Assembly (NCBI GenBank): GCA_022428005.1
Contig: JAKMDI010000014.1
Location: 1 to 64,000 of the forward strand
Reading direction: 5' to 3'
DNA length: 64,000 nt
From: Flavobacteriaceae bacterium
GTDB taxonomy: Bacteria; Bacteroidota; Bacteroidia; Flavobacteriales; Flavobacteriaceae
Part shown: positions 1 through 64,000 of the stretch, piece after piece
How positions within the stretch are numbered: the first letter of the stretch is position 1
Layout: every line of letters starts with the position of its first letter
Program-made: the position numbers and the translations under genes
The notes under the pieces: generated by a model
Databases searched by the model: none
What the model saw: the letters and a program-made list of their open reading frames with translations, nothing else
Told to the model about the DNA's origin: nothing

Positions 1-142
1 GCTTTAGATTTTTGATTTCTTTTTCTAAAAAGGTGACTTCAGTATTAATTTTTTGCTCAATTTGATTCCCTTCTAAATCACTCCGATAGACTAATTTTTG
101 ACCCGATAAACGTTCAACCAAAAGGGCTGTTGTGATTGGCAT
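1..142 (-). CDS. Partial open frame running off the window start (MPITTALLVERLSGQKLVYRSDLEGNQIEQKINTEVTFLEKEIKNLK...), identity unknown
   Basis: Read by hand: ATG at 142 (minus), open to position 1; overlaps the 114..362 ORF in another frame. Confidence 0.3.
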   Translation of the reverse strand, partial: MPITTALLVERLSGQKLVYRSDLEGNQIEQKINTEVTFLEKEIKNLK

Positions 143-362
143 TTTCCCAACTACTCCCTTTCGAAAAGGAAAGCACTCCGGCATTACTTCCTCTATTGGT
201 AATGATTTTTCCTTTTTCAAAATAAAGGTTGCCTGAAACTATGTGCAACTCGTTTTTAGGTGCAATGTATAGATCACTAAAAAGTGTTATTTGAGAAAAA
301 GCTGGTGATAGGGCAACTATAGGAAAAAGCTTTACAATTACTCGAAAGTATAGTAGCAACAT
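114..362 (-). CDS. Short secreted ORF resembling the N-terminus of flavobacterial surface proteins; possibly truncated or frameshifted
   Basis: Signal peptide-like N-terminus ending AFSQ, then LHIVSGNLYFEKGKIITNRGSNAGVLSFSKGSSWENANHNS. Confidence 0.35.
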   Translation of the reverse strand: MLLLYFRVIVKLFPIVALSPAFSQITLFSDLYIAPKNELHIVSGNLYFEKGKIITNRGSNAGVLSFSKGSSWENANHNSPFG

Positions 363-414
363 CAGTAGGATATTTATAAGATTGGTAATGGTTAATTTAC
401 CAAAAAAAGAAAAA

Positions 415-1431
415 CTACCAGTTTTTTGAAGTCAAAATAGAGAAATCATTTCCCTCTGCTGTGGCCCAAAGTGCTTCAATATGAGGAATTTCTTCAACCA
501 AAGCTCTTCCTTCTTCGATTGGCATCACCATCAGTGCAGTCGCCCAGGCATCGGCAGTCATACAATTTGGTGCTTTAACAGATGTGCTGAGTATATTTGA
601 TTTATATGCAGAGCCTGTTATCGGGTTTATGGAGTGCACATAGCGCTCCCCCGTATTGGGATCCATTCTGTATTTTCTGTAATTCCCAGAACTTGCCAAG
701 GCCTGATTCTCCAATGAAAGGGTTTTGATAAACCGACTTTGAGATTCCTCTCTGGGATCATCGATTGCAATTTTCCAAGGCTGTTGGGTCTTAGGACTTA
801 TTCCTTTGGCTACGATCTCCCCGCCTATTTCCACCATATAATTGGTGCTGTTATTTTTATGTAGGAAATTTCCTATAACATCTACCACATATCCCTTGGC
901 CAATGCGTTGAAATCGATATAAATTTCTGGGTATTCTTTTAGGATGGTATTCTGTTCTGTCAGGGTAACTTTCTCCCAACCTGTGAGGCGAAGCAGACTG
1001 TCTTTTTGCGAAGCCTCTATGACCGAGATAGCGTTTTCGGGTCCAAATCCATAGGCATTTACCAGAGCGCCAACAGTGGGATCGAAATAACCGCCTGTGG
1101 CTTTCCAAACCTCTGTAGCCTTTTCAAAAACGGCTTTGAAATGGTGGTCTACAACCACCGTGGTGTCTCCATGGTTTATTTTAGAGATATCAGATTGTGG
1201 TAAATAGGTGGATAGCGATCGATTTAATTCATAAAATAGGGTGTCTATTCCATTTTGAATTTCCTCCTCTGAGGCATTTCCATCGTACTGAATGTTGTAG
1301 GAAGTTCCCAATGCAAATCCCTTCAAATACTTAACCTGTGGATGGGGTTGTTGGCAAGAAACCTGTAAAACGATAATCAGCAGACTACTGCATAATTTGG
1401 AGCCCATCGAAGTTAACGGCATATTTATCAT
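415..1431 (-). CDS. apbE: FAD:protein FMN transferase (ApbE family lipoprotein); likely start at an internal Met near 1407
   Basis: Lipobox VSC; ALAKGYVVD, GGEIVAKG, ASSGNYRKY and HSINPITG motifs; adjacent to nqr genes. Confidence 0.93.
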   Translation of the reverse strand: MINMPLTSMGSKLCSSLLIIVLQVSCQQPHPQVKYLKGFALGTSYNIQYDGNASEEEIQNGIDTLFYELNRSLSTYLPQSDISKINHGDTTVVVDHHFKAVFEKATEVWKATGGYFDPTVGALVNAYGFGPENAISVIEASQKDSLLRLTGWEKVTLTEQNTILKEYPEIYIDFNALAKGYVVDVIGNFLHKNNSTNYMVEIGGEIVAKGISPKTQQPWKIAIDDPREESQSRFIKTLSLENQALASSGNYRKYRMDPNTGERYVHSINPITGSAYKSNILSTSVKAPNCMTADAWATALMVMPIEEGRALVEEIPHIEALWATAEGNDFSILTSKNW

Positions 1432-1738
1432 TTTGCGTTAATGGAAGATCATAGTCTTTGGCATTGGCAAACCCTACCCCAGCGAAATAGGTAGTTGCTT
1501 TGTACTTTATTCCATGATCCCTTACCTCTTCCATAAGTTGTTGATCAAAAAGCTTTGGATTTGTTGGATACACACAACCCCTGACCACAATGAAGTGGAG
1601 TTTTTTGTTTTTCAAACAAACAAACTGTGGGTCTTTTTCTAATTGTGAGTTTACCGCTAAAAATTCAAAACCATGTTCTGAAAGATGATCGCCCACCTCC
1701 TTCATGGCCAATTTATGAATATCTTGATCCTGAAGCAT
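1385..1738 (-). CDS. Small conserved-looking Nqr-locus protein, function unknown
   Basis: Complete 117-aa ORF packed between nqrF and apbE on the same strand. Confidence 0.7.
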   Translation of the reverse strand: MLQDQDIHKLAMKEVGDHLSEHGFEFLAVNSQLEKDPQFVCLKNKKLHFIVVRGCVYPTNPKLFDQQLMEEVRDHGIKYKATTYFAGVGFANAKDYDLPLTQNDKYAVNFDGLQIMQ

Positions 1739-3034
1739 TTACCCGCCAAAATCGTCAAAGCGAACATTCTCGGGTGGAATCCCAAAATCGTCGGCCATTT
1801 TCTCAATGGCTTGGTTCATCAATGGTGGACCACAAAAATAGACTTCCATGTCCTCTGGAGCTTCGTGATCGTTTAGATAATTATCGATCACACATTGGTG
1901 GACAAATCCTTTGAAACCGTCTCCTTCTCCGTCCAAGCCATCTTTTACTTTCCAGTTGTCTTCCTCCAAGGGTTCGGAGAGGGCCACATAAAACTTAAAG
2001 TTTTCAAAATCTTTCTCCAGTGCCCTAAAATGATCTAAGTAAAAAAGCTCTCGTTTAGAACGACCTCCATACCAGAAAGTCACCTTTCTACCGGTTTTCA
2101 GGGTTCGGAACAATTCATATAAATGAGAGCGCATGGGGGCCATCCCAGCACCTCCACCTACATATAGCATTTCGGCCTCGGAGTGGTTGATAAAAAATTC
2201 TCCATAAGGACCCGATATGGTAACCTTGTCTCCAGGTTTTTTGGAGAAAATATAGGAAGATGCAATACCGGGATTGACATCCATCCAATCGTTCTTTTTT
2301 CGATCCCAAGGTGGAGTAGCAATACGAACATTGAGCATAATTTCTCTCCCTTCAGCTGGATAGGACGCCATTGAATAGGCACGCTCAACTGTTTCAGAAT
2401 TTTTCATTGTCAATGGCCAAAGGTTAAACTTATCCCACTCTAATTTGAATTTATCGGTTTCTCCTGGATGCTCTTCGGGGTGTGCCGAAATGTCCATGTC
2501 ACTGTAATTAATCTCACATTCTGGAATTTCTATTTGAATGTATCCTCCTGCCTCATAGTCCATTGACTCGGGTATCTCGACCACAAATTCTTTAATAAAA
2601 GAGGCTACATTCCAATTGCGCACTACAGTGGCATCCCATTTCTTAATTCCAAAAACCTCCTCGGGTACTTGGATAACCATATTTTCCTTCACCTTAACTT
2701 GGCAGCCCAATCGCCAACCCTCCGCAATTTCTTTACGAGTAAAATGAGGTGCTTCGGTGGGTAGGATTTCGCCTCCACCCTCCAAAATCTGACATTTGCA
2801 TTGGATACAAGTTCCTCCGCCACCACAGGCCGAGGGTAAAAATATCTTATTGTTCCCCAAAGTAGTAAGCAGAGTATTCCCTGAGGAAACTTCTACGTCA
2901 TTGTCTCCATTGATCAAAATGCTAACAGGCCCTGAGGGTAACAATTTTGCCTTGGCACCCAACAACATTCCCACCAACAGAAAAACCACGGCCAAAAAAA
3001 CCACAATACTCGCTACGATAACTGAATAATCCAT
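1739..3034 (-). CDS. nqrF: Na+-translocating NADH:quinone reductase subunit F
   Basis: 2Fe-2S CGGGGTCIQCKC...C, FAD/NAD-binding domain, GPYGEFF, YFCGPPLMNQA. Confidence 0.97.
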   Translation of the reverse strand: MDYSVIVASIVVFLAVVFLLVGMLLGAKAKLLPSGPVSILINGDNDVEVSSGNTLLTTLGNNKIFLPSACGGGGTCIQCKCQILEGGGEILPTEAPHFTRKEIAEGWRLGCQVKVKENMVIQVPEEVFGIKKWDATVVRNWNVASFIKEFVVEIPESMDYEAGGYIQIEIPECEINYSDMDISAHPEEHPGETDKFKLEWDKFNLWPLTMKNSETVERAYSMASYPAEGREIMLNVRIATPPWDRKKNDWMDVNPGIASSYIFSKKPGDKVTISGPYGEFFINHSEAEMLYVGGGAGMAPMRSHLYELFRTLKTGRKVTFWYGGRSKRELFYLDHFRALEKDFENFKFYVALSEPLEEDNWKVKDGLDGEGDGFKGFVHQCVIDNYLNDHEAPEDMEVYFCGPPLMNQAIEKMADDFGIPPENVRFDDFGG

Positions 3035-3044
3035 CTCTAATTTT

Positions 3045-3662
3045 CTATAATTTAATACCCATAAAACTCATAAAACCTAACGCCATCAAACCTGTTATAA
3101 TAAAGGTAATCCCCAGACCCCTTAAGGGTGCTGGGACATTTGAATAAATAATCTTTTCTCTGATCGCGGCAATGGCTAAAATTGCCAATAACCAACCTAC
3201 ACCTGATCCCAAACCATAAATTGCAGATTCGGAAACACCAGAAAAATCTTTTTGTTGCATGAACAGTGAGCCTCCCAAAATAGCACAGTTAACTGCGATT
3301 AGGGGTAGGAAAATTCCCAATGCACCGTATAACGCTGGAGCAAATTTTTCAACAATCATCTCTACCAATTGAACCATTGAGGCAATCACCGCAATGAACA
3401 TGATAAAACTCAAAAAACTCAGATCAATCTCCGCATATGAAGGGTCCAACCAAGCCAGCGCACCAGGGCGCAAGAGGTAGGTGTCCAACAAAAAATTGAT
3501 TGGAACCGTAATGGCCAAAACAAAAATAACTGCAAGTCCCAAACCGACGGCTGTTTTAACAGTTTTTGAAACCGCCAAGTAAGAACACATCCCCAGGAAA
3601 TAGGCGAAGATCATGTTTTCGATGAATATACTTTTTACAAATAAGTTTATGTAACCTTCCAT
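3045..3662 (-). CDS. nqrE: Na+-translocating NADH:quinone reductase subunit E
   Basis: Membrane protein with [26 protein letters not shown]; gene order. Confidence 0.96.
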
Positions 3663-3665
3663 GGC

Positions 3666-4358
3666 TTAATTTTTTTCTATCAGTTTGCGATTGCGTGCGC
3701 GTTGGATCCAAATAAAAATTCCAACGGTGATTAACGCCATTGGGGACAATAGCATGAGTCCGTTATTCTCATAACCCATTTCATATAAAACATCGGGGAT
3801 TACCTGATAACCAAATAGCTTTCCCGATCCGAAAAGCTCTCTGAAAAAAGCGACAACAATCAAGATAAATCCATACCCTGCAGCATTCCCAATTCCATCT
3901 AAGAATGATTTCCAAACTCCATTGCCCAAGGCAAAGGCTTCCAATCTACCCATTACGATACAGTTGGTAATGATCAAACCAATGAATATGGAAAGTTGTT
4001 TACTGACGTCATAGGCATAGGCTCTTAAAATCTGGTCTACTAAGATTACCATTGAAGCGACTACTACCAATTGAACGATGATTCTGATCCGGTTGGGGAT
4101 TAAGTTTCTGAGTAGCGAGATAATGACGTTACTGGCACCCATCACTGCCACCACTGATAGGCTCATCACCAAAGCAGGTTTTAGTTGAACCGTAATGGCC
4201 AGAGCAGAACATATTCCCAAAACTTGAACAGTAATGGGGTTGTTGTCATCCATAGGGTCACTTAGTAATGCCCTGTTCTTTTTGGAAAACAAAGGTTCTG
4301 ATTCCTTGTTTAGGAACAAAACGGTTGGTTTTTTGGAGCTTTTTTCTGGGTCTGCCAT
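3666..4358 (-). CDS. nqrD: Na+-translocating NADH:quinone reductase subunit D
   Basis: Membrane protein, NCIVMGRLEAFA motif; gene order. Confidence 0.96.
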   Translation of the reverse strand: MADPEKSSKKPTVLFLNKESEPLFSKKNRALLSDPMDDNNPITVQVLGICSALAITVQLKPALVMSLSVVAVMGASNVIISLLRNLIPNRIRIIVQLVVVASMVILVDQILRAYAYDVSKQLSIFIGLIITNCIVMGRLEAFALGNGVWKSFLDGIGNAAGYGFILIVVAFFRELFGSGKLFGYQVIPDVLYEMGYENNGLMLLSPMALITVGIFIWIQRARNRKLIEKN

Positions 4359-4363
4359 AGTGT

Positions 4364-5095
4364 TTATTTTAGGAGTGCAACTTCACCTTTTTCTTTTTCA
4401 AAATAGGGAAGGTAATGGGTGAGTCGCTCTTTGATCATGTCGGTTACCCCATCTCCAGTGATTGTCGCGCCAGATATAGCATCCACCTCGTGGTCTTCTT
4501 TATCACTGTCTATAGGATCGTTGTTGGTTTTGGAAACTTTTATTCCCACCAGTTGACCATTGCTGTCGAATACTTTTTCTTCTCTAAATCTATCCATAAA
4601 CCATTGTTGGGTAATTTCAGCACCCAATCCAGCGGTTTCAGCTTTGTGATCAAACACAGCTCCTTGAATGGTATTGATATCCGATTTCAGAGCGATGTAA
4701 CCCCATATAGCATCCCAAAGACCAGATCCTCTAAGGGGAATGATATAGTATCGCGTATTATCAACTTGAGCCTTGTAGAGTGGGAAACGTTGTTGCTCCA
4801 CAGGTTTCTTTATTTCACTATTCAGCTTGATCTTGAACGCATCTACAGAGTCGTCATTTTTACCTGTGTGATCTAAGGCAAGAGTTACGTCTATATACTT
4901 TTTGTAGAGTGTTTCTGCTTTTTCTCTATCGGTTTCTATACCAATGGTGGATAGAATGTTCTGCATTTTCTCCTTTCGCACATTGTCTGCCTGCAAGGAT
5001 TTTAGTGAACTGGCAGTGAATGCGAGGGTAGAAGCAACCACAAAAACCATTATGGCGGCAAAAATAAATGTATAACCGTTGCTGTCTCTGTTCAT
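4364..5095 (-). CDS. nqrC: Na+-translocating NADH:quinone reductase subunit C
   Basis: DAISGATIT flavinylation motif, N-terminal TM, gene order. Confidence 0.96.
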   Translation of the reverse strand: MNRDSNGYTFIFAAIMVFVVASTLAFTASSLKSLQADNVRKEKMQNILSTIGIETDREKAETLYKKYIDVTLALDHTGKNDDSVDAFKIKLNSEIKKPVEQQRFPLYKAQVDNTRYYIIPLRGSGLWDAIWGYIALKSDINTIQGAVFDHKAETAGLGAEITQQWFMDRFREEKVFDSNGQLVGIKVSKTNNDPIDSDKEDHEVDAISGATITGDGVTDMIKERLTHYLPYFEKEKGEVALLK

Positions 5096-5097
5096 AT

Positions 5098-6258
5098 CTA
5101 TGCGGTTTTAAGGGCAGAGGCCCATCGTTTTTTTCGTTTGTTGATATTTCCTTGAATGACATAGTGGTCAATGGTGGGAGCAAATACATTCATCAATAGA
5201 ATGGCCAGCATCACGCCCTCGGGATAAGCAGGGTTAAATACTCTAATCAAAATACAAAACACCCCCACGAGTATTCCATAAACCCATTTCCCTTTATTGG
5301 TTTGAGCAGCAGAAACAGGATCAGTGGCCATAAAGACAACGCCAAAGGCAAAGCCTCCAACTACCAAATGATTAACCCAAGAAAAACTCATCAAGGGATT
5401 AGCACCCCAGAGGTTGAACAAGATACCTACAAAGGCAGCTCCTATAACACTTCCTATCATAATCCTCCAACTTCCTATTCCGGTAGCCACTAAAATTATT
5501 GCCCCTACCAAAACAAATAAAGCGGATGTTTCTGCAATCGATCCTGGGACAGCTCCTTGAAACATTTCAAAGAAACTGTAATTCACATTTCCCCCTGCAG
5601 CCAAAGTCCCCAAAATAGTTTCCCCAGAGATACCGTCTATATTTGAAGCCTCAGAAACCCATACTTTGTTACCAGACATATAGGTCGGGTAGGCGAAAAA
5701 AGCAAAGGCACGAGCTGTAAGAGCTGGATTCAAAATATTCATTCCCGTTCCCCCGAAAGCTTCCTTGGCAATCAAAACGGCAAAAGCTACAGATATAGCG
5801 ACCATCCACAAAGGGATGTCAACCGGCATGATCATGGGTATCAACAGACCCGTGACCAAATATCCCTCGTTTACCTCATGGCCGCGGTAGACTGCAAAAA
5901 TAAATTCTATCGTAAGACCAACCACATAGGATACAATGATCATGGGTACAATTTTCATGGATCCGTGAATGAAGGCATCTAAAAAGGTAAATGCCTCTCC
6001 GGTCTGAATGTAATATTGGTAGCCTGTGTTGTAAATTCCATAAATCAATGCTGGAACCAGTGCTATGATGACCGTGACCATGGTCCTTTTTAAATCGACA
6101 GCATCACGAATGTGTGCACCTGTGTGGGTAGTGTGCTTTGGCACAAACAAAAAGGTGTCGAAAGCATTTATTGCTGGTGCATATCTCTCCCATTTTTGTC
6201 CTTTTCCAAAAGGTTTTTTTAATGCATCTAATTTTTTTCTCAGAAAACTCATAATCAA
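5098..6258 (-). CDS. nqrB: Na+-translocating NADH:quinone reductase subunit B
   Basis: RnfD/NqrB family membrane protein (FGGTGMNILNPALTARAF, ATDPVSAAQT); gene order. Confidence 0.96.
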   Translation of the reverse strand: MIMSFLRKKLDALKKPFGKGQKWERYAPAINAFDTFLFVPKHTTHTGAHIRDAVDLKRTMVTVIIALVPALIYGIYNTGYQYYIQTGEAFTFLDAFIHGSMKIVPMIIVSYVVGLTIEFIFAVYRGHEVNEGYLVTGLLIPMIMPVDIPLWMVAISVAFAVLIAKEAFGGTGMNILNPALTARAFAFFAYPTYMSGNKVWVSEASNIDGISGETILGTLAAGGNVNYSFFEMFQGAVPGSIAETSALFVLVGAIILVATGIGSWRIMIGSVIGAAFVGILFNLWGANPLMSFSWVNHLVVGGFAFGVVFMATDPVSAAQTNKGKWVYGILVGVFCILIRVFNPAYPEGVMLAILLMNVFAPTIDHYVIQGNINKRKKRWASALKTA

Positions 6259-6262
6259 TCTT

Positions 6263-7615
6263 TTATCCTACTTCTTTTATCATTAATTCAATCCCTTCCT
6301 TGATAATTTCCTGTGCCTCAATTTTTGAGGTATTGGCGTAATCGATCAATCCGAAATCCTCGGGTATTACCTCGTAAATTCCCAAGGCTTCCATTTTTTC
6401 AATGTCTCCAGCCATGCACGCTTTGAGCAATTGCATGGGGAAAATATTCATCGGAAAAACTTTTTCCATCTCACCAGTTACTACAAAAGCACGTTCTTCC
6501 CCGTTCATATTGGTATTTACGCTGTATCCTTTTTTGTTAAACAACCACGAGAGGGATGTTTTGGACAGGCTTGGGATGGCGTTGTCAACAAAGGGCAACC
6601 AGCCAAACATACGGTATTGGTCTCCTTCGGGAATGATGGAGAGGAGATTGTTGAAATAATCCAAGTGACCATCGGAAGACTCTGCAGTACCCGACAAAAC
6701 ATCTCCGTTTATAAAGCGGTTTTGAACAGTATCATCATATCCTGAGACGTCCGTTAGGGAAGAAAGTTCAGCGCCTATTGTTGTTTTTAAGTATTGGGGT
6801 TGCAAAACAGATTCTCCTGCAACTGCTACAGTCCTATTAGCACTGAATTCGCCAGAAGAAAACAGCATTCCTATGTTGGCCACATCCTCGGGGCGTACCT
6901 CCCAAACTTTTTCACCCATGTTTATTGGATTGTGTTTGTGTATGTGCACACTCACGTTACCTGCAGGATGAGGACCATTGACCGATAGAAATTCTACTCC
7001 CTTTATTTTTTCAAAAAAACCTGAGAAGCTATTGTCAACTGCTAGCTTAACCTGGTCATCTGCCAAATGATTTAAAACATTTATTCCGTTCTGAAAGTCC
7101 TCTTTGTTATTTTTTAACAAAAAATCAAAATCCACATCTAACGGAGCGGAGGCATAGGTGGAAACATAGATGGATTTGGGAGTGATATCTGGATCCGCCA
7201 GAACGCCATATGGTCGCTGCCTAATGAAGGACCATGCGCCACTGTTCAGAAGAATTTCCGTAACCTTTTTTCTATCCATCGATTTTGTTGATGGAATCTT
7301 GTGCGCAACGGACTCATTATTTTTTTTATCTATTACTATTTTTAAAATTTTTCTTTTTGCTCCTCTAACGATTTCTTTAACTAGCCCAGAAACAGGGGAA
7401 ACAAAAATGATACGGGGGTCTTCTTTGGAGTGGAAAACTGGGGCCCCTTTGGCTACAGACTCCCCCTCTTTCACCATCATGCGAGGAACAATACTAAAAA
7501 AATTGTCGGGTTTTAAAGCATAAGTTTTTGAAGGGGCAGCATCTGATAGAATTTTTTCAGCCTTACCTTTCAAATTGATCGATGCACCCTTGCGGATACG
7601 AATCCCTGTGGACAT
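6263..7615 (-). CDS. nqrA: Na+-translocating NADH:quinone reductase subunit A
   Basis: N-terminal IRIRKGASINLKGKA, C-terminal ACMAGDIEKMEALGIYEVIPEDF; first gene of the nqr operon. Confidence 0.96.
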   Translation of the reverse strand: MSTGIRIRKGASINLKGKAEKILSDAAPSKTYALKPDNFFSIVPRMMVKEGESVAKGAPVFHSKEDPRIIFVSPVSGLVKEIVRGAKRKILKIVIDKKNNESVAHKIPSTKSMDRKKVTEILLNSGAWSFIRQRPYGVLADPDITPKSIYVSTYASAPLDVDFDFLLKNNKEDFQNGINVLNHLADDQVKLAVDNSFSGFFEKIKGVEFLSVNGPHPAGNVSVHIHKHNPINMGEKVWEVRPEDVANIGMLFSSGEFSANRTVAVAGESVLQPQYLKTTIGAELSSLTDVSGYDDTVQNRFINGDVLSGTAESSDGHLDYFNNLLSIIPEGDQYRMFGWLPFVDNAIPSLSKTSLSWLFNKKGYSVNTNMNGEERAFVVTGEMEKVFPMNIFPMQLLKACMAGDIEKMEALGIYEVIPEDFGLIDYANTSKIEAQEIIKEGIELMIKEVG

Positions 7616-7785
7616 ATGTGAAAGTTTCTAAAATCACACAAATTTACTAATTAAGACCCACCTTAAAAAATGAATAAATAGCAAAATATTATAATTTATA
7701 TTAATTCTAAATAGTCGTTTAACTTTTGAATACACCCGCTTAAATCCAAGCCCTCTAAATGCATTAAAATTCCTAATTTAGTAAC

Positions 7786-9045
7786 ATGTTTCAAAATCTT
7801 AGGGTTAAACAGTTTTTTTTATTGTGTAGTTTCACAACACTGCTATTTGCTCAAAATACATTAGAACATCCCGAGCCTGCATACATCAAAACAGTAATTT
7901 TTAGTAAACCAGGGGAAACCCTTCAATTTCCATTGGTACGATTGGATGAATTTTTTCAGCTCCAATTCGATGATCTGAATGCGGACGAAAGAAATTATTA
8001 TTACAAAATAAAATATTTTAATCACGACTGGACCCCTTCAAATCTCTTTCAAAATGAATACATGCGCGGTTTTGACAACCTTAGGATTGAAAATTACCAA
8101 ACTTCTTTTAATACCCTACAGCCATACACCCATTATCAATTGCAATTGCCCAATGAACAAACACAATTTCTGCTTTCTGGAAATTATATGATTGAAGTTT
8201 ACAACGAGGCAGATGAAATTGTTTTTTCTAGAAAATTTTTAATCTATAAAAATGGTTCTTCGGTAACAGCAGGTGTTTTCAGAACGCGAGCTCTGGAATA
8301 TTACCAAACCCACCAAAGCATTCAATTTTCAATCAATCCACCTGAAGGCGAATTTTTTAGAGATCCTGCAAATCAACTGCACGTAACCCTTTTGCAAAAT
8401 GAGCAATGGACAACCGCCTTGAATGGTTTAAAACCTCAGTACAATAATGGTGCTCGTCTTGAATACAGATACGATGCTGAAAGTCGGTTTGAAGGGGGAA
8501 ATGAATTTCTATTTTTTGATACCAAGAATATTCAAATAACAACAGCTAATGTGAGCTATGTTGAGCTCAACCGATTGTATGAAACATATTTAACTCCTGA
8601 TTTTTTTCGAAGAGGATACCCTTATAGTTTTATACAAGATCTCAATGGAGATTTCAGAATAAGGACTCTTCAGGGAAGTGAAAATGGGGCTGTAGAAGCA
8701 GATTACAGCTGGGTACATTTTAGTTTATCCACCCCTATGCTGTTGAAAGATCAAGAAATATATGTTTATGGAAAGTTTAATAATTACCAATTAAATGAAG
8801 TAAACAAAATGTACTTTAACCCCTCTTTAGAGATTTATGAGGGTGTGATCTTTCTAAAACAGGGGATTTATAATTATAAATTTGTAGCCAAGACCCCCTC
8901 CTCGGTTCTTCTTAATGCAGTAAGTGGGACCCACGCCTTGACAGAGAACCGTTATTTAATTTTGGTCTATTACAGGTGTTTTGGAGACCAGCACGACAGT
9001 TTGATTGGATTCGGAAAAACCAGCTCTTTTGAGATCATGGACTAA
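7786..9045 (+). CDS. DUF5103 / type IX secretion system plug-like protein
   Basis: Signal peptide; YYYKIKYFNHDWTPSNLFQNEYMRGFDNLRIENYQTSFNTLQPYTHY typical of the family. Confidence 0.85.
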   Translation: MFQNLRVKQFFLLCSFTTLLFAQNTLEHPEPAYIKTVIFSKPGETLQFPLVRLDEFFQLQFDDLNADERNYYYKIKYFNHDWTPSNLFQNEYMRGFDNLRIENYQTSFNTLQPYTHYQLQLPNEQTQFLLSGNYMIEVYNEADEIVFSRKFLIYKNGSSVTAGVFRTRALEYYQTHQSIQFSINPPEGEFFRDPANQLHVTLLQNEQWTTALNGLKPQYNNGARLEYRYDAESRFEGGNEFLFFDTKNIQITTANVSYVELNRLYETYLTPDFFRRGYPYSFIQDLNGDFRIRTLQGSENGAVEADYSWVHFSLSTPMLLKDQEIYVYGKFNNYQLNEVNKMYFNPSLEIYEGVIFLKQGIYNYKFVAKTPSSVLLNAVSGTHALTENRYLILVYYRCFGDQHDSLIGFGKTSSFEIMD

Positions 9046-9122
9046 TAGTGGTTTATTTCGAACAGTTGTGTGTTTTCAGACGTTTTTTAATTATATTAGC
9101 TTAGGAATTCAATTGCTTTTCA

Positions 9123-9509
9123 ATGATTCAACAGGTAACAAGGGGAATAAAAATTTCTGTGGTAACAGCTTTTGAGGGAAGTTTTCTCAAAGACAATATT
9201 CTGCACTATGCTTTTACCTACAACATAGAAATTGAAAACCAGGGAAAAAGTTCCGTTCAGCTGCTTACGCGACATTGGAAAATCATCGAAGCACTAAACA
9301 AAACGCAATATGTAAATGGCGACGGTGTAGTCGGCAAAAAACCGGTAATTAACCCCGGTGAGATTCACAAATACAAATCGGGCTGTTTGCTCTCCTCTGC
9401 TGTTGGCGCCATGAAAGGAGCCTACATCATGATTGACTTTTCCTCGACAAAAAAATTCAATGTTGAAATCCCCCCGTTTAAATTATCAGCCCCATTTATC
9501 TTAAACTAA
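9123..9509 (+). CDS. apaG: ApaG family protein
   Basis: ApaG-domain pattern (Y.I.IEN.G....QLL.RHW.I......V.GDGVVGK.P.I.PGE). Confidence 0.93.
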   Translation: MIQQVTRGIKISVVTAFEGSFLKDNILHYAFTYNIEIENQGKSSVQLLTRHWKIIEALNKTQYVNGDGVVGKKPVINPGEIHKYKSGCLLSSAVGAMKGAYIMIDFSSTKKFNVEIPPFKLSAPFILN

Positions 9510-10126
9510 CCTAAAGGGCAGTACACCAACTTTTTAGTGTCAAAAAACGATTCTTCAAAATAAGAACTGAGCGGAGTTACGCTTGCTTGTTGAAAGCCTT
9601 TTAGTTCGGACTTCAAGTCACCTCCTTTTAAGCACAAAAATCCATTTTTTAGGGTGTGACGATGATCAGATGATATCTTATCTGCGGTCCAATGTACCAA
9701 GGTTTTCAAGGGTGCTACTGCCCTGCTGACAACAAAATCCACCTTTATATCAAGCTGCTCCATCCGCTCGTGATAGGTATGAATATTTTTTATGTCTAGT
9801 TCTTTAATCACCGCATCGATCACCTTGATCTTTTTACCAACACTGTCCACCAAGTGGAATGCTACTTCAGGAAAAAAAATGGCAAGGGGTACACCTGGAA
9901 AACCTCCTCCAGTGCCTACATCAAGTAACTTACTGTCGGGTTTTAGTGTTAGAAATTTAGCTATGGACAATGAATGAAGCACATGGTGTAGATAAAAATA
10001 ATCAATGTCCTTTCTTGAAATAACATTAATGCGATCGTTCCAATATTTATAGTGCTCAAATAATAATTCAAATTGATTTTTTTGGTGATGGTTGAGGTTG
10101 GGAAAGTAATTAAAAATGAAATCCAA
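9506..10126 (-). CDS. rsmG: 16S rRNA (guanine527-N7)-methyltransferase
   Basis: LLDVGTGGGFPGVPLAI SAM motif; VVSRAVAPLKTL. Confidence 0.94.
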   Translation of the reverse strand: MDFIFNYFPNLNHHQKNQFELLFEHYKYWNDRINVISRKDIDYFYLHHVLHSLSIAKFLTLKPDSKLLDVGTGGGFPGVPLAIFFPEVAFHLVDSVGKKIKVIDAVIKELDIKNIHTYHERMEQLDIKVDFVVSRAVAPLKTLVHWTADKISSDHRHTLKNGFLCLKGGDLKSELKGFQQASVTPLSSYFEESFFDTKKLVYCPLG

Positions 10127-10197
10127 TGTAGTTTTTTCATAAAAGTAGAGAGAATGCTATAAAAATCAATATTTTTACGCCAGAACATAAACTAAAA

Positions 10198-11304
10198 ATG
10201 AATACAAAAAACATCCCGCGTTTTTCTAGAAAAGAATCCAAAGAATTTTTTAACACACTCAATAAAAGAGTCAACCAATATTTCAGAGAAAATAACATTG
10301 CCAAAACAGGTAACTGGAAGCTGTATCTCAAAACAGTGGTGATGTTCATGCTATTGGTTACCCCTTTTGTGTTAATCCTCCTGTTAGATATCAGTGATTG
10401 GTACAAACTCCCTCTTGCAGCCCTCATAGGTGTTGGATTAGCGGGAGTAGGTATGAATGTGATGCACGATGGGAATCATGGATCATTTTCCAAGTACCCT
10501 TGGATTAATAAATTAATGGGAAGTAGTATTTATATTTTGGCGGGTAATGTGTTTAACTGGAAAGTACAACACAATGTCTTGCACCATACTTATACGAACA
10601 TCAAAGATCACGACGAAGATTTGGATGCTGGAGTAGTTTTACGTTTTTCCAAACACGCCGAGTGGCGACCTCACCACCGATTTCAGCACCTTTATTCTGT
10701 GTTGTTATACGGATTATTAACCTTGAAATGGGCTATTGTAACCGATTTTATTCAATTGACGCGCTATCAGAAGAAAAATCTGTCCTATGCCAACAGTAAA
10801 AGTCATTCCGTCCAATGGGTAGGACTGATCATCTCCAAAATAGTTTATTTCTCAGTGTGGATTGTATTGCCAATTTTCGTTTTTCACTTGACTTGGTGGA
10901 AAGTGCTGATTGGGTTTTTTGTAATGCATTACACTGCGGGTCTTATACTCAGCCTTGTTTTCCAACTGGCACATATCATTGGTGAGGCAGACATGCCCTT
11001 ACCGGATTCAAAATCGGGTACCATGAAAAATTCCTGGGCGGTACATCAACTCAGAACTACTGTCAATTTCTCCACTAAAAATAGAATCGTCAATTGGTTT
11101 ACAGGAGGATTGAATCATCAAATTGAACATCACATTTTCCCGCACATCTCTCACGTTCACTACACTAAAATATCTAGAATTGTAAAGAGAACAGCCCAAG
11201 AATTTAATTTGCCTTACAACGAATACAAGACCACGAGGAGTGCCATTTTTTCTCATTTTAAATTCTTAAAACAAATGGGAATGCAACCTGTTTATGTTCA
11301 ATAA
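10198..11304 (+). CDS. Membrane fatty-acid/acyl-CoA desaturase
   Basis: His boxes HDGNHGS, HNVLHHTYTN, HQIEHHIFPH. Confidence 0.92.
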   Translation: MNTKNIPRFSRKESKEFFNTLNKRVNQYFRENNIAKTGNWKLYLKTVVMFMLLVTPFVLILLLDISDWYKLPLAALIGVGLAGVGMNVMHDGNHGSFSKYPWINKLMGSSIYILAGNVFNWKVQHNVLHHTYTNIKDHDEDLDAGVVLRFSKHAEWRPHHRFQHLYSVLLYGLLTLKWAIVTDFIQLTRYQKKNLSYANSKSHSVQWVGLIISKIVYFSVWIVLPIFVFHLTWWKVLIGFFVMHYTAGLILSLVFQLAHIIGEADMPLPDSKSGTMKNSWAVHQLRTTVNFSTKNRIVNWFTGGLNHQIEHHIFPHISHVHYTKISRIVKRTAQEFNLPYNEYKTTRSAIFSHFKFLKQMGMQPVYVQ

Positions 11305-11321
11305 TCTAATTCTAAATATTA

Positions 11322-12500
11322 ATGTTATCCAATAGAATCAATAGCCTGCCGGCCTCTGCTACATTAGCTATGGCTGCCAAAGCGAGAGAACTGAAGAACA
11401 ATGGTGTTGACATCATTGGCCTGAGCTTGGGAGAACCCGACTTCAACACCCCAGAATTTATTAAAGACGCTGCCATACAGGCTGTGAAAGACAACTACAA
11501 CTCCTATTCTCCCGTAGATGGTTATGCAGATCTCAAAGAGGCTATTTGCACAAAATTCAAGAGAGACAATGGTTTGGATTACCAACCCTCACAAATTGTT
11601 GTTTCAACTGGCGCAAAGCAATCTATAGCCAATGTTTGCATGGTATTGCTCGACCCCGGAGATGAAGTCTTGTTGCCTGCTCCCTACTGGGTAAGCTATT
11701 CTGCTATTGCAACACTGGCAGAGGCAAAATCCATCATTATCCCCTCTTCTATAGAAACCGATTTTAAAATAACCCCTGAGCAACTGGAGAAGGCCATTAC
11801 CCCCAAAACTAAATTGGTAATGTTCAATTCTCCCAATAACCCCAGTGGCATTATTTATACCGAAGAGGAATACAGGGCATTGGGAGCTGTGTTGGAAAAA
11901 TATCCGGACATTTATATTTTGTCTGACGAAATTTATGAGCACATCAATTACGGAACACCACATTTTAGCATTGCCGCCATTCCAGAATTGTACGACAGAA
12001 CCATTACGGTAAACGGAGTGGCCAAAGCCTTTGCCATGACGGGCTGGAGAATTGGATATATTGGTGGACCAGAGTGGATTGCCAAGGCCTGTAATAAAAT
12101 GCAGGGTCAAATAACTTCAGGCGCCAACTGTATCGCCCAACGTGCTACTATTGCTGCTGTTTCTGCTTCGACGGATCAAATTCAGTATATGGTTGACGAA
12201 TTCAACAACAGAAGGAATTTAATATTAGGCTTATTGGCCGAAATTCCCGGCTTAAAGCTGAATGCGCCTCAAGGTGCTTTTTATGTGTTTCCCGATGTTT
12301 CCTCTTATTTTGGAAAAACAATAAAAGGGAAAACCATTGAAAATGCCAATGACTTTGCCCTCTTACTTTTGGAAGAGGCGCATGTGGCCACCGTGACAGG
12401 AGAGGCGTTTGGAAATCCCGATTGTATTAGGATATCCTACGCCGCCTCACAGGATGAAATTAAAACAGCGGTTCAAAGAATCAAAAGTGCTTTGCTTTAA
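11322..12500 (+). CDS. Pyridoxal-phosphate aminotransferase, aspartate aminotransferase-type
   Basis: LGEPDFNTPEFI, FNSPNNPSG, SDEIYEHI, AMTGWRIGY. Confidence 0.94.
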   Translation: MLSNRINSLPASATLAMAAKARELKNNGVDIIGLSLGEPDFNTPEFIKDAAIQAVKDNYNSYSPVDGYADLKEAICTKFKRDNGLDYQPSQIVVSTGAKQSIANVCMVLLDPGDEVLLPAPYWVSYSAIATLAEAKSIIIPSSIETDFKITPEQLEKAITPKTKLVMFNSPNNPSGIIYTEEEYRALGAVLEKYPDIYILSDEIYEHINYGTPHFSIAAIPELYDRTITVNGVAKAFAMTGWRIGYIGGPEWIAKACNKMQGQITSGANCIAQRATIAAVSASTDQIQYMVDEFNNRRNLILGLLAEIPGLKLNAPQGAFYVFPDVSSYFGKTIKGKTIENANDFALLLLEEAHVATVTGEAFGNPDCIRISYAASQDEIKTAVQRIKSALL

Positions 12501-12517
12501 TCTCAGTCCTATTTTAT

Positions 12518-13600
12518 CTATCCGTTGATTACTCTTTCTTGGTGATTGATTGATTCTTGGTGAATCGCTTTGAACACTCTTGTGATGAAATCCTCACTCA
12601 GTGACCTCTGATTGCCCTCCGCCTTCATAGTGTCTAAAATCTCATTCCATCTTTTGTTTTGAAGAACAGCGACATTATTATCCTTTTTTAGCTGGCCAAT
12701 AGACTCCGCAATTTTCATGCGTTTTCCCAATGCATCCAAAATTCCTTGATCACAAACATCAATTTGCTCTCTTAAAGTTTCCATTTCCGTTTGGTATCCT
12801 TTTTCATCAGTAGTCTTTTTTCGGATTTTCAGATCATTCATGATTTCCACCAAACGGGCAGGTGTCACCTGCTGCTTGGCATCACTCCATGCGTTGTCAG
12901 GATCCCAATGTGTCTCTATCATCAGGCCATCGAAATTCAAATCCAATGCTCTTTGGCTCAAATCAAAAATAAGGTCTCTGCGCCCTGCTATGTGGGAAGG
13001 ATCACATATTAAAGGAAGGTCTGGAAACTTATTTTGAAACTCTACGGCTATTTGCCACTCAGGATTATTACGGTACTTGGATTTGTCATATGTAGAAAAT
13101 CCTCGGTGAATCACCCCTAATTTTTTTATATCAGCAGTGTAGAGTCTTTCCAGTCCACCCATCCATAGGGCCAAATCTGGGTTTACTGGATTTTTTACCA
13201 ATACAATTTTATCGGTGCCCTGTAATGCATCTGCAATTTCTTGGACAATAAAAGGGCTAACCGTGGACCGAGCACCAATCCACAAAATATCTACATCAGC
13301 CTCTAACGCCAGTTTGACGTGATCTTTATTGGCTACTTCAGTGGAAGTTAAGAGCCCTGTTTCTTCTTTTACCTTTTTGAGCCAGTCCAAACCAATCGCA
13401 CCGACACCCTCGAACATCCCCGGACGGGTTCTCGGTTTCCATATACCAGCCCTATAGACCGTAACGTCCGTATCTTTGAGCTCATGGGCTATTTTTAAAA
13501 CTTGTTCTTCGGTTTCTGCACTACAAGGTCCGGCGATCACCAATGGGTGATCCAATCCGAAATCGTGCAACCAACTACTCATTTCTTTACTATTTTCCAT
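12518..13600 (-). CDS. Bifunctional DAHP synthase / chorismate mutase type II
   Basis: GPCSAET, KPRTRPG, CDPSHIAGRRD DAHP synthase motifs plus C-terminal chorismate mutase domain (REQIDVCDQGILDALGKRMKIAESIGQLK). Confidence 0.95.
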   Translation of the reverse strand: MENSKEMSSWLHDFGLDHPLVIAGPCSAETEEQVLKIAHELKDTDVTVYRAGIWKPRTRPGMFEGVGAIGLDWLKKVKEETGLLTSTEVANKDHVKLALEADVDILWIGARSTVSPFIVQEIADALQGTDKIVLVKNPVNPDLALWMGGLERLYTADIKKLGVIHRGFSTYDKSKYRNNPEWQIAVEFQNKFPDLPLICDPSHIAGRRDLIFDLSQRALDLNFDGLMIETHWDPDNAWSDAKQQVTPARLVEIMNDLKIRKKTTDEKGYQTEMETLREQIDVCDQGILDALGKRMKIAESIGQLKKDNNVAVLQNKRWNEILDTMKAEGNQRSLSEDFITRVFKAIHQESINHQERVING

Positions 13601-14468
13601 TTTCTTTATTGTTAGTGGTTTCTGAAATGCCCTCTAAAATCTGACGAATACCATTGATTTCCAATAGCTGATCGTGTAATTCATCAAATTTTTCGGCTTC
13701 CAAAAGGGTTTTAAAATTATTTAAGTTGTCAATGTATTGAGATAGGGTATCGCTAATATTGTGTTTGTTCTGTTTAAAAATGGGTATCCACATATTGGGT
13801 GAGCTTTTTGCCAATCGGACGGTAGAAGAAAAACCACTACCCGCCATATCAAAAATGGTCGACTGATCTTTCTCCTTTTCCATAACAGTTTTACCCAACA
13901 TATAGGAACTGATATGAGATAAATGTGAGACATAGGTGATGTGCTGATCGTGCTCTACAGGGTCCATCTCCCTTAAATTCATCCCTATTTTCTTGAACCA
14001 ATTTTGGGCCCATTCCAAAAGATCTGGACGGGTTTTATGGGTTTCGCAAAGGATCTGAATTTTGTTGGTAAATAAATCGGGTAGCGCAGCTGCCGGTCCA
14101 GAGTATTCGGTTCCAGCCATAGGATGGGTTGCCAAAAACTGCCCTCTCTTAGAGTGCAGTGCCACCGCTTCACAAATCGCTGCTTTGGTCGAGCCAAAAT
14201 CCATTATCAATGCATTATCATTGATTTCATCCAGCAGATCAGAAAGCCGACTCAAAGCAGTATCCACTGGAATAGAGAGGAGTATCACATCCATTTGTTT
14301 GATCATTTTTTGCTCGAGTGGTTGATCGATTAATCCCAAGTCGATTGACTTCCTCAGGTTGGCAGCACTCCTATTGCTCCCATACAGTTCAACGTCGGGA
14401 ATGTGTTCCCGAGCCGACAACGCCAGTGAACCACCAATTAAACCAACTCCTATGACCCCTATTTTCAT
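13590..14468 (-). CDS. tyrA: Prephenate dehydrogenase
   Basis: GVIGVGLIGGSLAL, HPMAGTEYSGP, HLSHISSYML. Confidence 0.95.
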   Translation of the reverse strand: MKIGVIGVGLIGGSLALSAREHIPDVELYGSNRSAANLRKSIDLGLIDQPLEQKMIKQMDVILLSIPVDTALSRLSDLLDEINDNALIMDFGSTKAAICEAVALHSKRGQFLATHPMAGTEYSGPAAALPDLFTNKIQILCETHKTRPDLLEWAQNWFKKIGMNLREMDPVEHDQHITYVSHLSHISSYMLGKTVMEKEKDQSTIFDMAGSGFSSTVRLAKSSPNMWIPIFKQNKHNISDTLSQYIDNLNNFKTLLEAEKFDELHDQLLEINGIRQILEGISETTNNKENGK

Positions 14469-15613
14469 TTTTTTGAAATTCTTTCTATTGCTTTACTAAT
14501 TTGTGTTGCATCGACACAAAGAGAAAAACGGATGTATCCCTCCCCCTGGGTCCCAAAAATACTACCTGGTGTTATAAAGACATGGTGTTTATGTAAAATT
14601 TCGTCGATGAATTCTACTGCGGTTTTTTGGGTATCTCTTAGTTTGGCCCAAACAAACAACCCACAGCTATTCTGGTCAAAATCGGTGTCCAAAAGTGCTG
14701 CCAAATCAAAAACCAACTTTCTCCTTTCAAGGTAGACCTCATTGAGTTGTTGAAACCATTTTTTTTGGGCATTAAGGGCTGCAATAGCCCCCTTTTGAAT
14801 TCCAAAAAACATTCCAGAATCCATATTGCTTTTGACTTTCAGTACGGCACTAATATTGTCTTTGTTTCCCAAAACCATTCCCACCCTCCAACCTGCCATA
14901 TTGAATGACTTACTCAAAGAGTTTAGCTCCATGGCGACGTCCATAGCTCCTGGAACTGACAAAATACTTTGGGGCTTGTCGGTCAATACAAAACTGTAAG
15001 GGTTATCATTGATTAACAAAATTCCTTTTTCTCTGGCCCATGAGATCAATTTCGAAAAAGTAGTTGCATCAGCATTGGCACCAGTAGGCATATGAGGATA
15101 ATTAATCCACATAATTTTTACCCCCACTAAGTCCATCTGATCTAAACTCTCAAGATCGGGTTGCCAGTTATTGGTCGCTGATAAATCATAGAAAATGGGC
15201 GTTGCCTCCAATAATTTTGTTACCGACTCGTAGGTGGGATAGCCTGGGTTGGGAATCAACACTTTATCTCCAGGATTTAAAAAAGCCATTGAGATGTGCA
15301 TGATTCCTTCTTTGGACCCCATCAAAGGAAGTATTTCCGAGCTGGGATCCGCTGTTACCTGATAGTGTTTTAAATAAAAATCTGCAATCGCAGATCGTAA
15401 CTCTGGAAGCCCTTGATAACTTTGATACTGGTGGACTTTGGGATGATTAAAACTATCTTTTAAAGCATTGACAACTTCCGGATGGGCCGGTAAATCGGGA
15501 CTACCAATCCCCATGTTGATGACCGGTTTTCCTGCTGCCACCATCGCCGCTACTTCTCTTAGTTTTTTTGAGAAGTAGTACTCCTGAACTGAATTGAGTC
15601 TTCGTGCTGTCAT
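14465..15613 (-). CDS. Class I/II aminotransferase, likely aromatic operon transaminase
   Basis: NMGIGSPDLPAHPEV, GSKEGIMHI, NPGYPTYES, NSLSKSFNMAGWRVGM; within the Phe/Tyr operon. Confidence 0.92.
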   Translation of the reverse strand: MTARRLNSVQEYYFSKKLREVAAMVAAGKPVINMGIGSPDLPAHPEVVNALKDSFNHPKVHQYQSYQGLPELRSAIADFYLKHYQVTADPSSEILPLMGSKEGIMHISMAFLNPGDKVLIPNPGYPTYESVTKLLEATPIFYDLSATNNWQPDLESLDQMDLVGVKIMWINYPHMPTGANADATTFSKLISWAREKGILLINDNPYSFVLTDKPQSILSVPGAMDVAMELNSLSKSFNMAGWRVGMVLGNKDNISAVLKVKSNMDSGMFFGIQKGAIAALNAQKKWFQQLNEVYLERRKLVFDLAALLDTDFDQNSCGLFVWAKLRDTQKTAVEFIDEILHKHHVFITPGSIFGTQGEGYIRFSLCVDATQISKAIERISKK

Positions 15614-16434
15614 AATTTTCCTGCTGGGTATTCGCCTAAAACTTTAAATGAGGCGGCCATAATCTCTAACAGTGATTTGGCTTTTTGGTAATCTGAAAGG
15701 GCGTCAAAGGTAACATCCACAAAAAAAGCATACTTCCCTGGAGTCTCAATCACTGGCAGGGATTGTATTTTGGTCAAGTTTAAGTTACAGTCACTAACCA
15801 CGTTGAGTGCGGTGGCCAAACTGCCTCTTTTGTGGTCCAAAACAAATTTCCATGCGGCCTTATTGACCTTGTTTTTTTTGTCTTCTTCTTTCTTCTGAAG
15901 AATGATGAACCGTGTAACATTGTTTTTTATGGTCTGAATTGAAGGATTTAAAATTTCCAGACCATATATCTCTGCTGCCCTAACACTGGCAATGGCAGCT
16001 TTGGACGTCCATTTTTGCGCACCGATTTTGTATGCCTCTTCTGCTGTGTCATGACTCTCCACCAGCTTGATTTGGGGGTGTTTTCTGAAGAATTTCTTAC
16101 ATTGTAAAAGAGCCATTGGATGAGAATGCACCTCCTCTATCTCTTGAATCTTTTGACCTGGCAATGCCATTAGGTTGTGTTCTATCCTCAGAAAATGTTC
16201 TCCTGTGATAACCAATTCGTATTGATCCAAGAGTGCATAATTGGGCAGAATGGATCCTGCGATAGAATTTTCTATTGCCATTACGCCAAGATCGCATTTT
16301 CCCGAATCAATTGATTGAGCTAGTTCATCAAAAGTAGAGCACTCTAACCGTTCTGGTGGGACAGAGAAGTACTGTTCCACAACCTGGTCGTGAAATGATC
16401 CTTTTATTCCTTGTATGGCTACTTTTTTAGGCAT
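15610..16434 (-). CDS. pheA: Prephenate dehydratase with C-terminal ACT domain
   Basis: AIENSIAGSI, HSHPMALLQCKKF, NNVTRFIIL; ACT domain (GSLATALNVVSDCNLNLTKIQSLPVIETPGKYAFFVDV). Confidence 0.95.
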   Translation of the reverse strand: MPKKVAIQGIKGSFHDQVVEQYFSVPPERLECSTFDELAQSIDSGKCDLGVMAIENSIAGSILPNYALLDQYELVITGEHFLRIEHNLMALPGQKIQEIEEVHSHPMALLQCKKFFRKHPQIKLVESHDTAEEAYKIGAQKWTSKAAIASVRAAEIYGLEILNPSIQTIKNNVTRFIILQKKEEDKKNKVNKAAWKFVLDHKRGSLATALNVVSDCNLNLTKIQSLPVIETPGKYAFFVDVTFDALSDYQKAKSLLEIMAASFKVLGEYPAGKL

Positions 16435-16439
16435 CGCTC

Positions 16440-16469
16440 AAAAAAAAAGTCCCGATAAATCAGGACTTT
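16440..16469 (-). terminator. Intrinsic terminator of the pheA attenuator
   Basis: Minus strand AAAGTCCTGA-TTTA-TCGGGACTTT followed by a T tract: 10-bp stem with one G.U, 4-nt loop, located between leader peptide and pheA. Confidence 0.88.
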
Positions 16470-16505
16470 AAGTTTATACAAAATATTGTGTTACTACAAA
16501 GTCCT
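16463..16505 (-). promoter_or_regulatory. Antiterminator pairing of the pheA attenuator
   Basis: AGGACTTT (16505-16498, end of leader ORF) is complementary over 8 bp to AAAGTCCT (16469-16462), the 5' arm of the terminator. Confidence 0.8.
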
Positions 16506-16559
16506 TCTATCCGTTGAATAGAAGTAGAAGTAAACGTTGTAATAGCTGTTATTGTTCAT
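16494..16559 (-). CDS. pheL: Phe/Tyr-rich leader peptide MNNNSYYNVYFYFYSTDRRTL*
   Basis: Translated codon by codon; YYNVYFYFY block (7 aromatics in 9 residues), followed by an attenuator and pheA; too short for the ORF track. Confidence 0.9.
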   Translation of the reverse strand: MNNNSYYNVYFYFYSTDRRTL

Positions 16560-16575
16560 TTTTATAATAATGGCA

Positions 16576-16606
16576 CAAATGTATAATAGCTTTTTACAAA
16601 AACAAA
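16576..16606 (-). promoter_or_regulatory. Bacteroidota-type promoter for the aromatic operon
   Basis: Minus strand TTTG (16606-16603)-N19-TACATTTG (16583-16576), matching TTTG/TAnnTTTG. Confidence 0.75.
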
Positions 16607-16768
16607 TCATTTTTTGTTTTTTTTACAGTTATTCGAAACCTGATATCTTAATTTCCCAAAATCGATGAAACACTAACCCCAGTGGATATTTTTTATTTAA
16701 AGTAGGGAAAAAAAACCCGCTTTAAAGAAGAAAATAATAACTTTCCATTTCAATAGAAAACTAAAAAA

Positions 16769-17764
16769 ATGTCAACAAAAAACAATAAGAAATTGATTCG
16801 GTGGGGTATTATAGGCTGCGGAGATGTGACCGAAGTAAAAAGCGGTCCAGCCTTTAACAAAACTGAGGGTTTTGAAATAAAGGCTGTAATGAGAAGAGAT
16901 GAAGCAAAGGTCAAAGATTATGCAAAGAGGCATGGTGTAGACAAGTACTACACAGACGCAGATGCTTTGATCCATGACGAAGAAGTGGATGCGGTATACA
17001 TAGCTACCCCTCCAGACAGTCATCTTAACTATGCTTTAAAAGTAGCCGAAGCAAATAAACCTTGCTGTATTGAGAAACCTATGGCTCCTTCTTATGCCGA
17101 GAGCCTTCAAATTACGGAAGCGTTTAAAAAACACAATACGCCGCTTTTTGTTGCCTATTACAGAAGGTCTTTACCCAGGTTTGTCCAAGTTAAAAAATGG
17201 CTAGAAGATGGTGAAATTGGCACTGTCCGACATATTAATTGGCATTTAAGTCAACCTGCCAGCCCCACAGATCTCTCAAAAAATTATAATTGGCGAACGG
17301 ATTCACGGGTCGCTCCAGGTGGATATTTTGACGACTTGGCCAGTCACGGTCTTGATCTGTTTATTTATTATTTAGGTGATATAGAAAATGCTAAAGGCAT
17401 CAGTCTAAACCAGCAAGGGCTTTACGATGCAAAAGATGCTGTATGCGCCAGTTGGTTACACAAAGGAGGGGTCACTGGAATGGGGGTTTGGAATTTTGGA
17501 ATAGAGTCCATGGATCGAGTCGAAATTTTTGGGAACCAAGGAAAAATTATTTTTTCTGTTTTTGAGGAACGCGCTGTGCAGCTTTTTAAGGAAGGAAAAA
17601 TGACGGAAGAATTGTCTATAGACCACCCCAAGCATGTTCAGTTTCCTCATGTAGAAAACATCCAAAAACAGCTCTTTGGCGACGGATACCTCCACCCCTC
17701 TCCGGGTGAAACAGCGGTGCACACCAGTTGGTTCATGGACAGTATTCTCGGAGTAATGATTTAA
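16769..17764 (+). CDS. Gfo/Idh/MocA family oxidoreductase
   Basis: WGIIGCGDVTEVKSGPAF, AVYIATPPDSH, CIEKPMAPS. Confidence 0.93.
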   Translation: MSTKNNKKLIRWGIIGCGDVTEVKSGPAFNKTEGFEIKAVMRRDEAKVKDYAKRHGVDKYYTDADALIHDEEVDAVYIATPPDSHLNYALKVAEANKPCCIEKPMAPSYAESLQITEAFKKHNTPLFVAYYRRSLPRFVQVKKWLEDGEIGTVRHINWHLSQPASPTDLSKNYNWRTDSRVAPGGYFDDLASHGLDLFIYYLGDIENAKGISLNQQGLYDAKDAVCASWLHKGGVTGMGVWNFGIESMDRVEIFGNQGKIIFSVFEERAVQLFKEGKMTEELSIDHPKHVQFPHVENIQKQLFGDGYLHPSPGETAVHTSWFMDSILGVMI

Positions 17765-17858
17765 ATACCGTGAATTTAGATTTTCAATTCACAGTCAAAA
17801 TCATATTTATATAACTTTGAATACTATTAAAGCATTGACACTTTAAAATAACCCATCA

Positions 17859-18758
17859 TTGAGCATTCGTATCCAAAATATCAGTAAAAGCTATGGTAGT
17901 ACACTTGCCTTAAATAAGGTTTCGCTGAGCTTTAATCATAGGGGGGTTATTGGTCTTTTGGGACCCAACGGGGCTGGGAAAACAACCCTCATGAAAATAC
18001 TTACTGGCTACTTAAGCCAGTGGGAAGGAACAATACATGTTGGTGATGCTGATTTAAAGCTCGCTTCAAAAAAGATCCAGCGGCAGGTGGGCTATCTACC
18101 TGAAAATAATCCGTTGTACCCAGAGATGTATGTAAGAGAATACCTGAGTTATGTTGGAGATCTGTATGCCTTAAAAAAAGCACCCATAGACCAAGTCATT
18201 GAGAGAACTGGACTCAAGAATCACGCACATAAAAAAATTGAGTTTTTGTCCAAAGGCTACCGTCAAAGGGTTGGTTTGGCTGCTGCACTGATCCACGATC
18301 CTCAATATATCATTCTCGATGAGCCTACAACGGGACTCGACCCCAACCAAGTGATAGAAATCAGAAAGTTAATACAGACTTTGGGAAAGGAAAAGTTGGT
18401 TTTACTTTCCACTCACATCTTGCAAGAAGTTGAAGCCGTAGCCGACCAAGTGGTTATCCTCAATCGTGGAAGTGTGGTTTTAAATGAAGCCGTTGAGGCT
18501 CTTAAAAAAGACGACGAACAGGTGGTCGCCGTAAGTTTTGATTATCGTGTTGAAAGTGTTGCCCTACAAAAAATCCCCTTTGTGAAAACGGTGGTAAACA
18601 CCTCAAACTTTGACTATGAATTGACTTTTGATCAAGATAAAGACATGCGCCCAGCTGTTTTTGATTTTGCCCACGATAATGGTCTAAAAATTTTATCTCT
18701 TCAGCAAAAAATAAAAGGCTTAGAAAAAAGATTCAACTCCCTTACCCAAAGGGATTAA
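17859..18758 (+). CDS. gldA: ABC transporter ATP-binding protein, gliding motility GldA-like (TTG start)
   Basis: Walker A GPNGAGKTT, signature LSKGYRQRVGLA, Walker B YIILDEPTTGLDP; overall similarity to flavobacterial GldA. Confidence 0.88.
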   Translation: MSIRIQNISKSYGSTLALNKVSLSFNHRGVIGLLGPNGAGKTTLMKILTGYLSQWEGTIHVGDADLKLASKKIQRQVGYLPENNPLYPEMYVREYLSYVGDLYALKKAPIDQVIERTGLKNHAHKKIEFLSKGYRQRVGLAAALIHDPQYIILDEPTTGLDPNQVIEIRKLIQTLGKEKLVLLSTHILQEVEAVADQVVILNRGSVVLNEAVEALKKDDEQVVAVSFDYRVESVALQKIPFVKTVVNTSNFDYELTFDQDKDMRPAVFDFAHDNGLKILSLQQKIKGLEKRFNSLTQRD

Positions 18759-19711
18759 AACAATGCTTGGGCAATTTTTTTTACGTTTTTAGATTTTCCC
18801 ATGCTGTAGTAGTGCAGGAAGGGCACTCCATGTTTCTTTAGTTCTTTGCTCTGCTCGATACACCATTCGATACCTATTTCAGAAACCGCCGAATTATCGC
18901 TCGCTTTTTGGATCTCATTGATTAATTCCTGGGGCAAATCTACATGAAAACGATGGGGAATTAAATTCAATTGCTTCAAGGTCGCCATGGGTTTTAGTCC
19001 GGGTATAATGGGAACATCAATTCCAGCCTCTCTGCATTTTTTTTTAAACTCAAAAAACTTTTGATTATCAAAAAACATTTGAGTGATGATATAATCTGAT
19101 CCTGCTTTAATTTTTTCCTTTAGAAACTGTATATCACTTTCTAAACTCGGTGCCTCCGCATGCTTTTCAGGATACCCAGCCACACCGACACAAAAATCGG
19201 TTGGAGTAGAGTTCAGTAGTTCTTCATCTAAGTATTGTCCTTGATTGAGGTTGTTGATTTGAACCACCAAATCCTTTGCATAGGTATGTCCCCCTTTATT
19301 AGGGTTAAAATAAGTTTCGGATTTAACAGCATCACCCCTAAGGGCAACCAAATTCTCAATACCTAAAAAATCTAAATCGATTAAAAAGTTTTCAGTATCC
19401 TCCTGGGTAAATCCTCCGCATAGAATATGAGGGATTGCGTCTACCTGATAGCGGTTTTGAATGGCAGCACAAATCCCAACTGTTCCCGGACGCTTGCGGA
19501 TAACCTTTTTCTCCAAAAGCCCTTTTTCACGTTCGATATAATTATACTCCTCCCGGTGATAGGTTACATCAATAAAGGGTGGATTAAACTCCATCAAAGG
19601 ATCAATAGCATCAAAAATTGATTGAATGTCTTGCCCTTTTAATGGTGGTAAGATTTCAAAAGTAAACTGAGTTTTACCCTTTGCCTTTTTTATGTGATCT
19701 GTTACTTTCAT
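18755..19711 (-). CDS. metF: 5,10-methylenetetrahydrofolate reductase
   Basis: FEILPPLKG, ALRGD, YIITQMFFDNQKFFEF; end of met operon. Confidence 0.95.
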   Translation of the reverse strand: MKVTDHIKKAKGKTQFTFEILPPLKGQDIQSIFDAIDPLMEFNPPFIDVTYHREEYNYIEREKGLLEKKVIRKRPGTVGICAAIQNRYQVDAIPHILCGGFTQEDTENFLIDLDFLGIENLVALRGDAVKSETYFNPNKGGHTYAKDLVVQINNLNQGQYLDEELLNSTPTDFCVGVAGYPEKHAEAPSLESDIQFLKEKIKAGSDYIITQMFFDNQKFFEFKKKCREAGIDVPIIPGLKPMATLKQLNLIPHRFHVDLPQELINEIQKASDNSAVSEIGIEWCIEQSKELKKHGVPFLHYYSMGKSKNVKKIAQALF

Positions 19712-19715
19712 AAGC

Positions 19716-22394
19716 TTATGTTAAATTGGGACTGAGCCATTTTCGCGCTTTTTCAAGGTTTATATTTCTTCTTTTACTGTAATCTATTAATTGATCTTCT
19801 TTGATTTTACCCAACCCAAAATATTTTGCCTCAGGATGCGCAAAATAATAACCTGAAACAGACGAAGCAGGCCACATAGCATAACTCTCGGTCAAACGGA
19901 CTCCTATTGTCTTTTCAACCTCCATCAGTTCCCAAAGCGTTTGTTTTTCAAGATGATCTGGACAGGCAGGGTAGCCTGGGGCTGGACGAATCCCTTTGTA
20001 TATTTCTCTGATCAGTTCTTCGTTTGTAAATTGTTCTTTGGGTGAATATCCCCAGTGCTGCGTTCTTACTTCCCGATGGAGAAACTCTGCAAAGGCCTCT
20101 GCCAAGCGGTCGGCCAATGCTTTTATCATTATACTTTGATAATCATCGTTTTGATTTTCATAGCGCTGCGCAATTTCCTCCACCCCAATGCCGGTAGTAA
20201 CGCAAAAAGATCCCATGTAATCTCTAAATCCAAAAGATTCAGGAGCAATAAAATCAGACAAAGCAATATTGGGTTGGCCCGCTCTTTTTTCGAGCTGTTG
20301 TCTCAAAGTAATAAAACGATAGCTTTCACGCTCATGATTGTTGGGATCAAAAACCAGAATATCGTCGCCTTTACTATTGACTGGAAAAAGACCAAAACGC
20401 GCTTTTGCTGTCAACCATCTTTCATCAATGATTTTTCTGAGCATGTTTTGCGCATCAATAAACAAAGAAGTGGCTTCCTGACCTACAACCTCATCATTTA
20501 AAATCTCTGGATACTTTCCGTGTAGATCCCAAGATCTAAAAAAAGGCGTCCAATCGATATAAGAAACCAATTGCTTAAAGTCTTGATTTTCAATGGTCTT
20601 AAACCCTAAAAAACTTGGAGTTACCGGTTTGTAATTTTCCCAGTCTATACTGTATTTTCTTTCTCTTGCTGTTTTTATATCCACATAGGACTTAGAAGAG
20701 GAACGTTCCAAAAACTTTTCACGAAAAGAATGGTATTCCGCTGCGATTTCCTCAGTGTAGGTTTTGCTGATGTCTTCGCTGAGTAACTTGTTCGCAACTG
20801 TAACCGCCCTTGAGGCATCATTTACGTGGATAACTGCAGCATTCCCTTGCGGTGCTATCTTAACCGCAGTATGGGCCTTTGAGGTGGTAGCCCCTCCTAT
20901 GAGAAGGGGTATTTTAATTCCCAATCGGTTCATTTCCTTAGCCACATGAACCATTTCGTCCAAGGAAGGAGTGATGAGTCCCGATAGGCCAATGATATCA
21001 ACATTTTCCTCTTTTGCTTTTTCTAAAATTAATTCGGGGGGGACCATTACCCCAAGGTCAATTATTTCAAAATTATTGCAGGACAACACCACACTGACGA
21101 TGTTTTTCCCAATATCGTGAACGTCCCCTTTCACAGTAGCCATCAATATTTTTCCAGCAGTTTGAATTTTACCTTCCTTTTCAGCCTCTATAAACGGTTG
21201 CAAATAGGCTACAGCCTTTTTCATTACCCGGGCAGATTTGACCACCTGAGGTAAAAACATTTTTCCAGATCCAAAAAGGTCACCCACTACATTCATTCCC
21301 GTCATCAGCTCATTTTCAATCACTCTGAGCGGACGGTCGGCAGCTTTACGCGCGGTCTCTACGTCCTCGATAATAAATTGATCAATTCCTTTTACCAAGG
21401 CATGTGTGATCCTTTTTTGGAGATCTTGTTTTCTCCAGGCGTGATCCTCTTCCTTGATTTTTTTCTTTGTCCCTTTTATGGATTCCGCGTACTCTAACAA
21501 GTTTTCTGTCGCATCCTCTTTTCGGTTCAGTAATACATCTTCTACCTTTTCAAGTAAAGGTTTTGGTATCTCGTCATATACTTCAAGGAGCGTCGGGTTT
21601 ACTATTCCCATATCCATTCCATGTTGAATGGCATGGTACAAAAAGGCAGAATGCATGGCCTCCCTGACGGTATTATTTCCACGAAAAGAAAATGAAACAT
21701 TACTCACTCCACCACTCACATTTGCATAGGGTAAGTGCTCTCTTATCCACTGGGTAGCCTTAAAGAAATCTAACGCATTACTTCTGTGTTCTTCCATCCC
21801 GGTAGCGACAGGAAAAATATTGGGGTCAAAAATAATATCCTCTGGAGGAAAACCAACCTGGTCCACCAAGATGCGATAGGACCTTTCACAGATTTGAATT
21901 CTCCTGTCCAAATTATCAGCTTGTCCCGATTCGTCGAAAGCCATTACTACAACAGCAGCACCATAAAATTTTATTTTTTGTGCTTGTTCAACAAAAGTGG
22001 ATTCGCCCTCCTTTAGGCTGATGGAATTGACCACTCCTTTTCCTTGGATTACTTTGAGTCCTGCTTCAATAATTTCCCACTTGGAACTGTCGATCATCAC
22101 AGGTACTCTGGCAATATCGGGCTCCGCAGCAATAAGGTTCAAAAATTGAACCATGGCCGCTTTGCCATCGATCATGCCTTCATCCATGTTGACATCAATT
22201 ATTTGAGCTCCGCCGTTTACCTGATCTGCAGCCACTGCTACTGCAGCCTCAAAATCTCCTTCTTCTATAAGCCGCAAAAATTTTCTTGAACCTGTTACAT
22301 TAGTTCTTTCACCAATATTTACAAAATTGGATTCTGGACTCACAATCAGTGGTTCAAGACCAGAAAGAGTAAGATATCGTTTAGGGTTATACAT
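19716..22394 (-). CDS. metH: Methionine synthase C-terminal part (pterin-binding, cobalamin-binding, activation domains)
   Basis: [56 protein letters not shown]; start taken as the internal Met MYNPKRYL. Confidence 0.94.
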
Positions 22395-23388
22395 GACTGG
22401 GGATATTAATTTTTCTTGGGCTTGCCTGCTCAGCAATTTTTGCAATGAGACGAATGTGATCTGGGGTAGTGCCACAGCAACCACCAACAATATTAATTAG
22501 ATTTTGATCCAAAAAAGGTTTGATCAGTGCTGCCATCTCTTGTGGACTCTGGTCATACTCACCAAATGCATTGGGCAATCCAGCATTGGGGTGAACGGAG
22601 GTATAAAAATTAGAGAATTTGGCCATTCTTTCTACATAGGGGTGTAATTGACCTGCCCCTAAGGCACAATTAAAACCAATACTCATCAAAGGCATATGGG
22701 AGAGGGATATGGCAAAAGCTTCTACTGTTTGCCCTGATAGTGTCCTTCCACTATTGTCCGTTATGGTGCCACTGACCATAACGGGTATTGATATTTTATG
22801 CGTTAAAAAATGTTGCTGAATGGCACCAAGGGCTGCCTTTGCGTTTAAAGTATCGAAAATAGTTTCTACCAAAAGCACATCGACGCCACCGGCTATTAAG
22901 CCTGACACTTGTTCTTGATAAGCATCGGACAAGGCATCAAAATCGACAGCGCGAAACCCAGGGTCTTTAACGTCTGGGGACATACTGGCTGTTTTATTGG
23001 TAGGTCCTATAGCCCCTGCGACAAAACGCGGCTTATTGGGATCTAGTGTGGTGATTTTTTTAGCGGCTTCTTTTGCGATCCTCGCGGACTCAAAGTTGAG
23101 CTCGTAGGCCAAATCCTCCATTTGATAATCTGCCATCGCAATCGAGGTGGCAGAAAAGGTATTGGTTTCAATAATGTCTGCCCCTGCCATGAGATACTGT
23201 TCATGAATTTTTTGTATCGCGGCCGCTTGTGTAAGTGATAACAGATCATTGTTGCCCCCCAAGGGACAAGGGTGGTCCTTGAAACGTTCCCCACGAAAAT
23301 CTTCTTCGTTGAAATCGAGCTTTTGAAGCATGGTTCCCATTGCACCGTCCAAGACCAGTACCCTATTTTTTAGAATAGTTTCAATCAT
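22387..23388 (-). CDS. metH: Homocysteine S-methyltransferase (methionine synthase N-terminal part)
   Basis: [34 protein letters not shown]. Confidence 0.94.
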
Positions 23389-24560
23389 CCTATAACTTTA
23401 TCTAAGGCTTGTTCAACATCATATTTGATATCTTCAATGTTTTCCAAACCTATCGAGATACGAATCAATCCATCGGTGATTCCCACCAGTGCACGTTCCT
23501 CCGCAGAGAGTTTGCTGTGGGTTGAAGTAGCAGGGTGGGTAACAATGGTCCGGGTATCTCCCAAGTTGGCACTGAGGGAACACATTTGAATTTGATTCAG
23601 AAAAGTCTTACCGGATTCAATCCCACCTTTTAAATCCATAGTAACAATATTTCCCCCTTTCAGCATTTGCTTTTTGGCAATTTTATATTGGGGATGGGAG
23701 GCCAAAAAAGGATATTTTAACGTTTTAATTTTGGTGTGATTTTCAAAGTGTTTTGCAAATGATAGAGCATTTTCACAATGACGGTCCAACCGCACGGCCA
23801 AGGTCTCTATACTTTTGGAGAGGATCCACGCATTGAAGGGTGACATAGAAGCTCCAGAATTTCGAAAAAACGACCTGACCTCATGGATCAAATCCGACTT
23901 GCCCAGTATCAACCCCCCAATTACTCTGCCTTGACCATCAATGAGCTTTGTCGCCGAGTGGATGACCAAATCAGCGCCGAAATCGATTGGTTTCTGGAGG
24001 TAGGGTGTCGCAAAACAGTTGTCAACAACAAGCAAAATATTGTGTTGCTTGGCAATTTTGGAGACGTATTCCATATCAATGATGTCCAATCCAGGATTGG
24101 TTGGTGACTCTATAAAAATCATCTTGGTATTGGGTTGGATTGCTTCTTCAACCTCCTCAAGCTCATTGGCATTTAAATAGGTGGTCTCAATATTCCATTT
24201 TGGAAAATATTTTTTAAAAAGGGCGTGTGTGGATCCAAAAACAGACCTCACTGAAACAATGTGATCTCCACTGCTGAGTAAGGCACCAATACTGGTATAA
24301 ACAGCCGCCATGCCCGAAGCAAAAGCAACCCCGTCCTCTGCGGCTTCCAAGGCGCACATCTTATCCACTAATTCTTGGGTATTGGGGTTAGAGAATCGGC
24401 TGTAGATATTGCGATCAATTTCATCAGCAAAGGCGGCTCTGAGCTCCTCTGCGTCGTCAAACACAAAACTTGAAGTCAGGTAAAGCGGGGAGGAATGCTC
24501 TGCAAAAACAGAACGGTCCATCTGTGTTCGTATGGCCTTGGTCTCAAAATGTTTTTTCAT
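23385..24560 (-). CDS. metZ: O-succinylhomoserine sulfhydrylase-like PLP enzyme
   Basis: Cys/Met metabolism PLP fold: SGMAAVYTSIGALLSSGDH, VVDNCFATPYLQKP, HSATKLIDGQGRVIGG; start at MKKHFETKAIR. Confidence 0.88.
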   Translation of the reverse strand: MKKHFETKAIRTQMDRSVFAEHSSPLYLTSSFVFDDAEELRAAFADEIDRNIYSRFSNPNTQELVDKMCALEAAEDGVAFASGMAAVYTSIGALLSSGDHIVSVRSVFGSTHALFKKYFPKWNIETTYLNANELEEVEEAIQPNTKMIFIESPTNPGLDIIDMEYVSKIAKQHNILLVVDNCFATPYLQKPIDFGADLVIHSATKLIDGQGRVIGGLILGKSDLIHEVRSFFRNSGASMSPFNAWILSKSIETLAVRLDRHCENALSFAKHFENHTKIKTLKYPFLASHPQYKIAKKQMLKGGNIVTMDLKGGIESGKTFLNQIQMCSLSANLGDTRTIVTHPATSTHSKLSAEERALVGITDGLIRISIGLENIEDIKYDVEQALDKVIG

Positions 24561-24982
24561 ATTTCGTTTCCATTTAAAAAAATTGAGTGAAAAATTTGCG
24601 ATGAGTATTCCAATGTTTTTGCTACTGAACAATACTTTTCCAGAGAGAGACTCACGGCTCTTTTGGCTTTTTCGGGGGGTATTTCCCCCGCTATATGTAC
24701 CACTACATCTATTTTATGGAACAGGGAAGGCACTTGATCGGGCTCTCGTTGCCCCTCTACTTCAACCCTGAGGTCCTTGGGATTAATTTTTTGTTTTTTT
24801 AGGATGGCAATAATGTCTATACTGCTGCATCCGGCAAGGCCCATAAGAAGGAGTTCCATGGGACTGACCCCAGCTACTTTTCCTTCCTTTTTAGAAATGT
24901 TGTCCAATACAACCTTATGACCATTTTGATTTTTGACCTCAAAAAGATAATCTTGATTTACTCTATTTAATATTACTTTCAT
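24557..24982 (-). CDS. OsmC family protein
   Basis: GVSPMELLLMGLAGCSSIDIIAILKKQ; start at MKVILNR. Confidence 0.9.
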   Translation of the reverse strand: MKVILNRVNQDYLFEVKNQNGHKVVLDNISKKEGKVAGVSPMELLLMGLAGCSSIDIIAILKKQKINPKDLRVEVEGQREPDQVPSLFHKIDVVVHIAGEIPPEKAKRAVSLSLEKYCSVAKTLEYSSQIFHSIFLNGNEI

Positions 24983-25004
24983 GCTGGTTTGAAGCGATTG
25001 TTGT

Positions 25005-25967
25005 TTATTTAAAAATACCACTTAGAATTTTGGACACTGCAGCGTTTTCAATTAAAAAGGCATCGTGTCCGTGAATAGATTTTATCTCGTGATAAAAAAT
25101 ATTTTTTTTGATTTTTCTACCTCTCTCAAAAGTTTTCTTATCCTCCTCAGCAGTAAAAAAAAGATCACTGTCAATGGCTATAATGTGAATATTCGATGAA
25201 ATATTTTCAAGTATTTGTTCAAAAGATTTTCCATTTCTCGTAATAGAAATTGACGCCAAAAAAAAGTTCATTGCTTTGTAAGCATCTAAGAGAAATCTTG
25301 ATTTAAGTTTATCTCCATGATGTAGGAGCCAGCTCTCGACATTGTAAATATTTTTTTCTTTGTTGATTGTTCTTCCAAATCGCGCAGTAAAAGAGGCTGG
25401 AGTTCTGTAGGTGAGCATGGCATGTATTCGAGCGTCTTTTAAAGGCTCACTGGAATTTTCTAAAAGTCTTTTTTGCAAAAAAGTATTTGCAATAATCCAA
25501 TCAGAAGCCTTCCAATCTGCAGCTACAGGAATTAGATTCTCAGTCAACATGGGGTACAGGGCTGCCATCTCCCAGGCAATTCCTCCTCCAATCGATCCGC
25601 CAACAATGGCGAATAATTTTGAAATCCCCAACTGTTTAAGACTCAGGTAAAAAATTTCTGCTATGTCTCCAGTATGAAAATCTTCGAAATTTTTGAGAAC
25701 GTTATCATTAACGCCATTTCCTGGGATATTAAAAGCAATGATGGCATAGTGGTTGGTATCTATGGTGCAACCTGGCCCGACAATTTCACTCCACCACCCC
25801 TCGGGACCGGTGACATTGGCGTCACCGGTCAGGGAATGATTAATGAGAACCACAGGAGCCTGATCTATAGCTTGTCCAAATTGCTGATATTGCAAATCGA
25901 TTTGCTTATAAACTGCTCCAGCGTCGGTCGTGAAATCCTCAATGGAAATTGTTTTGACCACTGCCAT
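25005..25967 (-). CDS. metX: Homoserine O-acetyltransferase-like alpha/beta hydrolase
   Basis: LINHSLTGDANVTG, IVGGSIGGGIAWEMA, HGHDAFL; flanked by metY and metZ. Confidence 0.9.
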   Translation of the reverse strand: MAVVKTISIEDFTTDAGAVYKQIDLQYQQFGQAIDQAPVVLINHSLTGDANVTGPEGWWSEIVGPGCTIDTNHYAIIAFNIPGNGVNDNVLKNFEDFHTGDIAEIFYLSLKQLGISKLFAIVGGSIGGGIAWEMAALYPMLTENLIPVAADWKASDWIIANTFLQKRLLENSSEPLKDARIHAMLTYRTPASFTARFGRTINKEKNIYNVESWLLHHGDKLKSRFLLDAYKAMNFFLASISITRNGKSFEQILENISSNIHIIAIDSDLFFTAEEDKKTFERGRKIKKNIFYHEIKSIHGHDAFLIENAAVSKILSGIFK

Positions 25968-25973
25968 GAAATA

Positions 25974-27245
25974 TTAAATCGACTTTAGTGCCTGATCTAA
26001 ATCATTTTTCAAATCATCTATGTTTTCAATCCCAACAGACAATCTAACCAAGTCAGCGGAAACACCAGTACTTTTTTGTTCCTCCTCGTTGAGTTGCGAA
26101 TGTGTGGTACTGGATGGATGGATGATCAATGATTTGGTATCACCAATATTAGCCAATAATGAAAAAATCTGTGTGGTCTCAGTAACTTTTTTGGCAGCTT
26201 CAAAGCCTTTTTTCAATCCAAAAGTTACAATGCCACTATTTCCTTTTGCCAGGTACTCTCCTGCCAATTTTGCATATTTGGAAGTTGCTAAGCCGGGATA
26301 GTTCACCCAGCTCACTTCGTCTCTGGCCTCTAGCCATTGCGCGAGCTCAAGTGCATTTTCAGAATGCTTTTGCATTCTTACCTCAAGGGTTTCCAGTCCT
26401 TGAATGACTTGAAAGCTATTCAATGGACTGGGTGCACTCCCCAAATCTCTGAGTCCCTCTACCCTTACCCTCGCAATAAAAGCGATTGGACCCAGTGCAT
26501 CGTGATACTTTAATCCGTGATAGGAAGGCGAAGGCTCTGTAAATTCTGGGAAATTCCCATTAGAATAATCAAATGTACCTGCATCGATGATGACACCGCC
26601 AATGGTAGTTCCGTTTCCAGTGATATATTTAGTCAAAGAGTGAATAACAATATTTGCTCCGTGTTCAATTGGATTTAACAAAGCAGGGGTAGCGATGGTA
26701 TTGTCAACAATCAAAGGCACCTTAGCGGCTTTTGCTTTTGTGCTGATTGATTTTAAATCCAATACATCTAATTTGGGATTACCCAATGACTCTACAAAAA
26801 ATGCTCTGGTATTGGGCTGAACTGCCTTACTGAAATTTTCAACATCATCTGGATCAACAAATGTGGTGGTGATTCCAAATCGTGGCAGGGTGTTGTTTAA
26901 CATATTAAAAGTACCCCCATAAAGACTGTTGGACGCTACAATATGATCTCCAGATTTCAATAGGGTCATAAACGTTGTTGCAATGGCAGCTGTACCAGAG
27001 GCAGTAGCTACTGCTGCAACCCCTCCTTCAATGGCAGCCAATCGCTGCTCGAGAATGTCATTGGTGGGGTTGTTCAATCGTGTGTATATGTAGCCTGCTT
27101 CAGACAACGAAAACAGATTCGCTGCATGATCAGCGTCATTGAATACATACGATGATGTTTGATAAATTGGGACCGCTCGGGTTCCTTGGGTTTGTTTCAC
27201 GTCATGCCCAGCATGAAGTGCGTTGGTTGCTAATTGTAAACTCAT
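25974..27245 (-). CDS. metY: O-acetylhomoserine aminocarboxypropyltransferase/cysteine synthase
   Basis: [68 protein letters not shown]. Confidence 0.95.
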
Positions 27246-28498
27246 AATTTAAAGGATTTTTTGATTTGATTTAAATAGTCTAATTTTTCCCATGTGAAGA
27301 GTTCAACTTCCGTCTCTACTCTTCCACTGTATGGGGATTGAAAGATTTTTTTAATTTTTATGGGTTGTCTTCCCATATGGCCGTAGGCGGCAGTTTCGAG
27401 GTAGATGGGGTTTCTAAGTTTAAGTCGCTTTTCGATGGCATAGGGTCTGAGATCGAAAATATCACTAACTTTTGCTGCAATTTCAGCATCTGAAAGTGGT
27501 ACATTGGCGGTGTTGTAGGTATTGATATTGATGGAGGTTGGCTCAATCACCCCTATGGCATAGCTCAACTGTACCAATAGTTCTTTGGCTACACCGGCAG
27601 CAACAAGATTTTTAGCAATATGTCTTGCAGCATAAGCAGCACTGCGATCTACTTTACTGGGATCTTTTCCACTAAACGCTCCACCTCCGTGAGCGCCTTT
27701 ACCGCCATAAGTATCTACAATAATTTTTCTACCTGTTAGACCTGTGTCCCCGTGGGGGCCACCAATCACAAACTTTCCGGTTGGATTGATGTGATAGGTG
27801 ATCTTGTCATCAAATAGCTTTTGAATGTGGCTGGGTTCTTTATCAATTACCCTTTTGACCACAATGTTGATCAAATCACTCTTGATTTTCTCCAACATGG
27901 CATCATCATCCTCCAAAAAAGGATCGTGTTGAGTAGAAACCACTATGGTATCAATTCTTATGGGCTCACACGAATCGCTGTACTCAATAGTAACCTGAGA
28001 TTTAGCATCGGGGCGCAGGTAGATTATCTCACTATTTTCTCTTCGAACCGCAGCTAACTCAATCAATATTTTGTGCGATAAATCCAAAGTTAAAGGAATG
28101 AAATTGTCCGTTTCATCGGTAGCATATCCAAACATAATTCCTTGGTCACCAGCACCCTGATTTTCTTTTTCGGCTCTGTCCACTCCACGATTGATATCTT
28201 GTGACTGCTCGTGAATCAATGAAATTACCCCGCAAGAATTTCCACTGAACTGATACTCATCTTTGGTGTAACCAATCTTGTTGATCGTTTCTCGCGCTAT
28301 GTGTTGTACGTCTAAGTAAGTGTTACTTTTTACCTCACCTGCAAGAATTGCTTGACCTGTTGTGACCAAAGTCTCACAAGCTACTTTACTGTCGGGATCA
28401 AATGCAATGAAATTATCTAAAAGTGCGTCACTGATTTGGTCAGACACCTTATCGGGATGGCCTTCGCTAACGGATTCTGATGTAAAAAAGAATGACAT
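27242..28498 (-). CDS. metK: S-adenosylmethionine synthetase
   Basis: [58 protein letters not shown]. Confidence 0.98.
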
Positions 28499-28499
28499 A

Positions 28500-28548
28500 T
28501 GTTGCTTTATTTTTGGGGGGATCTGACAAGATATGTCTTAAAGCAACA
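28500..28548 (-). promoter_or_regulatory. Putative riboswitch expression platform hairpin at the metK start codon
   Basis: Perfect 10-bp inverted repeat TGTTGCTTTA (28548-28539) / TAAAGCAACA (28509-28500), 1 nt from the metK ATG. Confidence 0.75.
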
Positions 28549-28600
28549 CTGCTTTAGCATTTTTTTAAGAGGTTGCAATCAGTCAAATCCTTCCTCGTTA
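28545..28600 (-). ncRNA. SAM-II riboswitch aptamer upstream of metK
   Basis: AACGAGGAAGGATTTGACTGATTGCAACCTCTTAAAAAAATGCTAAAGCAGTG; P1 GAGG/CCTC, conserved GATTTgaC..ATTGCAA and GCTAAA, pseudoknot ACTG/CAGT; matches the SAM-II layout (GAUUUAACCGUAUUGCAA...GCUAAA). Confidence 0.9.
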
Positions 28601-28606
28601 CAGTTG

Positions 28607-28635
28607 CAAATATATACAAAATTTATAAAATCAAA
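28607..28635 (-). promoter_or_regulatory. Candidate promoter for the met operon
   Basis: TATATTTG (28614-28607) directly before the aptamer, TTTG about 17 nt further upstream. Confidence 0.6.
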
Positions 28636-28732
28636 ATTTTTTATTTTGACATTTAAAAATTTTTAAAAATCATTTCGAATTTGACCTATCAAAAAACAAA
28701 AAGTAGTTATATTGACACAAGTAAATTAAAAT

Positions 28733-29347
28733 ATGTATTTCGCAATTGCTGGAAATATTGGTGCAGGAAAGACCAGTTTGGCAAAACTACTCTCTGAGCA
28801 TTACGGATGGGAAGCCCATTTTGAGGATGTGATTGACAACCCCTATTTAGATGATTTTTATAATCATATGGAACGGTGGTCATTTAACCTACAGGTCTAT
28901 TTTCTGAACAGCAGGTTTCGACAGCTTGAAATTTTTAAAAGCAGTGACAATAGCTTCATCCAAGATCGAACAATTTACGAGGATGCCAATATTTTTGCCC
29001 CTAATTTGCATGCGATGGGGCTGATGAATCAGCGAGATTTCAATAATTATCAATCTCTTTTTTCACTAATGGAATCCATGGTTAAGGGGCCAGACATGCT
29101 CATCTATTTAAGAAGTACCATTCCCAATTTGGTCAGTAAAATCCACAAGAGGGGAAGGGAGTACGAAAATTCAATCAGTATAGAATATTTGAGTCGCCTC
29201 AATGAAAGGTATGAGGCTTGGATATCTACCTACGATAAGGGAAAACTCTTGGTTGTAGACGTCGATGAAATCGATTTTGTCGAAAACAAAGAAGATTTGG
29301 GGAAAATCATTGAAAAAATTGACGCTGAGCTAAACGGTCTGTTTTGA
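28733..29347 (+). CDS. Deoxynucleoside kinase family protein
   Basis: P-loop GNIGAGKTSLAK; QDRTIYEDANIFA; DLLIYLRS-like motif. Confidence 0.93.
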   Translation: MYFAIAGNIGAGKTSLAKLLSEHYGWEAHFEDVIDNPYLDDFYNHMERWSFNLQVYFLNSRFRQLEIFKSSDNSFIQDRTIYEDANIFAPNLHAMGLMNQRDFNNYQSLFSLMESMVKGPDMLIYLRSTIPNLVSKIHKRGREYENSISIEYLSRLNERYEAWISTYDKGKLLVVDVDEIDFVENKEDLGKIIEKIDAELNGLF

Positions 29348-29460
29348 TGAACCTATTTTCTCTAATTCTTTAACATTTTTTGAGGACGTATAGACTTTTT
29401 AATCTTTTTTTATTCTAAATGGTTTTCCTATTTTTGAGGCCATTTAAAAACCAACATCAC

Positions 29461-31701
29461 ATGACGATTATAATTGATTTTTTACCTGCTTTTGGACTTA
29501 TAGGATTATTGTTTGTCTTTATCAAAAACAATTGGGTTACAAAACAAGAAGTTGGAAATGAAAAAATGGCGAAAATTGCGCACAATATTGCCAAAGGAGC
29601 CATGTCATTTTTAAAAGCTGAATATAAAATTCTCTCCATATTCGTGGTTTGTTTAGCAATACTCCTCTACATAAAAGGGAGCAATGAAGAAGGTTCTCAT
29701 GGTATGGTTGCCTTATCCTTTGTGGTTGGAGCGATTTGCTCAGCACTGGCAGGATTCATAGGAATGCGCGTTGCCACAAAAGCCAATGTAAGAACTACCA
29801 ATGCTGCTCGTAATTCTCTTGGAAAAGCCCTTGAAGTCGCTTTTGCAGGAGGCTCGGTAATGGGTCTTGGTGTGGTTGGTTTGGGAGTTTTAGGGCTCAG
29901 TGGACTGTTTGCCCTCTATCAAACTATTTGGCCTGGAGCTGAAAATTTAACTACTGTGCTCAATGTGATGACCGGTTTTTCCATGGGGGCCTCCTCCATA
30001 GCACTCTTCGCCCGTGTGGGGGGTGGGATATACACCAAAGCTGCCGATGTTGGAGCTGATTTGGTAGGTAAAGTTGAAGCGGGAATCCCAGAAGATCACC
30101 CCTTAAACCCAGCCACTATTGCAGACAATGTTGGTGACAACGTTGGTGACGTAGCTGGAATGGGAGCTGATTTATTTGAATCTTACGTGGGATCAATTAT
30201 CGGTACCATGGTACTGGGTGCTTTTATTATTACACCAGAATATGGTGGACTGGGAGCTGTTTATTTACCCTTAGTTTTGGCAGCACTCGGAATAATTGTA
30301 TCTATAATCGGTACCTTTTTTGTAAAAGTGAAAGAAGGAGGTAACCCGCAGACTGCCTTAAATGTTGGAGAATTTGGATCCGCTGGTTTAATGGTAATTG
30401 TCTCCTACTTTGTAATCAATATAATGATACCAGAGTCAACACAAGGACTCCCTTACGGAGCAATGGGTGTATTTCTCGCTACGCTGTCAGGACTCGTCGC
30501 TGGACTTGGAGTTGGAAAAATCACGGAATACTACACAGGTACAGGTACCAAACCTGTATCCGGTATTGTTCGACAATCAGACACAGGCGCTGCTACAAAT
30601 ATTATCGCTGGTTTGGGTGTGGGTATGATGTCTACTATGGTTCCTATTTTGTTGATCGCTGCTGCCATATTGGTTTCTCATCATTATGCTGGCTTATTCG
30701 GCATAGCAATTGCTGCCGTTGGGATGCTGGCCAACACTGGGATTCAACTGGCCGTAGATGCCTACGGACCCATTTCAGATAATGCTGGAGGTATTGCTGA
30801 AATGGCAGAACTACCGGCAGAGGTAAGAGAGCGCACAGATAAATTAGATGCTGTAGGGAACACTACTGCAGCCATTGGGAAAGGATTTGCAATTGCATCG
30901 GCGGCCTTAACTGCATTGGCGTTGTTCTCTGCTTTTATGCAGGTCGCAAACGTAACCGCCATCGATGTTTCTAAACCCAAAGTAATGGCGGGTCTTCTTG
31001 TTGGGGGAATGTTGCCTTTTGTTTTTTCAGCTTTGTCAATGAATGCCGTTGGACGAGCGGCCATGTCCATGATTGAAGAGGTAAGAAGACAATTCAAGGA
31101 TATCCCTGAACTCAAAGCCGCGTTAGAAATCATGCGTAAATACGACGCTGATATTTCTAAAGCCAATAAGAAAGACCGTGCGATTTTTGATGCAGCCGAC
31201 GGTAAAGCGGATTATGAAAAATGTGTTGAAATCTCAACCAAAGCCTCCATCAAAGAAATGGTTGCCCCTGGTTTACTGGCGATTGTAGTTCCCGTAGCAG
31301 TAGGGCTTATTGGCGGAGCAGAAATGCTGGGCGGTCTTCTGGCTGGTGTTACTACTTGCGGTATTTTGATGGCCATTTTCCAATCCAATGCAGGAGGAGC
31401 ATGGGACAATGCCAAGAAAATGATAGAATCCGACGGAAGAAAAGGATCAGATGCTCACAAAGCAGCCGTAGTTGGCGATACAGTTGGTGATCCTTTTAAA
31501 GATACCTCGGGCCCTTCATTAAATATTCTACTGAAATTAATGTCAGTAGTTGCTTTAGTTATAGCGCCAACAGTGGCCATTGAAGATACTTCCATGGTTG
31601 GTCAAACGGGTCAGTCCCAAAATATCATCAATATTGTTGAACTTGAGGAGGACAAAGCAGTTGCTGAAAGTGATTATGTAGTCGGTGACTCGAAAAAATA
31701 A
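29461..31701 (+). CDS. hppA: Membrane-bound ion-translocating pyrophosphatase
   Basis: [60 protein letters not shown]; start taken as MTIIIDFLP. Confidence 0.96.
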
Positions 31702-31732
31702 GTTTTAAAGCTTGTCTTACAATCAGCAGCGT

Positions 31733-32716
31733 TTACTGATTTACATACATTACTTTTTTCACGGCTTTAACAACATCTTCGCTATTGGGAAGCCACTCCG
31801 CTAATAATACAGGGGAGTAAGGTGCTGGAGTATCCGCAGTATTGATCTTTTCGATAGGCGCATCCAAATGGTCGAATATTTGATTTTGAACTTGATAGGT
31901 TATGTCTGTAGATATATTTCCAAAAGGCCATGATTCCTCCAATATCACCAAACGATTGGTTTTTTTAACCGAAGTAAAAATAGTCTCATAGTCCATAGGA
32001 CGAATCGTTCTCAAATCAATAATCTCGCATTCAATTCCTTCTTTTGAAAGTGACTCTGCTGCAGCATAGGCAGCCTTGATTATTTTCCCAAAGGATACGA
32101 CAGTAACATCACTTCCTGCTCTTTTGACATCTGCTACACCAATGGGTAAAGTATACTCTCCTTCGGGTACCTCACCCTTATCACCATACATTTGTTCTGA
32201 CTCCATAAAAATAACAGGATCATTATCTCTGATGGCTGATTTTAGAAGTCCTTTAGCATCATAGGGATTGGAAGGAACAATCACTTTAAGTCCAGGGCAA
32301 TTGGCATACCAGCTTTCAAAAGCTTGGGAATGTGTGGCGGCTAACTGGCCAGCAGAAGCTGTGGGCCCTCTGAATACTATAGGGCAAGGGAACTGCCCTC
32401 CTGACATCTGTCTAATTTTAGCAGCATTATTGATAATCTGATCTATCCCCACCAGCGCAAAATTAAACGTCATAAATTCTATAATCGGGCGGTTACCCGT
32501 CATGGTAGAACCTACACCAATTCCCGAAAAACCCAGTTCTGAAATGGGCGTATCTATAACACGCTTTTCTCCAAACTCATCAAGCATTCCTTTAGAGGCC
32601 TTATAAGCTCCATTGTATTCGGCTACCTCCTCCCCCATCAAATAAATGGTTTCATCTCTTCGCATTTCTTCCGACATGGCCTCACAAATAGCTTCTCTGA
32701 ACTGAATCGTTTTCAT
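31733..32716 (-). CDS. pdhB: Pyruvate dehydrogenase E1 component beta subunit
   Basis: FREAICEAMSEEMRRDETIYLMGEEVAEYNGAYKASKGM; transketolase C-terminal motifs. Confidence 0.95.
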   Translation of the reverse strand: MKTIQFREAICEAMSEEMRRDETIYLMGEEVAEYNGAYKASKGMLDEFGEKRVIDTPISELGFSGIGVGSTMTGNRPIIEFMTFNFALVGIDQIINNAAKIRQMSGGQFPCPIVFRGPTASAGQLAATHSQAFESWYANCPGLKVIVPSNPYDAKGLLKSAIRDNDPVIFMESEQMYGDKGEVPEGEYTLPIGVADVKRAGSDVTVVSFGKIIKAAYAAAESLSKEGIECEIIDLRTIRPMDYETIFTSVKKTNRLVILEESWPFGNISTDITYQVQNQIFDHLDAPIEKINTADTPAPYSPVLLAEWLPNSEDVVKAVKKVMYVNQ

Positions 32717-32862
32717 TAATATTTTCTTTAGTGATGCAAATTTAATTAAATGCTAAATGATTTATGGAGATATAAACCATAATTTTGCTAAAAAGGCAAT
32801 ACAAAAAGGGATGATTTTCCAATGAATTACCCCTCAAATTTATTAATTTGGATATAAGATTT

Positions 32863-33486
32863 ATGAAATTAATTCAATTAAACATCAAGGGGATTTCTTA
32901 CAGCGAAACGCAAACAGGTGCTTATGCACTTATTTTAAGTGAGGTGGACGGAAACAGAAGGCTCCCCATAATCATTGGAGGATTTGAGGCACAGTCTATC
33001 GCCATCGCTTTGGAAAAAGAATTGAAACCAAAACGCCCCCTCACCCACGATCTATTTAAAAATTTTGCCGACCGGTTTAACATATTTGTAAAGCAGGTAA
33101 TCATTCACAAGCTGGTAGACGGCGTATTTTACTCCAGCTTAATTTGCGAGCGGGACAAGATTGAGGAGATTATCGATGCAAGAACTTCCGATGCCATAGC
33201 AATGGCATTGAGGTATGGCGCACCCATTTTTATTTATGACTCGATTCTCAAACAGGCAGGTTTTGATGAAAGTACCATGAAAGAAGACAGTAAAAATAAG
33301 GGAAGCGAAGATTGGATTCAAAATTTTGTAAAAGAACAGAGTAAGCAAAAAGCCATTCCCGACGATTTAAAAAAACTATCTATCCCCAAGCTAAAGTCAC
33401 TTCTCGATAAATTTGTCAATCTCGAAGACTATGAAAAAGCGGTTAAAATAAGGGACGAAATTTCCAAGAGGGAATCAAAAAAGTAA
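32863..33486 (+). CDS. Bifunctional nuclease (DUF151) with C-terminal UVR-like motif
   Basis: LPIIIGGFEAQSIAIALE, DARTSDAIAMALRYGAPIF; C-terminal LDKFVNLEDYEKAVKIRDEISKRE; start at MKLIQLN. Confidence 0.9.
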   Translation: MKLIQLNIKGISYSETQTGAYALILSEVDGNRRLPIIIGGFEAQSIAIALEKELKPKRPLTHDLFKNFADRFNIFVKQVIIHKLVDGVFYSSLICERDKIEEIIDARTSDAIAMALRYGAPIFIYDSILKQAGFDESTMKEDSKNKGSEDWIQNFVKEQSKQKAIPDDLKKLSIPKLKSLLDKFVNLEDYEKAVKIRDEISKRESKK

Positions 33487-33574
33487 CTGTTAATCTTTTT
33501 TTGAAAACTAATTTTTTTTTTACCGCTTGGCTTTGCACCATGATTTATTTTTGAATTAAATACCCACAATTCTC

Positions 33575-34399
33575 ATGCAGCAATATTTAGATCTGATTCG
33601 ACATATTCAAGACAATGGAGTTAGTAAAACCGACCGAACCGGTACAGGTACAAAAAGTGTTTTTGGCTATCAAATGAGATTTGATTTGGCGGAAGGTTTT
33701 CCTTTGGTTACGACCAAAAAAATTCATGTTAAGTCTGTTATTCACGAGTTGTTGTGGTTTTTAAAAGGGGATACAAACATCAATTACCTAAAAGAAAATG
33801 GGGTCAGAATATGGAATGAATGGGCCGATGAAAATGGGAATTTAGGCCCCGTTTATGGGCACCAATGGAGAAATTGGAATGATGAAGGGATTGATCAAAT
33901 CAAAAACACAATTGACACCCTAAAAAACAACCCCGACAGCAGAAGAATGCTGGTGTCTGCCTGGAACCCAACTGTGATGCCTGACACTTCTGTCTCTTTT
34001 TCGGATAACGTGGCCAACAACAAAGCCGCTTTACCCCCTTGTCACGCTTTTTTTCAATTTTATGTGGCCGACAAAAAACTCTCCTGTCAACTGTATCAAA
34101 GAAGTGCAGATCTTTTTCTTGGTGTTCCTTTTAATATTGCCTCTTATGCATTGCTAAACTTGATGGTTGCCCAAGTATGCGACCTCGAACCTGGAACTTT
34201 TGTCCACACCTTTGGAGATGTTCATATTTACACCAATCACCAGGAACAAATTGAGGAGCAACTAAGCAGAAAACCAAAACCATTACCAAAAATGATTTTA
34301 AACCCCGATGTGAAAGATATTTTTGATTTCAAATACGATGATTTCACCCTCAACGGTTACGACCCACATCCGCTAATTCGTGGGAAGGTGGCGATTTAA
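33575..34399 (+). CDS. thyA: Thymidylate synthase
   Basis: [49 protein letters not shown]. Confidence 0.98.
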
Positions 34400-35440
34400 T
34401 TATTGCTGAGCTTCTTTTTTCAGAATATTTACCAGCTGCTCTATCTCTTCAATAGAGTTGTAAAAGTGGAGTGAAAATCGCAAATATTTACCGCGGATAG
34501 CAGTTCTGATATTACTATCCTCCAGCCTATTGTGCAATTCCTCCGAGGCAGGTATACTAACGATAGAGCTGTGTTGACTTCTTTCGTAAAATTCAGGAGT
34601 GTTGCCCACCAGATGCAGCTCTTTTTTAAGGGTAGCCGCCAACATTTTATTTCTTTCTACCAATTGCTTATAATCATTGGAAATCAAATAATTCATCGCA
34701 AAAACTAATGAAGCTGCCCCCAATATATTAAAGTGTCCAGCAAAAACCCTTTGATAGAAATCATCGCGGTTGATTGTCGCCATTTCAAAAAATCGATCGG
34801 AAAGCGCCACGAATCCATTACCAAAACCCGCCAGCAGCCATTTATAGCCACTGCATACCACAGCATCAAAAGGGGAATCATTAAAATTAAAATAATCCGT
34901 ACCGATAAACTGTGTGGCATCGCCAACGATTAGCAACTGAGGGTATTTATCTCTAAGGTTTTGTAAAAAATCGAAATCTATTTTTAATCCATTAGTGTAT
35001 TGAACAATGCTGATGATCAATGCATCAATAGATTGATTGGCCAAAGCATTCTCAATACGCTGTTCCAAATCTTCCGCTATGGTGAGTTGGAAAAAATTAA
35101 AATCTCTTTCATTGATGGCATCTACAAGCGAGTGGTAATCTTCGTTGACATACAATATATTACTCCCTTTTTTAAGTCCATCTAATACGTATCTAATACC
35201 TACTGAAAAATTGGATACAAAAAATGTATGCTGCTCGTTTGAACCGATAAACTGGGCTATGGTCGCATGGGTTTCGTCCAGCTGTTTATAAGCATTGATT
35301 TTGTATTGATCCCCGTCATTTAAGTAATTTTGTTCAAATTCAGTTCTAAATTGGTACAAGGATTGAGACATTAACCCAACATAGGCAGTATTGAAATAAG
35401 AACATGATTTCAGCGCTGGGAAATCGTTTTGGAGGGTCAT
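34400..35440 (-). CDS. Aminotransferase class V-fold protein
   Basis: GDATQFIGTDYFNFNDSPFDAVVCSGYKWLLAGFGNGF PLP-lysine context. Confidence 0.85.
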   Translation of the reverse strand: MTLQNDFPALKSCSYFNTAYVGLMSQSLYQFRTEFEQNYLNDGDQYKINAYKQLDETHATIAQFIGSNEQHTFFVSNFSVGIRYVLDGLKKGSNILYVNEDYHSLVDAINERDFNFFQLTIAEDLEQRIENALANQSIDALIISIVQYTNGLKIDFDFLQNLRDKYPQLLIVGDATQFIGTDYFNFNDSPFDAVVCSGYKWLLAGFGNGFVALSDRFFEMATINRDDFYQRVFAGHFNILGAASLVFAMNYLISNDYKQLVERNKMLAATLKKELHLVGNTPEFYERSQHSSIVSIPASEELHNRLEDSNIRTAIRGKYLRFSLHFYNSIEEIEQLVNILKKEAQQ

Positions 35441-35616
35441 AAATAAATTAGAAAACGTACATTTACGTCAAAATTAGTCTATTTCAATATATTTTGACTT
35501 TAATTTCCATTATAATTCCAAAAGCAAGTTTCACGTTATTTTCAAGTCCACGAGTTCAGTGGGAAAATACGTCAATTTTATAATTTAATACCAAATAGCC
35601 TTGGGCAATATCAAGT

Positions 35617-36105
35617 ATGAGTAAAAAACCAAAACTGACCCTTATCGCTGCGATTGACGAAAATCGTGTTCTTGGGAAAGACAATCAATTGATCTGGCAT
35701 TTGCCCGAAGATCTGAAGCGTTTTAAACGATTAACGACAGGTCACGCCATCATTATGGGAAGGAAAACTTTTGAATCGTTACCCAAAGCCTTGCCCAATC
35801 GACACAATATTGTAATCACCCGAAACCATGAATTCAACCAAGAGGGAGTAACTGTTTGTCACAGCCTTCAAGAAGCCATTGAGCAAGCTGGCAATGACGA
35901 ACAACCTTTTGTTATTGGTGGAGGTCAGATATACGAACAAGCACTGGGTATGGCAGCGGTAATTGAGCTTACAAAAATTCACGCTCAATTTGAGGGGGAT
36001 GTTTTTTTCCCCGAGATCAATCCACTAGAATGGAATATTGAAAAAGAGGAGTTTATTGAAAATAAGGAATTCGACTATTCCTTTATTACCTATTCAAAAA
36101 AATAA
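35617..36105 (+). CDS. folA: Dihydrofolate reductase
   Basis: IAAIDENRVLGKDNQLIWHLPEDLKRFKRLT, IIMGRKTFESL. Confidence 0.97.
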   Translation: MSKKPKLTLIAAIDENRVLGKDNQLIWHLPEDLKRFKRLTTGHAIIMGRKTFESLPKALPNRHNIVITRNHEFNQEGVTVCHSLQEAIEQAGNDEQPFVIGGGQIYEQALGMAAVIELTKIHAQFEGDVFFPEINPLEWNIEKEEFIENKEFDYSFITYSKK

Positions 36106-36112
36106 ATTACAA

Positions 36113-36994
36113 ATGAAAGCATACGTATTTCCAGGTCAAGGTTCTCAATTTGTAGGCATGGGAAAAGACCTTTTTGATCGATATGAAGAAACAAAAAGAA
36201 TATTTAAAGTTTCTGACGAAATTTTAGGGTTTAAGATTTCAGAAATTCTTTTGGAAGGGAGTAAAGAAGCCCTCCAGCAAACCCGAGTTACCCAACCAGC
36301 AATCTATATTCACTCTGTAATTAGTGCTATGATGATGGAGAATCAACAAACACCCGATGCGGTTGCGGGTCATTCTCTGGGAGAGTTCTCAGCTTTAACC
36401 GCTGCAGGAATCATTGATTTTGAGTCAGGTCTTCGGCTGGTATCTCAAAGGGCGGAAGCCATGCAAAAAGCGTGTAACCTCAGTGAGGGAAGCATGGCAG
36501 CAGTTTTAGGCCTCGAAGACGAACAAGTAGAAACCGTTTGTAAAAAAATTAAGGGTACCGTCGTTGCAGCCAATTATAATTGTCCTGGTCAATTGGTTAT
36601 TTCTGGTTCCAAAGAATCGATAGCTCTGGCCTGCGACGCACTGAAAGCTGAGGGCGCAAGAAGGGCATTAATTTTGCCCGTTGGAGGTGCCTTCCACTCT
36701 CCCCTAATGGAACCTGCAAGAGAGAAACTGGCCAATGCCATAAACCAAACAACATTTGCGAAACCCATGTGCCCTGTATATCAAAATACAGTTGCAAAGC
36801 CAGTTACAGATCCAGATGAAATTCAGAAAAATTTAATTGATCAGTTGACCGCCCCTGTAAAATGGACCCAATCCATAAATGCAATGAAAACTGATGGGAT
36901 ATCCGATTTTATTGAAGTGGGGCCAGGCAAAGTACTCCAAGGACTGATCAAGAAAATTTACCCAGAAGCAATCACTTCGTCATCAAACGGCTAA
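36113..36994 (+). CDS. fabD: Malonyl-CoA:ACP S-malonyltransferase
   Basis: FPGQGSQFVGMGKDL, GHSLGEFSAL; start at MKAYVFPG. Confidence 0.97.
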   Translation: MKAYVFPGQGSQFVGMGKDLFDRYEETKRIFKVSDEILGFKISEILLEGSKEALQQTRVTQPAIYIHSVISAMMMENQQTPDAVAGHSLGEFSALTAAGIIDFESGLRLVSQRAEAMQKACNLSEGSMAAVLGLEDEQVETVCKKIKGTVVAANYNCPGQLVISGSKESIALACDALKAEGARRALILPVGGAFHSPLMEPAREKLANAINQTTFAKPMCPVYQNTVAKPVTDPDEIQKNLIDQLTAPVKWTQSINAMKTDGISDFIEVGPGKVLQGLIKKIYPEAITSSSNG

Positions 36995-38128
36995 TGTTTG
37001 GCCCAAAAATTCTTTGATGGTGTCGGTAATAAAATCGATTTGATCATCGCTGAGCTCGGTGTGCATCGGCAATGAAATCACCTCATTTACAATTTGAAGG
37101 GTAACCTTAAAATCCTCAGCTTTATATCGCTCGCTGGTATAAGCCTTTTGTTGGTGTAGAGGAATAGGATAATAAATTCCACATGGGATATTGTTGTTGT
37201 TGAGGTGCTGGACCAAACCATCCCGATCTGCATCAATGACTCTTAACGTGTACTGGTGGTAAACGTGCGAATCACAATCTCCTTTTCTGTAGGGTATTAT
37301 CAGATTGGGATGATCCTTCAGACGCTGATTGTACTTTAGCGCAGCAGCTTTTCTGGACTCATTGTAGTAATCAAGATATTTTAATTTAATGTCTAAGATA
37401 GCTGCTTGTACTGAATCTAAACGTGAATTTACACCTACCACATCGTGGTGATACCTGACATACATTCCGTGGTTTACCATTCCCCTGATGGTGTGGGCCA
37501 GCTCGTCGTTATTTGTAAAAATGGCGCCTCCATCACCATAGGCCCCCAGATTCTTTGATGGAAAAAATGAAGTAGTTCCGATATCGCCTATCGTACCCGT
37601 TCTCTTTTTACTACCATCATTAAAAGTATAGTCTGCCCCAATCGATTGGGCGTTGTCTTCCACAACGTATAAATTATGCTTTTCGGCCAAGGCCATAATC
37701 CCTTCCATATCGGCGGCTTGACCAAAAAGATGAACAGGAATAATAGCTTTGCTCTTGGGACTTATTACTTTTTCAACTGACTCCAAATCAATATTAAAGG
37801 TAGCGGGGTCAACATCTACCAACACAGGGGTCAATCCCAAAAGGGAGATTACCTCTACGGTTGCAGCAAAAGTAAAATCAGCGGTTATCACCTCATCACC
37901 TGGTTTGAGCCCCAATCCCATCAGGGCGATCTGTAAGGCATCAGTTCCATTGGCGCAAGGGATCACATGCTTTACATTGAGGTAGGACTCCAAGTGCTCC
38001 TGAAAGTCTTTTACTTGCGGGCCGTTGATGAATTGAGTAGAGGCGATAGTATTCAAAACAGATTGGTTGACCTGCTCTTGGATTTGATCGTATTGACCTT
38101 TAAGGTCGACCATTTGAATCTTCTTCAT
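36983..38128 (-). CDS. DegT/DnrJ/EryC1/StrS aminotransferase family protein
   Basis: CANGTDALQIALMGLGLKPGDEVI, VEDNAQSIGADY, SFFPSKNLGAYGDGGA. Confidence 0.95.
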   Translation of the reverse strand: MKKIQMVDLKGQYDQIQEQVNQSVLNTIASTQFINGPQVKDFQEHLESYLNVKHVIPCANGTDALQIALMGLGLKPGDEVITADFTFAATVEVISLLGLTPVLVDVDPATFNIDLESVEKVISPKSKAIIPVHLFGQAADMEGIMALAEKHNLYVVEDNAQSIGADYTFNDGSKKRTGTIGDIGTTSFFPSKNLGAYGDGGAIFTNNDELAHTIRGMVNHGMYVRYHHDVVGVNSRLDSVQAAILDIKLKYLDYYNESRKAAALKYNQRLKDHPNLIIPYRKGDCDSHVYHQYTLRVIDADRDGLVQHLNNNNIPCGIYYPIPLHQQKAYTSERYKAEDFKVTLQIVNEVISLPMHTELSDDQIDFITDTIKEFLGQTLAV

Positions 38129-38203
38129 AATTCTGTTTACGCCACAAAATTAAAAAAAGGAATCTGCTTTACGCAATTGATATTAAAAACTATTTTTGAT
38201 GAA

Positions 38204-39451
38204 ATGGTTTTTCGTTTTTTATACAATATCACACTTACCCTTTTTTATCCTGTAGTTCAGATAGCTGCGCTGTTTTCAGGTAAAATTGCTCTTTTTGTGG
38301 CCGGCCGTAGGGATATTTTCGGGCTATTAAAATTGAAAGAAGTTGATAAAGGAACATGGGTCTGGTTTCATGTGGCCTCTCTGGGAGAATTTGAACAGGC
38401 GAGACCGTTGATGGAAGCATTCAAAAAATCATTCTCCAATCACAAGATCTTACTTACTTTTTTTTCACCCTCGGGATATGAGATTCAAAAACAGTACGAT
38501 CTTGCAGATTGCGTGTGCTACTTACCTTGGGATACCAAAAAAAATGTAAATCGCTTTTTGGATTTTTGCAACATCAAACTTGCCCTATTTATAAAGTACG
38601 AGTTTTGGCCCAATTGCTTTAACGGTTTGTCAAAGAGAAAAATACCTACTTACTCCGTTTCGAGTATTTTTAGACCCGAACAAGTATTCTTCCGCTGGTA
38701 TGGTGGAGCCTTCAGAAATATACTTTTAGATATAAATCACTTTTTTGTTCAAAACGAAAGCTCAAAATCATTATTAAATTCCATTGGGATTGATCAGGTA
38801 ACGGTAAATGCGGATACCCGAGTTGATCGGGTTTACAAAATGAGCAGGCAAAATAATAAACTCGAGCTGATGGAAGATTTTACCGCAGGTAAAAAATGTT
38901 TTGTAGCAGGAAGTACCTGGCCCGAAGACCATGATATTATGGAGCATCTCTTTAAAAAAGAAACCCAGCTAAAAGTAGTGATCGCGCCTCACGAAGTTGA
39001 TCATAAGTCCATTGAAAAATTAGAAAAACGCATGGGCGTTGACTGTGCAAAATGGAGCAGTTACAACAGTGAAAAAGACCGCAATAAATCCATCTTGATC
39101 ATTGATAATATTGGTCAACTGGGAAAGGTATACAGCTATGCCTCTTTCGCTTACGTTGGAGGAGGGATGAAAAAAAATGGACTTCACAATACATTAGAGC
39201 CAGCAGCCTACGGCATACCAATTATCATTGGCGAACACTACAATAGGTATGAAGAGGCTGTTAGCTTGTTAAAAAGTGGAGGAATGATCAGCGTAAAATC
39301 TGCTGCTGAATTTAAAGAAATTACCCATAAACTGATCAATGACAAAAAATTGACTCAGCAAATGGGGGAAAACAACAATCAGTATATTTTGTCGGGAAAA
39401 GGAGCAAGTCAACTGATCTTGAAAAAAATCGAGAGCTTAAGCGGTTTATAA
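38204..39451 (+). CDS. waaA: 3-deoxy-D-manno-octulosonic acid transferase
   Basis: WFHVASLGEFEQARPL, KYEFWPN, AGSTWPEDH, YVGGGMKKNGLHNTLEPAAYGIP; start at MVFRFLYN. Confidence 0.94.
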   Translation: MVFRFLYNITLTLFYPVVQIAALFSGKIALFVAGRRDIFGLLKLKEVDKGTWVWFHVASLGEFEQARPLMEAFKKSFSNHKILLTFFSPSGYEIQKQYDLADCVCYLPWDTKKNVNRFLDFCNIKLALFIKYEFWPNCFNGLSKRKIPTYSVSSIFRPEQVFFRWYGGAFRNILLDINHFFVQNESSKSLLNSIGIDQVTVNADTRVDRVYKMSRQNNKLELMEDFTAGKKCFVAGSTWPEDHDIMEHLFKKETQLKVVIAPHEVDHKSIEKLEKRMGVDCAKWSSYNSEKDRNKSILIIDNIGQLGKVYSYASFAYVGGGMKKNGLHNTLEPAAYGIPIIIGEHYNRYEEAVSLLKSGGMISVKSAAEFKEITHKLINDKKLTQQMGENNNQYILSGKGASQLILKKIESLSGL

Positions 39452-39491
39452 TTTTTTCCAATTTTATATATTTGGCTCACATACATTAATC

Positions 39492-40544
39492 ATGAAAAAA
39501 ATTCTAATTGCTTTGCTCTTTCCTTGGGTAATGATTCATTCTCAACAAACAGAAAAAGAACCCCTAAATATTATATTAATGATTGGAGACGGAATGGGTT
39601 TAAGCCAAATCACTGCGGGAATGTATGTTAACAACAACACCTCTACATTAGAAAATTTCTCAGTAGTGGGACTCTCAAAAACACACGCAATTAAAAGCTT
39701 GGTGACCGATTCAGCCGCCAGTGGAACTGCGATGGCCTGTGGTGACAAAACCTATAACGGCGTTGTAGGCGTCAATTACCTCAATAAAAACCTAAAATCC
39801 ATACTCGAAATATGCGAAGAAAATGGTTACAATACGGGGCTCATTACTACCTCCAGTATTGTTCATGCAACTCCTGCATCTTTTTATGCCAACGTTTCCT
39901 CTCGTAAAAAATATGAAGACATCGCCATGCAACTCAGCACAAGTGAGGTAGATTATTTTATCGGTGGTGGAAAAAAGCATTTTAATCAAAGAGAGGATGG
40001 CAGAAATCTCATCAAGGAAATGAAATCTTTTGATATGGTAAAAAATTTAAAGGGATTTCAAAAATCTGAGGCTGACAAAATCGGTTTGTTTACTTATAAA
40101 GACGAGCCCCCGTCCCTAAACCAAGGAAGAGATCCCCTACTGCCAGAGTATCTCTCAGCCACTTTAGAAAAATTTAAAAATCGAGAAAAACCCTTTTTTG
40201 TATTGGTGGAAGGATCACAAATTGACTGGGGCGGACATGCCAATGATGTCGATTACATTACTTCTGAGTTTATTGAATTTAACAATGCCATTGGCGTTGC
40301 GCTGAACTTTTTAGAAGAAAACCCAAACACCTTAATTGTGGTTACTGCTGACCATGAGACGGGTGGTTTGGCCATTATCAAAGGGAAAACAAAAAATTTC
40401 GAAATTGAAGCGGGGTTTAATACTGGAGGCCACAGTGCTACTATGGTTCCTGTATTTAGCCACGGAAAAAATGCAAGCCTTTTTAGCGGTATATACGACA
40501 ATACCCAAATTTTTCACAAAATAAAAGAAGCTGCTGGTTTATAA
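39492..40544 (+). CDS. Alkaline phosphatase
   Basis: NIILMIGDGMG, TDSAASGTAMACG, VEGSQIDWGGHAND, VTADHETGG. Confidence 0.96.
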   Translation: MKKILIALLFPWVMIHSQQTEKEPLNIILMIGDGMGLSQITAGMYVNNNTSTLENFSVVGLSKTHAIKSLVTDSAASGTAMACGDKTYNGVVGVNYLNKNLKSILEICEENGYNTGLITTSSIVHATPASFYANVSSRKKYEDIAMQLSTSEVDYFIGGGKKHFNQREDGRNLIKEMKSFDMVKNLKGFQKSEADKIGLFTYKDEPPSLNQGRDPLLPEYLSATLEKFKNREKPFFVLVEGSQIDWGGHANDVDYITSEFIEFNNAIGVALNFLEENPNTLIVVTADHETGGLAIIKGKTKNFEIEAGFNTGGHSATMVPVFSHGKNASLFSGIYDNTQIFHKIKEAAGL

Positions 40545-40548
40545 CAAA

Positions 40549-41568
40549 TTACTTAGTCCGCATTTCCTCAATAACCTGACGATCATACCGAGTATCATCC
40601 TCTATAATGTCATAGAAGGATGTCAAATAGGCATGTGTGCTTTCATACTCTGAGACCAATTCAAATTCATTTTGCTGGTTTTCGATGATCTCAAAAAATA
40701 AATCTTTGTTTTTTAAAAATTGATCTCTAACTTCATCGATTAATGACTCATCTCTCTTAAAACCTCTGTATTTTCTGTCTCTTACAGAGCTGATCCCTAA
40801 ATTGCTGTTGACAATGGCATAGCTCGCATCAACCAATCCACACAAGTCAAAATCGTAGGGAAGTGGATGAATGACCTTGTCTATATAGAGTAGCTTGCCA
40901 TTGTGCTGATAAGCAACAGAAAAATCAGTATTTCCTATCATAAACTGAAACATTGCATTTTGAACAGAAGTCATTTTATCCATGGCCTTGGGATGGATGT
41001 ACCTTTCAAATGATTTTCCCTCGAATCGATCGGCCACTCTTTTATCATCTTCAATCAAAAACCCTTTGAGGTTGTGTACGACTTCCTTATTCTTTTTTAT
41101 CTCTGTAAACTCAATGTCTACCCTTCTGGTTTTAAAATGATAGGGTGAAACTTTTTCGTAGAGCTTATAGGCAATAAACTCTTGAACGATGTTGTCATTC
41201 TTTTCTTTTTGAAGTAAACAGGGGACCACCAATTTTAGATTTTTATTTCCTTCAAACAGGGTTTCTTTTGCCTTAGATTTTTTTATTTTCATCTTTATGG
41301 GCGGAAAATAACATTTAGATCTCCGAAAATTTCCTCGGGCTCTAAGAGACACTTCAAGGTCATTCCATTTGTTTTCATTCCAATAAGACAAGTTTGTTTT
41401 TATCAAGGTTGTGTCATCTGTCTCCAAACGCATATCATTGTTAGAGTAGCTCAATTTTACCTTGAGAGGACTTTGATCGGCAAAAAGTTGATCAGATTTT
41501 TGAGCAACTTGGGCACTCAGCATCCAAACAGCTGAGAAAAATGTCCAGAGAAACATTTGTGATTTCAT
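40549..41568 (-). CDS. Secreted protein, possibly CotH-like kinase fold
   Basis: Signal peptide (MKSQMFLWTFFSAVWMLSAQ); ARGNFRR, PYDFDLCGLVDASYA and FMIGNTDFS reminiscent of CotH-type proteins. Confidence 0.55.
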   Translation of the reverse strand: MKSQMFLWTFFSAVWMLSAQVAQKSDQLFADQSPLKVKLSYSNNDMRLETDDTTLIKTNLSYWNENKWNDLEVSLRARGNFRRSKCYFPPIKMKIKKSKAKETLFEGNKNLKLVVPCLLQKEKNDNIVQEFIAYKLYEKVSPYHFKTRRVDIEFTEIKKNKEVVHNLKGFLIEDDKRVADRFEGKSFERYIHPKAMDKMTSVQNAMFQFMIGNTDFSVAYQHNGKLLYIDKVIHPLPYDFDLCGLVDASYAIVNSNLGISSVRDRKYRGFKRDESLIDEVRDQFLKNKDLFFEIIENQQNEFELVSEYESTHAYLTSFYDIIEDDTRYDRQVIEEMRTK

Positions 41569-41608
41569 AATATAGTTAATAGATTTAACAACCAAAATAG
41601 TAAAAATT

Positions 41609-42358
41609 GTGATAAAATACCTTTCCATATTAAATCATCGTACACTCATCACCTTTTTACTCTCACTCTTGGTTCCCTTTTGTGCTTTTCATTTTGAAAT
41701 CATTTACAATATAGACCTCACTTTGATTAGCATAGCCATCATATTTCCTTTGGTTTTTGCCATAAGAGGAGCCTTTAAAAGAAGGGAAAAAGCACTTGAG
41801 TTTTTAAGTTTACATCGAGGAGCTTTAAAAACCATAAGTTATTACTTTTTAAGCAGCAGAAAACTTAGCGACGATGCAAAAATAGAGATCGTTTCAATAC
41901 TCGAAGATCTTTCTGAATCATTTTTAAATCACCTTTCTCTATCCAATTACGACACCAGCAAGATTGACCAAAAAACCGCATTGATCGTTGATTTTCTTGA
42001 AAAACACGATGAAGAATTATCGGGCGGTGTAAAGCAGAAAATATATCGATTCATAAGAGACGTCCATGTATCTCAAGAAAACCTGATCGCGATTCACACC
42101 CACAGAACGCCCATTAGTCTGAAGGCCTATTGTTTGATCTTTATCTATATGTTCCCGGTTATTTACACTCCAACCATCATAAATAAAATCGGATTTGACA
42201 ACCCCACTACCTTGACCTATTTTGTTGTTATGATCAGCGAATTTATCCTGATTTCGCTTTATAACATTCAAGATCAAATGGAATATCCATTTGATAAAGA
42301 CGGTCTGGATGACATCAAACTTCAATATTTCAAATTCAATAGAGGGGGAAAAAAATAA
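41609..42358 (+). CDS. Membrane protein, bestrophin-like in overall pattern
   Basis: Paired N-terminal and C-terminal TM segments; C-terminal ISLYNIQDQMEYPFDKDGLDDI. Confidence 0.45.
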   Translation: MIKYLSILNHRTLITFLLSLLVPFCAFHFEIIYNIDLTLISIAIIFPLVFAIRGAFKRREKALEFLSLHRGALKTISYYFLSSRKLSDDAKIEIVSILEDLSESFLNHLSLSNYDTSKIDQKTALIVDFLEKHDEELSGGVKQKIYRFIRDVHVSQENLIAIHTHRTPISLKAYCLIFIYMFPVIYTPTIINKIGFDNPTTLTYFVVMISEFILISLYNIQDQMEYPFDKDGLDDIKLQYFKFNRGGKK

Positions 42359-42719
42359 TTTATATCCCACCACTTTTACTTTACAAACACTTTCATAGCC
42401 CACCATTGAATGCATTACAATACACCCTATTGTTTGTAATGGCTATTACCAATAAATTTCAATCATCAAACCCTAAACGGTTCTAGGGTGAAGGAACTCC
42501 CTCCACTAGATTAGTAAGTTTTTAACTACAATTAATTAGTTTTTTTAATTTTTTTATTTTAAATAATATGTAATTTTATATTTTAATTATAGCTTATATT
42601 AACTTTAAATTTACATAGAATAATAAATATGGTAATATTGTATAATACCTAGATAATTGCAATCAATTATTTATACTGTTCTTGCTTTAAATTTGTATCA
42701 TAATTAAAAAATAATTGAA

Positions 42720-43112
42720 ATGAAAAAGTTTTTACTCTCCGCACTCCTTATTTCATGCACCTCCTTAAGTGCTATTGAAACGATCTCTAAAGACAGCCTG
42801 GCTTTCACGGCTGTAGATGAAAACAACTTATCCATCGAGGAAAGAGCTCTTTATGCAATTCAATCAGAAGATTACGATTACATTGAAGCTAAGTTAAATT
42901 CTGACTCTTTGAGTCCTATTGCCAAAGTCGATGGAAAACCATTGATCATTTACGCAGCCATCCTTGACAAACCAGAAATGATTTTACTTTTATCTTCTTA
43001 TGGCGCCATGATCATGGATCCTGTTTGTGAAGAGGGTAAAAATTTAATGGAATACGCTATTGAAAATAATGCGATATACGCACAAGCGCAAATCATAGTA
43101 ATAAGAGCGTAA
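42720..43112 (+). CDS. Small secreted protein with ankyrin-like repeat character
   Basis: Signal peptide; AKVDGKPLIIYAAILDKPEMILLLSSYGA. Confidence 0.55.
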   Translation: MKKFLLSALLISCTSLSAIETISKDSLAFTAVDENNLSIEERALYAIQSEDYDYIEAKLNSDSLSPIAKVDGKPLIIYAAILDKPEMILLLSSYGAMIMDPVCEEGKNLMEYAIENNAIYAQAQIIVIRA

Positions 43113-43152
43113 TCTATTACTACATTTTTGTAGAGAAGCTTTAGGAAATCTT

Positions 43153-43182
43153 AAAACCTCTGTTTTCAACAGAGGTTTTTTT
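43153..43182. terminator. Bidirectional terminator between 42720 gene and tRNA-Leu
   Basis: AAAACCTCTGTT-TTC-AACAGAGGTTTTTTT hairpin with flanking A and T tracts. Confidence 0.85.
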
Positions 43183-43256
43183 ATGCAATAGTAAAATATA
43201 CTTAAAAAAAAGACCTGTCCAAAACCAATACATGGTTTTTGAAAAGGTCATTAAAG

Positions 43257-43338
43257 TGCGGGTGAAGGGACTCGAACCCCCACGCCGTGAAGCACTAGAT
43301 CCTAAATCTAGCGTGTCTACCAATTTCACCACACCCGC
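43257..43338 (-). tRNA. tRNA-Leu (anticodon TAG)
   Basis: GCGGGTGTGGTGAAATTGGTAGACACGCTAGATTTAGGATCTAG...GGTTCGAGTCCCTTCACCCGC; loop TTTAGGA. Confidence 0.95.
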
Positions 43339-43441
43339 TCTTAAAAAAGAGCTCAAATATAAACAAGTTTTCTTAAAATAATTTAGGCCAAAAGGAAAAA
43401 GGAGGAATGTTTCGTACTTTTATTGACTTGAATAAAAAGGC

Positions 43442-44827
43442 ATGAAAAAACTTATTAATGATCGAAGCGCAGTATTTATCGATCAGCTTTTCAATTTACT
43501 GAAAATTCCTTCCATTAGCGCGGATCCACAATACAAAAATGAAGTAAAAAAAACTGCAAACTGGATCAAAAATGCCCTGATCGATATTGGGTGTTCAACA
43601 GCTAAGATATATGAAACACCTGGTCACCCTGTAGTATATGGTGAAATCAACGTTTCTAAAAACGCACCGACAGTTTTGGTTTATGGTCATTATGATGTTC
43701 AACCACCAGACCCCATAGACTTGTGGGAAAACCCTCCCTTTGAACCCATCATCAAAAAAACAGCCCTCCATCCCAACGGTGCTATTTTTGCGCGAGGAGC
43801 TTGTGATGATAAAGGACAAATGTTTATGCACCTCAAAGCAGTTGAGCTTCTGAACTCCAGTAATCAACTAGAAAATAATATAAAATTCATAATTGAAGGG
43901 GAAGAAGAAGTCGGCAGTGATCATTTGGAAACATTCCTCAAGGATCATAAAGCCATGCTCCAATCAGATGTTATCATCATTTCCGATACAGGCATAAACA
44001 GCATTGAGAATCCAGCCATCACAACCGGTCTCCGAGGACTAAGCTATATGGAAGTTACCCTGACAGGCCCCAACAGAGATTTGCACTCGGGACTCTATGG
44101 CGGGACAGTAGCCAATCCCATAAATATATTGTGTGATATGATCGCAAAGCTTCACGACAACAACAGAAAGGTAAATATTCCTGGCTTTTATGACGACTTG
44201 GAAGAAATTTCTGATCGGGAGCGACATCAAATGAATGAAAATGGGATTGACGAAAAGCGTTTTAAAGAGGCTATTGGAATTGATGCATTGATGGGAGAAG
44301 AAGGATATACTACACTCGATCGCAGATCCATTCGACCCACTTTGGATGTCAACGGAATTTGGGGAGGCTATACCGGGGCGGGAGCAAAAACAGTAATTCC
44401 CAGCCAAGCTCATGCCAAAATTTCAATGCGATTGGTCCCTCATCAAGATTGGACAAAAATTAGTCAACTTTTTGAAAAGCATTTTAAATCAATCGCGCCA
44501 GAAGGAGTAAGTGTTGAAGTGACCACCCATCATGGCGGGGGCCCCTATGTTACCCCCACTGACTCATTGGCTTACAAAGCCGCGGAAAAAGCTTACCATA
44601 AGGTGTTTGGGGTTGTTCCTCATGCCAAAAGAGACGGAGGGAGTATTCCTATTGTTCCCATGTTTGAAGACGTCTTGGAGACCAAAACACTACTGATGGG
44701 ATTTGGATATGATAGTGACGCTATCCACGCACCAAATGAACATTACGGAGTTGATAATTTTTTGCTTGGGATAGAAACAATTACGCATTTCCACAGGCAT
44801 TTTTCAAAATTGAGCGCTAAAGAGTGA
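43442..44827 (+). CDS. M20 family dipeptidase
   Basis: VYGHYDVQP, GACDDKGQMFMHLKA, IEGEEEVGS. Confidence 0.95.
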   Translation: MKKLINDRSAVFIDQLFNLLKIPSISADPQYKNEVKKTANWIKNALIDIGCSTAKIYETPGHPVVYGEINVSKNAPTVLVYGHYDVQPPDPIDLWENPPFEPIIKKTALHPNGAIFARGACDDKGQMFMHLKAVELLNSSNQLENNIKFIIEGEEEVGSDHLETFLKDHKAMLQSDVIIISDTGINSIENPAITTGLRGLSYMEVTLTGPNRDLHSGLYGGTVANPINILCDMIAKLHDNNRKVNIPGFYDDLEEISDRERHQMNENGIDEKRFKEAIGIDALMGEEGYTTLDRRSIRPTLDVNGIWGGYTGAGAKTVIPSQAHAKISMRLVPHQDWTKISQLFEKHFKSIAPEGVSVEVTTHHGGGPYVTPTDSLAYKAAEKAYHKVFGVVPHAKRDGGSIPIVPMFEDVLETKTLLMGFGYDSDAIHAPNEHYGVDNFLLGIETITHFHRHFSKLSAKE

Positions 44828-44832
44828 TCATG

Positions 44833-45963
44833 CTAATTTTTTAATAAAAATAGATCAGAAGCAATACCATCTGTTAAAAACCTGGCTTTTTTTGACACTT
44901 TAAGTACATCCCCATTCCAATAAAGACGCTGGTCGATAATATGTTTCTCTGCTTGTTTTTCTAAATAGGAGGAATAGTGAATTCCAAAAGACTGGTTGAT
45001 CCTGTCAATAGAAACTCCTGCTGAAGTTCTCAAACTCGTCATGATATACTCATTAAAAGCTTCATTTTCTCTGAGCGTCTCATGTTCGGCAGGAAGCCTT
45101 TCCTCTCGTATTGATTTTATATATTTAATGTTGTTAGAAACGTTCCAACTTCGTTTTCTTTTTCCATCAAAACTGTGCGCAGCAGGGCCTATTCCCATAT
45201 ATGGTTTTCCATTCCAATAGTTAGAATTATTCACCGAATAGTACCCCTCCTTTGCAAAATTTGAAAATTCATAGTTTTCGTATCCCAATTGCTCTAAAAG
45301 ATGCACCATCGAATCATATTGAGATTTTACAGTATCATCATCCAACATAATAACTTCCTCGTTTTTTACGCGATGTGCCAATACTGTTTTTGGCTCTACC
45401 GTGAGTGCATAGCACGATAGGTGGGGTGGATCATAGGTCAGCAACTGTTCCAAGTTCTGCTGCCAGGAAGAAAGGTCCGAACTGGGAGTACCATAGATCA
45501 TATCGACTGAAAAATTATCAAAGTATTCTGCTGTCCATTCAAGGGCCCGAATCCCCTGCCCTGCGTCGTGAACCCTATTCATCATCCTTAACTCAAGGTC
45601 TGAAAATGATTGCAAGCCCATGCTAATTCGATTAACCCCAATGGACCTGAGCTGCTTGAGATAAAGCTCGGAGACGTCATCGGGATTGACTTCAACAGTT
45701 ACTTCCATTTCATTATTAATCGGTGTAAATTTCTCTATAAAATGTAGTAGCCGCTCAATAGATTCTGGGTTTAACAGAGAGGGGGAACCTCCCCCAAAAT
45801 AAATGCTCTCCAATGCAGTGGGAATTTCATTTTTTCTCAACAGAATTTCACCTTCAAATGCCTCCAAAACATCGTCTTGATGGTTTAACTGGGTTGAAAA
45901 ATGGAAATTACAATAATGACAGGCTTGTCGGCAAAATGGATAATGAAAATAAACTGATGCCAT
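44833..45963 (-). CDS. hemW: Radical SAM heme chaperone / coproporphyrinogen III oxidase-like
   Basis: YFHYPFCRQACHYCNFHF, YFGGGSPSLL, VTVEVNPDDV; start at MASVYFHY overlapping the ruvC stop (TAATG). Confidence 0.94.
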   Translation of the reverse strand: MASVYFHYPFCRQACHYCNFHFSTQLNHQDDVLEAFEGEILLRKNEIPTALESIYFGGGSPSLLNPESIERLLHFIEKFTPINNEMEVTVEVNPDDVSELYLKQLRSIGVNRISMGLQSFSDLELRMMNRVHDAGQGIRALEWTAEYFDNFSVDMIYGTPSSDLSSWQQNLEQLLTYDPPHLSCYALTVEPKTVLAHRVKNEEVIMLDDDTVKSQYDSMVHLLEQLGYENYEFSNFAKEGYYSVNNSNYWNGKPYMGIGPAAHSFDGKRKRSWNVSNNIKYIKSIREERLPAEHETLRENEAFNEYIMTSLRTSAGVSIDRINQSFGIHYSSYLEKQAEKHIIDQRLYWNGDVLKVSKKARFLTDGIASDLFLLKN

Positions 45964-46523
45964 TAACCCGACTTTATTTTGTTGGGATTTTGATTCACAA
46001 ATGCCTGCCAACCCGTATAGGTAGTGTTTTTTTCAGCTCTCCCTTGATTAAAAAAGTGACACACAGCAGCTGCCAATCCATCGGTAGCGTCTAAATTTTT
46101 AGGCAACTCTTTGATATTTAACAGGTTTTGTAACATTTTGGCAACTTGTTCTTTTGTTGCATTTCCGTTTCCCGTAATCGCCATTTTAATTTTTTTGGGG
46201 GAGTACTCCGTAATGGGAACCTCACGATACAACCCTGCTGCCATTGCAACCCCTTGCGCCCTGCCCAATTTCAGCATTGACTGGACATTCTTCCCGAAAA
46301 AAGGAGCTTCAATAGCAATCTGATCGGGGTGATATTCCTCTATCAAGCTCAATGTGCGTGCAAAAATCTGTTGTAGCTTAAGATAGTGGTTATCGTACTT
46401 CTTTAGTTGAAGCTCGTGCATTTGAATCAGCTTCATCTTTCCTTTTTCAACATTGATCAATCCAAAACCCATAATCGTAGTTCCAGGATCAATCCCCAAT
46501 ATAATTTGGTCTTCGGATATCAT
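45963..46523 (-). CDS. ruvC: Holliday junction resolvase RuvC
   Basis: [47 protein letters not shown]. Confidence 0.96.
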
Positions 46524-47008
46524 TCAACAGGTTGCGCTCTGATCAAAACAGGAAGTGAGAATTGTGCATCTACATAAACCCCTACATTTGTTTTGGTCGC
46601 AGGAAGTGCATTGGGAAGGCTTGCTACTGCATCACTTAAAATGGGCTCTAAATTTGGTAAAACTTCTGTTAGCTGATTGGAGAGGTCTGCCTCTACCAAA
46701 CTGAAAATCCCTTCTTTATCTACTTTTAATTTTAATTCGATGGACTCTTCTATGGGAGCACTTGCAACCATACTTGCATCGGCTATATACATCAATAGTA
46801 GGTCTGATATTAGACTTTGAAAACAAGCCATCTGTTCTTTTTTCTCAAGGGACTCACAGTCAGAATAACTCGGCGGCTGGTCATTTGACGACCAAGAAGA
46901 TGCTTTTTTGATGTCTTTACTCGAGACAGTAGTTGATTCAAATAGATCACAAGAGGTTAAACTAAACAAGAAAGTAAATAACAATAATACAGTACGTATT
47001 TTTCGCAT
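46520..47008 (-). CDS. Putative lipoprotein, unknown function
   Basis: Signal peptide with lipobox LTSC. Confidence 0.65.
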
Positions 47009-47112
47009 TTTCGTAGAGTCATTGGTGAAATTAAAATTACAAACTTTTGGGTTAATATTGGGTAAATCGTTTTATTTTTAAAGATAACTGAAGTAAACCC
47101 TCAAATTTTCTT

Positions 47113-47610
47113 ATGGATATCTTCTTGATTTTAATCGGTTTTACCCTTGTATTGTTGGGCCTTGTTGGAAGTTTTGTCCCGATCATCCCAGGTCCCATAA
47201 GTGCTTGGTTGGGTCTGTTGGTTTTATATCAAACTTCATTTTTGGCCTTGGATTTTTATTTTTTAGGCACTGCCCTGATAATCGCCTTGGGTGTTTTTCT
47301 TTTGGATTATTTTATACCTATGATTGGTGCTAAAAAGTTTGGAGGCACCAAAGCGGGGGCCACAGGTGCAACCCTGGGATTACTGATTGGCGTTCTCTTT
47401 ATGGGACCGATAGGGATTTTTGTAGGACCCTTTATTGGAGCCCTGTTTGGAGAATTAATTCGAGATTTTTCTGACAAAAAAACTGCCCTAAAGGCGGCTA
47501 TGGGTTCTCTAATCGGCTTTCTGACTGGGATTTTTTTGAAATTTTCAGTGACCCTTGTTTACGCCATTTATTTTGTTAAAATTTTATGGAATCACCGGTT
47601 AATTATTTAA
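47113..47610 (+). CDS. DUF456 family membrane protein
   Basis: GLVGSFVPIIPGPISAWLGLLVLY, GGTKAGATGATLGLLIG. Confidence 0.9.
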   Translation: MDIFLILIGFTLVLLGLVGSFVPIIPGPISAWLGLLVLYQTSFLALDFYFLGTALIIALGVFLLDYFIPMIGAKKFGGTKAGATGATLGLLIGVLFMGPIGIFVGPFIGALFGELIRDFSDKKTALKAAMGSLIGFLTGIFLKFSVTLVYAIYFVKILWNHRLII

Positions 47611-47742
47611 AAAATGAGTGTCCCCACAACTGTAAAAAATTCAATCAAACCACAACACTATATTTATTTAATGAAATTTTAATGTTGGTTGAAGACTACA
47701 ACAAATTCTCAATCTTCTATTCTTTAAGTTATGGGGGTCACA

Positions 47743-48165
47743 TCATATAATTACTTTTCTTTTTTTTGTTGAATAATTTTCATTGGCCAGACTAATTTCT
47801 CCCGTTGGACTGATCTTTACTTTAACGGGATTGTAGGTCAACCATCCTGTTTTTCTTGAACCAAAATTGTTTATTCTGATATACTCTGGACTTTTTGTTG
47901 TATTGAGTTGGTTGTTATGGGCCTGTCTAAACTCGTAAAAATAAGTCGACAGTTTCTGAACACGGTACAAATTTTGAACCAATAATTCTTTGGGAATATC
48001 CTCAAAAGATTCATGAATTTCAGGGAGGTTCATCAAAAACATATCATTGATATGTAGGGCTGTTACTATCTTACATTTACGGTTGGGAGCAACTGGAGGT
48101 GCTGGTATATTTTTAACTTTCATAATAAGTATAGTTAAAAGTCCTTTCGCATTTGAAAAGATCAT
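47743..48165 (-). CDS. Hypothetical protein
   Basis: 140-aa ORF in an otherwise empty interval; no recognised motif. Confidence 0.4.
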   Translation of the reverse strand: MIFSNAKGLLTILIMKVKNIPAPPVAPNRKCKIVTALHINDMFLMNLPEIHESFEDIPKELLVQNLYRVQKLSTYFYEFRQAHNNQLNTTKSPEYIRINNFGSRKTGWLTYNPVKVKISPTGEISLANENYSTKKRKVII

Positions 48166-48384
48166 TTACTTAGTTCGAAGTGAAATTATTTAATTTTTTA
48201 GGGCGATTTATATCATTTGTATGTTGGTGTCATATTTGGAAGGTTTAACGATTAATTTGGCTTGATTATTGAAACAAACGGAGAGAAAAAAAATAAAAAA
48301 AATGTGAGATTACTCCTACAAAATCTATCCTTGCGATTTAGAAAACCGACCAACCATATTTTTTTTTAAATTTACATTTCATTT

Positions 48385-48591
48385 ATGGAATTGTTTCTCA
48401 TCACATTCGTCTTATTGGCCTTAGCATTTGCGGGTATTGCCATAAAAATATGGGCAAAAAAAGATGGTGAATTTTCTGGAACCTGCGCCAGTCAAAGTCC
48501 TTTTCTCAATAAAGAAAACGAAGTTTGTAGTTACTGTGGTAAAATACCCACAGAACAGAATTGCAAAGCTCCAGACCCTCAGCACAATTAA
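48385..48591 (+). CDS. Small membrane protein with Cys-rich soluble tail
   Basis: N-terminal TM, then TCASQSPFLNKENEVCSYCGK. Confidence 0.7.
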   Translation: MELFLITFVLLALAFAGIAIKIWAKKDGEFSGTCASQSPFLNKENEVCSYCGKIPTEQNCKAPDPQHN

Positions 48592-48609
48592 TTTTTGCTT
48601 CACAACTTC

Positions 48610-49167
48610 ATGAAGAATGTCAAGCTTAAAATCAAAGAAGCTCAAAGAAAAGATCAAAAAGCTTTTAACGAACTATTTGATAATCACTGGAGTTATCTCT
48701 ACAGCTTTCAATTGAAGAAGACGAGCAACGCTGAGCTGGCAGAGGAAATCTCAATCATAACATTTGCTCGGGCTTTTGACCGTATTGCCACTTTTGACGA
48801 TAAATATGAGTTTAAAACATGGCTGGTCACCATCTCAAAGAATATCTACAATGATTTAGTTCGAAAACAAAAAAACAAAATCAACCTAAAAACATTATCC
48901 TATCCCGAGGATTTACAAGAATTCTCAACAGAAGATCAGCCTTCTCCCGAGGAAATCATGATTACTAACGAGAACTTAGATGCCCTTTTCGAAAAGATAA
49001 AATCTCTTAAAAAAGACTATCGAAAAATTCTTCAACTTCGGTTTTTCGAGGGATTATCTTATAAAGAAATGAGCATAAAGATGGATCAACCCATTAACAC
49101 GATCAAAGTAAAGCTACTGAGGGCAAAAAATTTATTGAATCAAAAAATCATCAATGATCCTCAGTAA
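48610..49167 (+). CDS. RNA polymerase sigma factor, sigma-70/ECF type
   Basis: Sigma2 (FKTWLVTISKNIYNDLVRKQKNK) and sigma4 (LRFFEGLSYKEMSIKMDQPINTIKVKLLRAKNLL). Confidence 0.92.
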   Translation: MKNVKLKIKEAQRKDQKAFNELFDNHWSYLYSFQLKKTSNAELAEEISIITFARAFDRIATFDDKYEFKTWLVTISKNIYNDLVRKQKNKINLKTLSYPEDLQEFSTEDQPSPEEIMITNENLDALFEKIKSLKKDYRKILQLRFFEGLSYKEMSIKMDQPINTIKVKLLRAKNLLNQKIINDPQ

Positions 49168-50371
49168 ATTAAAAAAATTAGGCCCAGGATTGCTCTTTGC
49201 TGGAGCGGCCATTGGGGTTTCACACTTGGTTCAATCCACACGTGCTGGGGCAGATTATGGTTGGGGATTGCTCTGGGCGTTGGTCCTCGTCAATTTATTT
49301 AAATATCCATTCTTTAGGTTTGGCCCGCGCTATGCCTTAGCAACTGGAGAAAGCTTATTGGACGGATACCACAAGCTGGGGAAAAGTTATTTGTGGATCT
49401 ATTTTTTTCTGAATATCGCTACCATGTTTACCATCCAAACTGCAGTCACTATTGTCACTGCTGGATTGGCTGCTAACCTTTTTGACACAGGTGCCAACAT
49501 GATTTTTTGGAGTATTGGTATCACCAGCATTTGCTTTATAATATTGTTGATTGGCAAATACAAACTTTTGGATAAAGTCATTAAAATCATAATCATAACC
49601 CTTACAATAAGCACACTATTGGCGGTTTCCATGGCTTTTCTAAACTCAGGAAAAAATATTGATCTATCACAAGTTTTTCCTCAAGGTAGTGGATTGCTGT
49701 TTGTCATTGCCTTTATGGGTTGGATGCCCGCTCCAATGGATATCTCGATATGGCACTCCATATGGGTATTAGAAAAAAAAGAAAGTTTAAAAAATAAACT
49801 TTCTCTAAAAGAAGGCCTTTTCGATTTTGATGTGGGCTATATCACCACCGTTATTTTAGGGGTCTGTTTTGTGGGACTCGGTGCATTGGTCATGTACGGA
49901 TCTGGGGTTACTTTTTCAAATAAGGGTAACATTTTTGCAGGACAGCTCATTGATTTATACACTTCCAACTTGGGGGAATCTGCCTATGTGATCATTGCCA
50001 TCGCTGCACTGACCACCATGTTCAGTACAACCATTACAACTTTGGATGCCTCCCCCAGGGCCATGTCCAAAAGTGTTCAATTGCTTCTCAATAAAAAAAA
50101 TAAAGATTATTACCTCCTTTGGATTTCAATTCTCGCAATCGGAACCTGTTTAATTTTTCTCTTTTTACTCTCCGAAATGGGGCTACTGGTTCAGATCGCC
50201 ACCGTTTTGTCATTTATTACTGCTCCTTTTTATGCGATTCTAAACTATAGATTGATCACCAGCAAACACACACCAAAAGAATCACAACCCTCGCAAAAAA
50301 TGAAAATACTGAGTATACTGGGGATTTTTTTCTTGCTAGGATTCACACTGGTTTACCTTTTGAGTCTCTAA
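49154..50371 (+). CDS. Nramp family transporter, non-canonical motif variant
   Basis: Polytopic; PGLLFAGAAIGVSHLVQSTRAGADYGW (TM1 region), AFMGWMPAPMDISIWHS (TM6 region). Confidence 0.85.
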   Translation: MILSKLKKLGPGLLFAGAAIGVSHLVQSTRAGADYGWGLLWALVLVNLFKYPFFRFGPRYALATGESLLDGYHKLGKSYLWIYFFLNIATMFTIQTAVTIVTAGLAANLFDTGANMIFWSIGITSICFIILLIGKYKLLDKVIKIIIITLTISTLLAVSMAFLNSGKNIDLSQVFPQGSGLLFVIAFMGWMPAPMDISIWHSIWVLEKKESLKNKLSLKEGLFDFDVGYITTVILGVCFVGLGALVMYGSGVTFSNKGNIFAGQLIDLYTSNLGESAYVIIAIAALTTMFSTTITTLDASPRAMSKSVQLLLNKKNKDYYLLWISILAIGTCLIFLFLLSEMGLLVQIATVLSFITAPFYAILNYRLITSKHTPKESQPSQKMKILSILGIFFLLGFTLVYLLSL

Positions 50372-50389
50372 ATTTACTTTGTATCTTTG
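50359..50389 (+). promoter_or_regulatory. Candidate promoter for lipA
   Basis: TTTG (50359-50362)-N19-TATCTTTG (50382-50389). Confidence 0.65.
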
Positions 50390-50402
50390 TAAAAAAATTG
50401 TT

Positions 50403-51272
50403 TTGGAAATAGCAGAGAGAGAAAATAAAGGCGTAGGTAAACCAAAATGGATTCGGGTAAAACTCCCCACCGGAAAAAAATATACGGAGCTCAGAGGACT
50501 TGTAGAGCAGTACAAGCTCAACACCATCTGTACCTCGGGAAGTTGCCCAAATATGGGAGAGTGCTGGGCTGAAGGCACTGCAACTTTCATGATACTTGGA
50601 AATATATGTACCCGTTCTTGTGGATTTTGTGGGGTGAAAACAGGAAGGCCTGAAAATGTTGATTGGGAAGAACCAGAAAAAGTGGCTCAATCCATCAAAA
50701 TAATGAAAATAAAACACGCTGTTTTAACCTCTGTGGATCGCGATGACCTCAAGGATATGGGATCTATTATTTGGAGTGAGACCATTAAAGCCGTGCGAAG
50801 ATTAAACCCCCATACTACTCTAGAAACTTTGATTCCCGATTTTCAAGGAAACAAAACCAACATAGACCGCATCATCGAAGCCGCTCCAGAAGTAGTTTCT
50901 CACAACTTAGAGACCGTGAGAAGGTTGACCAGAGAGGTAAGAGTACAAGCCAAATACGACCAAAGTTTGGAGGTGCTGAGCTACCTTAAAAAAAATGGAG
51001 TCAACCGGACTAAATCTGGAATCATGTTGGGCCTTGGAGAAAAAGAAGAAGAAGTCTATGAAACACTTCACGACCTGCGAAGTGCGGATGTCGAAGTCGT
51101 AACCATCGGTCAATACCTTCAGCCCACAAAAAAACACCTGCCCGTAAAGTCATTCATAACGCCAGATGTTTTTAAGAAATATGAGGTGGTTGCAAAAGAC
51201 TTAGGGTTTAGACATGTTGAAAGTGGTCCATTGGTGAGGTCTTCCTATAAAGCCCACAAACACGTTCACTAA
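50403..51272 (+). CDS. lipA: Lipoyl synthase (proposed TTG start)
   Basis: CTSGSCPNMGECW, CTRSCGFCGVKTG; the ORF-track start at 50379 lies in the promoter region, next in-frame start candidate is TTG 50403. Confidence 0.93.
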   Translation: MEIAERENKGVGKPKWIRVKLPTGKKYTELRGLVEQYKLNTICTSGSCPNMGECWAEGTATFMILGNICTRSCGFCGVKTGRPENVDWEEPEKVAQSIKIMKIKHAVLTSVDRDDLKDMGSIIWSETIKAVRRLNPHTTLETLIPDFQGNKTNIDRIIEAAPEVVSHNLETVRRLTREVRVQAKYDQSLEVLSYLKKNGVNRTKSGIMLGLGEKEEEVYETLHDLRSADVEVVTIGQYLQPTKKHLPVKSFITPDVFKKYEVVAKDLGFRHVESGPLVRSSYKAHKHVH

Positions 51273-52273
51273 ACAGCTGTGATCAACTGATCAAAAGTTT
51301 TACGTTCTTCCTGGAAGACAAAATCAAGTGCTATTCTCAAACAATACAAACGATCGTCTCCAACTATTTCTTGAAGCTTGGCATGGTCCTTCTCAGTGGT
51401 AAGAATTATTTTACCCCCTGCACGATCAAGGATGGCGCTCCCATCAACGGCTGTATAACTGTGATGATCTCCAAACTTCATGTGGTCAAATGGCCCGTAT
51501 TGTTTTTCTAAGTATTCCGTCAAATGGGAGGTGTCAGCAATTCCTGTAACCAATAAAAAACCAGTTGATAAAATCTTTATATCGACGGGCTTATCGTTTT
51601 GAATCAAAAATTCTTCGTATCGAATCTTGGTAAATAAAACTGGAGCTTTGATATTAATTTCTCTTAGATATTCCGCCTTTTGAAATGGGGAAAAATCCTC
51701 TGGTGTTTTGGTGATTAAAACTACAGCTGCTCTTTTTACTCCAGATCTCGATTCTCGCAATCCTCCAACAGGAAAAATAAAATCTCTGGAGAAGGGGTTT
51801 TCAAATGAGGTAGTCATGATCATCAAATGAGGGCTTACCCATCGATGTTGCATCACGTCGTCACAAACAATGATTTCTGGGATGGGTTTCATGGCTTCAA
51901 TGGCCTTTATCCCCAAGGTCCTTTTTTCTGATACAACCACCCTGGTTTTTGGGTAGCGGTTCATAAACTGAAAAGGTTCGTCTCCCAAGGTGGCTGCGCT
52001 GTCTTTTGAATCTCCAACAAGGAGTCCTTTCGTTTTTCTACCATATCCACGACTTAAGACTGCCATCCGATTTTTTTCCTGGAGGGTTTTGATGAGATAC
52101 ATCACCACGACAGATTTTCCTGTTCCTCCCATTGAGAGGTTACCTACCCCAATAGAAAAAATGGAGGAACGCAACGCGGGCAATATTCCCCGATCAAACA
52201 ACCAATTCCTCAGAGCCATAGTTGCCTGGTAAAGCAGCCCCAAAGGCAAGAAAAGAAAGCGAGCTTTTTTCAA
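51269..52273 (-). CDS. lpxK: Tetraacyldisaccharide 4'-kinase
   Basis: SIGVGNLSMGGTGKSVVV, LSRGYGRKTKG, GDEPFQF, CDDVMQHR. Confidence 0.95.
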   Translation of the reverse strand: MKKARFLFLPLGLLYQATMALRNWLFDRGILPALRSSIFSIGVGNLSMGGTGKSVVVMYLIKTLQEKNRMAVLSRGYGRKTKGLLVGDSKDSAATLGDEPFQFMNRYPKTRVVVSEKRTLGIKAIEAMKPIPEIIVCDDVMQHRWVSPHLMIMTTSFENPFSRDFIFPVGGLRESRSGVKRAAVVLITKTPEDFSPFQKAEYLREINIKAPVLFTKIRYEEFLIQNDKPVDIKILSTGFLLVTGIADTSHLTEYLEKQYGPFDHMKFGDHHSYTAVDGSAILDRAGGKIILTTEKDHAKLQEIVGDDRLYCLRIALDFVFQEERKTFDQLITAV

Positions 52274-52381
52274 TGTATCTTATACTGTTTCAAATTTAGA
52301 AAATCCACAGCCATGCGCTTCACAAATGTGGGTTTTCCTTTCAGTGAAAGATAATATTATATTTGCAATGAATTGTAGCGG

Positions 52382-53494
52382 ATGAAAATTCAAGAAATTA
52401 CAGCAATATTAGAGCAGTGGGCACCAAAGACATATGCCGAAGATTTTGATAATGTGGGATTATTGGTCGGTGATCAAAACCAAGAGTGTAAAGGAGTGCT
52501 GATAACCCACGATGTTTTAGAAAATGTAGTGGCCGAGGCGATTGAAAAAAAATTCAACCTCATCGTCACTTTTCATCCTATTATTTTTTCGGGTCTAAAA
52601 AAAATAACCGGGAAAAGCTATGTTGAAAGGGTAGTGGCCAAAGCTGTAAAAAACGACATTGCTATTTATGCACTCCACACAGCATTGGACAATCACCACA
52701 AAGGGGTCAGCCACCAACTAGCAAAAATGTTGGATTTAAAACAAATTGAAATCTTGGTCCCCAAAAAAAATACCCTAAAGCAATTGACAACCTATGTTCC
52801 TAAAGAAAATGAAAAAGCACTGCTAGAAAAATTGTATGGAGCTGGAGCTGGTGCATTGGGCGATTACGATCAATGCAGCTTTACCACTCCTGGTAGCGGT
52901 CATTTTAGAGGGAATGAAAACTCAAATCCCTTTCTCGGAAAACAAATGGTTCCTAAAAAGGTCGCAGAAGTACAGCTGAACCTTATCTTTCAAGCCCATT
53001 TACAGCAGCCTATTCTTCAAGCTCTCTTTGACACCCACCCCTATGAAGAAATAGCCTACGAGATCTATTCCATTGAAAATGAAAATCAAGAAAGAGGGAT
53101 GGGAAGTGTTGGGTTGCTTAAAAAAGAAATGTCGGAGGAAGAATTTCTAAAAACAATTGCCGATAAACTACAAACAAAATTTTTGCGTCACTCAGAACTC
53201 ACAGGCAGCAAGATCAGAAAAGTAGCCGTCCTGGGAGGGTCTGGAAGTTTTGCCATCCAATACGCTAAAAAAGTCAATGCCGATGCATACCTTACGGCTG
53301 ACTTAAAATACCATGATTTTTTTCAAGCTGAGCGCAAGCTCTTGTTGATTGATGGGGGACATTACGAAACAGAGCAGAATACAAAAAATTTGATTCATGA
53401 CCATCTTACAGAAAAAATACCTAATTTTGCAATCGCTTTATCTAAATCGTTAACCAACCCAGTAAACTATTACGCAAATGGCAAAAAAAAATGA
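52382..53494 (+). CDS. Nif3-like dinuclear metal center protein (GTP cyclohydrolase I type 2 family)
   Basis: AEDFDNVGLLVG, TFHPIIFSGLKKI, YALHTALDNHHKGVS, DLKYHDFFQAE. Confidence 0.95.
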   Translation: MKIQEITAILEQWAPKTYAEDFDNVGLLVGDQNQECKGVLITHDVLENVVAEAIEKKFNLIVTFHPIIFSGLKKITGKSYVERVVAKAVKNDIAIYALHTALDNHHKGVSHQLAKMLDLKQIEILVPKKNTLKQLTTYVPKENEKALLEKLYGAGAGALGDYDQCSFTTPGSGHFRGNENSNPFLGKQMVPKKVAEVQLNLIFQAHLQQPILQALFDTHPYEEIAYEIYSIENENQERGMGSVGLLKKEMSEEEFLKTIADKLQTKFLRHSELTGSKIRKVAVLGGSGSFAIQYAKKVNADAYLTADLKYHDFFQAERKLLLIDGGHYETEQNTKNLIHDHLTEKIPNFAIALSKSLTNPVNYYANGKKK

Positions 53495-54260
53495 GGTAAC
53501 TGTAGAAGAAAAATTAAGAGCCCTCTACGATTTACAATTAATTGACTCTCGGGTAGACGAAATTAGAAATGTCAGAGGAGAGCTCCCTCTCGAAGTTGAA
53601 GACCTCGAGAACGAAATTGCAGGATTGGAAAAAAGATTAGAAAACTTTAATCAAGAAGTGAGCGACTTTGACTTACAGAGCAAAGAACAAAAAAACAATA
53701 TCGAGCAAGCCAAAGAAGAATTTAAAAAATACGAGGAAAAGCTCAAAAATGTTCGAAACAACAGAGAATACAATTCTATTGTTAAAGAACAAGAATATCA
53801 AGAGCTCGAAATCCAACTGTCCGAAAAGCGCATCAAAGAATTTTCTGCTAAAAAAGAGCTTAAAGAAGAAGCCATTGGTCAACTCAGTGAAAAGCTCAAA
53901 GAAAGAAAAAATCACCTCAAAGCAAAAAAAGGGGAATTAGACGAAATTCTTAAAGAAACCGAGAAAGAAGAAAAACTGCTGGCCAAAAAAGCGGGAGAAT
54001 TTCAAAATAAAATCGAGGCCTCTCTTTTCGAAGCTTACAATAAAATAAGAAGTAACGTAAAAAATGGCCTTGCCATCGTCGCTATTGAAAGAGGTGCCTC
54101 CGGGGGCTCATTTTTCACCATCCCTCCTCAAATTCAAATGGAAATTGCCTCTCGTCAAAAAATTATTACAGACGAACACAGTGGAAGAATCCTTGTGGAT
54201 CCTGATTTGGCAAAAGAGGAAAAAGAAAAAATGGAAGCTGTTTTTTCATCCAAAAAATAA
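53478..54260 (+). CDS. Coiled-coil / degenerate zinc-ribbon protein
   Basis: Long coiled coil; C-terminal SGGSFFTIPPQIQMEI...DEHSGRILVDPDLA. Confidence 0.9.
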   Translation: MAKKNEVTVEEKLRALYDLQLIDSRVDEIRNVRGELPLEVEDLENEIAGLEKRLENFNQEVSDFDLQSKEQKNNIEQAKEEFKKYEEKLKNVRNNREYNSIVKEQEYQELEIQLSEKRIKEFSAKKELKEEAIGQLSEKLKERKNHLKAKKGELDEILKETEKEEKLLAKKAGEFQNKIEASLFEAYNKIRSNVKNGLAIVAIERGASGGSFFTIPPQIQMEIASRQKIITDEHSGRILVDPDLAKEEKEKMEAVFSSKK

Positions 54261-54574
54261 ACTTAGGGAACTCATCCTGTTCTTCTTAGTGCTCCAGTCT
54301 TATTGAAAACTCAATTTCAAAGAAGAGAGCAATTTGCTGATATTTACATTATGACAATTCGTCTATAGTGAACCCAAGGCAAAGAAATATCCATACAGCG
54401 GAAATTGACCACATCTACATCCAAAAATATTCCTTTTTTTAGAAATATTCTTGTAATTTAAGTGCGAAATTAAATCAAAACAAGACACACTTTTCTCAAA
54501 GCATTTAACATTTTTTACTTAAGATTCACTGAACCTCTTTGAGTTAAGCATTCAAAAATTTAAAAAAATATCAA

Positions 54575-56125
54575 ATGGATAATCTCATTAAATCCACTTT
54601 ATCACTTTTATTTATAGGCTTCTCACTCTCGGGAATAGCTCAAAATAAAACCTCCGTTACTCCACAACCCTCAGCGGATGCCCCACAAATTAGCAAGCAC
54701 ATATACGGTCATTTCGCTGAACATCTAGGACGGTGTATTTATGGTGGTTTTTATGTGGGTGAAGACAGTGAAATTCCAAACCTCGACGGAGTAAGGAAAG
54801 ATATCATTGCTGCGCTAAAGGAAATGAAAATACCAAACTTAAGGTGGCCAGGCGGCTGCTTCGCAGACACCTATCATTGGAAAGACGGGGTAGGGGATAA
54901 ATCAGCAAGACCCACCATAGTCAACCAGTGGTGGGGAGGGGTTACTGAGGACAATAGTTTTGGAACTCATGATTTTCTAAACTTATGTGAAGCATTAGAG
55001 ACCGAGCCCTATATTTCAGGAAATATAGGAAGCGGAACCGTCCGAGAGTTTGCAGAGTGGATTCAATATGTAAACCATAATGGCGTGAGCCCAATGGCTG
55101 ATTTAAGAAGAAAAAATGGGCGCGAAAAACCCTGGAATGTCCGTTTTTGGGGCTTGGGAAATGAAGCCTGGGGGTGCGGTGGAAACATGACAGCAGAATT
55201 CTATTCCAATCTCTATCGTCAGTATGCCACTTACATGACCGACTGGAGTAATACCAGTGATCTGTATCGTGTAGCCTCAGGAGCCAGTGATGGAAACTAC
55301 AATTGGACTGAAGTTTTAATGAAAAATATTCCAGGAAAATTAATTGAAGCCGTTGCCCTCCACTCCTACTCGGTTATCGACTGGGGCAACAAGAGCTCTG
55401 CCACCGAATTTAGCGATACGGAGTATTTTCAGACCATGCAACGCGCCTTTAAAATGGATGAATACATTACCAAACACACCGCAATAATGGATCGGTATGA
55501 TCCCAATAAAAAGATTGACCTTATTGTAGACGAATGGGGAGGGTGGTATGATGTTGAACCTGGCACAAATCCTGGTTTTCTCTACCAACAAAATACCATG
55601 AGAGATGCTATGATAGCAGGAATGACTCTCAACATATTTAACAATCATGCCGAAAGAGTAAAAATGGCCAACCTCGCGCAAACCGTCAATGTATTGCAAG
55701 CGGTTATCCTAACAGAAGGAGAAAAATTAATTCTTACACCAACGTATCACGTTCTTAAAATGTATGCCGTGCACAAAGACGCGCAACTTATACCCCTCAA
55801 ATACGAGGCGCCTTTATTTACTAAAAATGGAGAATCCCTGCCTGCCATCAGCCTCTCTGCATCTAAAGGAAAAAACAACAAAACAAATATTTCATTGGTA
55901 AACATAGATGATACGCAAAGCCATACAATCGCTATTGAATTGAGTAAACTGAATGTGAAAAATTTTAAAGCAACCATTTTAACATCAAAGTCTTTACAAG
56001 ATCACAATGATTTTGACAACCCAGAAGTAGTAACACCAAAGCCCTTCAAAAAAATAAAGGTAAAAAATGGAGCAGCCATAATAGAATTGCCACCATTTTC
56101 GGTTGTGGTAGTGGAGGCCGATTAA
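54575..56125 (+). CDS. Alpha-N-arabinofuranosidase (GH51), secreted
   Basis: Signal peptide; HFAEHLGRCIYGGFYVG, LRWPGGCFADTYHWKDGVG, WGLGNEAWGCGG. Confidence 0.95.
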   Translation: MDNLIKSTLSLLFIGFSLSGIAQNKTSVTPQPSADAPQISKHIYGHFAEHLGRCIYGGFYVGEDSEIPNLDGVRKDIIAALKEMKIPNLRWPGGCFADTYHWKDGVGDKSARPTIVNQWWGGVTEDNSFGTHDFLNLCEALETEPYISGNIGSGTVREFAEWIQYVNHNGVSPMADLRRKNGREKPWNVRFWGLGNEAWGCGGNMTAEFYSNLYRQYATYMTDWSNTSDLYRVASGASDGNYNWTEVLMKNIPGKLIEAVALHSYSVIDWGNKSSATEFSDTEYFQTMQRAFKMDEYITKHTAIMDRYDPNKKIDLIVDEWGGWYDVEPGTNPGFLYQQNTMRDAMIAGMTLNIFNNHAERVKMANLAQTVNVLQAVILTEGEKLILTPTYHVLKMYAVHKDAQLIPLKYEAPLFTKNGESLPAISLSASKGKNNKTNISLVNIDDTQSHTIAIELSKLNVKNFKATILTSKSLQDHNDFDNPEVVTPKPFKKIKVKNGAAIIELPPFSVVVVEAD

Positions 56126-56176
56126 GAAAAAAAAGTAGCGCAATACCTAAAACCCCAGCTCACATTTTAGTTATAA

Positions 56177-56208
56177 AAAAACCTGATGGAAATCCATCAG
56201 GTTTTTTT
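56177..56208. terminator. Bidirectional terminator between GH51 gene and tRNA-Val
   Basis: AAAAAACCTGATGGA-AA-TCCATCAGGTTTTTTT. Confidence 0.88.
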
Positions 56209-56215
56209 GTTGTAG

Positions 56216-56290
56216 TGGGCGCGAAGGGATTCGAACCCCTGACCCCTTGGGTGTAAACCAAGTGCTCTGAACCAACTGAGCTACGCGCCC
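56216..56290 (-). tRNA. tRNA-Val (anticodon TAC)
   Basis: GGGCGCGTAGCTCAGTTGGTTCAGAGCACTTGGTTTACACCAAGGGGTCAGGGGTTCGAATCCCTTCGCGCCC. Confidence 0.95.
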
Positions 56291-56397
56291 TATTTTTTTG
56301 CTTGGCAAATATAACATTATTCATTTACAACAGAAATACTTTTTTTATCCTAATCCAATGTTCGATTGACCCACTTTTTGGCCTTATCTATTTTTAA

Positions 56398-57975
56398 TCA
56401 TTCAAAAAATAAAGCAGCATTGTTTTTTTGGAGGTCAAAATATAGGGTGTCCAGAAGTTCAATTTTTTTTCCTCCGATGACAAGGTTTTTAAAATTGATA
56501 CTGAGATCACTCGTTTCTGTTTCGGTATAATGCCTGTAAAACGAAAATCTTTTTGGAAAAGTTTGTTCGAATGTACAATTCTCAATCATTACATTCTGAA
56601 TTTTTCCCAAGGCTGAAGTCTCCTTATTTCTCTTGGTGATGTAAAAATTCATTCCATTCTGTTTTCGGTCTGGATAACAGTATTCTGCATAATTGTTTTT
56701 AAACAATACCTGCGAAACTAAAGCACCATCTCTTACATTGATCCCCATCACGCGATCAGATTCAATAATTTCATTGTCTTGAAAAACAATATTTTGCATG
56801 AGCGCACATCGGGTCTCTGTTCCTATCTTTAAACCTGTTTTCTTGGTTAAAAACACATTTCCCTTTACAGTTATTCTGTCGACATTAGGAACCTCGCCAC
56901 CTTGGCTTCCCACGCCAGTGCATTTGATGGCCACTGCATCATCTCCAGCCCATCCAAAACAGTTTTCGATCCTCACATCAGAAGAACTATCGGGATCCCA
57001 CCCGTCCAAACTGCCGAGGTATTCATTTTCTACTGGGTTGTTCATTAATTTGCAATAACGAAAACTAACGTCTTGAGCATTTAGTATATGGGTATTCCAT
57101 CGTGCAGCATCCTTGAGTATCACTCCTTCAAATTTTATTTTCTTAGAGCGGTTGATTAAAATCAACCTCATACCACTAAATATTTTCGATTGCTGTTGAT
57201 GTGACAGGCCTACCATTTTTGTTCCGTTCCCATCCAGTATTCCCAAGCCAGATATAGATAAATTTTCGACCCCTTCTATTCTCAGAAAGCAGTTGATTTT
57301 TGTTTCACTATCTGAAATATAGCTTTCAAGAGCAGTGTCATCTGCCAGTAATCTTGCGTTTTTACTCAGGTGAATACGGCTGTTACTTCTAAAATCAAGT
57401 TTAAAAGATTTATAAATCCCAGGAGGGAAATAAAGGGCTTTATTACTTCCCGAAATATCATCCAGCGCCGCTTGTATTTTTACGGTCTCGTTTATCTCTC
57501 CCGTATTATCAACACCATAGGACTCCACAATGTCTACCCGCTCCTCAGGAAGAACCTCAGGGACTTCAAACAGAAGTACCAGACGTTTTGTAAAATCTTG
57601 GTTTTGTTTAAATCGGATGACCACATACCCCAAACGATCGAAATCAAAAGACAACTGATTCCCCGATTTGATGCCTTCAATTTTATACCGTTTCGGAGAA
57701 ATTGACCAATCATTGTCTTGGAAATCAAAGCCGTTTGTCGTGATTTTAACCGAAAGGGATTCTCCGCGGTAGGGTATTCTTGCGAATTTGTAGGTTGACA
57801 GCCCTAAGGCTTGTGGGAGGTCGTTTTGTTCAAAAACTTGAATTTTTTCTCCAGAGACTGAAACCTCAAATGACTGGGCACTTAATTTTGTCAATAACAA
57901 AAAGAAAAAAAACACAAAAGAGTAAAACTGAATTTTTTTTTTAGAGTACAAATTCTTTGTGATAAAGCTTTTCAA
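56398..57975 (-). CDS. Secreted right-handed beta-helix glycoside hydrolase, GH28-like
   Basis: Signal peptide; SYGVDNTGEINETVKIQAALDD, LDGWDPDSSSDVRIENCFGWAGDDAVAIKC. Confidence 0.82.
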   Translation of the reverse strand: MKSFITKNLYSKKKIQFYSFVFFFFLLLTKLSAQSFEVSVSGEKIQVFEQNDLPQALGLSTYKFARIPYRGESLSVKITTNGFDFQDNDWSISPKRYKIEGIKSGNQLSFDFDRLGYVVIRFKQNQDFTKRLVLLFEVPEVLPEERVDIVESYGVDNTGEINETVKIQAALDDISGSNKALYFPPGIYKSFKLDFRSNSRIHLSKNARLLADDTALESYISDSETKINCFLRIEGVENLSISGLGILDGNGTKMVGLSHQQQSKIFSGMRLILINRSKKIKFEGVILKDAARWNTHILNAQDVSFRYCKLMNNPVENEYLGSLDGWDPDSSSDVRIENCFGWAGDDAVAIKCTGVGSQGGEVPNVDRITVKGNVFLTKKTGLKIGTETRCALMQNIVFQDNEIIESDRVMGINVRDGALVSQVLFKNNYAEYCYPDRKQNGMNFYITKRNKETSALGKIQNVMIENCTFEQTFPKRFSFYRHYTETETSDLSINFKNLVIGGKKIELLDTLYFDLQKNNAALFFE

Positions 57976-58495
57976 CTACATGCGTGGGTTTGCCTATGTA
58001 TTCTGTAAAATAGGTTTTTTCAACCTCTCGATCACAGTCGTGAACCAACAGATTCCTTGTTTTGAGTTGCGCAGCGGAAAAAATACTTTGCATGCGACCC
58101 GGAACTTTATCGTTATATCCTCTGGGACCATCTACAAAAACAACATCCCAAACCGTATTCTTAACAAAATCGGGCAATCGCATTTGCAATTTGTGATCTT
58201 GACCTAACAACTCTTTCCATTGCCTGCGCCTAGTGCGGTAATTAACTTTGACAATGTTTATTTCCGGCGTGATTTTTCTACTGAATCTGATCCATTTTCT
58301 TACATCTTCACAAAAAACAGTGTTTCCATTCTTATTCAATGTCATCCAGAGATTACTGTCTTTTCCTACGCTAAAAACAAGAAGGTTTACAGGAGCATAT
58401 TTTTCTATTAACGCGCCGAGGTACCTGTACTCATTTAAAGAACCATTCCCGGGGTTTGTCTTGACCAGCTCCTCATATAAATCCATACAAATCAA
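57941..58495 (-). CDS. DUF579 / IRX15-GXM-like putative methyltransferase
   Basis: NLLVFSVGKDSNLWMTLNKNGNTVFCEDVRKWI ... WDVVFVDGPRGYNDKVPGRMQSIFSAA...LVHDCDREVE, closely paralleling plant DUF579 proteins from memory. Confidence 0.75.
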   Translation of the reverse strand: MICMDLYEELVKTNPGNGSLNEYRYLGALIEKYAPVNLLVFSVGKDSNLWMTLNKNGNTVFCEDVRKWIRFSRKITPEINIVKVNYRTRRRQWKELLGQDHKLQMRLPDFVKNTVWDVVFVDGPRGYNDKVPGRMQSIFSAAQLKTRNLLVHDCDREVEKTYFTEYIGKPTHVVEKLYHKEFVL

Positions 58496-58521
58496 TAATT
58501 ATAATTACCAAATATAAAACA

Positions 58522-59727
58522 TTAAACAACCTCTGCCACCACAAAAGTGCTCCCACCTACATAAATAAAGTCTCCCGTTCCTGCAATCGATTGCGCATTT
58601 GACAGAGCCTCAACAACAGAGGAAAAGGTTTTAAATTTTAAATTCATCTTTTTAGCGATCTCTTCCAACTTTATTACTGGAAACGCTCTTGGAATATCAG
58701 GAGCTGCAAAATAAAAAAGAGCCTCGGCTGGAAACAACTGCAGTAATTGCCTAACTGCCTTGTCATTGACAAAACCCAATACCAAGTGGAGCCGATCGTA
58801 GTTTTCTGCCTTTATTTGTGGAATAACATAGTTGAGACCCTCTTTGTTGTGGGCAACATCTGCTATGGTCAGTGGGCTTGTGTTCATCACTTGCCAGCGG
58901 CCCCGAATTCCAGTATTGGGGACCACCTTTTTTAAACCCATTTGAATGGTTGATAAAGGGAGCTGAAGTGCACGAAGTGCAACAACAGCTGTCTGTATGT
59001 TTTTTAACTGATAGGCTCCCTTAAGGTCCGAATTCATAGGAACAGCTTTTTGCTGATCTGCAAAAATTATTGGGCAATTCAAACGCTCTGCTATTTCCTC
59101 AAACACACTTAGGGTTTCCTTTTGCGTCTCACCGATAACGACTGGAATTTCAGGTTTAATGATACCCGCCTTCTCTTTTGCAATTGCTGGCAAAGTATCA
59201 CCTAAAAACTGCGTGTGATCAAAGCCAATATTGGTGATTACAGAGAGTTCTGGGTGAATCAAATTGGTGCCGTCTAAACGGCCTCCCATCCCCACTTCAA
59301 TCACAGCAAAATCTACTTTTTTATCATAAAAATACTTAAACGCCAAACCGACGGTCATTTCAAAAAAAGAAAGTCCATTGGCCTCAAAATAGGTCCGATG
59401 ACCAGTCACAAACGATGTGATGTATTGCTTGTCGATTAGCTTTCCATTAATTTTAATTCGTTCTCTAAAATCTGTGAGGTGGGGAGAGGTGTAGAGACCT
59501 ACGCGGTACCCCGCCTCTTGTAACACCGAAGCGATCATGTGAGCGGTGGAGCCCTTTCCATTGGTCCCTGCAATGTGCACCGTTTTGATTTTATTTTCAG
59601 GGTGATTTAAATGAGCACAGAAGGCTTCCATTCTCGAGAGATCAGGGCGATAGGCTTGACTTCCCTTTTGCTGGTACATCGGAAGTTGGGACAGCATCCA
59701 ACGCAAAATCTCTTCGTATTTTTTCAA
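58522..59727 (-). CDS. folC: Bifunctional folylpolyglutamate/dihydrofolate synthase
   Basis: VHIAGTNGKGSTAHMIASVLQEAGYRVGLYTSPHL, EVGMGGRLDGTN. Confidence 0.97.
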   Translation of the reverse strand: MKKYEEILRWMLSQLPMYQQKGSQAYRPDLSRMEAFCAHLNHPENKIKTVHIAGTNGKGSTAHMIASVLQEAGYRVGLYTSPHLTDFRERIKINGKLIDKQYITSFVTGHRTYFEANGLSFFEMTVGLAFKYFYDKKVDFAVIEVGMGGRLDGTNLIHPELSVITNIGFDHTQFLGDTLPAIAKEKAGIIKPEIPVVIGETQKETLSVFEEIAERLNCPIIFADQQKAVPMNSDLKGAYQLKNIQTAVVALRALQLPLSTIQMGLKKVVPNTGIRGRWQVMNTSPLTIADVAHNKEGLNYVIPQIKAENYDRLHLVLGFVNDKAVRQLLQLFPAEALFYFAAPDIPRAFPVIKLEEIAKKMNLKFKTFSSVVEALSNAQSIAGTGDFIYVGGSTFVVAEVV

Positions 59728-60549
59728 TTATTCCCCCAATTTAAACTGGATTACCACAAAGCCTACTTGCAAGGCGGGTGCTTTTGTGTCGGAATACCAC
59801 TTGTGGAGCAGCGCTGTTTCCTTCGCTGGCTTCAGTAAGCATGGATGGGTATTAGTCGACCCTTTAACCCCCGGCTCTGCTTGGATTACATCCCCTTTTC
59901 TGTCTACTGTAATTCTGACTACAACCACCCCCTCCTGATTGCACTCTTGCACTACTTTTCCGCGAGACTCCAGTCGGCGTCCATTGAGTCCGAAACCTTT
60001 CCCCATTCCGCCAGGTCCTGCCAAATTAAAGTAAGTGTTGGCATAGGGATTCCCTTCTATTTTTCCTTTGTCGCCTGCTACCCTATCATCACCCTCTCCC
60101 TGGTCCGTTTCCTTTTCTTGAAGTTGTTTTTGATTTACCAAATTGGAGAGTATGTTTTTGGTAGATTCATCCACTTTGGGTTTAGGGGGAGTTACTTTTT
60201 CAATTACCTTCTTTATAGGAGGGGGATTTTTTTTTGGTTCCTCTGAAGGAACAGCAACATCACTTTGCTCCTGGGTAACTGTTTTGGGCGCTGCATTATC
60301 TTTTGTTACCGCTTTTGGGGGCGCTTTTTTAGGGGCGGGCTGAGGAGTAGATTTTGTGTCTTCGGTTTTTTGAGGAGGTGTTTTACCACTGCCCTGGGCT
60401 GTGGTACCAAAGTTGATCTCCATTCCAAATGTAATGGGAGGATCGTAGTATTTCATACCCAATAGAAAAAACAATAAGATCAACAAAGTTGCGATTACAG
60501 TTGTAATTACAGCGGATTTTTTTTCGTGAGGAGTGTTAAAATATTTCAT
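59728..60549 (-). CDS. TonB-like energy transducer protein
   Basis: N-terminal TM, Pro/Lys-rich linker, C-terminal VVVRITVDRKGDVIQAEPGVKGSTNTHPCLLKPAKETAL. Confidence 0.85.
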   Translation of the reverse strand: MKYFNTPHEKKSAVITTVIATLLILLFFLLGMKYYDPPITFGMEINFGTTAQGSGKTPPQKTEDTKSTPQPAPKKAPPKAVTKDNAAPKTVTQEQSDVAVPSEEPKKNPPPIKKVIEKVTPPKPKVDESTKNILSNLVNQKQLQEKETDQGEGDDRVAGDKGKIEGNPYANTYFNLAGPGGMGKGFGLNGRRLESRGKVVQECNQEGVVVVRITVDRKGDVIQAEPGVKGSTNTHPCLLKPAKETALLHKWYSDTKAPALQVGFVVIQFKLGE

Positions 60550-60941
60550 GGTGCATCTACCGCCAAAACCACTTTAATACTATTCTGATTGGCAATATTC
60601 ATCACATATACCACTTCGTCTATGGAAACCTTTTCCTCGGCTCTTAATACGATGGCGGGAGCAGCGGAACCCGCTAAGGCAGTAATCAATTCCTCCGCAA
60701 TTCGGTTTTTGGAAATCTGTTTTGAGTCTATAAAAAATTGGGAGCGGTTGTTGATGGTTATGGAAACCGAGCTCCTATTTTCCGTTTTTCCTTTGGCTCG
60801 GGGCAGTTTAACATCGATGGTATCCAAATTTTTAGCCAAAGTGGAAGCGATCATAAAAAAAATCAACAAAAGAAAAACGATATCCGTCATGGAGGACATG
60901 CTGAACTCGGGCGTTATTTTATTTCTTCCTTTGAGATTCAT
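60546..60941 (-). CDS. exbD: ExbD/TolR family biopolymer transporter
   Basis: MSSMTDIVFLLLIFFMIAS, adjacent to ExbB and TonB-like genes. Confidence 0.94.
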   Translation of the reverse strand: MNLKGRNKITPEFSMSSMTDIVFLLLIFFMIASTLAKNLDTIDVKLPRAKGKTENRSSVSITINNRSQFFIDSKQISKNRIAEELITALAGSAAPAIVLRAEEKVSIDEVVYVMNIANQNSIKVVLAVDAP

Positions 60942-61610
60942 TTACGCAGGTTCATTCAAAAGGTCAAAAAATTCCAAGGAGGTAGACTCCATTTGGTAAA
61001 CTACCTTATTTGTTTTTACCACCAAATGATTATAGGTGATGTATCCTACAATCCCGACAATCAGGCCAGCAACCGTGGTCGTCATGGCAGTGTAAAGGCC
61101 ATTGGACAACAGCTGCATGTCGATGTTCCCTCCAGCATTGGAAATTTCAAAAATGGAGATAATCATACCGATTACCGTCCCCAAGAAACCTATCATGGGG
61201 GCCGCACCCGATATGGTTGCCAAAATACTGACATTTTTTTCTAATTTGTAAACCTCAAGTCGGCCCGCATTTTCAACTGTTGTACTGATGTCCTCCAAAG
61301 GTCTGCCAATACGAGACAAGCCCTTTGCAATCAGTCGTGCTACTGGTTTGTTTTCGCTAAAACACAAGGCCTGTGCTCCATCAATTTTATCATTCAATAC
61401 ATAAGTTTTTATTTGGGCCATAAAATTGGAACTGATTTTTGACGCCGATTTGATGGCAAACAGACGTTCAAAATAGATGTAAATAACAATAATCAACAAA
61501 AAGAAAAGTAAACCGATGATGATCTGCCCCCCCAAACCTCCGTCTTGAATTAACGCAATAAGCGATAGGGTTTTTTCTTCTTGCAGTGGAGTGTCTTGGA
61601 TTAAAATCAT
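60942..61610 (-). CDS. exbB: MotA/TolQ/ExbB proton channel family protein
   Basis: ISGAAPMIGFLGTVIGMI, LYTAMTTTVAGLIVGI. Confidence 0.94.
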   Translation of the reverse strand: MILIQDTPLQEEKTLSLIALIQDGGLGGQIIIGLLFFLLIIVIYIYFERLFAIKSASKISSNFMAQIKTYVLNDKIDGAQALCFSENKPVARLIAKGLSRIGRPLEDISTTVENAGRLEVYKLEKNVSILATISGAAPMIGFLGTVIGMIISIFEISNAGGNIDMQLLSNGLYTAMTTTVAGLIVGIVGYITYNHLVVKTNKVVYQMESTSLEFFDLLNEPA

Positions 61611-61659
61611 CGCATCTATTTATTATTAGAACGATTTGGAGTTAAAAAAATTTTACGTT

Positions 61660-62988
61660 TTAAAAAATAAATTTTCGCATCAATATAAAGGCAATTGATC
61701 CGACGAAAAATCCTACAAAAGCCAACCAAGAAATTTTTTTGAGATACCAGAAGAAATTAATTTTTTCCATCCCCATAGCCACTACGCCTGCCGCTGAACC
61801 AATGATCAACATACTCCCTCCTGTTCCTGCGGAAAAGGCTATAAAATGCCATAAAGGATCGTCTGTTAATTCAGAAAACATCCCCATACTGGCGGCTACC
61901 AGGGGAACATTATCAATGATGGCTGAGGCCATACCCAACAAGATCACCACAACATCTGAATTAGGGACAACAACCGTGATGAGGTCAGCAAATTCAAACA
62001 ACATGCCCAAGGACTCCAGTGCGGCCACGGCCAGTAAAATCCCTAAGAAAAAGAGAATACTTGGCAGCTCGATCTTGGACAAGGAGCTGTGCACTGCACT
62101 GTGATCAGAACTGCTGTCGTGATCCTTATCAATGGAACTCATACTGAATTTCGCACTGCTGTAATATTCAGCAAAAGTGGCGACAACAGCCAGGGAAAGC
62201 ATCATCCCAATGTAGGGGGGCAAATGGGTCAAAGTCTTAAATACAGGAACAAAAACAATGGCAGAAAGACCAATGTAAAGCATGGTGGGACCATACGTAT
62301 TTATTTTGCTTTCTTCGTCGTCTATGGCTTCGGCTAGGTCACCCTTAAAAGCGGGTAAATACGATGCCAAGAGCACTGGCACAAGCATACACAATAGGGA
62401 GGGTAGTAGTAAAAATTGAATCAATTTAAAAGTAGTTACCTTGTCCCCTATCCACAGCATGGTGGTGGTGACATCTCCGATTGGAGACCAGGCTCCACCC
62501 GCATTTGCGGCAATTATAATAAGCCCCGAAAACCACAATCTTGTATCGCGATTTTTAATTACTTTTTGCAAAATTGTAATCAATACGATGGTTGCCGTTA
62601 GGTTGTCAATTATAGCGGACAAAACAAAAGCTAAAATGGAAAAAATAACCAACAGCCCTTTTTTAGATCTTGTTTTTATAAAACCTTTTATAGTGGCAAA
62701 ACCGTTGAAATAATCAATGATTTCAACTATGGTCATTGCGCCGACTAAGAAAATTATTATCTCTGCAGTTTTACCCAAGTGGTGCAATAAAATTTCGTCT
62801 ATATGCGAGGGTTTTAGTGCTTTATTGAGGGTGTCTACTTCAAAAACAGGCAAGTGATTTATTGAAATTAATCCCCAAAGCAAAGCCATCATGATCAATG
62901 CAGGAATTAATTTGTCAATTTTTAAAGTGTGTTCTAAAGTTATGGCAAGATAGCCCAGCACAAAAATGCTGATAAGGGTAATTTCCAT
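61660..62988 (-). CDS. nhaD: NhaD-type Na+/H+ antiporter
   Basis: ITLEHTLKIDKLIPALIMMALLWG, AIIDNLTATIVLITILQK, NAGGAWSPIGDVTTTMLWI. Confidence 0.94.
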   Translation of the reverse strand: MEITLISIFVLGYLAITLEHTLKIDKLIPALIMMALLWGLISINHLPVFEVDTLNKALKPSHIDEILLHHLGKTAEIIIFLVGAMTIVEIIDYFNGFATIKGFIKTRSKKGLLVIFSILAFVLSAIIDNLTATIVLITILQKVIKNRDTRLWFSGLIIIAANAGGAWSPIGDVTTTMLWIGDKVTTFKLIQFLLLPSLLCMLVPVLLASYLPAFKGDLAEAIDDEESKINTYGPTMLYIGLSAIVFVPVFKTLTHLPPYIGMMLSLAVVATFAEYYSSAKFSMSSIDKDHDSSSDHSAVHSSLSKIELPSILFFLGILLAVAALESLGMLFEFADLITVVVPNSDVVVILLGMASAIIDNVPLVAASMGMFSELTDDPLWHFIAFSAGTGGSMLIIGSAAGVVAMGMEKINFFWYLKKISWLAFVGFFVGSIAFILMRKFIF

Positions 62989-63031
62989 TAGTTTGTTTTT
63001 TTTCTAAAACCGGTTCAATGTAAAAATTATC

Positions 63032-64000
63032 TCATTCAATATTTGAATTTGGAAGAAATATTTTTCCACTCGAGTGGTTCTCAGTAGCACCCGTTACACT
63101 CGAAAGACAGTTGTCTTCTCCCTGCCATCTGAGCAGTCCTAAAAAAGCAAAAATCAAAGCTTCCTTAAAATCAATGATGTCATTTGTTGGGATTACAATC
63201 TCACAGCGGGAACGCTTTTTTATTTCAGACATCAAAAAGGTGTTGTGGGTCCCCCCCCCTGTCACCAACACGCTCCCCTGGTGGGGGAGACATCTTGAAA
63301 TTTGTTCAGCAATGTGAAGGGTGTAAGTATGCAATAAGTCAGCGGTTGATGCATCGCTACATCCTTCAATGATTTTAAACACAAACTCCGCAACCCACTC
63401 AATACCCAAAGATTTTGGGTAGGGGGAAGAATAGAAATCTAACTGCTCCAGTTGGGCGAACAATTCAGGAATTAAAGACCCACGCGCTGCCAATTCTCCT
63501 CCGGCATCATAAGCCAAACCCTCCCGACTTGACAAGTTGTTCAGAACGGTGTTTACTGCACAAATATCATACGCAATAAGGGTTTCTCCCTCGAGCAGAC
63601 TTAAGTTGGAAAAACCTCCTAAATTGAGACAAGCGTCGTGTTGCCCAAACAGTGCAGCATCGCCAACGGGAACCAATGGAGCTCCCTGCCCCCCCAATTC
63701 CAAATCCTGAACACGAAAATCACACACCACAGGAAAAGCCGTATGATCGGCCAAGTCACTGAGATTACCTATTTGCAGCGTAATACCCTGCTCTGGCTGG
63801 TGGAAAACAGTATGACCATGAGAAGCGACAAAATCCAAAGTTTTAATTTTATTTTTTTTAATGAAATGATGTATAATCCCCCCCAAATAATCCGTATATT
63901 CACTATTCAAGAGATTGATTTCTGTTGGCGGCAGTTTTGTCGCATTGGAAAGCTTCATTCTCCAACCCTCATCGTAACCGATGGTTGCTGTAATTAATAT
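63032..64000 (-). CDS. anmK: Anhydro-N-acetylmuramic acid kinase, N-terminus cut by the window end
   Basis: ASHGHTVFHQPEQGITLQIG, VVCDFRVQDLELGGQGAPLVPVGDAALFG, VTGGGTHNTFLM; open frame continues past 63958. Confidence 0.93.
   Translation of the reverse strand: MLITATIGYDEGWRMKLSNATKLPPTEINLLNSEYTDYLGGIIHHFIKKNKIKTLDFVASHGHTVFHQPEQGITLQIGNLSDLADHTAFPVVCDFRVQDLELGGQGAPLVPVGDAALFGQHDACLNLGGFSNLSLLEGETLIAYDICAVNTVLNNLSSREGLAYDAGGELAARGSLIPELFAQLEQLDFYSSPYPKSLGIEWVAEFVFKIIEGCSDASTADLLHTYTLHIAEQISRCLPHQGSVLVTGGGTHNTFLMSEIKKRSRCEIVIPTNDIIDFKEALIFAFLGLLRWQGEDNCLSSVTGATENHSSGKIFLPNSNIE

Follow-up and report, generated by a model that had tools for sequence, protein, structure and literature searches.

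A probable phenylalanine/tyrosine leader-peptide attenuator upstream of pheA in a Flavobacteriaceae genome and its counterparts in other Bacteroidia

In this work we analysed a stretch of 64,000 nucleotides from a Flavobacteriaceae bacterium, referred to here as the window, and describe an element upstream of pheA which is very probably (we would put it at about 93%) a ribosome-mediated transcription attenuator controlling readthrough into pheA, an aminotransferase gene, tyrA and a DAHP synthase-chorismate mutase (DAHPS) gene. A preliminary description of the sequence had proposed a Phe/Tyr leader-peptide attenuator at this position, and the comparative evidence strongly supports that core reading. 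The promoter, leader, pairing segments and terminator named there were all recovered at their minus-strand coordinates, base for base (Table 1). As judged from sequence and predicted folding, the element is a canonical protector/antiterminator/terminator attenuator with the control codons placed within the protector hairpin.

Table 1. Features of the pheA attenuator region and the genes behind it, in window coordinates.
Feature	Position	Strand	Basis or remark
Putative -33 element TTTG, Bacteroidetes sigma-A type promoter	16603..16606	-	sequence; kept in same-genus loci
Putative -7 element TACATTTG	16576..16583	-	sequence; matches consensus TAnnTTTG
Predicted leader peptide ORF MNNNSYYNVYFYFYSTDRRTL	16494..16559	-	ATG 16559 to TAG 16494; 148 unique leaders share the aromatic run
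Control codons TAT TAC (AAC GTT) TAC TTC TAC TTC TAT	16518..16544	-	sequence; stretch also contains the protector 5' arm
Protector 5' arm TATTACAA	16537..16544	-	fold; pairs with TTGTAGTA
Segment 1, antiterminator 5' arm AGGACTTTG	16497..16505	-	final leader codons
Protector 3' arm TTGTAGTA	16492..16499	-	fold; ORF end and stop codon
Segment 2, shared arm TAAAGTCCTG	16461..16470	-	serves both antiterminator (3' arm) and terminator (5' arm)
Intrinsic terminator hairpin	16446..16469	-	10 bp, loop TTTA, -11.7 kcal/mol
Terminator T tract	16440..16445	-	sequence
pheA, prephenate dehydratase	15610..16434	-	ATG at 16434
PLP aminotransferase (LL-DAP/aspartate aminotransferase-like)	14465..15613	-	4-nt overlap with pheA
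tyrA, prephenate dehydrogenase	13590..14468	-	
DAHP synthase-chorismate mutase fusion	12518..13600	-	

The two putative promoter elements are separated by a gap of 19 nt. A study of F. psychrophilum places the consensus TAnnTTTG at -12 to -5 (PMC9723704). Among the leaders collected here, the pattern TTG-N17-22-TAnnTTTG lies upstream of 50 of 147, vs 1 of 145 at a position shifted by 60 nt. We infer promoter activity at the pheA leader, with a transcription start at about 16571. The leader ORF has 21 codons, seven of them aromatic (five Tyr and two Phe), and is presumably translated. A longer in-frame start (MICFC...) in loci L001 and L002 was dropped, as it begins ahead of the promoter -7 box. 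The neighbouring gene upstream (16769, plus strand) is divergent from the leader, so the terminator closes no other listed gene and should sit in the transcript that runs from the leader promoter into pheA. The gene content of the operon is such that it supplies both Phe and Tyr directly, as had been suggested earlier, and also the common aromatic pathway. Of the two matches to PF00793 in the genome, which is 82% complete, one is the window DAHP synthase and the other is KdsA.

The 8-bp pairing of the antiterminator joins AGGACTTT (16505-16498) with AAAGTCCT (16469-16462). An intrinsic terminator lies between the leader and the first gene, pheA; its stem, AAAGTCCTGA-TTTA-TCGGGACTTT, has one G-U pair among the 10 bp and is followed by the T tract. 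When the leader is folded as an untranslated RNA, the Tyr codons of the protector 5' arm pair with the end of the ORF, and the helix extends across segment 1. The order of events would then be as follows. Transcription would begin near 16571 and the leader ORF would be translated at once. With ample charged tRNA-Phe and tRNA-Tyr, the ribosome would reach the stop codon and mask segment 1, leaving segment 2 to pair with segment 3, and transcription would stop before pheA. If either tRNA is uncharged, the ribosome would stall within the aromatic run and cover the protector 5' arm, while segment 1 stays free just past its front edge; segment 1 could then pair with segment 2 and the polymerase would continue into pheA. 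A leader without translation would fold the protector, conceal segment 1 and allow termination. The ribosome stalling and the response of termination to starvation are what the sequence predicts, and the transcription-translation coupling that such an attenuator requires is assumed for Bacteroidota.

This architecture is not easily produced by chance. We used a detector that requires a mini-ORF with at least 30% aromatic residues, a terminator stem of 8 bp or more directly behind it and a strong segment-1 duplex. No match arose among 1500 dinucleotide shuffles of this region, and the pheA leader is the sole match on both strands of the window. The two competing hairpins are of comparable strength, with the antiterminator at -14.0 vs -11.7 kcal/mol for the terminator in the window, and means of -15.8 vs -14.7 kcal/mol. 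For an RNA ending at segment 2, the antiterminator has a probability of 0.99 with a stalled ribosome and 0.00 with a ribosome at the stop codon. For the full RNA at equilibrium the terminator prevails in all cases, including that of the stalled ribosome. Regulation would therefore have to be kinetic, by co-transcriptional folding, which is assumed for all attenuators of this type.

Stem sequences diverge between lineages, and segments 1, 2 and 3 vary together; a joint table shows that segment 1 duplicates segment 3 in every lineage, which indicates a single shared arm with two competing partners. In a swap test on 29 divergent representatives, segments 1 and 2 of the same leader scored 9.29 vs 6.53 when swapped (sd 0.29; the maximum of 2000 permutations was 7.78). 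In the terminator, 7 of the 10 base pairs carry compensatory changes, and pairing reaches 93.6% vs at most 59% in slid controls. The preliminary expectation of covarying and mutually exclusive 1:2 and 2:3 stems is thus borne out. Within the genus of the window the stems scarcely vary, and segment 1:2 is without compensatory change there; the covariation of this pairing stems from comparisons wider than the genus.

These two pairings, the best supported of all, could in principle suffice. The preliminary description proposed a compact three-segment version. With 1:2 competing with 2:3 alone, an untranslated leader would lead to readthrough, and the similar stability of antiterminator and terminator fits such a scheme. 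We consider it improbable, because a fourth element was found. Across 29 lineages the leader's own codons pair with segment 1 and its flank far better than swapped ones (-13.22 vs -8.49 kcal/mol, sd 0.46). Synonymous shuffles give the same direction more weakly (mean z -1.17, negative in 23 of 29), and the leader folds are more stable than shuffled ones with a mean z of -2.83. Inside the genus, 89% of cells in the protector helix are paired, and one column pair of the alignment shows a compensatory exchange (UA in 8, CG in 10) that sets a Tyr codon against the stop codon. With the leader codons forming a protector over segment 1, the untranslated RNA is predicted to terminate rather than to read through.

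The spacing between the codons and the stems also suits the four-element attenuator. In 134 of 148 unique leaders, segment 1 starts 10-15 nt downstream of the base that opens the last aromatic codon. The detector skipped aromatic codons less than 6 nt from segment 1; this imposes a lower bound on the spacing but does not account for its narrow upper limit. Ribosome footprints place the front of the ribosome some 12-13 nt beyond the A site. The spacing thus corresponds to about one ribosome front, as would be needed if a ribosome halted at the final control codon is to leave the antiterminator arm free. The distance between segment 1 and the stop codon ranges from -29 to +9 nt in the 148 unique leaders. 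In leaders with the stop 20-29 nt past the start of segment 1, for example in Flavobacterium, a ribosome bound at the stop would mask segment 1 only partly.

For the distribution of the element we took pheA loci from same-genus relatives, from the order and class, and from named GTDB genomes. Automatic detection picked up the attenuator at 140 of the 145 pheA loci from Flavobacteriaceae, so that the aromatic mini-ORF is kept in relatives, as anticipated. Two of the automatic misses (L150 and L175, the latter with a GTG start) have the attenuator when inspected by eye, and two others (L019 and L103) are a single N-masked genome. In the remaining miss (L133, Gelidibacter) the attenuator has been lost upstream of pheA and repeats of the unit TTATGAGTTCGAAGAACGAAATAAAATGAACTAGTTGAACTAATCCCGCC... 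are found instead. In the genus of the window, leader and terminator are present in all loci with readable upstream DNA, L019 having Ns in the leader. The attenuator is also found in other Flavobacteriales families and in several other Bacteroidia families, with different stem sequences. No such leader was seen at pheA in the checked loci from reduced endosymbiont-like genomes (f17), at the checked pheA loci of family f7, in which pheA is divergent, and of f28 and f31, or at pheA of loci L027 and L080. One locus (L203:1147-1440) has tandem aromatic leaders before pheA, MAYRSAYYFYFFCFFSSCRG and MGYTYYYFFSLMDHRRLWVV, with a separate terminator behind each of them; in the second, GGACCATC pairs with GATGGTCC.

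Over the 148 unique leaders, Phe or Tyr make up 37% of residues. Of the 42 codons that depart from the consensus at aromatic positions of the genus alignment, 26 again encode an aromatic residue, Tyr-Phe exchange included; roughly a quarter would be expected by chance, a rough estimate from the single-base neighbours of TAT or TTT. As to a possible Trp component of the sensor, Trp codons are found in 51 of the 148 leaders and are 1.6% of residues, which is estimated to be near the ordinary proteome frequency; the window's leader has none.

The same genomes carry comparable leaders in front of other amino acid operons. In the genome of the window, hisG (L180:1235-1345, contig C11) is preceded by a His-codon leader, VKKLIHHTHSFLTDQMR, with a GTG start and a terminator AAACCCGTTTGA/TCAAACGGGTTT, and trpE (L182:780-885, contig C21) by a Trp leader, MNFKIELYSWWTN, with a hairpin ACGAAT...ATTCGT and a terminator AAGGCTTGTCG/CGACAGGCCTT. 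Among 30 hisG loci of the order, nearly all are preceded by a His-rich leader, and Trp-Trp leaders lie upstream of trpE in most of 19 loci and in most same-genus trpE loci. Like the pheA leader, they combine a short ORF, a run of cognate codons and a terminator directly ahead of the first gene, but their codons are for His or Trp and their stems are their own. That the codon fits the pathway in three operons argues for codon sensing. Unlike these three, ilvD of the same genome has no clear branched-chain leader peptide in its upstream region (L181:1080-1400).

A different view would take the terminator for a constitutive or sRNA-type 3' end, since intrinsic terminators can give short stable RNAs, and the mini-ORF for an incidental one or for a functional small protein, whose peptide is indeed well conserved inside Flavobacterium. 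This is very unlikely. There is no co-directional gene upstream whose end it could be, and segment 1 and the terminator change together from lineage to lineage. Across families the aromatic codon class is kept and the peptide sequence is not, and the hisG and trpE analogues use matching codons. More unlikely still is that Phe/Tyr act through a ligand-binding riboswitch or a protein-binding attenuator. Riboswitches too can consist of a structured 5' leader and a terminator ahead of biosynthesis genes, but no Rfam 15 family reaches gathering score and the primary sequence of the stems is not kept between families as a binding pocket would be.

The Rfam 15 search, at gathering and relaxed thresholds, gave no usable match for the pheA element. 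Matches to suhB, rimP and rli60 were far under the cut-off and were set aside as probably due to the terminator. Elsewhere in the window, Rfam identifies a SAM-II riboswitch at 28544-28602 on the minus strand (73 bits). By eye, 18755-22490 seemingly encodes a MetH-like methionine synthase and a MetF-like reductase.

In E. coli, the pheA attenuator with its leader peptide PheL belongs to the trp/his/phe class. It shares with the window element a leader with Phe codons, the protector/antiterminator/terminator logic and the position before pheA. The window element differs in having no sequence relation to it, a mixed Tyr/Phe run, a Bacteroidetes promoter, a segment 1 in or beside the end of the leader ORF, and an operon for Phe, Tyr and DAHPS. 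Attenuation of E. coli pheA is listed in PMC1183508. The uORFC-13-1 motif at aroF of Acholeplasma (PMC8632094) is similar in its Phe codon(s) in a uORF, its terminator and its DAHP synthase gene, but differs in phylum, gene and structure. Naville and Gautheret (2010, PMC2965389) knew of demonstrated leader-peptide systems from Proteobacteria and Actinobacteria alone, and added Firmicutes to these.

Closest to our case, Guérin et al. (2021, PMC9723704) report, in their main text, structured 5' elements upstream of pheA and hisG that are conserved in Flavobacteriaceae and have no Rfam hits, and strong clues for leader-peptide attenuation at F. psychrophilum amino acid operons. Their pheA element belongs to the same gene and the same bacterial family as the one in the window; their main text gives for it no leader peptide, pairing, covariation or spread beyond the family. 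The preliminary description left open whether the system had been described: the pheA element and the idea of attenuation had been reported in 2021, while the leader and the pairing are absent from that main text. The window locus is thus a further case of a known attenuator type. To this the present analysis contributes leader sequences, a four-element structure, evidence of covariation, a rule for the spacing and a distribution across the class. Beyond this and a transcriptome paper of 2020, we found nothing on attenuation in Bacteroidetes in the open literature. A 2010 survey by Lopatovskaya et al., cited in PMC4833913, may hold predictions for the phylum.

Our statistics document a probable class-wide attenuation system at pheA in Bacteroidia, where such systems have hardly been described, and more briefly similar candidates at hisG and trpE in Flavobacteriales. 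As a wider and tentative proposal, which we hold to be less probable than not, the attenuator may be vertically inherited throughout Bacteroidia, with stems often replaced by a concerted three-way exchange at fixed spacing, and may serve as a joint sensor of Phe and Tyr, in some lineages also of Trp, for the whole aromatic pathway, the leading ribosome being tightly coupled to the polymerase. Because attenuation needs the first ribosome to match the pace of the polymerase, the element could act as a natural reporter of transcription-translation coupling, and the near-constant spacing of 10-15 nt offers a ready test of the position of the ribosome front. If the proposal is true, tight coupling would hold in a phylum where translation initiation mostly does without Shine-Dalgarno sites.
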